Virus record (IMG/VR): IMGVR_UViG_3300046387_000741
Location: 1 to 32,370 of that record
Length of the DNA stretch: 32,370 nucleotides
Direction: 5' to 3' (one strand)
Source: a virus
Below, in pieces: positions 1 to 32,370 of the stretch (its first letter is position 1; the number at the start of each line of letters is the position of its first letter). The notes below the pieces were generated by a model. It was given only the letters and a program-made list of their open reading frames with translations. It did not search any database and was not told the origin of the DNA. Made by a program: the position numbers and the translations under genes.

Positions 1-1324
1 GGATATCAAATGGTGCAAGATTACTTGCTGTATTTCCGTGTGGCTTATTAAAGAATATTGCCTGAATTTCTGAGACTACACCGCTTGAGGAAGTTTGCAC
101 ACCTGTCTGCACAAGTCCGTTCTTGTCATAAACTGCAACAAGCACATTACTTTGTCCAACTCCACTCGAATCAGTGATTTTGTAATTAATAGATTTGCCC
201 TGTTCATAATTACCATCGTTAGACGAAATTTTATTATCTGCAAATGTGGTACAATCTATAAATTTAAAATTTAAACTACTACTTGCACCTGCTTGAATGA
301 TTTGATTATTACTATCTGAAAATCTACAATTTTTAAAAGTAGCATCAAAACCTTGATATGCCTTAATAGCTGTATTGTTCGCAAAGAAGAATGTATTTAA
401 TATGTCCCTCGTAAGGGTTGTTGCTGATGACCATGCATGACCTCCATCACTATTGCCAGAAAGCCTACAGTCCACAAGCTCACTAGCTTCGTTGTAAAAT
501 CTACCACCAATATCTCCATCAACAATTGTTCCAATCATTCGGAGTGGGCCACCTGCTCTGATGAACAAAGGATTTGCTCCATGACTTGCTTCAATTTGAC
601 ATCCATAGAAATTAAGTATGCATCCCAATGCATCATATTTATCAGCACCTAGGATATCACCTTCCTCAACATCATCGTCATTCTTGGCATCAGTAGCTGT
701 TGCTATTCTCGTACCAAAAATTAGCTTTTTGTTGTTTGTACTCTGCAAAGCTAATCGGCAACCCTGCGTGGTTTCAACAGAATCATTTCCTTCACCACCT
801 TTCAATCTACCAAACTGAACTGCACATTCAGCTCTGACTTGAAATGCTGGTGGAAACCAGTCGTCGCCTGAATCCGTATTCGTCATAGCAATGGACTTGT
901 CCACATCCGCAAGGAATGCACCATCTGTCAATAACCACTCACGATTTATAAACTCATAATGTGTGCCATTTGCCGAGGAAAGCCGTACTTTGTTGGCATC
1001 ATCTATCACACCCTTTATGTCCTCTAGGTTGCTTGACATTCTGAACTTTGCACCATCTGGAGGGGCAGATGAAAACCCACCATCTCCTACTCTTACAGTT
1101 GTTTCCGTTACACCTTCAATATAACGAATTTCCCAAGTTCCTGTGTCTGTAGTGGTTTTTCTCCACATGAGAAATCTACCTTTATCACCAATCTCAGGAG
1201 CCTCCCCTGAGTCATATTGTATTTCAGTTGTAGTACTCCCACTTCCACCAGTGTAATCCTTATACGCACCACTAACTTGTATTTGAGATGTATTTGATTC
1301 AGGTTCAGTAATCGTAGCACTCAT
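1..1324 (-). CDS. Tail fibre/spike-like virion protein, C-terminus cut by window edge
   Basis: An open frame runs from ATG at 1324 to the left edge (441 codons) without a stop, so the C-terminus lies outside. The start overlaps the stop of the upstream gene as ATGA. The N-terminal 80 residues are Ser/Thr/Gly-rich. From about residue 190 the protein alternates short hydrophobic strands with turns containing N, D and G, the look of a right-handed beta-helix as in tailspikes. No catalytic motif is visible. As the last gene of the tail-fibre cluster it is probably a receptor-binding or decoration subunit. That is inferred from position and composition, not from a recognised domain. Confidence 0.6.
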   Translation of the reverse strand, partial: MSATITEPESNTSQIQVSGAYKDYTGGSGSTTTEIQYDSGEAPEIGDKGRFLMWRKTTTDTGTWEIRYIEGVTETTVRVGDGGFSSAPPDGAKFRMSSNLEDIKGVIDDANKVRLSSANGTHYEFINREWLLTDGAFLADVDKSIAMTNTDSGDDWFPPAFQVRAECAVQFGRLKGGEGNDSVETTQGCRLALQSTNNKKLIFGTRIATATDAKNDDDVEEGDILGADKYDALGCILNFYGCQIEASHGANPLFIRAGGPLRMIGTIVDGDIGGRFYNEASELVDCRLSGNSDGGHAWSSATTLTRDILNTFFFANNTAIKAYQGFDATFKNCRFSDSNNQIIQAGASSSLNFKFIDCTTFADNKISSNDGNYEQGKSINYKITDSSGVGQSNVLVAVYDKNGLVQTGVQTSSSGVVSEIQAIFFNKPHGNTASNLAPFDI

Positions 1325-1623
1325 GCGTAATCCTTTGTAATTGATGCAAGGTTACCATCCCCATCATAAGTTAAGGTCTTGGTGAGCGTGGTAATATCAG
1401 AGCCGTCTTTTTCTACTACGCTAGTTAGATTACCGCTTGTGTATGAAAATGTTTTGCTACCCACTTTTGTTCCCTTCCCGTCGTCTGTCCATGTTGTTAT
1501 GGACTGCAATACGCCGTTTGAAAATGCTGGCTCGGAATAATCATCTGACTTACTAACTCCTCCGCTAGCAGCTTTAACTGCCTGCCCCATCTGATAAAAA
1601 ATACTGCTTGTGTCTACACTCAT
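1321..1623 (-). CDS. Small virion-associated protein with two YD-like repeats
   Basis: A 100-residue protein with ATGA overlaps at both ends (start inside the stop of the Mtd_N-like gene, stop inside the start of the next fibre gene). The C-terminal half holds two related strand-turn units, KTFSYTSGNLTSVVEKD and KTLTYDGDGNLASITKD, similar in style to the YD/RHS-type repeats seen in secreted and virion proteins. There is no signal peptide or membrane segment. It probably belongs to the fibre tip assembly with its two coupled neighbours. Its exact function is unknown. Confidence 0.6.
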   Translation of the reverse strand: MSVDTSSIFYQMGQAVKAASGGVSKSDDYSEPAFSNGVLQSITTWTDDGKGTKVGSKTFSYTSGNLTSVVEKDGSDITTLTKTLTYDGDGNLASITKDYA

Positions 1624-1985
1624 AGTGACCCATCGGATGTACAGCTTGCCGCCATACCATTATATCCGTCCTTAAAATCTTGCTCTGCACAAGCATTCCA
1701 TTTATTAATCTGCTTTTGAGAATGATAAAGGGCGTCCTCTCCTGTCTTGACGGCACCAGGAAACACGTTGCCATCGTGAACCCACTGGGACTTTACACCA
1801 CTTCCTGCGCCCTCAAATAAGGGTAATTCATTAAATGGCGTTGTCCCGTCCCCAATCTTGAGCATGCGGGTATTGCTAATATATGCTATTTCCCCATCGA
1901 GTAAAACGGGGTTGGTTAATTCCCACTGAGTAGAAGTGCCCTTCCTTACGGTCACTCGTGCAGATATTCTTCTTAGCTCAGGCAT
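1620..1985 (-). CDS. Tail protein with Mtd_N-type N-terminal domain
   Basis: A 121-residue protein. Residues 20-55 carry the pattern NPVLLDGEIAY...KIGDGTTPFNELP, typical of the N-terminal beta-prism domain of the major tropism determinant and many other fibre proteins (Mtd_N family). That domain usually anchors or trimerises a longer receptor-binding protein, yet here only about 65 residues follow it. The receptor-binding function may therefore lie in the two coupled downstream genes. ATG 1985 has no Shine-Dalgarno and follows the 22-bp palindrome at 1990-2011 by four bases. No reverse transcriptase or variable repeat of a diversity-generating element is in the window. Confidence 0.7.
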   Translation of the reverse strand: MPELRRISARVTVRKGTSTQWELTNPVLLDGEIAYISNTRMLKIGDGTTPFNELPLFEGAGSGVKSQWVHDGNVFPGAVKTGEDALYHSQKQINKWNACAEQDFKDGYNGMAASCTSDGSL

Positions 1986-1989
1986 GGTT

Positions 1990-2011
1990 GTTATTAATTT
2001 TAAGCAGTAAC
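1990..2011. promoter_or_regulatory. 22-bp palindrome, copy A (putative late promoter/operator)
   Basis: The plus strand reads GTTATT-N10-AGTAAC, one mismatch from the consensus GTTACT-N10-AGTAAC. It sits in the 40-base gap between the genes ending at 2026 and starting at 1985, four bases from the ATG. Four other copies precede other late genes. Function is inferred from placement. Confidence 0.55.
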
Positions 2012-2025
2012 ATTAAAAAGGTCAA

Positions 2026-2391
2026 TTAGCTTTCTGAGTATAGCATATTTCGAATGTCGCTTATTTCATTCAAAAATTCTTTTTTTTGCTCCTCGATACT
2101 GCTCGATACTTCAGACACTGCGTTTCTACTAACCTCATCTATTTCGGATGTCGTGCTTATCACCCGGCCCTCAAGGTCGTTAAGCTTGTAAGTAAAAAGT
2201 TTGTCCTGGAGCTTATCTAGGTTCTCCTGAACTTCGGTCCACCATTCTCTAATCTCTCGGTCGTATTTCTTAAAGCCTTCGGGGTCTTCCTGCTTTAAGA
2301 AAGTGGGCAATTCAGGCAATGAGTCACCAGATGCATAGTACGGATTGCTATCACGCTGGAACCCTGAGACTTTCTTTCCTAAGCCACCCAT
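2026..2391 (-). CDS. Small coiled-coil virion-region protein
   Basis: A 121-residue, charged, mostly helical protein. Residues 40-118 have the heptad-like pattern of a coiled coil (WTEVQENLDKLQDKL, then SSIEEQKKEFLNEISDIRNM). The N-terminus is Gly-rich (MGGLGKKVSGF). The start codon abuts the stop of the large tail protein, so the two are probably translated together. It could be a trimeric linker or chaperone for the tail protein or fibre. I do not recognise the family. Confidence 0.65.
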   Translation of the reverse strand: MGGLGKKVSGFQRDSNPYYASGDSLPELPTFLKQEDPEGFKKYDREIREWWTEVQENLDKLQDKLFTYKLNDLEGRVISTTSEIDEVSRNAVSEVSSSIEEQKKEFLNEISDIRNMLYSES

Positions 2392-5253
2392 TTACCCTTG
2401 CCCTATAGTCTGAGTCGCCTGACGAGTATCAATGCCACTCACATCGTAAGTCTTGCCGACAACCTTAATTGGGTTAGCCGCAATTGTTATATCATCACTC
2501 ATATATCCAGCCAAAAAGTAATCTGGGTGAGCATAAGCACTATTAATGTCATATGTAGGATTGACCTTTAATTCGTCGCGTATGTATGGAGCTCTTACAT
2601 AAAGAGGTATCATGTTTTCATCACGAATTTGATTCAAAGTAACATGCTTAATTTCCCGGCCATTCTTTGTGGACATTGTCTCAACTTGCTCTGTTCCTTG
2701 AACTGCTGATGTAGTGGAAATTACAACATCTATGGGCGTGGTTCCATACTTGTTAGATAATTCAAGAACATATGACCTAAATTCTTTATCTGAAAAACTA
2801 TCTCCGAAATCAATAAGACCGCTCCTTAATTTACTTTGGTAGCCATATCCTAGTCTCGAATAAATTCTGTAGGGTTCAACCTCCCCAACTTCGGGCGGCC
2901 CGTAACCATAACGAACAACCACTCCATCCCTCATGTTGTCAGGTCTGTACTTAGTGCCAATATAGAAATTGCTATCTGAGGAATGTAATCCCATAAGAAA
3001 CCAGGATTGCTCTGGCCCCACTCTTTTCATCCTCGGCTTTCTTGCATAGCAAGCAGATGTAAAACTAGCGTCTATCTGAGACAATGTCCTGGTTATGTAA
3101 TCGTATGCAATGGTGCCCCAATCTATTATGGGTTTTTGTGTTACTGCACCGGTTTGGTCTATATATTCTCCGGCAGAGTTTTGCATGTACCCAACAGGTA
3201 CATTAAAAAACAATTCTCTAGTCACAGGATTATCTGCCGCATATACAAATTCTGCATACTCTGGGGGTATTTGTTTCCAAAAAGAAGGTCCCATCTCGAA
3301 GACAGAAACGGGCTCTGGTTCTGCTGAACTTCTTGATATTGAATAAACGCCGGAGCTACCAAGAAACACATGCCTTTTACCATCTAAGTTTGATATAGTG
3401 TGCCTATAATCGGCTACTCGCCCCCCAGTGTACTTTGGTTCCACCGCAAAAGGTTCCAGTGTGACATTTGAGCGAGATATGAAAAAGAAACCACTATCTC
3501 TATAAACTACTAATTTATCAGCTAATGGTACCATTTTTAAAATTCTCGTACCATCATCAGCAAACTCTCTAGCGGATGCCATATTGTACAGAGAGTTTAG
3601 GTATGTGCTAACTATTACCTCGTAAGTGCCAGGACTTAAATATCCTGTCGTCAGTCCCCATTTATCGGTATTGGTCGGTGGATTGTCCTCTCCTGCGTTC
3701 ACAGGTTCACTAGACTTATAGAATAATGAGCCAAATCGTACTGTTGTACCTACTGGGTACGCTTTAACAGACTCCCACTCCTCAAAAGCGTAAGTCAAGA
3801 ATCCCGGGTTATTGGAATCCCTATTGACCACTGTATAATTCCTGCCATGAGTCAGGTCTGGCTCAAACACATCTTTCCCTAAATGCAGCTTGTGCCAAAA
3901 CCATTGGCCACTGCTTGACTGTCTCCTATCCGAGCCGTATGTGCGCAATGGCAAAACACTATACTGTGTATAAGATATTTGCAGTTGATTATCAGTAAGA
4001 AATGAAATCGGGTTTGTCTCATCGCTTCCCAAGTAAACGGGAGCAGCGTTTAATACAGATACTTCCATACCACCTGTTTGGTCGCGCCAATCCCTCGGCA
4101 TCCATCCGAATCGACTGTTGTATCTATATTTTAATCCTTGCCTGGTGGTGCCAAACATCGTGTTGTTATCATAGGCATTCTTAAGCTTGTATTTATTCGA
4201 ACCCTTTTCCTCTAGAAAAAGCCTAGAGGTCAATCCATTGTTTTCTATGGCATACTTTTCATCTTCTGTTTTTATGCCAAATTCTGAGCTGCTTATTACA
4301 ACTGCCTCCTCGTCTAAAAACGATGCAGTATTTGCGATTAACGGTGTCCCCTCCTCTAAAGACCCAATTTTAAATTTTAAGTTCGAACCTAAGTTCACCG
4401 AGCCATCTGCACCGACTTCAAGTGTGGCGATAAGACCACCTGATTCAGATGTATCAAACAGCTTTGGGTTTTGCTCCATGCTGTAAAGCATTCTATACTG
4501 ATACCTTTGCAGCTTTACTGCCCCAGTAATAATCAAACTGTCATTGTATGGGTCGCCGTAAGGGTCATCTGCGTCTTGAAACCAACGCTCGTAACCACTA
4601 ATTATTGTGGTTAAGTCACCGACAAAAAGCCTATCTTGATATGATGCTATTGTCCCGCATGACACCACGCCTTGCTCTCTTAAGCTATACAGGGGTCGCG
4701 CATAATCCCATTCTGCCTTGTATATTATAGGCAAATCTACGCCGTTGCTTATTATTACATGGTTAAGAACTGTTACTGCTTCCCAGCGATATGCTCCTCC
4801 TTCAAATGGATTTCTGGTCGTTCCGTCTTCATCAAGGGCATCCATGTGACTGAGGCCTTCATATATCTTCTCCCACCAAAATGTCTCTCGGTCTCCGAAA
4901 TAATAACCTGGCTCTGCATAGTTCTCGTAAGTATCAAATGCGTATCCTACTGAGCCTGCCCTTAGCCGATAAATAGTCCCTCCAGCGGCAGCAATCAGAA
5001 TACCCTCTCCTGTTGTGGACGGGAACTGATAAAGCAACCGAATTGGGTACTCAGTATCTAAAGGAGTCTCCCTGCCCGTGGGGTCAAATAATTCCCATCC
5101 CTCTCGCCTCAATTCTCCGTCAGTCTCTCTTCTGAAGTTTATTTTCTCAGTATAATTAGATGAGCCTGCAATGTCATCAGACGCAGAACCAACTAACTGC
5201 CCACCTTGCTGTGGGGTTATAGTGACATGGCGATATCTTTTCTTCTTAGCCAT
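2392..5253 (-). CDS. Large tail protein, possibly nozzle/hub of a short tail
   Basis: A 953-residue protein, beta-rich throughout, with many repeated short strands bearing aromatic residues (for example VVYRDSGFFFISRS and RHVFLGSSGVYSISRS) as in beta-propeller tail-nozzle proteins of podoviruses (T7 gp12 and P22 gp10 type). The N-terminus is basic (MAKKKRYRHVTITPQQGG). There are no membrane segments or catalytic motif. The start overlaps the fibre-gene stop (TAATG). Placement after the putative adaptor and fibre genes fits a tail hub or nozzle. The name rests on size, composition and position. It could instead be a tail-needle or baseplate-like protein. Confidence 0.6.
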   Translation of the reverse strand: MAKKKRYRHVTITPQQGGQLVGSASDDIAGSSNYTEKINFRRETDGELRREGWELFDPTGRETPLDTEYPIRLLYQFPSTTGEGILIAAAGGTIYRLRAGSVGYAFDTYENYAEPGYYFGDRETFWWEKIYEGLSHMDALDEDGTTRNPFEGGAYRWEAVTVLNHVIISNGVDLPIIYKAEWDYARPLYSLREQGVVSCGTIASYQDRLFVGDLTTIISGYERWFQDADDPYGDPYNDSLIITGAVKLQRYQYRMLYSMEQNPKLFDTSESGGLIATLEVGADGSVNLGSNLKFKIGSLEEGTPLIANTASFLDEEAVVISSSEFGIKTEDEKYAIENNGLTSRLFLEEKGSNKYKLKNAYDNNTMFGTTRQGLKYRYNSRFGWMPRDWRDQTGGMEVSVLNAAPVYLGSDETNPISFLTDNQLQISYTQYSVLPLRTYGSDRRQSSSGQWFWHKLHLGKDVFEPDLTHGRNYTVVNRDSNNPGFLTYAFEEWESVKAYPVGTTVRFGSLFYKSSEPVNAGEDNPPTNTDKWGLTTGYLSPGTYEVIVSTYLNSLYNMASAREFADDGTRILKMVPLADKLVVYRDSGFFFISRSNVTLEPFAVEPKYTGGRVADYRHTISNLDGKRHVFLGSSGVYSISRSSAEPEPVSVFEMGPSFWKQIPPEYAEFVYAADNPVTRELFFNVPVGYMQNSAGEYIDQTGAVTQKPIIDWGTIAYDYITRTLSQIDASFTSACYARKPRMKRVGPEQSWFLMGLHSSDSNFYIGTKYRPDNMRDGVVVRYGYGPPEVGEVEPYRIYSRLGYGYQSKLRSGLIDFGDSFSDKEFRSYVLELSNKYGTTPIDVVISTTSAVQGTEQVETMSTKNGREIKHVTLNQIRDENMIPLYVRAPYIRDELKVNPTYDINSAYAHPDYFLAGYMSDDITIAANPIKVVGKTYDVSGIDTRQATQTIGQG

Positions 5254-7436
5254 TATGCCTCTGAGTATGCATCCCCATCAAGGGAAGTAAGGCTGCTTGT
5301 AAGGCTGGTGATTGAAGATTGAAGATTGGTTATGGTGGTTTCGAGTGCCTCTATCTTGGTGTCGTATGCACTTTGGTCCACCTTTAAGCCAATCGCAGTC
5401 GCCTGGGCAGTACTGACTGGTTTGTTTGCATCAGATGTATTATCGCAATCACCAAGTCCAACCTGTGCCTTAGTTACAGAGTGCGGGTTATCTGCATCAT
5501 TGATATGATTGGTGAGGTTAGTATTAGTCGTACCAATACTTGTGTTGGTATTTGTGCGTAGTGTATCTAACTCTTCATCAAATGCTATCGTCTTAACCGT
5601 GCCTGCACCATCTATCTTCCAAAGGTCGTCAGATTCGTCCCAATAAATCTTTGAGTTTGTTTGGCTTCCGCGCTCAACCTCAAGTCCTGCATTTGCACTT
5701 GGTGTGCCTGTTGCATTCTTATTAAGCTTAACGATATTATCCTCTACATCAAGCGTGGTCGTATTAAGTATTGTCTGTGTCCCTTGAATGGTAAGGTTGC
5801 CGACAACTTCAAGGTTTCCGCCAATCTTAGCACCCTGAGGGAGATTAAGTAGGGTGTTGTCAGTTGTGGATATGGTACTGCTACAAATACTAACATTACT
5901 AATCTGCCCGCATCCAGTTACATCAATTTCACCAGTAACATCTAGGTCGTCATTAACCTCTACCTTCGCTTGTTCCGACAAAAGAATCAGTTTGCCCAGT
6001 ACTGATTTTATCGTGTTATTCTCTATCTCAATGTCACCCAGAGTAGACTTACCTTCAATAGTTACATTTTTATTGATTGTTACATTTTCAGTAAAATTAC
6101 TATCGTAATCAAAATTAACATCCCCGTTTGATGCTTCCTGAAAAAGATTGAGCGCTCGCCAAGCAGACTCTGCAACTTTCAAGTACGCTTTATAGTTACC
6201 ATCACTATCTGCGCCCCATGTTAAATCACCAACACTACCGGCACCATCTGTTGGTGCAGTTGGAACAAAGGGATATCTAATAGAGTCCAGTCCTAGGGTG
6301 ACTCGCTCGTCAGACTCTGCCTTTGAGTAAACATCAAAGAAACTAAGGTCTATATCGTGCGGGTTGGTTGCAGAAGTATGGGCATCAAGCAATGCTTTCA
6401 CATCAATATCAGGCACATTACCTAGTCCCACTTGTGCTTTAGTAACCTCGTGCGGATTACTCTTGTTCCCCGTATGGGCAGAAAGGCTTCCTCCTGTGCT
6501 AGACAGTAGGGCATTAACATCTGACATAATGCCTGCTTGGTACGCAGTGGATTCATCAGATGAGAATATTTGGGATACTGTTTTGTTTTCTACGCTACCT
6601 AGACCTACTTGGTCTTTGGTTACAGAGTGTGGATTATTTGCAAGCCCGCTATGGTCAAGAATCTTGAGGTTTGTTTGCGCTTGGGTGTACTTGTCTAAAT
6701 CCGTGATGTCAGATTCGACATGGGTGTGTGCAGTATTAATCTGAGCAATCTTAGAATCTATCTCCGACCTATTGTAGTAAACTGTCCCAATGTCAGTAAT
6801 ATCAGCAACTAAGTGCTGGTGTGATGCATTAGCTAAGCCATCTAGGTCGGTTAGCTTTGCATACAAAGAAAGGTCGAAATCTCCAAGGTCAGTGATGTCT
6901 GCCATCACATGAGTATGTCCGGCTGATACCTTGGAATTGATTGCTGTAGTTAAGTCAGTCCTAGTGGCAGAAAGTTCAGCAGAGGTTGCTTTAGTATCTA
7001 GGGTAGTCTGTAAGCCAGTAACATCTGCAATCGCATGGGAATGACCGACATCAGTTTTATTAGCGATGCTTGTTTCCGCACTACCAACCCTTGTGGTAAG
7101 GGAATCAATCTGACCAGCGTAAGGCAGACCATCAATGGTTTGCCCCATATTGGTAAACTTAGAGTCTACTTCTGTTTTATTGTAGTAGTCCTGGGCAAAA
7201 TTATTCCCTGCATTCTCAAGTGTTACTACTCGTAAATCTACTGCATCAAGAGAGTCTTTTAGGTTCTTTGCTCCCGCGGAACTTAATACGGTGAGCGTAC
7301 TTTCGCTGGACAAGGAAGATGTGACATCGTCCACTACATTAATCGAGGAATCAATTAAATTCCCGAACTGCGCCTCAGTGGGCGTGGCACCAGATACAAA
7401 ATAAGTCTTTAAAGTAGTTTTTGATACATTGCTCAT
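5253..7436 (-). CDS. Repeat-built tail fibre
   Basis: A 727-residue tail fibre. The first 60 residues likely form the virion-attachment part. Residues about 130-240 hold four H-x-H units (GHSH, GHTH, ASHQH, AHTH), each followed by a D-[IV]-T/D motif like the metal-coordinating HxH repeats of trimeric fibres. Three copies of NPH-x-VTK-x-QVGLG, the phage fibre repeat, occur near residues 265, 330 and 660. Residues 440-620 form a beta-rich block (VVGNLTIQGTQTILNTTTL) shared with marine-phage structural proteins. The C-terminus is a short coiled coil. It is coupled by ATGA to the upstream gene and presumably contacts the host surface. Confidence 0.85.
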   Translation of the reverse strand: MSNVSKTTLKTYFVSGATPTEAQFGNLIDSSINVVDDVTSSLSSESTLTVLSSAGAKNLKDSLDAVDLRVVTLENAGNNFAQDYYNKTEVDSKFTNMGQTIDGLPYAGQIDSLTTRVGSAETSIANKTDVGHSHAIADVTGLQTTLDTKATSAELSATRTDLTTAINSKVSAGHTHVMADITDLGDFDLSLYAKLTDLDGLANASHQHLVADITDIGTVYYNRSEIDSKIAQINTAHTHVESDITDLDKYTQAQTNLKILDHSGLANNPHSVTKDQVGLGSVENKTVSQIFSSDESTAYQAGIMSDVNALLSSTGGSLSAHTGNKSNPHEVTKAQVGLGNVPDIDVKALLDAHTSATNPHDIDLSFFDVYSKAESDERVTLGLDSIRYPFVPTAPTDGAGSVGDLTWGADSDGNYKAYLKVAESAWRALNLFQEASNGDVNFDYDSNFTENVTINKNVTIEGKSTLGDIEIENNTIKSVLGKLILLSEQAKVEVNDDLDVTGEIDVTGCGQISNVSICSSTISTTDNTLLNLPQGAKIGGNLEVVGNLTIQGTQTILNTTTLDVEDNIVKLNKNATGTPSANAGLEVERGSQTNSKIYWDESDDLWKIDGAGTVKTIAFDEELDTLRTNTNTSIGTTNTNLTNHINDADNPHSVTKAQVGLGDCDNTSDANKPVSTAQATAIGLKVDQSAYDTKIEALETTITNLQSSITSLTSSLTSLDGDAYSEA
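5450..6645 (-). repeat. Three dispersed NPH-SVTK-QVGLG fibre repeats
   Basis: The units are encoded near 5451-5495, 6420-6463 and 6599-6641. All read NPH-[SE]-VTK-[DA]-QVGLG in the same frame, followed by x-V-x-N/D. The codons differ between copies, so protein sequence rather than DNA identity is conserved. They belong to the fibre gene and are not mobile. Confidence 0.8.
6715..7050 (-). repeat. Four HxH metal-site repeats in the fibre
   Basis: Four units of about 35 residues, each with H-x-H then three residues and D-[IV]-[TD]-[DG]-[LI]. They are encoded near 6717-6735, 6811-6830, 6903-6920 and 7031-7045. In trimeric fibres such histidine pairs can bind iron or zinc along the axis; here that is inferred from the motif alone. 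Confidence 0.7.
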
Positions 7437-8200
7437 CCTATTACAAACCCTCCTGAACCAATACCCTGTCCAATTATTTGTTGGGCAGAGCTTGATGCGT
7501 ATTCTTTTTCATTAATAAAGATTTGCGCCCTATCTTTCACATATAGCTCAAAAAATGATTTATATTGATTTAGGTCATTATCCACTTCTCTTGAGAGGTG
7601 TGCTTTCACATAATCGGATGATGCTTTGGCTACCAAGTCATCAAATATAACTGGGTCTTTAAGTTCATTTTCTGTAGCCTTGAAGGCAGGTGCGTAATGC
7701 TTCTCGCCTTCGTAGTATAAGTACATTGCCTCATCTTCTCTTATCTTCGGCGCGGTTATAAAAGTCGTGCCACCAAAAGCTACTCTACCGGGGTAGCCTG
7801 TTGTTCTTTCTCGATTCGTGCCGTCAATAAGGTCAAATCTTCTTTCCCATGGAATAACCTTCATCTTGAAATATCTACTAATATCCTGCTGATTATCTTC
7901 GGTGGGAATCCTTCTCACAAGTACCTGCTTTATTCTAGTCTTACTTTGAATGAAGTCGCCTTGGTGTGCATTGATGTCTTCGGAATTTACACCAGTCAAT
8001 GTCTCTGGATTCGGCTCCACTAAGTTAGATACAGAGAAGTGCTTTATTTGATTTGCCCGAAAAGTGGGAACATATCGCTGTAGGTCAATGACTGATGCCA
8101 CAATCATGCGGTCGATATAGTCTTGAACGCCCTTACCTTTTCTTTGGCTATCAATCAAAAGGTAGGTACGAACTGCCTCGTTAAATTCTTCCCATGTCAT
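7433..8200 (-). CDS. Putative tail adaptor / tail-tube-A-like protein
   Basis: A 255-residue soluble protein. It begins MTWEEFNEAVRTYL followed by a helical region (VQDYIDRMIVASVIDLQRYV), and such openings with helices around residues 1-45 and 165-230 are common in podovirus head-tail adaptors. ATGA overlaps join it to the holin-like gene upstream and the fibre gene downstream. The assignment is from helix layout, size (adaptors are about 200-250 residues) and position just before the fibre and nozzle genes. No diagnostic motif was seen. Confidence 0.5.
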   Translation of the reverse strand: MTWEEFNEAVRTYLLIDSQRKGKGVQDYIDRMIVASVIDLQRYVPTFRANQIKHFSVSNLVEPNPETLTGVNSEDINAHQGDFIQSKTRIKQVLVRRIPTEDNQQDISRYFKMKVIPWERRFDLIDGTNRERTTGYPGRVAFGGTTFITAPKIREDEAMYLYYEGEKHYAPAFKATENELKDPVIFDDLVAKASSDYVKAHLSREVDNDLNQYKSFFELYVKDRAQIFINEKEYASSSAQQIIGQGIGSGGFVIG

Positions 8201-8661
8201 GTTCTGCCTCCTGGTGTGAAATAAAATCCGATAATCATGGGCAATACCACAGAACAGCTAAATAAACTTATCGAACCCGTGGTAACGACCATAGGGGCTT
8301 GCTCAGCTGGAAAACTGATGAGCCCGAAAAGAAATTCTCTTTTTCCCTCTCCTGTAATGTTTGTAGTTGTAAGGAGTGGAACGCTTGGGTAGACGGTGGT
8401 GATACAAGTGACGAACGAGAAGGTAGACATCCCGATGAGAGCAAGCATACGGCGAGTAGCACGAGTAAAAGCACCACCGGGCCCACTATTGAGAGATTGT
8501 TGAAACTTAAGTGCTTGTTCATTTGCTCTGCATTCCCTTGCCATTTCCATTTCATACTTTTGCTGTCGTGAGTCCGTAATGGCACCGAACACACCCTTGA
8601 GTATGCTCCCCATTGCGGCAGAACCCCCTCCTGTCAAAAATAATGTTAGTAGTTCAAACAT
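8197..8661 (-). CDS. Membrane protein, holin candidate
   Basis: A 154-residue protein with an amphipathic Gly-rich N-terminus (residues 1-30), a charged helix (RQQKYEMEMARECRANEQAL), and two clear membrane segments near residues 73-93 (LALIGMSTFSFVTCITTVY) and 130-148 (ISLFSCSVVLPMIIGFYF). The layout resembles three-segment holins of phages and gene-transfer agents (GTA-type family), but I cannot confirm family membership. ATG 8661 lacks a Shine-Dalgarno and overlaps the end of palindrome copy B, which suggests direct late control and fits a lysis role. A structural membrane protein is the alternative. Confidence 0.55.
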   Translation of the reverse strand: MFELLTLFLTGGGSAAMGSILKGVFGAITDSRQQKYEMEMARECRANEQALKFQQSLNSGPGGAFTRATRRMLALIGMSTFSFVTCITTVYPSVPLLTTTNITGEGKREFLFGLISFPAEQAPMVVTTGSISLFSCSVVLPMIIGFYFTPGGRT

Positions 8662-8681
8662 GACTGCATATAATTAGTAAC
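8660..8681. promoter_or_regulatory. 22-bp palindrome, copy B (degenerate right half)
   Basis: The minus strand reads GTTACT, then AATTATATGC, then AGTCAT. The left half is perfect, while the right half matches AGTAAC in four of six bases because it merges into the ATG of the gene starting at 8661. It fills the whole 21-base gap between two genes. Confidence 0.45.
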
Positions 8682-8682
8682 A

Positions 8683-8892
8683 TTACCCCTCTAATGCCTT
8701 CACTCTTGTTTCCAGGTCGCTAACCACCGTAATTAATTGATTAATGGTTCTGCGAAGGAGTTCAAAATTATTGTCCACATCATCATAGTCCAGCGGGTCG
8801 TCGCCAGTATATGTTCTGACTTTAATTTTCTGTGCTTGTGGAGAAATAGTTAGGTCTTCTCCATTAAGTGGGAGTGGGTTAATTGCTGTCAT
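8683..8892 (-). CDS. Small C-terminal coiled-coil protein
   Basis: A 69-residue protein. The first half is loop-rich and acidic (TGDDPLDYDDVDNNFE), and residues 45-69 form a short coiled coil (LRRTINQLITVVSDLETRV) that could trimerise. It is coupled by ATGA to the lectin-like gene upstream. Small proteins of this design often sit beside fibres and may bridge a fibre to the virion. The function is not recognised. Confidence 0.6.
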   Translation of the reverse strand: MTAINPLPLNGEDLTISPQAQKIKVRTYTGDDPLDYDDVDNNFELLRRTINQLITVVSDLETRVKALEG

Positions 8893-9677
8893 TTGTAGTC
8901 CTTGTAAATTTCTTGCGTTTTATTCGTTAAAAAATCTCCCCATTTCTGCTTTAAGTCACCAAGATGCATCACTCCCTCGAGTACCTCTCCAATATAATAC
9001 CTCTCGTCACTTCTGCCAATTGCAATGTTGTTAAGATTTGATAGCTCTGATGACTTTATATTGTGACCAACTTCATTAACAGACATAACTCGATTGCCTT
9101 GTTGTGGGTCATATCCATAAAAGCATCCGTAAGTATGCGGGCTCCTTTCGCTCAACCGTTCAGGTCTGTGCATGGCACCTCTGTTTCTGTTTACCGTAAA
9201 CTTACCAACTGCTTCAGTTGATGGTTCTACGGTTATACTCATTGTGTTGTTCCATATACCAATGCCTGGGCGTGGATAATCGCTCTTGCCGACAAAACTT
9301 ATATAAAACTCGTCTGACACATGCTGACTTTGTGCTACAGATAGAAATTCAGCACCACTAAATACAGCCCTGTAGAATCCATCTTGCAGCTCGATTTTTG
9401 GTCGTAAAGCAGGGTCTGCTTGGACTGCATTCTCCTTGGTGTATCCGTGCTTTTCCTTTTGGTCATATATCTTCACTAGATATACATCTTCGGACATATC
9501 TGGTGTAGTACTAGGATAGTCAGCCTCCCCGTTCTTATCTTTAAATCTAAAATACTCGCCATCGTACAGATAGCGTAGTTTCCTATTTAAGGAAAAAGCA
9601 AATAGTGGGTTTATCAAATCAGCAGGAAGTTTGTCCCCCTGTGCGTCTGATAATACTCCTATTGAGCGACCAATCAT
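8889..9677 (-). CDS. Lectin-like virion protein (arabinofuranosidase-B-type fold)
   Basis: A 262-residue protein. Residues 25-115 follow the pattern FAFSLNRKLRYLY..., VYLVKIYDQ, ALRPKIE, YRAVFSGAEFL, which I recognise from the concanavalin A-like domain related to alpha-L-arabinofuranosidase B that often appears in phage tail proteins. I did not locate convincing catalytic residues, so glycan binding is more likely than hydrolysis. It lies in an ATGA-coupled run of virion genes and probably decorates the head or tail and binds host polysaccharide. Confidence 0.6.
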   Translation of the reverse strand: MIGRSIGVLSDAQGDKLPADLINPLFAFSLNRKLRYLYDGEYFRFKDKNGEADYPSTTPDMSEDVYLVKIYDQKEKHGYTKENAVQADPALRPKIELQDGFYRAVFSGAEFLSVAQSQHVSDEFYISFVGKSDYPRPGIGIWNNTMSITVEPSTEAVGKFTVNRNRGAMHRPERLSERSPHTYGCFYGYDPQQGNRVMSVNEVGHNIKSSELSNLNNIAIGRSDERYYIGEVLEGVMHLGDLKQKWGDFLTNKTQEIYKDYK

Positions 9678-10459
9678 ACGAGGTCTCCATATCCGTACCA
9701 GTCGGTCCCATCGAAGTATATCGTGGCCGCCGAATATTGTTCGGATAGGACATTTCCTCGTGCTTTCAATGTGGCTGGTAGCGTAGTTGTTTTTCCGGGA
9801 AGTATGTTAGTAATAGTTACTACGAATCCCGTCTTTAGGTCGTTTGGTAAAGTGATGTTTAAATTTGCTCCCGCGGGTGAACAGTGAAGGACAGAACCTG
9901 TGTCGGTATCTACAAGTGTTTTGTCTGCAGTTGTAGCAATAATTGGAATGCGAGTCTTAGTTACTGCATTGTGTAAGACATTTGCAGTAATTTCATTTGC
10001 ATCAATATTACTACACTCAATGTCTCCTTCGGTAGTAATGTCTCCGTCAGGGGACATGTCTACCCCGCCATCAACATTAATTGCCCCAGCAGTCAATACG
10101 CCATCAATTATTACATCCTCATAAAATCTTCCTTTATCTGCATACAAATCATAGTCGTGTATGGCTGAGGGAAGCCGGAGAGTATTGTATTCGGATATGC
10201 TTAAATCTAAATAAGGTCGCTGCCTGTCACTATTCAACTGTGTCTCCCAGTATTCAGAACTAGGGTACACAACGGGGGGACTAATGAAGTGTTCTTGATT
10301 TCCTTCTGCAAACCCTCCCTGTATCTCATACATGAAGGTGTCACCAGCAAGGACATGGACGGGGTATGCGGTTGGGTCGGGAGCAACAACATCAATCCCT
10401 GGATTAAAACTAATCCATTGCTTTGATTGGTCAAAATGGCCTGGATGTAGTTCGGTCAT
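9674..10459 (-). CDS. Beta-rich virion/fibre protein
   Basis: A 261-residue protein. Residues 110-170 run as regular short strands ending in D or N (VIIDGVLTAGAINVDGG, then DGDITTEGDIECSNIDANE), like a beta-helical or beta-prism fibre shaft. The C-terminal 90 residues end in YFDGTDWYGYGDLV, a terminal pattern common in fibre and decoration proteins. It is linked by ATGA on both sides. It is probably part of a head or tail appendage. There is no enzymatic signature. Confidence 0.6.
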   Translation of the reverse strand: MTELHPGHFDQSKQWISFNPGIDVVAPDPTAYPVHVLAGDTFMYEIQGGFAEGNQEHFISPPVVYPSSEYWETQLNSDRQRPYLDLSISEYNTLRLPSAIHDYDLYADKGRFYEDVIIDGVLTAGAINVDGGVDMSPDGDITTEGDIECSNIDANEITANVLHNAVTKTRIPIIATTADKTLVDTDTGSVLHCSPAGANLNITLPNDLKTGFVVTITNILPGKTTTLPATLKARGNVLSEQYSAATIYFDGTDWYGYGDLV

Positions 10460-11541
10460 CTATAAAATCCTGTTAGCAGAATATTGTCCTTGTTGTCCAT
10501 GTATGAGGCGGGCTCACTACCAAGATTGATTACTTCGTACTCGTTAATGTTTCTCTCACACGGGAAAGTAAATGAAGACCCCGAGGGTATAATCTCATGA
10601 GGCTCAGTATCTTTCTTGAGGTAAACAATGTCATCAATAACTGCAGATGTAGCCTCAATTCCTAAATAGTAGTCAAGGCCAGGTAATTTAACACCACCAC
10701 CATTTCCAGTAGAATTTGTTGAGTCGAGACCTTGTGCGATAACTTGACGATTAATTCCATCAATAAGTTCTGCTGTAAATAATTCTTTACTAGGATGAAC
10801 CTCCAGAGTGAGAATGTAAGTTTGGTCTTCCCTCCAAGATGCTGTACTCATGGATGGGGCAGATGTTCCTATCGTGCCATTTCTGTAAAAACATACTGTC
10901 GTCCCTGCCGTCCCTGAGCTAATCAATCCCACTCGCTCCAAGGAGTCAAACAAGCCAACCTTAATATCTCCATAGAGTGAATGGAAAGAAATTTGGATAA
11001 CATACTCATCGCCCAAGTATGGGACTTTCTTGGCAACCCTACCTTCTAGTTCGGCTGAGTTTTTCCCCGCAATGTCTACACCCGACATTCTCTCGAGTGT
11101 TCCGTCAAGTATGTCCCACTTGTCAAAACCTTCCTCAAAGTCATCAATTATGAATGCTTTATGGCGTAATCTAGCTGCCGCTATTCTTCCTGTCAGATTG
11201 GATAACCTAACCTCTGTCGCAGGGCGACTTGGCAACCTGTGCCATGTGTCGTTAGTGCTGACTGCAAAAGTGTCGAATGGGCGATTTATTCTTTCGGGTC
11301 CAGCCGATACAATAACCTCTCTTGTGGCGGTAGATGTTATGCCCGAAACCTCGTCGGTTGCGGTATAGGTTACCGTGTATGTCCCGGACACATTTACATC
11401 CACTGGGTTACTTGATTGAACCAATACACCGCTACCTGTGTTAGTCTCAGCACTTGCACCCTCATCCAAATAGGGGGTGAACTTATCTACGGTTATAGAT
11501 GGTTCACCATTAAGTGTAATGATTACTTCTGTCACGCTCAT
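10456..11541 (-). CDS. Ig-like (DUF5011-type) plus lectin-like virion protein
   Basis: A 361-residue protein. Residues 1-82 match the bacterial Ig-like DUF5011/HYR pattern (ITLNGEPSITVD, VNVSGTYTVTYTATDEVSG, ATREVIV). Residues 85-310 form a jelly-roll-like region beginning FDDFEEGFDKWDI in style, suggestive of a carbohydrate-binding concanavalin A-like fold. Ig-like domains on virions commonly give weak adhesion to mucus or cell-surface glycans. It is coupled to the next gene by ATGA. The Ig assignment is firmer than the C-terminal one. Confidence 0.65.
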   Translation of the reverse strand: MSVTEVIITLNGEPSITVDKFTPYLDEGASAETNTGSGVLVQSSNPVDVNVSGTYTVTYTATDEVSGITSTATREVIVSAGPERINRPFDTFAVSTNDTWHRLPSRPATEVRLSNLTGRIAAARLRHKAFIIDDFEEGFDKWDILDGTLERMSGVDIAGKNSAELEGRVAKKVPYLGDEYVIQISFHSLYGDIKVGLFDSLERVGLISSGTAGTTVCFYRNGTIGTSAPSMSTASWREDQTYILTLEVHPSKELFTAELIDGINRQVIAQGLDSTNSTGNGGGVKLPGLDYYLGIEATSAVIDDIVYLKKDTEPHEIIPSGSSFTFPCERNINEYEVINLGSEPASYMDNKDNILLTGFYR

Positions 11542-11543
11542 AG

Positions 11544-11795
11544 TTAATTCTTTCTATTTACCGCAATAAGCAAGTCATCGAGCTTCCGGTATATCTCAGT
11601 AATATTGTTATCAATTCTTTGAATATGCGAATATAGTTCCTTGTTTTCTTGACCCTGTGTAGCCATATCAACACGCAGTTGGTCCAGCTTGTTCGTGTTA
11701 TCTTGAACCTTACCAAATATATACTTAGCAATCGCACCACCAAGTAGTGCGACTGCGCCAAGTAAAATATCTATAATTTCGGAACCACTCATCAC
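11544..11795 (-). CDS. One-TM coiled-coil protein (XhlA/holin-accessory-like)
   Basis: An 83-residue protein. The N-terminal membrane segment covers about residues 6-27 (IIDILLGAVALLGGAIAKYI), followed by a long amphipathic helix or coiled coil (residues 30-80). This matches the general design of hemolysin XhlA-type or holin-accessory proteins and also of small inner-membrane phage proteins. There is an ATGA overlap with the gene upstream. It lies between capsid and tail genes, not in an obvious lysis cassette, so a role in virion assembly at the membrane is possible. Confidence 0.55.
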   Translation of the reverse strand: MMSGSEIIDILLGAVALLGGAIAKYIFGKVQDNTNKLDQLRVDMATQGQENKELYSHIQRIDNNITEIYRKLDDLLIAVNRKN

Positions 11796-12181
11796 TTACG
11801 CTTCCGGCCTCCCTTGTTTCGTCGAGGTTTAGCTTTTGGCTTCTCCTCTAAAGGATTATCAATCTCTACGACATCAACCTCTATAACATCCGGCTCAGAT
11901 TGGGGCTCCACCTCTTCCTCCGCATAATGGGCATGCGGGTTTTTGGTTGGGTCCTGAGGCACTGTTCGGAGCTGCCTGAAGGAAACTCCCCCTTCGGTCA
12001 GTTTTTTTTTAAGGTTCTGGAATCGCCCCGTGGTGATTTCCACCACGGAGCTATCCTGAAGGAGTTTCTCAGCTACACCATCCGAGAACTCACCAAAACC
12101 TTGTCGTAATACCCCAACAGTTGTTACAGCAATCGGTACTCCGTAATCCTTGTTGGGGTCTTTGAAAAGTAAGTATTTCAT
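11792..12181 (-). CDS. Small head-region protein with acidic linker and basic tail
   Basis: A 129-residue protein, first after the capsid gene (24-base gap). Residues 1-75 look folded (YGVPIAVTTVGVLRQGFGEF, VVEITTGRFQNLKKKL). Residues 85-115 are acidic (EEEVEPQSEPDVIEVDVVEI), and the last 15 are strongly basic (KAKPRRNKGGRKRK). The basic tail could touch packaged DNA. A head-completion or decoration role is guessed from position. The gene contains a run of nine A residues at KKK, a potential slippage site, but both shifted frames end quickly or look non-coding. Confidence 0.55.
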   Translation of the reverse strand: MKYLLFKDPNKDYGVPIAVTTVGVLRQGFGEFSDGVAEKLLQDSSVVEITTGRFQNLKKKLTEGGVSFRQLRTVPQDPTKNPHAHYAEEEVEPQSEPDVIEVDVVEIDNPLEEKPKAKPRRNKGGRKRK

Positions 12182-12205
12182 ACCCCAAGGAGGTTCTGGA
12201 GTTGA

Positions 12206-14062
12206 TTAACTTAAATCAAGTTTATCGCCGCCAGAAACGTCAGAGTTAATCTGCAACTTAAAGTTCTCGATGATGAGGTGGCGTGAAGGCACATCCATCA
12301 TGGTCGTCCAAGTTGTGGAACGTAAGCTGTACTCGGTCTCTTTGTGAGCCATACGGCAACGGTACTCCTTCTGAACCTCGGGATGAGGAGAAGTACGAGT
12401 TACTGCATTGGTTCCTGCGATACCAATCTTTACGTCAGACCAGTCGACAAACCACATCATACGAGCTGCACTCTGCCAGTCATCACCCTTGTCGGTAACT
12501 GCATCAGAGGAGCGTGCTCCACCAATGAGGTACTTATTTCCGGTTCCTACATTAGCGTAGTCATCAAAGAATGGGTCGTGGAATACTGCAAGCTGAACAC
12601 CAACCTCAGGAATATCATACTTCGAGTAGTTGAAGAGGATGATTCCGTCATGAGTGATGGTTTGATTTAACTCAGCATTACGATGAATTTCCCAACCATA
12701 ACGCTTTTTGTAGTAAGCATTCATGGCCTCATAAAACATGTTGTAAGTAAACCGGTCGGTCATCACATCGATAACAGATACGGAAGTTCCGTCCTGCTCA
12801 CGATTGCGTTTTAAGAAGTACAAGTGTGAGAACAAGTCCTCAAGGTCAAGTGCTCCACCCTTGTTATCGAAAACACGAAGAGATTCGCGAAGCAACTGCT
12901 TGATACCAATGGCGTTACATTTGTACTCAAGTGTGCAACTTGGGTTCTCAGGGTCAGAGATAGCAGGGAGTTCCATGTAGGACTCAGGTTTTTGCTTCTC
13001 ATTGAGAGCTTGGTTGAACCATACGGCACGTGTCCATTGGTCAGAAGATACTTGGGAGGCAATCTTGTTTTGCTCTGCCAAGGGTTGATAAACCATGGAG
13101 TTAAGGTAAGGATTAACCTTGCCAGCCATAATCTTCTGTAAAGTTTCCTTGTAAGTTTGGTCAACCGTACGAGACTCACGAGTGGTTTGCAACCAGTTGA
13201 CGATAAGCTTTACGCTCAAGTCGGTTGGTTGATTTCTGCACCATTCTTCAAAGTCATTAACATTGTTAGCAATGGTTTGAAGAGTACCATAAGTTGGTTT
13301 GTACTGGCCGGAGAAAGCTTCATCATCAAAGTCAGACTGAGAACCATAACTTGATTTAACCTGTGCACCGGTAGGACGAAGAGTAACAGCAGCTTTAGAA
13401 ATGATTCCAGTATTACCTGAATCAGCAGCGTCTGCATTCTTGGCACCAACAATTTTAAATTGTACTTCAATAGAGGCTTTGGAGGATTCATCCCACCAAT
13501 TAGCAACTACATATCCACCAGGAAGGAAGTAACGCTCAATCTTTTCGATTGGAGAAGCCCAGTCAGAACCACCAAGGTTTACAGTAACTACGAAGTCAGA
13601 ACCATCAAAGCTATATCCGGAAGCTTGTCCACCTGCTAAGTAGTTGGCTGGAATGTCTGCTGCATCTTCACCTGCTTCAATCGTGAAGTAGTTAGCATTG
13701 ATAACATGGCGTTGTCTGCGCTGAATGTAAGGAAGAATAATGGACTGCTCAGCAACATTAACCTTATTAAGAAGAGGTTTGATGTTTTGAACGGAACTAT
13801 TAAGCAAAGTCGTAAGACCTCTCTCTTGAACTCCAAGCATCTTGGCTTCTGCAGAGCTTGCTATCACGCGAGCCAAATCTACCTCCTTATTGGAAAGTCC
13901 TTCGAACTCGGCAGGGGTTAAACCTTTAATAGAAGCATTAGTAAGCGTGCATCCGGTTGATGTATCAACCTTAACGATGCGTGCGACATTGTTGTCTACG
14001 CCTTTATAAAGTGTGCTGTCCCCGCTTTTAGCCGGAGTCGGAAGAGATGAGTTTGTTGCCAT
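12206..14062 (-). CDS. Major capsid protein (putative)
   Basis: A 618-residue soluble protein downstream of the scaffold, long for a capsid protein and so probably carrying an inserted domain. The N-terminal 100 residues look like a removable or arm region. Residues 100-230 are beta-rich, and later parts (residues 350-600) mix helices and strands (ESYMELPAISDPEN, IGIKQLLRESLRVFDN, MMDVPSRHLIIENFKLQ). The call rests on order (terminase, portal, scaffold, this gene), size and being the first gene after a dedicated regulatory site at 14083-14104. ATG 14062 has no Shine-Dalgarno, unusual for what should be the most expressed protein. Confidence 0.75.
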   Translation of the reverse strand: MATNSSLPTPAKSGDSTLYKGVDNNVARIVKVDTSTGCTLTNASIKGLTPAEFEGLSNKEVDLARVIASSAEAKMLGVQERGLTTLLNSSVQNIKPLLNKVNVAEQSIILPYIQRRQRHVINANYFTIEAGEDAADIPANYLAGGQASGYSFDGSDFVVTVNLGGSDWASPIEKIERYFLPGGYVVANWWDESSKASIEVQFKIVGAKNADAADSGNTGIISKAAVTLRPTGAQVKSSYGSQSDFDDEAFSGQYKPTYGTLQTIANNVNDFEEWCRNQPTDLSVKLIVNWLQTTRESRTVDQTYKETLQKIMAGKVNPYLNSMVYQPLAEQNKIASQVSSDQWTRAVWFNQALNEKQKPESYMELPAISDPENPSCTLEYKCNAIGIKQLLRESLRVFDNKGGALDLEDLFSHLYFLKRNREQDGTSVSVIDVMTDRFTYNMFYEAMNAYYKKRYGWEIHRNAELNQTITHDGIILFNYSKYDIPEVGVQLAVFHDPFFDDYANVGTGNKYLIGGARSSDAVTDKGDDWQSAARMMWFVDWSDVKIGIAGTNAVTRTSPHPEVQKEYRCRMAHKETEYSLRSTTWTTMMDVPSRHLIIENFKLQINSDVSGGDKLDLS

Positions 14063-14082
14063 AGTATGTTATTCGTTTATGT

Positions 14083-14104
14083 GTTACTGATTTAAAGTAG
14101 TAAC
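14083..14104. promoter_or_regulatory. 22-bp palindrome, copy C (upstream of capsid gene)
   Basis: A perfect-arm copy: GTTACT, ten AT-rich bases, AGTAAC. It lies 20 bases before the capsid ATG. It is the best candidate for a separate strong late promoter or activator site for the capsid gene. The A/T-rich bases between site and ATG contain no ribosome-binding sequence. Confidence 0.55.
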
Positions 14105-14187
14105 ACTAGAATAACATTTTTTATGGCTAATCTATAAAACCATGAAACTTTTTAGGTTTTTTGGGAAATTTCAGTATTTTGCATCTT

Positions 14188-14217
14188 GTAGACCGATTAC
14201 TTAAAATCGGTTTCTAC
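14188..14217 (-). terminator. Hairpin between scaffold and capsid genes
   Basis: A perfect 7-bp stem ACCGATT/AATCGGT (14192-14198 and 14205-14211) with a 6-base loop. A further GTAG/CTAC pair outside it has two unpaired bases. It overlaps the scaffold stop codon. No T-run follows on the minus strand, so an attenuator, mRNA-stabilising hairpin or processing site is as likely as a terminator. It would separate scaffold and capsid expression levels. The remaining gap, 14105-14187, is A/T-rich with no gene. Confidence 0.4.
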
Positions 14218-15575
14218 ATTCCTAAAATAGACAAAGGGGAGTGCCCTTGCTGACCAGTGCTTCCTGTCGTAACCTGTTGACCACCACGAGGCGTAGGACT
14301 TACTTTGGGTGCTGATGGTTGCTGTTTTACTGGAGCTGGCCTAGGTGCTGGAGATGGAGTGCCACTTCTTGTGTATCCAGCTTCGGCCAGCATTTTGTCT
14401 TGGTATTTAAGAGTTTCCTCGAGCCTTTGTTTGGCTCTGTACACCAACAAGCTCATCAAATCATCATCACTCCATGTGAAGTACTGTGTTCTCTGGTCTT
14501 CCGGGGCAGCCCAATATCTTTCACGGCGCATAAATGTCTTACCTTCTTTGACTGTGTCACCAGTATTTATGTAGTGGTCCTGCTCTTGCTGTACCCAATC
14601 AAGGAGTTCTTTATGTAATTGATTGGTCTCGTCATATGGAGTTATGCCAGCCGTAATCTCCTGGAATGCATCAGCAAACCGCAATAGGTTGGTAGTTATG
14701 TCATCCATGACCTTATACCTAATTGGGTTCTGTTTCTGTAATGCTTGTGCACCATCTTTTGCCAGAACCTCTTGAGCGTCTTCGGGGAGTATCTTATGAA
14801 AGTGCTGCCGGTACTCAGCCTTCTTTTTTTCTACCTCTGGCTTCTTTTGAGCTATCTCTTGCTCGCGCCTCAGTCTCTCCACCTCTGGTCTTACTTTTGC
14901 TTCAGCTGCTTCTTCAGCCTGCTTAGTAATCATAGCTCTCTCAATTTTCTTTGCATCAACCTGAGAAAACTGAGGTCTGTTCTTTTCTACGAACTCCTTA
15001 TATTCAAAGTCGTCAGTCAAGTCAGCATACGGGTCATCCTTAAGCCTTTTCTCAACATAACTCTTCGACTTCTTAAAATAATCAAGAAATTGTTTATCTA
15101 AGTCTTTATGCCCTTCTATATTGTCGGACGCAAACCTAGCCATGTCATAATATTCACGTTCTTCCGGAATTAGTTCCTTGAGTATCTTATCCTCTTCGGT
15201 TTCTTCCGCAAAGGCGACCTTCCTCTCCGCTGGCCCCTCTTCCTTTTTAATCTCAGGGTCAACAACCTGCTTGACCTTTTTTGATTTCTTCTTGGGTCTT
15301 GCTGCTTCGGGTGGTTCTCCGCTCTCTTCTTTTACCGCTTCCGGCTCTGGTTCCTCTTCGGGTCCAGCTTCCTCTTCGCCACGCTCTAAATCATAGAGTG
15401 CTTCGCTTAACGAACTTGGTGCCTCCACAGGCTCTTCTTGTGCTTGCTCGTCTTCAGCTTCTACTGTTTCAAACAGAGATGTGAATAGTGGGTTTTCGGG
15501 TGGAGTTTCTTCCGCAGTTTCAGCTTGTGGTTCAGCTTGGGATTCTTCTACTTCAGGAGTGTTTTCTTCGCTCAT
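14214..15575 (-). CDS. Scaffolding protein (putative)
   Basis: A 453-residue, very acidic protein. Residues 1-110 are dominated by E, P and A and are likely disordered. Residues 110-280 are highly charged helices and coiled coil (AEAKVRPEVERLRREQEIAQ). The C-terminal 60 residues are P/Q/G/S-rich and end in SPLSILGM. Composition, lack of a catalytic motif and position between portal and capsid genes fit an internal scaffold released or degraded during maturation. No protease gene is visible. ATGA overlap with the portal gene. Confidence 0.75.
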   Translation of the reverse strand: MSEENTPEVEESQAEPQAETAEETPPENPLFTSLFETVEAEDEQAQEEPVEAPSSLSEALYDLERGEEEAGPEEEPEPEAVKEESGEPPEAARPKKKSKKVKQVVDPEIKKEEGPAERKVAFAEETEEDKILKELIPEEREYYDMARFASDNIEGHKDLDKQFLDYFKKSKSYVEKRLKDDPYADLTDDFEYKEFVEKNRPQFSQVDAKKIERAMITKQAEEAAEAKVRPEVERLRREQEIAQKKPEVEKKKAEYRQHFHKILPEDAQEVLAKDGAQALQKQNPIRYKVMDDITTNLLRFADAFQEITAGITPYDETNQLHKELLDWVQQEQDHYINTGDTVKEGKTFMRRERYWAAPEDQRTQYFTWSDDDLMSLLVYRAKQRLEETLKYQDKMLAEAGYTRSGTPSPAPRPAPVKQQPSAPKVSPTPRGGQQVTTGSTGQQGHSPLSILGM

Positions 15576-17842
15576 AATTTAGGTTGAATATCAGGACTAT
15601 CTTTTGGTTTCTGTTCAGGTTGTTGTGGGGTGGGTTGAGTTGCCATTTGCTGTTGCATGCCAGACATACCTTGAACCACCTCGGACAACTTTTGAAGGGT
15701 TTGTACAACTTGAGGGAACTGCTCTTTCATCTGCGCAAAGAATTGTTCATCCTCAATAGTTTTTTGCTGCTCTGCACTTTCATCGTACTCGTCGGTTTCG
15801 AGCTTTAAATCATGTGCCCCGCTCATTCTAAATACCTCGTTAAACATAGAGAACACTCTCTCTTTTCCTAATGCCTGGGCGACTCCCTCAATCTGCATAA
15901 TATTAGAAAGCAATTGGCCAAGCACTTGAGCAGACTGAGTATCCCTAGAACGCTCTGCTCCATCACGAGAAGAAAATAAATACTCGTGAATCAATTGGTC
16001 GGGTTTTCCTATAATATTTCGACTAACAGGGCCAGGCTCCACATCATACTCATCAGAAAACCCAGCTTCTTTAATCGTACTTAAGGTGTACCTATTCTTG
16101 ATTGGCACAATAAAATCTGATTCACTGCAACTAATCAAATGCTCGTACAGCAACTTCTTGGCGGCCGAACGCATATCGTCGATTCCCTCAGATATGAAGC
16201 TGTACACAGAGTTTGTGGAATTTGCAATTTCTGCAACTTCGGTAGCTGAGATTTCTCTGGGCGCCGCCTGACCCAACTCTTGCGGAGATAGAATCAGGAG
16301 GCGCTCTACGAGATTAAGCAACTGGAGGATTGCTTGTATCGACTGATTTACACCAGCGGACATTTCTTTCTGTGCATCTACAATTGTTATGAAGTCTTTA
16401 TTGTTGATGCCCAAGTCGGATGCTTTTTGACCCGAATAAAACAAAGCTTTTGGCTTAGCATAGAAACTATCCTCAGATAACGCGTCCCGTATGTATTCTT
16501 TTACATCATCATCGAGTGCGTCCTGGTCTATGCAAAATATCTTCATCATGCTGACCTTCATGTCGTGTAGCATTTTAGACATGATATTATTAAGTTGGTC
16601 TTGGAATGGCATGATTTCGTGAGCTACAGATATATTAGCTAGCCGGTCATCATTCTCATTAATGCCTCCATAGAGCGCAGGAAGGGATGGCATAAACTCA
16701 GCATGCAATACTGTTTGGTCACTAGCTACTGTAAACTTCACCCATACTTCATGCGGATAATCCCCCAGACCCTCTTCTAGGGGATTAACACGCATATATA
16801 TATTACTCACAAACATCCCCTTGTCGTCATCCTCGGAGCTGTAAATTCCTGTGTTTGCTGTCCTCTCGTTTTGGAATGCGAACTGGTCTTTAACTGACGG
16901 GAATCGCATTGTATCTGTCGAGAAGTAATAATTAAAAAAGTCTGCGTATGTATCGTATATCGTAGAAAGACTATTGGTATAACTTATCTCATCTATGTTC
17001 CAACTGCTCGCATTTTCCTTTATATCCCCGTATCTAATAATATCCCAATACCCAATCCATTCAGGACCAGAGTCATTGTTCACATCATGAAGTGGCTTTG
17101 ATGTATCCCATATCATGCGAGTTGGGTGAGGGGTGAAAAACTGAACTCCTTCCTTCTCAACAAAACTCTTTAATTCTTTTTCTCCAGTTAAGTCGTTTAC
17201 ATCATGCCTCCATTGAACTTTTCTAGTCCAAGCCTCAGATGGAAATGTAACAGAGTGCCCATACATGAACATCTGCCGAATAATTTGCTCCCACATATGG
17301 CGATAACCAAACTGGTCGGTCATCATCTCTACACGCTGAGACAAAACATCAGCCCTACATTTATCGGGTATACTTGTGCTTCTTGCTTCAAATTTAAAGT
17401 ATGGAAACAAATTACTAAATCTACTTACCTGAGCAGCAACCCGCCGAGTAACATATGAACGAATGAGGTTTACGCTCACCTCATAAAGTCTAAGGGTATC
17501 TATCTTTTTAAGATTTCCCTCCTCATCGTAATCGCAAAACTGGTCTGATGTACCTATGCCCTCGAGGTTGTCTTCGCATTGCTCGATTGAGATTTTTCCC
17601 TGGGCATACTGAAGGAGAGGAATGGTCGATTTATTGATAGGCAATGAGTCCCAAGCTACATCTACTGACATATATAACTTAGCGTTTTTTGCACTAAATT
17701 GTATGCCTTCAAGTATTCTAGACTGTATGATGTCCTCGAACCGGTCTCGTATCTCTTTGTCTTTGCCCTTTTTGGCAGTGAAGACTTCCCTTAGTCGAGC
17801 CTGCGTGCATCCATTCTCCTCAAGTATTTTTTTGCTTACCAT
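15572..17842 (-). CDS. Portal protein
   Basis: About 756 residues from ATG 17842; an in-frame ATG at 17869 would add nine residues (MWFQTFSIS), which read as spill from the overlapping upstream gene. Helical stem-like regions, an aromatic-rich middle and a C-terminal Q/P-rich tail (EGVAQALGKERVFSMFNEVF then QQQMATQPTPQQPEQ) fit large podovirus portals, usually 500-760 residues. Position between terminase and scaffold supports the call. The portal forms the dodecameric ring at the packaging vertex and binds TerL. I saw no single diagnostic motif. Confidence 0.75.
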   Translation of the reverse strand: MVSKKILEENGCTQARLREVFTAKKGKDKEIRDRFEDIIQSRILEGIQFSAKNAKLYMSVDVAWDSLPINKSTIPLLQYAQGKISIEQCEDNLEGIGTSDQFCDYDEEGNLKKIDTLRLYEVSVNLIRSYVTRRVAAQVSRFSNLFPYFKFEARSTSIPDKCRADVLSQRVEMMTDQFGYRHMWEQIIRQMFMYGHSVTFPSEAWTRKVQWRHDVNDLTGEKELKSFVEKEGVQFFTPHPTRMIWDTSKPLHDVNNDSGPEWIGYWDIIRYGDIKENASSWNIDEISYTNSLSTIYDTYADFFNYYFSTDTMRFPSVKDQFAFQNERTANTGIYSSEDDDKGMFVSNIYMRVNPLEEGLGDYPHEVWVKFTVASDQTVLHAEFMPSLPALYGGINENDDRLANISVAHEIMPFQDQLNNIMSKMLHDMKVSMMKIFCIDQDALDDDVKEYIRDALSEDSFYAKPKALFYSGQKASDLGINNKDFITIVDAQKEMSAGVNQSIQAILQLLNLVERLLILSPQELGQAAPREISATEVAEIANSTNSVYSFISEGIDDMRSAAKKLLYEHLISCSESDFIVPIKNRYTLSTIKEAGFSDEYDVEPGPVSRNIIGKPDQLIHEYLFSSRDGAERSRDTQSAQVLGQLLSNIMQIEGVAQALGKERVFSMFNEVFRMSGAHDLKLETDEYDESAEQQKTIEDEQFFAQMKEQFPQVVQTLQKLSEVVQGMSGMQQQMATQPTPQQPEQKPKDSPDIQPKL

Positions 17843-18200
17843 TGAAATCGAAAAGGTTTGAAACCACATCCTTTGTGTATCCCGACATAAAGTGGCTTTC
17901 CATTATTGTTAAAAGTATACATATCGGGCCAGATAGGGGTTTGGTGCTCTTGACGTGGTCTACCCACCATCCATGTTTTACCCCAAGCAAGCTTCCCAAT
18001 TCCGGTATTGTAATTCGTAAAAAAGCGCATAGCCGATTTATCCTTTCGGATGTCCACCTCTTCCTGATGTCAAGATTCGCATAGTGTGCGTCTATTATCG
18101 TTGAAGCGACAGTGGCTTGCTTCTCGTTAATATGATTCAGACGAGGAGGAGCTTTCCTCTTCCTCACTCTCTTCTTCGTCACCTTCGTCATCTTCGTCAT
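17820..18200 (-). CDS. Small HTH-like protein with overprinted basic N-terminus
   Basis: A 126-residue protein from ATG 18200. The N-terminus is extremely basic (TKKRVRKRKAPPRL) and read from the same bases that encode the acidic tail of the upstream gene. Residues 45-100 (SERINRLCAFLRITIPELGSLL... onwards) resemble a Cro/XRE-type helix-turn-helix: a helix, a turn at TIPE, then LGSLLGV. It could bind DNA near the packaging genes or be a late regulator. The C-terminus overlaps the portal start. An upstream in-frame start at 18278 exists but would give a longer overlap, so I prefer 18200. Confidence 0.55.
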   Translation of the reverse strand: MTKMTKVTKKRVRKRKAPPRLNHINEKQATVASTIIDAHYANLDIRKRWTSERINRLCAFLRITIPELGSLLGVKHGWWVDHVKSTKPLSGPICILLTIMESHFMSGYTKDVVSNLFDFNGKQKNT

Positions 18201-18387
18201 CTTCGCTTTCCGATTCCTTAAGGGTGATTGAGTAAACCTCGTCCAATGGAGCAGATAATCTATTTTCAGAAAGCTCACTTACTTTATAGCAAGCGCTAAC
18301 CTTAATCATGTCACCTGGTGTAATACCGTCAAAATCCTCAAGGAGTTCTTGGTTATTTTTCAAATCTATTGTTAATATGCTTTCCAT
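18127..18387 (-). CDS. Small protein with extreme acidic/serine tail
   Basis: An 86-residue protein from ATG 18387. Residues 1-58 look folded (SILTIDLKNNQELLEDFDG, GDMIKVSACYKVSEL). Residues 59-86 are almost only D, E and S. ATG 18387 directly abuts the 22-bp palindrome and has no Shine-Dalgarno; a 12-residue upstream extension to 18423 would cover the palindrome and is unlikely. Acidic tails can mimic DNA or bind basic partners, and the next gene carries a basic N-terminus. Function unknown. Confidence 0.6.
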   Translation of the reverse strand: MESILTIDLKNNQELLEDFDGITPGDMIKVSACYKVSELSENRLSAPLDEVYSITLKESESEDDEDDEGDEEESEEEESSSSSESY

Positions 18388-18409
18388 GTTACTGATTTTA
18401 ATTAGTAAC
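18388..18409. promoter_or_regulatory. 22-bp palindrome, copy D (abuts ATG 18387)
   Basis: Perfect arms GTTACT and AGTAAC around ten AT-rich bases. It lies just after the TerL stop (18420) and ends at the base before the ATG. If transcription starts at its edge, the mRNA would be leaderless. It would drive the acidic/HTH/portal/scaffold run. Confidence 0.55.
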
Positions 18410-18419
18410 AAACAAAAAA

Positions 18420-19949
18420 TCAAGTGCCAATATCCATTATTTCTGCTGTAGCGGGCTGACTAAACCTTGTGCTTATAGCATCATGATACAGTAGAACATA
18501 ACTCAGAGCGTCAAATGCGTGGACATATGCACTTCTTTTCGGTTTGTATGCTAGGTTTGGGTCGTAGGTTTTTCCCTGCCTCTCAGAGATTAGATTGCGA
18601 AACATTTTTTTTACCTCAGGGCATTGAGTGGAAAGTAATAAACCGTCGTCTTGTAGCTTGGCGATTGTTATACGAACCCTTGACTCTACACTTCCGTTAA
18701 ACTTAGGACAGGCTCTCATCCTGATTGGCTCCATCTTGAATGTGTCTGCTTTGTCCCTTGATATTGCCTCGATGTCTTTCACATCGTAACTACCGGTCTT
18801 TGCTCGGAACTGATTAAAGGCAGAGTTATCTGAGATATGGACATACTTAAACTCGTGCCCCATCTTCCTGTTCCAGTATGCCATTTTTCTCATCACTAAT
18901 GGGACTAGGGTTGTGTAGGGGAGCTTCTGGTTTATCGTTACAAATTCATCAAATACAATCCATGGAGAGTTCTCTGCTCCCACAATGTTCTGCATGAAGA
19001 TAATCGCATTATTTACGGAACCAGGGTCCCATCCACATATTATTGGATATTTTGTAGATGGTATTAGTCCTTTCTTTGCGTCTCCCTTTAAGTGTAGTGC
19101 ATCATTGAAGTAGGGGGCGAATATTGCATTTCCCGCAGGGCGGTCAACCCATTCTCCTCTGACCATTCTAGCTTCTTCAATCGGGTCGGTCTTAACCGCC
19201 TCCATAATACGGTCGTAGTATCCATCGGGGAGGTTTTTTAAGTTCTCTTCGATTTTTACATGGTAGACCGAATAATCTTCATTCCAGTTCCCATCTTCGT
19301 CATACGGCTCAACGAAGAATCTTTTGTACACCCAATGCTCGGGACCATCAGGGTTGCACGCTGCCAAATATTGTTGCGGGCCATGAATGCCCTGTCGTCG
19401 TCCTAACTGCTGAACAACCGCATTAAAATAATCATCGGTATCCAAGTTGGTAAGCTCATCCACAAATACTAAGCTAGGCTCAAAACCTTTTATCCTATCT
19501 TTAATAAAAGAACCATAAGGTACGGATATAAGAACGACCCGTGAGTAACCACCGAATCTATTCTTAATATCCATATACAGATTTTTCTGAGTGTCTTGCC
19601 TCTCATCTGTATGCTCGAGGTCAATGCCCTCAACCCATTCCGGCAGAATCTCGACTTGTAGCTTATGCCAGACACCTCCCATGGTTGCCTGTGACCTAAC
19701 ACCAACAATAATTAAGGCGAGTGCATTAAAGTTTTCATAGCAGTGACGAACAAGTTTATGGCCACCGAGTGAAAAAGTTTTTCCGGAACCCCGTTCACCA
19801 TATGCCAGTATATAATTTGAACCATCATCAAATATCTTCCTTTGAGTAACAGAGAGGCTAGGCATCCAAGGCTCAGCGTTCTTAACCTCTTCACTTGACT
19901 CATCATTAGCAAATTGCTCAATCAGTGCCTTCTGATTTATCTTCTTCAA
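18420..19949 (-). CDS. terL: Terminase large subunit
   Basis: A 509-residue packaging ATPase/nuclease. Walker A GERGSGKTFS at residues 51-60, Walker B VFVDEL at 161-166 with the catalytic E, and a coupling motif near NPDGPEHW (199-206). The RNase H-like nuclease begins at GWDPGS (306-311, first Asp) and ends at HAFDALSYV (last Asp near 480). Length and order match T4 gp17-type large subunits. The start is TTG 19949, overlapping TerS by 32 bases, with AAAGGA about 11 bases upstream. Partners are TerS and the portal. Confidence 0.93.
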   Translation of the reverse strand: MKKINQKALIEQFANDESSEEVKNAEPWMPSLSVTQRKIFDDGSNYILAYGERGSGKTFSLGGHKLVRHCYENFNALALIIVGVRSQATMGGVWHKLQVEILPEWVEGIDLEHTDERQDTQKNLYMDIKNRFGGYSRVVLISVPYGSFIKDRIKGFEPSLVFVDELTNLDTDDYFNAVVQQLGRRQGIHGPQQYLAACNPDGPEHWVYKRFFVEPYDEDGNWNEDYSVYHVKIEENLKNLPDGYYDRIMEAVKTDPIEEARMVRGEWVDRPAGNAIFAPYFNDALHLKGDAKKGLIPSTKYPIICGWDPGSVNNAIIFMQNIVGAENSPWIVFDEFVTINQKLPYTTLVPLVMRKMAYWNRKMGHEFKYVHISDNSAFNQFRAKTGSYDVKDIEAISRDKADTFKMEPIRMRACPKFNGSVESRVRITIAKLQDDGLLLSTQCPEVKKMFRNLISERQGKTYDPNLAYKPKRSAYVHAFDALSYVLLYHDAISTRFSQPATAEIMDIGT

Positions 19950-20601
19950 GTTTCTTTAATTCCTTTAATGGCATAAAGCCGGGTTTCTTCTTCTTTTTCT
20001 TTTCGCTCTTTTCTGTAAGCTTAAGCATCGAATCGAGACCTTTTAGCATTCTATCGAAAAACTTACCTTGCTGCTCGCACGCCTGAAGAAACACCCTGGT
20101 CTTAAGTATCCTTTCCTCAGTATCCATAGTTGGGTCACCAAGGTCATCCTTCATCGACTCGGTAATTTCAAAGAGAGTCATGTTTTGACGAATGTTTACC
20201 TTTTGAGTAATACGAAGAGCCTCCGCCATGAGCAACCCTACTGAATCATCAAACTCCTCAAATATTTTTAACTTCTCTACATTGTTAGGATTAGAAAGCA
20301 ATGACTCCAAATCCTTATTGAAAACAGACCTTGAGTTCTTATCGAGCGCTTCCATCAACTTTCCATCCGGTGGAGCAATCGGCTCAATAGGTTGCCTGAC
20401 CATAAGTTCGGTGTCATCAGGTATTGGGTCTTCTACTCCATTCTTCACCCATACAGCCCTGAGTTGTGGCTCCCTGTACACTCGCTCACGAATGTGCCTA
20501 GCGTTTACGCCAAAATGTTCAGCAGTCTTAGAGTAGTTACCATCGAACTCTTTTAAAGCTCGAGCCAAGTCCTCTAGTTTAATTGTTGGTGTTCGCGGCA
20601 C
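19918..20601 (-). CDS. terS: Terminase small subunit (putative)
   Basis: A 227-residue protein from GTG 20601. The N-terminal helix-turn-helix (residues 6-40, EDLARALKEFDGNYSKTAEH then VNARHIRERVY) suits DNA recognition. The middle is helical (oligomerisation), and the C-terminus is Lys-rich (EKSEKKKKKKPGF). It overlaps TerL by 32 bases, the usual arrangement. It would select the phage DNA and stimulate TerL. The GTG overlaps the stop of the upstream small gene and has no clear Shine-Dalgarno. Confidence 0.75.
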   Translation of the reverse strand: MPRTPTIKLEDLARALKEFDGNYSKTAEHFGVNARHIRERVYREPQLRAVWVKNGVEDPIPDDTELMVRQPIEPIAPPDGKLMEALDKNSRSVFNKDLESLLSNPNNVEKLKIFEEFDDSVGLLMAEALRITQKVNIRQNMTLFEITESMKDDLGDPTMDTEERILKTRVFLQACEQQGKFFDRMLKGLDSMLKLTEKSEKKKKKKPGFMPLKELKKLEEDKSEGTD

Positions 20602-20965
20602 TTAATATAGCAATTAGAGGTTTAAATGTAGTACTCCAATAGGGACTGACCTTTAAGTAAGTGTATGAAGGACTCGTACGAACGTATGCCATTGCACGAT
20701 TCCTGTCATAGCAATTAAATGGGTCGAATCCACACCCTATGCAGAATCTCTCTGCATCTCCAATAGGTATAGTTGACCATTGAGTCTGCTTACTAATGTG
20801 CCTAACCTTGTCCAAAGGTAGGCTTGCGCTAATTGCAATCTCCTCGTCGCTTACTGCACGTACATGCTTAGTCGCTATCGGTCTTCTTGCGAGTAACCTT
20901 ACTAATACTGGGGGGAACTTTTCCAGTGTCCTCCACGGATTTCTTTTGCCATTTTCTGATTTCAT
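20579..20965 (-). CDS. Hypothetical protein, possibly DNA-binding
   Basis: A 128-residue protein with a basic N-terminus (RLLARRPIATKHVRAV) and a possible helix-turn-helix at residues 40-62 (SDEEIAISASLPLDKVRHI). Two Cys lie in FCIGCGFDP. It overlaps the upstream gene by 98 bases (only ATG 20965 and no later good start) and TerS by 23 bases. It could be a regulator of packaging genes. The long overlap makes the exact start uncertain. Confidence 0.5.
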   Translation of the reverse strand: MKSENGKRNPWRTLEKFPPVLVRLLARRPIATKHVRAVSDEEIAISASLPLDKVRHISKQTQWSTIPIGDAERFCIGCGFDPFNCYDRNRAMAYVRTSPSYTYLKVSPYWSTTFKPLIAILSAANTNN

Positions 20966-21134
20966 TGCGGATTGGTTTCATGTCGCCCCACCCAGGCGTT
21001 GCATGCCCAAGTGCGACTGGTTGGTATGTTCCAGCTCTGTGTCCGCAGATTATCCAGTTGTCAAAGTACTCCTCCAATATAGGCCGAATGCGCTCGTATA
21101 CGTCATGTGCCTCTACTTCATCTCTTGATGCCAT
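20868..21134 (-). CDS. Hypothetical small charged protein
   Basis: An 88-residue protein: a helical N-terminus (EVEAHDVYERIRPILEEYFD), a centre with WIICGHRAGTYQPVALGHA, and a basic C-terminus (RKWQKKSVEDTGKVPPS). It is the first gene of the packaging block, starting 145 bases after the integrase end. ATG 21134 has no Shine-Dalgarno. The family is not recognised. Confidence 0.5.
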   Translation of the reverse strand: MASRDEVEAHDVYERIRPILEEYFDNWIICGHRAGTYQPVALGHATPGWGDMKPIRNEIRKWQKKSVEDTGKVPPSISKVTRKKTDSD

Positions 21135-21194
21135 TTTTTAATCTTAAAAACCAAATTACTTAAAATCAATTAAGAGTTATTCAGAATTGCCAAA

Positions 21195-21298
21195 TGTCCG
21201 ACACGTGTCAGACAAATCCCTCGCGTACGCGCGCGTGTCATACCGTATCTCTAAAGAGATACTATAATATATGTGTACGTCAGACATGAATGTCCGAC
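21195..21298. promoter_or_regulatory. Palindrome cluster at the 3' end of the integrase gene
   Basis: Four inverted repeats lie within 104 bases: TGTCCGACACGTGTCAGACA (21195-21214, one mismatch pair), CGCGTACGCG (21222-21231), GTATCTCTAAAGAGATAC (21245-21262, perfect) and GTCAGACA-N4-TGTCCGAC (21279-21298). The first and last use the same half-sites, TGTCCGAC and GTCAGACA, in opposite order, so one dimeric protein could bind both. Candidates are attP, a transcription terminator for int (no T-run) or a repressor operator. Confidence 0.5.
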
Positions 21299-22275
21299 CT
21301 ACACTTGATAGAAAAATATTTTTCAGCCTCGGTTTTTGGGATTCTTGGATTTTTGTAATATTTCTTGAAGGTGTCATAATTTGCGTGACCCATAGAGTGC
21401 ATTGTCCACTCAAGTCCTTTTAGCCAATACCCATAAGTCCCAAAACTATGCCTTGCTCCATCGGCAGGGTATTTGAATCCAAGCTTCTCGGCACATCTCC
21501 TGCGATTTAGTCTAAGAGCATTCCAAGAGGACAGTATATGCCCCTTTCCGTTCTTTGGTATCCAAGACCATATATTCTCAGGCAAACCTTCGATAAGACG
21601 CTTTGGTGTCTTAGAGGCAGGGACATCTATCCATTTGCCGTGGGTGATGTGTTCGTATTTCAATTTCTCCATCTCACCTTGTGGTCTAAGACCAGCAAAT
21701 AGCATTATTGCCATGGGTGTTCTATATTTTGGATTTAATTCTGCAAGTAAGGCCTTTGTCTGCTCAACCGTAAGAACCCCTATTTCTCTATCCTTCGGCT
21801 TGACCCGTATAGTTTTGATTTTCCATTCCTTCTTTTTGCAGTAGCCCACAGAACCACACCAATTAAGAAATATCACAAACGCATTTTTGTAAGTGAATTT
21901 ACTGCTTTGCGTAGTCCATGATGCTTGCTGAGAAACCTTCCTTGTTAAAAAAGATTCATCTAAGTCATCTATCTTCTCATCACCAAGCTCCCACTTTAAT
22001 AACCAGGACAATCTATTCTCTAACTGCTGAAGCTTACCATCCGGATACCTCTCAGCATAATCCTTGAGGTAAAGTTCAATGCCTTGCTTGACCAATGTGT
22101 CAGCTCCATTTGGTTCTTCGCAGAAAGAAAGTATCCATTCGTTGACGTCAAAACGCTTTGCCATCTTGTAATCCTTAAAAAATTTCCGTCTGCGTTTTCC
22201 TTTGTAATTTATCTCTACACACCAACAGGCAGGGCGGTTGTTTTTCTTTCTGTTTTTATCTAAGTAAATTCTCAT
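21280..22275 (-). CDS. int: Tyrosine integrase
   Basis: A 331-residue site-specific recombinase for phage integration and excision. The N-terminal 55 residues are basic (an arm-DNA-binding-like region), and residues 60-155 form the SAM-like core-binding domain. The catalytic domain shows R197 in GLRPQGE, K222 in ASKTPKR, R275-H276 in DGARHSFG (Asp replaces the usual first His of the box), H297 in MGHANY and the nucleophile Tyr at 306 or 307 in KKYYKN. ATG 22275 lies inside the first TGGTGACAA repeat, suggesting autoregulation. It lies mid-genome, not beside the tRNA. Confidence 0.93.
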   Translation of the reverse strand: MRIYLDKNRKKNNRPACWCVEINYKGKRRRKFFKDYKMAKRFDVNEWILSFCEEPNGADTLVKQGIELYLKDYAERYPDGKLQQLENRLSWLLKWELGDEKIDDLDESFLTRKVSQQASWTTQSSKFTYKNAFVIFLNWCGSVGYCKKKEWKIKTIRVKPKDREIGVLTVEQTKALLAELNPKYRTPMAIMLFAGLRPQGEMEKLKYEHITHGKWIDVPASKTPKRLIEGLPENIWSWIPKNGKGHILSSWNALRLNRRRCAEKLGFKYPADGARHSFGTYGYWLKGLEWTMHSMGHANYDTFKKYYKNPRIPKTEAEKYFSIKCRSDIHV

Positions 22276-22495
22276 GGTGACAAATTTGGTGACAAATGAA
22301 CCCCCATTTTGGTGTCACCACGGGGAAAAATGTAGAAAAATTATCAACAGGGAGTCAAGCTCGTATCCTTTTTAATTAGTGGGATTCCTGCTATTTTACT
22401 AGGATTTATCAGAACGATGACCCCCTCATTACGAATGATTAAGTAACCCCTTTATTTATAAGGGATACAGAGTTTTGGTGACAACTTGGTGACAA
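22275..22495. promoter_or_regulatory. Integrase upstream region with paired TGGTGACAA repeats
   Basis: TGGTGACAA occurs at 22275-22283 and 22287-22295 (12-base period) and again at 22476-22484 and 22487-22495 (11-base period), all on the plus strand. A palindrome TGGTG-T-CACCA lies at 22310-22320. One-turn spacing means that paired copies face the same side of the helix, as in integrase arm sites or repressor operators. The 221 bases contain no convincing ORF and probably hold the int promoter and perhaps attP. Confidence 0.5.
22448..22464 (-). terminator. Possible terminator of the one-TM gene
   Basis: CCCTT/AAGGG stem (22448-22452, 22460-22464) with a 7-base A/T loop, 33 bases after the stop of the upstream gene. 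The minus strand continues GTTACTT, a weak T-tract. Confidence 0.3.
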
Positions 22496-22496
22496 G

Positions 22497-22925
22497 CTAG
22501 TTCCTTTTATTTGCTCTAACTATCGCATGGTTTACCCAATCCTGCATTCCTTCATCCCAATGCAGTCCGTAGAACTCCTCGAGGTGAACAAATGCTCTTT
22601 GCCTTCGGTGGGAGTTCCAATTTGCTGCATCATATACTTGTTTGTCGTACCCTTCATTACCCGTAAGGAGCAACTGCTCAATACTAGATTCGTGACTGAG
22701 TAGCCAATGAGTTGTAAATAAAGCCATCCCAACAGCCAATACGCAAAGGGTTAGTGCAGTTATCGCTAAGACCTTTATGGTCTTAGTCATTGCAATAACT
22801 TTCTGCGTAAGGTCATGAATATCCGAGAGCTTTTCTCCATTAAAGGTTACACTCTCTATGGGATGTTCGAAATTAACATCGTGAGATTCGCTTTGGGTTA
22901 ATACTTGAATTTTACAATCATTCAC
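22497..22925 (-). CDS. Single-pass membrane protein
   Basis: A 142-residue protein from GTG 22925. The cytoplasmic N-terminal 45 residues are followed by one strong membrane segment (about 50-70, VLAITALTLCVLAVGMALF) and an outward region of about 70 residues rich in W and H (HVHLEEFYGLHWDEG-like). It lies between the integrase and the RHH regulator in the lysogeny module, where superinfection-exclusion proteins often sit, but no family is recognised. GTG has no close Shine-Dalgarno. Confidence 0.5.
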   Translation of the reverse strand: MNDCKIQVLTQSESHDVNFEHPIESVTFNGEKLSDIHDLTQKVIAMTKTIKVLAITALTLCVLAVGMALFTTHWLLSHESSIEQLLLTGNEGYDKQVYDAANWNSHRRQRAFVHLEEFYGLHWDEGMQDWVNHAIVRANKRN

Positions 22926-22944
22926 GGGATATGGGGGGGCCTTT

Positions 22945-23169
22945 CTATAGCTTTGTATTCTGTTTATTTATTTGTTTTAGGCTAAATCTAGCAACTTCTA
23001 GTCGATGGGTTAATGCAGGCACTTTTGCCTTAGCCAACTGCACCCAATCTTGGATGCAATGGGTAACCATTTGATTTGTAGTAACCTCTAGTTTATCCCG
23101 AACATCCACCATTTCATCAAATACTTCTTTAGGGATGCGGGCGCTTACGGATACATATTCTTTTTTCAT
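22945..23169 (-). CDS. Ribbon-helix-helix regulator
   Basis: A 74-residue protein from ATG 23169 (a TTG at 23175 would add two residues). The N-terminal strand YVSVSARIP is followed by helices KEVFDEMVDVRDKL and TTNQMVTHCIQDWV, the Arc/MetJ/CopG ribbon-helix-helix layout; such proteins bind operators as paired dimers. Transcribed divergently from the HTH gene that opens the early operon, it is the leading candidate for a lysogeny repressor or early-gene regulator. A TTGACT -35-like box lies upstream at 23217-23222. Confidence 0.7.
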   Translation of the reverse strand: MKKEYVSVSARIPKEVFDEMVDVRDKLEVTTNQMVTHCIQDWVQLAKAKVPALTHRLEVARFSLKQINKQNTKL

Positions 23170-23315
23170 AGGCAAGTTTCTGTGTTACCTGCAATTTCAA
23201 TAATTAATTAATATTTAGTCAAGCATTTTTTTTCTACGTTTTTCCCGCGTTTTATATATCTCTGCATAAGTTAATAAAGTTTGCTTTTATTTGCATTTGT
23301 TTTTGCTAACCTAAA
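23170..23315. promoter_or_regulatory. Divergent control region of lysogeny and early operons
   Basis: 146 bases between the divergent RHH and HTH genes, very AT-rich. On the minus strand TTGACT (23222-23217) is a plausible -35 for the RHH gene, with a weak -10. On the plus strand a T-rich tract and TATATATC near 23255 may serve the early operon. No perfect operator repeat was found, which is expected of neither class. Early control most likely acts here. Confidence 0.45.
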
Positions 23316-23567
23316 ATGCAGATGGGAAAAAATTTAAAAGTAAGGGCAATGTTGCTGAGGAAGGGAGAGGTCGTAAAGCTCCTAGGATACTCCTCAAGTA
23401 GCGGGTATCGGTACGTCGATTACCTAGTTGAAAACGACATTTTACGGCAGAAGTTTCTGCCCGGAATTTCTAAACCAAGGTTCCTTCGCGAAGATGTGGA
23501 GGAATTACTTTCAGACACTAAACATGAAGGCGTTCCTGCCTTCGAGCCTCTGGAGGGGCAATTATAA
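23316..23567 (+). CDS. Small HTH protein, excisionase/MerR-like
   Basis: About 83 residues (ATG 23316, or ATG 23322 two residues later). Residues 15-60 (RKGEVVKLLGYSSSSGYRYV, VENDIL, PGISKPRFLREDVEELL) follow the winged-HTH pattern of excisionase-type or helix_turn_helix_17 proteins: a start helix, a recognition helix and a beta-wing with the RFLREDVEE ending. It is the first gene of the early operon and divergent from the RHH repressor candidate, so it could be a Cro-like regulator or an Xis for the integrase. The stop overlaps the next ATG by one base. Confidence 0.65.
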   Translation: MQMGKNLKVRAMLLRKGEVVKLLGYSSSSGYRYVDYLVENDILRQKFLPGISKPRFLREDVEELLSDTKHEGVPAFEPLEGQL

Positions 23568-24235
23568 TGGAACTAAAAACAACAAATATTAAAGGGAAAG
23601 AATATGTACAAGTTAATGAAAGGGTTCGAGCTTTTCGGACTCATCCTGATTTCGCAAATATGTCGATTGAAACGAGTATCGTCGACATATCTGAAAATCG
23701 TGTCGTCATGGTGGCTAAGGTTCTTGATTCGGAAGGTCTTATTCGCTCAACAGGTCATGCCGAAGAAACTCAGACGAATCACGGAGTTAATTCAACTTCC
23801 TTTATTGAGAATTGTGAAACGTCGGCTGTCGGCAGATGTCTCGGATTCCTCGGCATTGGAGTTGATTCGTCAATTGCAACAAGCGAAGAAGTCTCGCAAG
23901 CAATCGCACGACAGGACTCTAAAGGCAATTCGGGACCACTAAGAGACCTTTACAAAAAAGCATCCTCCGAGGTTGAGGCAGGCAATGTAGAAAAAGTAAA
24001 AGCCAATGTAGTGAATAAGGGGAGCGAAAACCTTCTTAATTGGAAAGAAGTCACCTGCCCTGTCGGTAAGCACAAGGGCAAACTAATGGGGGAGATTTTT
24101 AAGAATGACCCCGACTATTTGGCATGGATGGCAAAGAACATGGAGGCAAAGACTCCTGAGTTCAAGATGGCACTAGACGAGGCGGCGAAAGCACTTAACG
24201 GAAACGGCAAGCAAGGATTCAAGAAAGCGGGTTGA
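23567..24235 (+). CDS. Rad52-superfamily-like ssDNA annealing protein with ExoX-like C-terminus
   Basis: A 222-residue protein. Residues 10-110 include YVQVNERVRAF, RVVMVAKVLDSEGLIRSTGHAEE and ENCETSAVGRCLGFLGIG (81-98), a pattern I know from phage single-strand annealing proteins of the ERF/Rad52-like type. Residues 165-200 (PVGKHKGKLMGEIFKNDPDY then LAWM) match the small C-terminal domain found after exonuclease X-like nucleases. It should coat and anneal ssDNA in recombination with the nuclease encoded next. Shine-Dalgarno GGAGGGG is nine bases before the ATG. Confidence 0.7.
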   Translation: MELKTTNIKGKEYVQVNERVRAFRTHPDFANMSIETSIVDISENRVVMVAKVLDSEGLIRSTGHAEETQTNHGVNSTSFIENCETSAVGRCLGFLGIGVDSSIATSEEVSQAIARQDSKGNSGPLRDLYKKASSEVEAGNVEKVKANVVNKGSENLLNWKEVTCPVGKHKGKLMGEIFKNDPDYLAWMAKNMEAKTPEFKMALDEAAKALNGNGKQGFKKAG

Positions 24236-24918
24236 TGGACGAGCGTGATGGGAAAATGTCGGCTTCCAAAGTCGAAGCAGTTGTACTCTGTCCTGCCTAC
24301 CTTCAAGCGAATAAAAAGTTTGAATGGTTAGGCGACAGGTCGGCTGCCGATGAAGGGACTGCACGGCATCTTAATGAAGAAGAGCAAACTCCTATTGATG
24401 AAATCGGAGACGAGGACAGAAGGAAGTGTGCTATTCAATCTCGCAAGGCTTTGCAATGGTGTCGGGAAACACTTGAGATTGATGGAAAAATCGAAAGAGA
24501 GGCGCGGTTGTGGTGGGATGAGGATTGGTCAGGGCAATTAGACTACATGGAACTAGAAGGTAATCGTGCATTTATCGCCGATTACAAAATGCTTCGTGGA
24601 GACCATGAACCCGCAGACAAGAATGTTCAGTTGCAAGCCCAAGGAGCATTGGTGGTAAAGAACTACCCTGAAATAGAGGAAGTATTCTTAGCACTCATTG
24701 AGCCATTCAATGACCCGACATATACCACAGTCTGCTATTCCAAAGACTTTCTTTTAGCTAAGGGAGCTCTTTTTACTAACGCATCTAGATATGCACTAGA
24801 ACCAAACCCTCCGGCAGTCGCAGGAAAAAAGCAATGCAAGTGGTGCTCTGCACAACCTTTCTGCCCTGCCCTAAGGGAACTACTAACGATGGGATTAATG
24901 AAATATGAATTGGCTTGA
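24235..24918 (+). CDS. Cas4-like PD-(D/E)XK exonuclease with Fe-S cysteines (DUF2800 N-terminal part)
   Basis: A 227-residue protein. An EGTARH motif (near residue 44) precedes the PD-(D/E)XK core: SGQLDY (D near 103), then FIADYK (D116, K118), then QLQAQG. Cysteines at about 19 and in CKWCSAQPFC (201, 204, 210) are placed as for a 4Fe-4S cluster in Cas4/AddB-like nucleases. With the upstream annealing protein it makes an exonuclease plus annealase recombination pair. ATG 24235 overlaps the upstream TGA. The family's usual C-terminal region is missing here and appears as the next ORF. Confidence 0.75.
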   Translation: MDERDGKMSASKVEAVVLCPAYLQANKKFEWLGDRSAADEGTARHLNEEEQTPIDEIGDEDRRKCAIQSRKALQWCRETLEIDGKIEREARLWWDEDWSGQLDYMELEGNRAFIADYKMLRGDHEPADKNVQLQAQGALVVKNYPEIEEVFLALIEPFNDPTYTTVCYSKDFLLAKGALFTNASRYALEPNPPAVAGKKQCKWCSAQPFCPALRELLTMGLMKYELA

Positions 24919-25285
24919 AGAACCAAAAGACCTCGCTGAGGCAATGGAGATGGTTCCCTTAATGGAAGCATTTGTGAAGGCAGTCAAATCTGCCGTAAAA
25001 GATAAGCTTAATAATGATTTAGAGATTCCTGGTTTCAAGCTACGCAATAGTGGGAACATGACTTCCTACGAAGCCAAGAAAGTAGCGGAGCAACTAATGG
25101 ACTCTAATCTCATTAAGTGGGAAGACTTGTTGGAATCAATGAAGTTTTCGATTGAAGGACTTGTGCCCGTTTGGGCAGAGAAGACAGAGCAGTCAATTGC
25201 AGAGGCTCGCAAGGATTTGAAATCAAGATTGAGCGAGGTTGCCATAAGCAAGCCAAAGGCATCCTCAATAACTAGAATTAAGTGA
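24905..25285 (+). CDS. Separate C-terminal part of the DUF2800-type nuclease
   Basis: A 126-residue protein that overlaps the upstream ORF by 14 bases in another frame. Residues 20-60 (EAFVKAVKSAVKDKLNNDLE, then IPGFKLRNSGN) resemble the C-terminal region of DUF2800 proteins, which usually form one chain with the nuclease. The rest is helical (SYEAKKVAEQLMDSNLIKWE). It probably binds the nuclease in trans, or is fused to it by a +1 ribosomal frameshift at the overlap; no obvious slippery sequence is visible. A plain independent protein is also possible. Confidence 0.6.
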   Translation: MNWLEEPKDLAEAMEMVPLMEAFVKAVKSAVKDKLNNDLEIPGFKLRNSGNMTSYEAKKVAEQLMDSNLIKWEDLLESMKFSIEGLVPVWAEKTEQSIAEARKDLKSRLSEVAISKPKASSITRIK

Positions 25286-25617
25286 ATGCAACGAGGCGAG
25301 AAGATAACCCTGAGGGTAAAGAAGAAAACCCCTTCCTTGAACACCATGCTGAGATTAAATCGATGGGAATTGTTGGCGGAGAAATCGGACATGAATCGGG
25401 CGGTAATGCTCGCCATAGAGTCCGCGTTGTTAGCCGTAGGGTTAGGCTCTGTGACCCAGATAACCTCGTTGGGGGGGTCAAGCATCTCCTCGATGCGCTC
25501 AGGATTGCGGAAGTTATTCCTGAAGACAACCCTGAGGCAATCAGGCTCGAAGTCTCCCAAGAGAAAGTCCGTTCGTACTCGAAAGAAGAAACGTGGGTGG
25601 AGGTAACAGTATTATGA
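25286..25617 (+). CDS. rusA-like: RusA-like Holliday-junction resolvase, split by a frame change
   Basis: The N-terminal part is in the frame of ATG 25286 (ITLRVKKKTPSLNTMLRLN, the PSxN start of the RusA family). The C-terminal part is in the frame ending at 25617 (VRLCDPDNLVGGVKHLLDAL, the DPDN metal site, then the IPEDNPE acidic pair). A single -1 shift between about 25400 and 25430 would give a chain of about 110 residues, normal for the family (E. coli RusA is 120). Neither frame alone has the whole fold. The start sits in the upstream TGA context and the end overlaps the next gene as ATGA, so both ends look authentic. No slippery heptamer was seen. Confidence 0.6.
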
Positions 25618-25793
25618 ATGATTTATACAAAGATACGGGATTTATATTATTATGTTTATTGGTCGTGATGCTTTTTGCATGGGCACTCGGAGGATGTGCA
25701 AGCTCAATGAAATGTGGCAGTTGCCCGTCCGAAGGGCATGGTGCGTGCCCCTTTAACCCTACTAACTGCTGTAACGGACATAAGCATGATTGA
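25614..25793 (+). CDS. Small Cys-rich lipoprotein
   Basis: A 59-residue protein with a hydrophobic N-terminal segment (FILLCLLVVMLFAWAL) ending in a lipobox-like LGGC at about residues 25-28. The mature part has several Cys (KCGSCPSEGHGACPFN, then CCNGHKHD) and could bind metal or form disulphides. Shine-Dalgarno GGAGG lies ten bases before ATG 25614. Its place inside a replication operon is odd. Superinfection exclusion or envelope modification by an early lipoprotein is a guess. Confidence 0.55.
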   Translation: MNDLYKDTGFILLCLLVVMLFAWALGGCASSMKCGSCPSEGHGACPFNPTNCCNGHKHD

Positions 25794-26286
25794 TAAAGAC
25801 GCTAGATTATCAATTCGCCTAACGGCAGAAGCTAAGCAGAACTTGGATACCTATTGCCGATTCACAGGACAAAAGCCTGCTGAAGTGGTACGGGCAGGAA
25901 TAGCCCAAATTATGGCACCATATTTCGGTCAGATTATGTCTGCCCCAAGAGAACCAATTGTACAGGAAGTTGTTCAACCAACCACCAATCGCTTGGAGAT
26001 AGATGACTCCGAAAGAGTTGCATATACCCAAGTATTCATTGGTGCAGTACAGAATTGTAAGTTCCCGCCTAGAATCGCCAAGGCAATCAAGGAGAATTGG
26101 GAAGCAATTCAAGAATCGCAAATCCCTGCCGAAATACTTGCTGAAGCGTATGGGGATTATTGCAAAGCAGAGAAATCTGCAGGCAGGGAGTTCTGCCACC
26201 CCAACTCATGGATAACGAACCATGGTTGGTTAAACGAAAACTATGACGAGGGAACTGGAGGTCCCATTTATGATACGGATAGATAA
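25786..26286 (+). CDS. RHH-type protein, possible replication initiator/helicase loader
   Basis: A 166-residue protein from ATG 25786, overlapping the lipoprotein stop by eight bases. Residues 1-45 form a ribbon-helix-helix (DARLSIRLTAEAKQNLDTYC, then PAEVVRAGIAQI). Residues 80-155 form a helical domain ending in EFCHPNSWITNHGWLNE, a tail type seen in phage replication proteins next to DnaB helicases. It lies immediately upstream of the helicase with a 17-base overlap, so it may recognise the origin and load the helicase. This rests on position and RHH layout. Confidence 0.5.
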   Translation: MIDKDARLSIRLTAEAKQNLDTYCRFTGQKPAEVVRAGIAQIMAPYFGQIMSAPREPIVQEVVQPTTNRLEIDDSERVAYTQVFIGAVQNCKFPPRIAKAIKENWEAIQESQIPAEILAEAYGDYCKAEKSAGREFCHPNSWITNHGWLNENYDEGTGGPIYDTDR

Positions 26287-27700
26287 CAACAGAGCACTAG
26301 AAATATTTGGAGCAGAAGTGGAAGAAGATACAGACGCAGAAAGAGGATTCCTTTCGGTCACAAAGTGGCCTGAGGATATTGAAACGTTCAGCTTAGACAT
26401 TTGGAACTACGCTTTAGAACAAGGAATCAACGAGGAACATTTTACTAATAAGGCTAACAAGGAATGGTACATAGCTTCCAAGCAAGCAGATGCAGATGAT
26501 GAGTTTGGAATGTTTGGAGCATACAAGCGAATCGTTGGTGGCAGGGAAGCTTGGGACTATGAGCATCCCGACTGGAATGACCGAGTGTTAGATGCTTGTG
26601 AGACAAGCATGAGGGGAAGGGAATTTGTAGACCGATTGGTAAAGGCAAAGAAATTTCGGGAACTGAACAAACTAACGAAACAAATCCAAGACGGATTGAT
26701 GGATGCAAATGGTGCGACTGACCCTAAAGACATTTGTGTCATGATTGATAACAAAATCAATCAACTCATGGACTTGAGGGAGCGCACCATGCGTTCGGCA
26801 CAGGAACTCACCGAATACACCGCCCTGCGAATTGAGGAAGAAAGAAAGCAAGGAGGGGCATCCATTGTAACACATTTGCCTTGGCTAAATGGAGTGCTGG
26901 ATGGTGGGTTTCGTGCCGGACAATTGGTAATTGTGGCAGCCCGTCCATCGGTGGGGAAAACAACCCTAGCAATGAACTTTGCATATCATGCAGGAAAAAA
27001 GGGTAAAACAACCGCCATCTTTTCACTTGAGATGTCTGCTGACCAATTATGGAAAAAAATCGCAGCCATAGATTCAGGAGTAGACTTATCTAAGTTTGCA
27101 TCAGGATTTGACACTGAGGCAGACAGGGAGCTTCTAAAGAGTGGACTAAGCAATATAGCTAAGTTGCCAATCTATGTAGATGATGACTCCTCCCAAAGCA
27201 TCGCAAGAGTTAGGTCAGCATGTAAGATAATAAAGCGTAGAGGTTCCCTCGATGCAGTAGTAGTTGATTATGTTGGATTGCTAACTCCTGATGACAAAGG
27301 GATGCCAAGAGAGCAACAGGTAGCTCACATATCTCGTACATGTAAGATAATCGCCAAAGAATTAGAATGCGTAGTCTTTCTCGTCTGTCAGTTGAATCGT
27401 GAATCTGAGAAGTCCAAGACAGAACCAGGAATGCACAACCTTCGTGAATCGGGTGCGATTGAGCAGGATGCAGATTCTGTAATTCTACTTCATAGAGAAA
27501 TACTAGGAGATGACCCTGAGAAATGTGCAGTCATTGTAGCGAAGAATAGATTCGGACGCTCAGGACACTCTAGGGACAAGATAAAATTTGACCGCAAGAC
27601 TCAGCGATTTGTTGAGCAGGTTAAACCAAGGCTCAATGGGGGTGATGCGAAACCTGCATCACAATCCGACTTCATTGAGAAAACTCAAAACAGGATATAA
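26270..27700 (+). CDS. dnaB-like: DnaB-family replicative helicase
   Basis: 476 residues from ATG 26270 (Shine-Dalgarno GGAGG eight bases upstream; an upstream in-frame start at 26243 is less likely). The C-terminal RecA-like domain starts near residue 200 (HLPWLNGVLDGGFRAGQL). Walker A ARPSVGKTTLA is near residue 225, and Walker B DAVVVDYVGLL is near residue 330, followed by a QLNRESEK sensor region and RESGAIEQDADSVILL. Length equals bacterial DnaB. It unwinds the fork as a hexamer. No polymerase or primase is encoded here, so host enzymes are needed. Confidence 0.9.
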   Translation: MIRIDNNRALEIFGAEVEEDTDAERGFLSVTKWPEDIETFSLDIWNYALEQGINEEHFTNKANKEWYIASKQADADDEFGMFGAYKRIVGGREAWDYEHPDWNDRVLDACETSMRGREFVDRLVKAKKFRELNKLTKQIQDGLMDANGATDPKDICVMIDNKINQLMDLRERTMRSAQELTEYTALRIEEERKQGGASIVTHLPWLNGVLDGGFRAGQLVIVAARPSVGKTTLAMNFAYHAGKKGKTTAIFSLEMSADQLWKKIAAIDSGVDLSKFASGFDTEADRELLKSGLSNIAKLPIYVDDDSSQSIARVRSACKIIKRRGSLDAVVVDYVGLLTPDDKGMPREQQVAHISRTCKIIAKELECVVFLVCQLNRESEKSKTEPGMHNLRESGAIEQDADSVILLHREILGDDPEKCAVIVAKNRFGRSGHSRDKIKFDRKTQRFVEQVKPRLNGGDAKPASQSDFIEKTQNRI

Positions 27701-27704
27701 CGAT

Positions 27705-28046
27705 ATGCTAGGAACAGCCGAAGTAACCATCCTCGGACGAGTAGTCGCTGACCCAGAGGCAACCAATACCTCAGGTGGACAAGTGATGAAACTCCGAGTT
27801 GCAGTAAATGAACGCCGGAAGAACGGGGAGCACGCGTCCTTCTATAATGTGGATGTTTGGAATGAGAAAAACCAAGCAGCACTATCCAAGGTAAAAAAGG
27901 GAGAACCCTTGCTTATCTTCGCATCCATGAGTACTGAGCAGTACGAAGGGAAGAGCGGAGACAAAATTACCGCCACTCGCTTAAGAATGGAGAAATTCCG
28001 TTTTGTGGGTGGTTCTAAGGAGTCAAGCGAGGAAGACCCCTACTGA
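27705..28046 (+). CDS. ssb: Single-stranded DNA-binding protein
   Basis: A 113-residue OB-fold protein: EVTILGRVVADPEATNTSGG, MKLRVAVNERRKNGEHASFY, NVDVWNEKN, GEPLLIFASM, KITATRLRMEKFRF. The acidic C-terminus ends SSEEDPY, like the protein-interaction tip of bacterial SSB (DDDIPF type). It is shorter than E. coli SSB (178) because the linker is reduced, common in phages. AGGATATAACG provides the ribosome site before ATG 27705. Its stop overlaps the next ATG. Confidence 0.9.
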   Translation: MLGTAEVTILGRVVADPEATNTSGGQVMKLRVAVNERRKNGEHASFYNVDVWNEKNQAALSKVKKGEPLLIFASMSTEQYEGKSGDKITATRLRMEKFRFVGGSKESSEEDPY

Positions 28047-28606
28047 TGCCAAGGACCCCTGAAAAGTCGAATTTCGACCTCGACCTCGAATTTGGTGGCG
28101 AACTGGAAGCTCAGTTATGTCGCATCTTCGAGGGAGAGGGGTCCGTGGAAGTTAAAGCGGATAGGATGTGGAGCAAGAAAGGAAACCTTGTATTTGAATA
28201 TATGAGAGCAGACTACAACTCGCCCGATGGATTTGTCAGGACAGGTCTGCTTACGACTAAAGCAAATTGGTGGTGCAATGTTCTGACTAAAGAATGTGTG
28301 GTAAGCGACCCTGATGAGCCAGCAAGAACAAAGTGGCGAACACAGGGGATGAGGATTTGGCCAGTTGAGCAACTTAGGCACATGCTTCAACATTTACTCG
28401 CTCAAGGCAGAGCATGGGTTGTTGGTGGAGGAGATGGCGGCAGGACGCGAATGATATGCGTACCACTCGATTGCTTGTGCGAAACAAAGTTATTCGACTA
28501 CGAGGTTGATAGGATAATTGCTAAAAGACGAAGAGCATTCATGGAAGATTCTTACTCAGCAAGAGACGAAATCGAAATACATAACATTTTAAAAAATGAG
28601 TTCTAA
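28046..28606 (+). CDS. PD-(D/E)XK nuclease, possible resolvase/endonuclease
   Basis: A 186-residue protein. Residues 11-55 carry DLDLEFGGELEAQL, VEVKADR (E35, K37) and GNLVFEY (E51), matching the PD-(D/E)XK order acid, E-x-K, acid. RTGLLTTKANWWCNVL follows, as in the nuclease family with SG(L/I)xTTxAxxW. It could be an endonuclease cutting branched DNA or recessing ends. It starts at 28046 with the SSB stop, and its last codons overlap the dNMP kinase start by 11 bases. It is the second PD-(D/E)XK enzyme in the operon. Confidence 0.6.
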   Translation: MPRTPEKSNFDLDLEFGGELEAQLCRIFEGEGSVEVKADRMWSKKGNLVFEYMRADYNSPDGFVRTGLLTTKANWWCNVLTKECVVSDPDEPARTKWRTQGMRIWPVEQLRHMLQHLLAQGRAWVVGGGDGGRTRMICVPLDCLCETKLFDYEVDRIIAKRRRAFMEDSYSARDEIEIHNILKNEF

Positions 28607-29192
28607 ACGAATAGTAGGATTGGCAGGTCCCAAGGGTGTGGGTAAATCAACTTTTGCCAATCAATTGGTCTTTGAATACTACCAAGAGGGATTAGATTCA
28701 ATCGTGCGGGTAATGAGTTTTGCTACCCCACTCAAAGAGATGCTCGGATGCATCGTTCACGAAGACTATATCAAGCATGATAAGGAAAGAATAATCCCTC
28801 ACTTGGGTGTGTCCGCAAGGCACTGCCTCCAGACATTGGGTACGGAGTGGGGAAGAAATACTATTTCCAATGATATATGGGTAAACTTAGCTAGGCATAG
28901 GATAGAAGAATCAGATTCTCAGATTTTCATCATTGATGATGTAAGGTTCGATAATGAAGCAAAAATGATTTTAGACCTAGGCGGTGAGGTGTGGAACCTT
29001 TCTCGGGATGGTATTGGCGGTCAGGATGGTCACATATCAGAAGCAGGCATAAGCAAAGAACTAATTACCAAGGAGGTAAACTTGAATGAAAAGGCGGCAA
29101 CCATTGAAGAGGAAGACTCCCTTGCGAAGGGTGAGTCAAAAAAGAGCAAAGGAGGCAAAGGAATACATGAAGCTAAGAAAGGAGTTCCTTGA
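28596..29192 (+). CDS. Deoxynucleoside monophosphate kinase (T4 gp1-like)
   Basis: A 198-residue protein. P-loop GPKGVGKST at residues 11-19, then MSFATPLKEML, LQTLGTEWGRNTISNDIWV (the dNMP kinase signature, near residues 80-100), IFIIDDVRFDNEAKMI (Walker B-like) and GHISEAGI. It converts dNMPs to dNDPs to feed DNA synthesis. From about residue 164 the sequence becomes K/E-rich and is encoded by the same bases as the N-terminus of the HNH protein (107-base overlap), so the C-terminus may have no fold of its own. Confidence 0.8.
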   Translation: MSSKRIVGLAGPKGVGKSTFANQLVFEYYQEGLDSIVRVMSFATPLKEMLGCIVHEDYIKHDKERIIPHLGVSARHCLQTLGTEWGRNTISNDIWVNLARHRIEESDSQIFIIDDVRFDNEAKMILDLGGEVWNLSRDGIGGQDGHISEAGISKELITKEVNLNEKAATIEEEDSLAKGESKKSKGGKGIHEAKKGVP

Positions 29193-29367
29193 GGAGTTTC
29201 CAATCTGTGAAGTGTGTACCAAAAAGCGAGCATCCGATGTCCACCATAAGGACAAGAGAGGAAAGAATTATTTAGAGGTGGATACCTGGTTAAGTGTGTG
29301 CCGGGAATGCCATCAGCAAATCCACGAAAACCCATCATGGGCGAGAGCAAACAATTATTTAGTATGA
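29086..29367 (+). CDS. HNH endonuclease
   Basis: A 93-residue protein. The basic N-terminus (RRQPLKRKTPLRRVSQKRAK) binds DNA. The HNH fold has C41/C44 in CEVC, DVHHKDKRG (H53, H54) and CRECHQQIH (C72, C75, H76, H80), a zinc-bound beta-beta-alpha metal finger. Small enzymes of this form occur in phage recombination and packaging regions; this one lies in the replication operon. Strong Shine-Dalgarno AGGAGG nine bases before ATG 29086, inside the kinase gene, supports this start. Confidence 0.8.
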   Translation: MKRRQPLKRKTPLRRVSQKRAKEAKEYMKLRKEFLEEFPICEVCTKKRASDVHHKDKRGKNYLEVDTWLSVCRECHQQIHENPSWARANNYLV

Positions 29368-29657
29368 AACTAGAACAAAATGTAAAGCAGTGGCACATCG
29401 ACCGAAACCTAATAGATGGTTCGGATGATAAGTCACAAGTAATGAAATTAATCCAAGAGCTGGGCGAGCTATCTGACTCAGTGTGTAAGGGTAAGTCTAT
29501 AAAGGACGATATAGGAGACTTGTTAGTTGTGATGATTAATATATGCGTCCGCAACGGTGTAACCCTAGATGACTGTCTCGCTCACTCGTGGGAAGAGATT
29601 AAAGACCGCAAAGGTGTAATGAGGGACGGAGTTTTTATTAAGGAGCAAGATTTATGA
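29364..29657 (+). CDS. MazG-like nucleotide pyrophosphohydrolase
   Basis: A 97-residue all-helical protein from ATG 29364, overlapping the HNH stop as ATGA. E32 and E35 (LIQELGELSD), then D49 and D52 (KDDIGDLLVVM), form the E-xx-E plus D-xx-D metal site of MazG-type NTP pyrophosphatases. It would hydrolyse dNTPs or (p)ppGpp-like nucleotides and pairs naturally with the nearby dNMP kinase in nucleotide control. An upstream in-frame start at 29298 is inside the HNH gene and less likely. Confidence 0.8.
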   Translation: MKLEQNVKQWHIDRNLIDGSDDKSQVMKLIQELGELSDSVCKGKSIKDDIGDLLVVMINICVRNGVTLDDCLAHSWEEIKDRKGVMRDGVFIKEQDL

Positions 29658-29890
29658 CGGAAGATAACGTACAGGAACCAATCAAGGATAACGCACTAGC
29701 GGATGAAATACTCCGTACAGTATTAAATTACGGAGATAAGGGGGAAAAGGTTAAGCTGAGTGATGCTCTTGGGGCAATGGTATTTGCTGGTCTTGAGATT
29801 TACTTTGCATCCCGTTTCGCCTCTCAAACTCCCGAGCAGCCCGAAGGTGGCGACAACTCCGAAAAGGAGTCTTCCCAGCCTTCAGCTTAG
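29654..29890 (+). CDS. Small acidic protein ending the early operon
   Basis: A 78-residue protein, coupled to MazG by ATGA. A helical body (residues 15-55, LADEILRTVLNYGDKGEKVK, then AMVFAGLEIYFASRF) precedes a disordered Q/E/S/P-rich tail. The last 140 bases overlap an opposing minus-strand ORF with a zinc motif, so the tail may be constrained by it. Function unknown. Confidence 0.5.
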   Translation: MTEDNVQEPIKDNALADEILRTVLNYGDKGEKVKLSDALGAMVFAGLEIYFASRFASQTPEQPEGGDNSEKESSQPSA

Positions 29891-30029
29891 GACCCAAATT
29901 AAAGTGCCAATACTCGCAGGAGCATTCTCCGAATCCGGAGAACTCCTCGAGGTCGGCCAAATGAATATTGTCAGAGTTACTCATACTCGTCACTAAATAG
30001 CGACGAGCTTCTAAGTGCTCGACATTCAA
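29751..30029 (-). CDS. SWIM-type zinc-finger small protein
   Basis: A 92-residue protein in the minus frame. TTG 30029 starts it; ATG 29984 would give a shorter form. The core is FGECSCEYWHF, 20 residues between the second Cys and the next Cys, then CRHLRAAREF: the C-x-C-xn-C-x-H pattern of SWIM zinc fingers, which bind DNA or proteins. The ORF runs convergently into the last early gene and shares 140 bases with it. Length and motif suggest it is real. A chance match is the alternative. Confidence 0.55.
   Translation of the reverse strand: MNVEHLEARRYLVTSMSNSDNIHLADLEEFSGFGECSCEYWHFNLGPKLKAGKTPFRSCRHLRAAREFERRNGMQSKSQDQQIPLPQEHHSA
29925..30007. other. Inverted repeats in the convergent junction
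   Basis: TTCTCCG-AATC-CGGAGAA (29925-29942, 7-bp stem) and CTCGTC-N10-GACGAG (29986-30007, 6-bp stem). They lie just past the end of the early operon but inside the SWIM ORF. No T-run follows either, so intrinsic termination is doubtful, though either could still slow convergent transcription. Confidence 0.35.
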
Positions 30030-30033
30030 GAAC

Positions 30034-30204
30034 TTACCTAGCCTTATCGAGGATAGCTTTTAGCTTAATAAGCTTCTCAAGCAAATCTTCTTTCTCTTTC
30101 GTGATTCTTTTCTCACGATTAAGAACATACTCATAGTCTGCCTTGAGTATGGATTCTTGTGCTTTTATATCCGCGATTCGGTTATCTTTTTCTATATTTT
30201 CCAT
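30034..30204 (-). CDS. 56-residue coiled-coil peptide
   Basis: A short ORF, ATG 30204 to TAA at 30034. The product is one long charged helix (MENIEKDNRIADIKAQESIL, then LKADYEYVLNREKRITKEKE). It overlaps the Cys-rich gene by 13 bases and ends four bases before the SWIM start, so it sits in a compact operon. Its helix may pair with a partner or with itself. Function unknown. Confidence 0.6.
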   Translation of the reverse strand: MENIEKDNRIADIKAQESILKADYEYVLNREKRITKEKEDLLEKLIKLKAILDKAR

Positions 30205-30509
30205 CCTACAAAATCTTGGTCAAATCTCTTAACACCCCAGCACATATTATCTTTTACCATGGCGAGGTAAGGAGTGTAGCATCCACATCCTAAGTCTGGT
30301 CTTTCCGGCGGGCGGCAAACCTTTCGCCCCACATCATACAGTGGGCATTCTATACAAGCTCTCATGCGGTGCCGCCAAATTGCTCGAGATGCCCTACCAT
30401 TAAAGAGCAAGCGTAAGCTTGCTCGAATTATTTTCAACCAGTCTGTAATTCTAATATTTTTCCCAAAAGCAATGCCCACCCACTCATAAAATCTTTTCTT
30501 CGAAATCAT
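30192..30509 (-). CDS. Small Cys-rich, probably zinc-binding protein
   Basis: A 105-residue protein. The basic helical N-terminus (RITDWLKIIRASLRLLF, then RASRAIWRHRMRA) precedes six Cys (C52, C55, C65, C75, C77, C90) in CIECPLYD, VCRPPERPDLGCGC and MCWG, likely a zinc ribbon-like fold. ATG 30509 overlaps the stop of the 28-residue peptide as ATGA. It may bind DNA or a protein partner. Not a recognised family. Confidence 0.6.
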   Translation of the reverse strand: MISKKRFYEWVGIAFGKNIRITDWLKIIRASLRLLFNGRASRAIWRHRMRACIECPLYDVGRKVCRPPERPDLGCGCYTPYLAMVKDNMCWGVKRFDQDFVGWKI

Positions 30510-30592
30510 TTTCTGAGTATTTTTTCAACGAAGAGGATACTCATACCTATAATAATTAACATAGATAACGAGAATACCTCTACCATGGTCAT
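30506..30592 (-). CDS. 28-residue single-TM peptide
   Basis: A micro-ORF (MTMVEVFSLSML then IIIGMSILFVEKILRK) too short for routine calling. Its ATG overlaps the stop of the Gly-rich gene as ATGA, and its own TGA overlaps the ATG of the Cys-rich gene in the same way. About 18 residues form a membrane helix with a positive C-terminal end. Coupling on both sides argues for real translation. It could be a small holin, a membrane-targeting partner or a regulator of its neighbours. Confidence 0.6.
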   Translation of the reverse strand: MTMVEVFSLSMLIIIGMSILFVEKILRK

Positions 30593-31554
30593 CGTGCGGC
30601 ATCCCTTGATAGAGATTCAGCAAGTTCCATAGCTCGACTTGCATACTTTGGCTCTGGTTCACCCCCAAGTGCTTCTATAATCTTTTGTAGTTTCTCATCA
30701 ACATCAGGAGAACCTTCTGGATTAGAAGGTGCGAATTGTTGAGACAAAGTAGCAGTGGGGCTAAATGGATTAGGTGCTTGGCTTCTTGGAGCTAATGCAA
30801 CCTGTTGAGCAGCTCCTGAGTTGCTCGCACCAATAGTTTGAACGCCTGGAGCATCACGTGGAGTAATTCCACGATTAGCAGCTTGTGCATGTGTCATATC
30901 CCTAGGTGCAGCACCTTGATATGCATCAAGTAATCCTTGAGCCATATTTGCCCCCTTAAATAGCTTTCCTACGCCAGCGCCTTCCATCTTGCCATGAATG
31001 TCACTAACTCCAGCTTTAAGACCATTAACCATACTACCAAACCCTGAGGGTGGTGGAGTGACTGCAGCCAGACCATTCTGTCCAGCTTGGAATGCTAGAT
31101 TAGGAGCTGGGTTAGCCAAGACAGTTCCTGCACCCGTCGGACTCACTCCTGGTGCCATAATACCATTCATTGCGGGAACACCTTGTGTAGCGACCGTACT
31201 GGGCCCCATCAATCCACCCGGTCCAAGGAATTGTCCAGGGCCACCAATCAATCCAAGACCACCCTGCCCCAAAAATCCTGCTTGTGGGGTAATCCCAACA
31301 CCACCAAGATTAGGAAGGAATCCACCAAGCAATTTATCTGCCCCGGCATATAGTCCTGTGCCCGCACCGAGTATACCACTTCCAAGCGAAGAGGCTGCAC
31401 CCGCGAGGTTTCCCGCACCTAATGCTGTGAGTGAACCACCCAAGCCACCACCAAGTGCTCCGAGGCTAGGTCCAATGATTGGTATTGCCGAGGCCATCGT
31501 CCCTAAAGTGCCTAAAATCGTTCCTGCTGCTGGTAATACTGCTACAAATGCCAT
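30589..31554 (-). CDS. Gly/Ala-rich protein, possible internal/ejection protein
   Basis: A 321-residue protein. Residues 1-150 are almost only G, A, L, P, I and S with glycine-zipper-like runs (GALGGGLGGSLTALGAG), giving no strong TM helix but a membrane-active character. The rest is P/A/Q-rich, and the last 60 residues are a charged helix (DEKLQKIIEALGG). Such design fits virion proteins ejected into the host or inserted in membrane, as in T7-like phages. AGGAG precedes ATG 31554 by seven bases. The assignment is by composition only. Confidence 0.45.
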   Translation of the reverse strand: MAFVAVLPAAGTILGTLGTMASAIPIIGPSLGALGGGLGGSLTALGAGNLAGAASSLGSGILGAGTGLYAGADKLLGGFLPNLGGVGITPQAGFLGQGGLGLIGGPGQFLGPGGLMGPSTVATQGVPAMNGIMAPGVSPTGAGTVLANPAPNLAFQAGQNGLAAVTPPPSGFGSMVNGLKAGVSDIHGKMEGAGVGKLFKGANMAQGLLDAYQGAAPRDMTHAQAANRGITPRDAPGVQTIGASNSGAAQQVALAPRSQAPNPFSPTATLSQQFAPSNPEGSPDVDEKLQKIIEALGGEPEPKYASRAMELAESLSRDAAR

Positions 31555-32060
31555 TATTTTTCTCCTGTTCTTTCTGTTATATGGTGAGTGGGTTCATGCA
31601 TTATGCCCCCTTCTTCCACTTCTAAAAAATTTTTTGCTATGACTTCCTCCTCCACATCCTGTGGATTTGTCTTATCTGTTCGGTGAACTGTGTACCACAC
31701 AACCTCCTCTTCAATATACATAAGTCTTTTTGTGCCTGGTTCTGTAACTCCCATCATCGGACCCTCCATTATCTCAAATCCTTTATCCGTGACTACACGA
31801 CATCTTCCCGACATCAAAAAAAATGGATGTTTCTTCTTATGTATCTTTGTTGTGAAGGTCATTCCCGCGGGCAATCTTACCATTCTCACATATAACCCGT
31901 TGATAAATTGATGCTCTAGCCCACCGTCCACAACATCTACCCAGGCATCCCCTTTAACATGCTCATCATTCTCCCACATGTTTTCCAGATTAAGCATAGC
32001 TTCCCGTACCTTCGGGTCTCCCCGTAGCTCTTGCTTGGGCATTTCAGCCAAATCGTTCAC
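31554..32060 (-). CDS. Cupin-fold protein
   Basis: A 168-residue protein. Residues 55-125 form a cupin-like strand series: VRMVRLPAGMTFTTKIHKKK, FFLMSGRCRVVTD, GFEIMEGPMMG, then VVWYTVHRTDK with H residues in IHKKKH and TVH placed as a metal site. Phage genomes often carry such a gene near virion genes, possibly as a decoration or head-assembly protein. The start is GTG 32060 or ATG 32042, neither with a Shine-Dalgarno; palindrome copy E lies 43 bases upstream. Confidence 0.6.
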   Translation of the reverse strand: MNDLAEMPKQELRGDPKVREAMLNLENMWENDEHVKGDAWVDVVDGGLEHQFINGLYVRMVRLPAGMTFTTKIHKKKHPFFLMSGRCRVVTDKGFEIMEGPMMGVTEPGTKRLMYIEEEVVWYTVHRTDKTNPQDVEEEVIAKNFLEVEEGGIMHEPTHHITERTGEK

Positions 32061-32103
32061 AACTCAATACTAAATAACTAAAAACCAATAGTCAATTAAC
32101 ATT

Positions 32104-32125
32104 GTTACTGCTTATATGTAGTCAC
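32104..32125. promoter_or_regulatory. 22-bp palindrome, copy E (upstream of cupin gene)
   Basis: GTTACT, ten A/T-rich bases, AGTCAC on the plus strand, one mismatch from consensus. It lies in the gap between the cupin gene and the tRNA and is the only copy outside the left late block. It would drive the right-hand minus-strand operon. Confidence 0.5.
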
Positions 32126-32159
32126 TTGTATTACAAATACCACAAATAACTACTTTGTA

Positions 32160-32235
32160 TGGAGCCGATGACCGGAATCGAACCGGTGACCTTTCCATTA
32201 CGAGTGGAATGCTCTACCAACTGAGCTACATCGGC
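32160..32235 (-). tRNA. tRNA-Thr (anticodon CGT)
   Basis: A 76-base cloverleaf on the minus strand: acceptor GCCGATG/CATCGGC, D-arm GCTC-AGTTGGTA-GAGC, anticodon arm TTCCA-CTCGTAA-TGGAA with anticodon CGT (reads ACG), T-arm ACCGG-TTCGATT-CCGGT, discriminator T and encoded CCA. It is complete. The integrase is 10 kb away and no partial copy of the 3' end was noticed beside it, so this may be a phage-borne tRNA or the host attachment site. The 3' end points toward the phage genes. Confidence 0.95.
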
Positions 32236-32336
32236 CTATTCCTCGACACAAAAATAATTCTCAAAGTTAGGCAATTTCCAAATTTCAGGAAACTTGAGAA
32301 AACCCGTATATAATGGTGAGCGACAAAAATTGCGTT

Positions 32337-32353
32337 CCCCCCAAGGGGGGGGG
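32337..32353. repeat. CCCCCC-AA-GGGGGGGGG inverted repeat
   Basis: Six C, two A, nine G in a row, 100 bases right of the tRNA. It is a strong GC hairpin or a slippage-prone tract. The sequence between the tRNA and this repeat (32236-32336) holds no gene that I can see. Confidence 0.4.
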
Positions 32354-32370
32354 TTACTAACTATGTATGC
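32353..32370. promoter_or_regulatory. Possible half of another late palindrome at the window end
   Basis: GTTACTAACTATGTATGC matches the left arm and first core bases of the 22-bp element, but the following visible bases do not fit the right arm with the usual spacing and the window ends. If genuine, it suggests that the phage continues to the right of the tRNA. Confidence 0.25.

Follow-up and report, generated by a model that had tools for sequence, protein, structure and literature searches.

Two overlapping reading frames of a viral locus appear to encode the two halves of a RusA-like resolvase

RESULTS

Layout of the locus

We analyzed a 32,370-base IMG/VR virus record, and this whole stretch is referred to below as the window. 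Direct reading of the window placed a PSLN motif in one reading frame (frame 2) and a DPDN motif in another (frame 1) of the same DNA. The features of the locus are as follows.

24905 to 25285, plus strand: upstream gene, C-terminal part of a DUF2800/exonuclease-like protein (PHROG_69 exonuclease positions 347 to 419, E = 6e-7); its stop overlaps the start cluster
25282 to 25288, plus strand: start cluster by direct reading, in which the frame-1 GTG overlaps the upstream stop TGA and the frame-2 ATG comes next
25282 to 25617, plus strand: frame-1 gene, GTG start, 111 amino acids; an unconserved N-terminal tail and then the predicted catalytic half of a RusA-like fold
25286 to 25606, plus strand: frame-2 gene, ATG start, 106 amino acids; a predicted RusA-like N-terminal half with PSLN and the alpha-1 helix, and then a basic, unconserved tail
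25282 to 25404, plus strand: frame-1 tail, residues 1 to 41; unconserved in sequence, frame kept open, predicted to be disordered (pLDDT below 50)
25411 to 25428, plus strand: doubly constrained segment of 18 nt, encoding the end of alpha-1 (AIESAL) in frame 2 and the first strand of the catalytic half (RHRVRV) in frame 1
25436 to 25603, plus strand: frame-2 tail, residues 51 to 106; basic and kept open, with pLDDT blocks of 45 to 57 and one at 71
25453 to 25527, plus strand: putative catalytic residues in frame 1, D58 (25453), D60 (25459), K67 (25480), and D82 (25525)

The upstream stop, TGA at 25283 to 25285, adjoins ATG 25286 and overlaps GTG 25282. Therefore, a terminating ribosome could restart in either frame.

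Relatives with the same two-frame layout

Scanning viral contigs with the frame-1 product gave 62 loci. A second viral-contig scan, done with an alignment, gave 73 loci, mostly on the same contigs as the first, and a scan of genome contigs added one locus (L136). The aligned set was the window plus 66 loci, which made 67 sequences, 55 of them distinct. Left out of the counts were L057 and L125 (cut by contig ends), L062 (single frame), and L135. The last of these came from the L132 scan and was rejected as a relative, being an unrelated ORF that matched by chance. Repeat copies were also left out (L063 to L098, L100, L103 to L122, L130, L131, L133, L134, and L137), and L102 and L127, whose translations are identical to those of L101 and L126, were not counted. 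L061 and L132 differ in length and were inspected by eye, outside the counts. L136 was included in the tree-based tests and in the start-codon and slippery-site counts (56 sequences), and L050 was dropped from the start-codon count because its upstream sequence is missing.

PSLN was at frame-2 codon 16 and [CL]D.DNL was at frame-1 codon 56 in 67 of the 67 aligned sequences. By eye, L061, L132, and L136 also had the two-frame layout. L061 and L132 are distant relatives, with 45% identity for L061 and 43% in the frame-1 half for L132, and frame 2 of L132 stops earlier than it does in the window. Single-frame RusA-like proteins were found in L062 and in phage records MW202801 and MT837452. A tree of the split and single-frame RusA proteins gave no answer on whether the split arose once.

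The L136 pair (4872 to 5210) is on a contig labeled as an uncultured archaeon metagenome-assembled genome (CALIKS010000067.1), which could reflect a provirus or a binning error. The single-frame RusA-like ORF of MW202801.1 (about 580 to 930) has no gene annotation in that record. In the large clade of L048 (positions 5508 to 6321), the pair comes after a different gene, DnaA-like by eye. Therefore, the pair kept its layout across different neighborhoods.

Each half is constrained in a different frame

By codon-position entropy, the variable sites were the third positions of frame-2 codons as far as about 25408 and the third positions of frame-1 codons from 25429 onward. Between them, at 25411 to 25428, entropy was low at all three codon positions. 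On the tree, this 18-nt segment had 2.5, 1.2, and 2.5 changes per column at its three codon positions. Outside it, there were 6.7 wobble changes per column in the N half (frame 2) and 5.9 in the C half (frame 1).

The amino acids followed the same division. The invariant residues of frame 2 (P16, S17, L18, N19, W27, E32, and K33; 27 sequences) all lie within its first 33 positions. All those of frame 1, including D58, D60, K67, and D82, are from residue 51 onward (28 sequences). Both tails have little amino acid conservation. Frame 2 has nine more positions that hardly vary. Five of these fall in its tail, where a few nearly invariant serines and leucines stand out from otherwise little conservation. 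These serines and leucines may be by-products of frame 1.

A preliminary description of this DNA had noted PSLN and DPDN in different frames, and the identical spacing in every aligned sequence bears that out. It had put the switch at 25400 to 25430, which is the right place, with the variable positions changing frame between 25408 and 25429. Its remark that there is no homopolymer at the switch also agrees with direct reading, by which 25380 to 25440 has none. A run of seven G residues occurs in frame 1 at 25471 to 25477, which is 3' of the switch and beyond the doubly constrained segment.

Both frames are kept open

Frame 1 was open through the N half in 55 of the 55 distinct sequences. Under synonymous recoding of frame 2, the expected openness was 26% with pooled codons and 36% when each sequence's own codons were shuffled. 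Frame 2 was open through the C half, again in 55/55. The expectation there was 12% with pooled codons and 64% with own codons shuffled, the latter being a weak null because so few alternatives remain. T-ended frame-2 codons that create a frame-1 stop numbered 0/238, versus 233/895 in other contexts.

We also counted changes as events on the tree. Synonymous frame-2 changes created a frame-1 stop in 0/38 events, versus 34/128 T-changes in control contexts (P = 6e-5). The counts were 0/23 versus 26/92 (P = 0.002) upstream of a possible internal NTG start and 0/15 versus 8/36 (P = 0.09) in the shorter part after it. For frame-2 stops in the C half, they were 0/41 versus 12/25 (P = 1e-6), and a single isoleucine column supplied much of the control signal.

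Ordinary genes served as a control. For 87 ordinary ORFs of the same loci there was no stop avoidance (43.7% versus 43.5%). Among 1212 stretches from such ORFs, 120 nt were open in the −1 frame in 2.3% and 165 nt were open in the +1 frame in 5.2%. Stop avoidance is strong in both frames of the pair and absent from ordinary genes of the same phages. By the stop tests and the ordinary-gene control, both frames are kept open by selection, as expected of an overlapping gene pair.

Frame 1 also has starts of its own. Every sequence with enough upstream DNA (55/55) had an ATG or GTG for frame 1 between −15 and +30 nt from the reference point. Its offset varied by clade (−12, −9, −6, −3, 0, +18, or +30), and no frame-1 stop followed. 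In the distant relatives, a frame-1 ATG is 22 nt (L061) or 34 nt (L132) upstream of the frame-2 ATG. We rejected an internal NTG at 25363, opposite the invariant tryptophan, as the sole frame-1 start, since the stop avoidance in frame 1 extends upstream of that NTG too.

Similarity to RusA

The frame-1 product had a weak match to PHROG RusA-like families (E = 2e-4 on phrog_1682), and the frame-2 product alone had no profile match. We also made an overlap join, in which the 18 nt are used in both frames, and for the window it matched phrog_1682 with an E value of 1e-6. The overlap join of the window scored 29.2 bits on phrog_1682, compared with 25.4 when one shuffled frame-2 half was used and 22.2 for a direct −1 fusion. 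The corresponding scores for L132 were 33.7, 32.0, and 33.2. One shuffled frame-2 half costs 1.7 to 4.1 bits on this profile. The fusion scored higher for L061 on phrog_34 (22.3 versus 21.1), one of ten comparisons. Adding the frame-2 half improves the profile score by a modest amount. Even so, overlap joins aligned with phrog_1682 from the PSLN half onward in 5/5 cases, whereas direct −1 fusions lost the PSLN half in 5/5, aligning from residue 33 or later.

Alignment of the joined protein to the Pfam RusA family (PF05866), proposed in the preliminary description as a check, gave no match. At E values up to 1, PF05866 matched neither product, none of the joins, and nothing else in the 32-kb record. 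Nonetheless, the name RusA-like that the description had used holds, through the PHROG profile match and the conserved catalytic aspartates and lysine. We take D58, D60, K67, and D82 of frame 1 to be the equivalents of E. coli RusA D70, D72, K76, and D91, which fits the structural alignment described below. A search of phage records with the frame-1 product returned only one weak match, and PDB sequence searches found no RusA.

An AlphaFold2 model of the frame-1 product had pLDDT below 50 for residues 1 to 41, followed by a strand (45 to 53), helices (59 to 75), and two strands (87 to 95 and 103 to 110). The frame-2 model had a helix at residues 26 to 50 (pLDDT about 78 to 92) and low confidence after it. 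The modeled frame-2 helix ends at 25435 and the modeled frame-1 strand begins at 25414, so the same DNA would serve both. Residues 42 to 111 of the frame-1 model superimposed on residues 52 to 117 of E. coli RusA (1q8r_B) over 63 residues at 2.7 Å, with a low Z score of 4.8 (tubulin and MIF chains reached 4.0 to 4.5). E. coli RusA was the best of 939 chains by Z, and RusA-named viral models were among the fold matches. A Foldseek search of the PDB with the frame-1 model gave no match at an E value of 0.001, with RusA at rank 38. The frame-2 model alone had no significant fold match among viral models. Because frame-1 residues 42 to 111 cover RusA 52 to 117, the missing part is only RusA 1 to 51. 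This part, absent from frame 1, is the one that frame 2 resembles.

DISCUSSION

A proposed two-chain resolvase from two overlapping genes

We think it likely that the locus, in a family of environmental phages, holds two fully overlapping genes and that each makes one half of a RusA-like resolvase, which would assemble from two chains if both frames are translated and the assembled enzyme is active, as we suppose. Slightly less firmly, we also favor a broader statement. One domain would have been divided between two same-strand genes that overlap fully, each carrying one half and, across the half of the other gene, a dispensable tail. A short segment would code for both. The resolvase would be the assembly of their products, and the layout would be conserved across diverse phages.

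In the proposed scheme, a ribosome ending the upstream gene probably restarts at GTG 25282 or ATG 25286, both of which are putative starts. The frame-2 gene (25286 to 25606) would give the N-terminal half (beta-1, PSLN, and helix alpha-1) with a basic unstructured tail. The frame-1 gene (25282 to 25617) would give an unstructured tail and the catalytic half (D-x-D-N-L ... K ... D). The segment at 25411 to 25428 would be used twice, completing alpha-1 in frame 2 and forming the next strand in frame 1. The two chains would then combine into one unit with presumed resolvase activity. This two-gene reading offers no reason for frame 2 being open past 25435.

The preliminary description was right about the RusA-like name, the use of two frames, and where the switch lies. 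Its suggestions of a single gene carrying a −1 change and of unusual frameshifting are less likely than two complete overlapping genes, because both frames are open over their full length, a separate start exists for frame 1, and the switch segment is constrained in both frames. In its conserved form, the frameshifting interpretation is a single gene in which some unusual signal near 25411 directs a programmed −1 shift out of frame 2 into frame 1, making one fused RusA. This would account for the tight frame-2 start, the right C-terminus in frame 1, and the unusual conservation of the 18 nt at the switch. However, no X_XXY_YYZ heptamer is conserved near the switch (25406 to 25430) in the 56 sequences. 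The commonest one, AAAGGGA (30/56), is at 25291, and few sequences have any codon at the switch able to re-pair at −1. Downstream RNA in four relatives had no clear extra folding compared with shuffles (z = −0.45, 0.47, −1.51, and 0.14, for folds without pseudoknots). A direct −1 fusion would have 44 residues from PSLN to DPDN, about 14 short of the 58 in single-frame L062 and the 59 in MW202801. Furthermore, a programmed −1 shift needs neither frame-1 openness and starts upstream nor frame-2 openness downstream, and the constraint from both frames overlaps for 18 nt. We consider such a frameshift unlikely. A translational bypass, or long backward hop, in which one chain includes both readings of the 18 nt, would yield a product of the right length, but it also has no need for a frame-1 start or for open frames outside the switch. 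We know of no backward hop of this kind, and it is very improbable here.

The frame-1 protein alone might instead be the working enzyme, a shortened RusA, with the frame-2 protein, a descendant of the old N-terminus, acting separately as its partner or as a regulator. Every catalytic residue is in frame 1, which has its own start. However, the RusA-type N-terminus (PSLN and helix) is strongly constrained in frame 2 throughout the 67 aligned sequences as well as in L061 and L132. The simplest account of this constraint is that the N-terminus completes the fold. This alternative seems doubtful. The preliminary description had also raised a sequencing or assembly error or a recent mutation. Nothing beyond the first sight of two frames favors such an event in one contig, and the same spacing occurs in 66 other loci and in the distant relatives. 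It has next to no probability, and the conservation of the same arrangement in many separately assembled contigs rules it out.

Relation to known systems

In most overlapping genes, an old protein is paired with a new one to which it is unrelated, and the parts of a split gene are usually arranged end to end. In this locus, a single domain seems to be shared between two frames of one piece of DNA, and this state seems to have been kept. If this is true, a frameshift that breaks a gene can become fixed as an enzyme of two chains with no recoding signal, and the pair would be a natural split nuclease. Some "frameshifted" phage genes that have been called errors or recoding would then be overlapping gene pairs missed by annotation.

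The pair resembles known RusA-like resolvases (E. coli RusA, PDB 1q8r; PHROG_1682 and PHROG_34) in the catalytic D-x-D-N-L ... K ... D and probably in the C-terminal fold, both in frame 1, and in PSLN and the predicted helix, in frame 2. It lacks the family feature of a single polypeptide in one reading frame, since its motifs are in different frames in 67/67 sequences. Known members are single chains in one frame, whereas the halves here are in different frames with their own starts. We regard the pair as RusA-like by profile and residues, although it falls below the Pfam cut-off and lacks the single-chain feature, and junction cutting is putative.

Other systems share parts of this arrangement. 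The embedded Rz/Rz1 spanin genes also make two proteins of one complex from different frames of the same DNA (PMC6139136). However, those subunits are distinct proteins, whereas here they would be halves of one ancestral domain, with both genes over nearly the same 330 nt. Split phage enzymes such as NrdA of phage Aeh1 and gene 43A/43B likewise have one ancestral enzyme as two reassembling polypeptides (PMC2988022), but their halves are separate genes parted by an insertion rather than overlapping in different frames. Ambiguous initiation in E. coli shows that adjacent starts in different frames can both be used (PMC9841429). Those starts resemble the start cluster here, but no enzyme built from both products was seen in the part of that article covered. 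GeneTack catalogs conserved frame transitions inside gene families, as found here, and sorts them into programmed frameshift, translational coupling, phase variation, pseudogene, and overlapping homologous genes (PMC3711429). Neither RusA nor a resolvase is named in the portion of its text covered. In the literature covered, which included parts of PMC3711429 and PMC5009743 and in which subscription journals are thinly represented, we found no report of RusA or of one domain divided over two frames.

Neighboring genes

The DUF2800/exonuclease-like protein upstream of the pair (24232 to 25285) is split into two consecutive ORFs in the window, matching PHROG_69 positions 82 to 328 and 347 to 419. 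It is also in two ORFs in L006, L026, L044, L055, and L136, and it is one ORF of 366 to 373 amino acids in L123 and L124. Downstream, a small ORF at 25593 to 25793 encodes a hydrophobic stretch and many cysteines and has a lipoprotein-like look.
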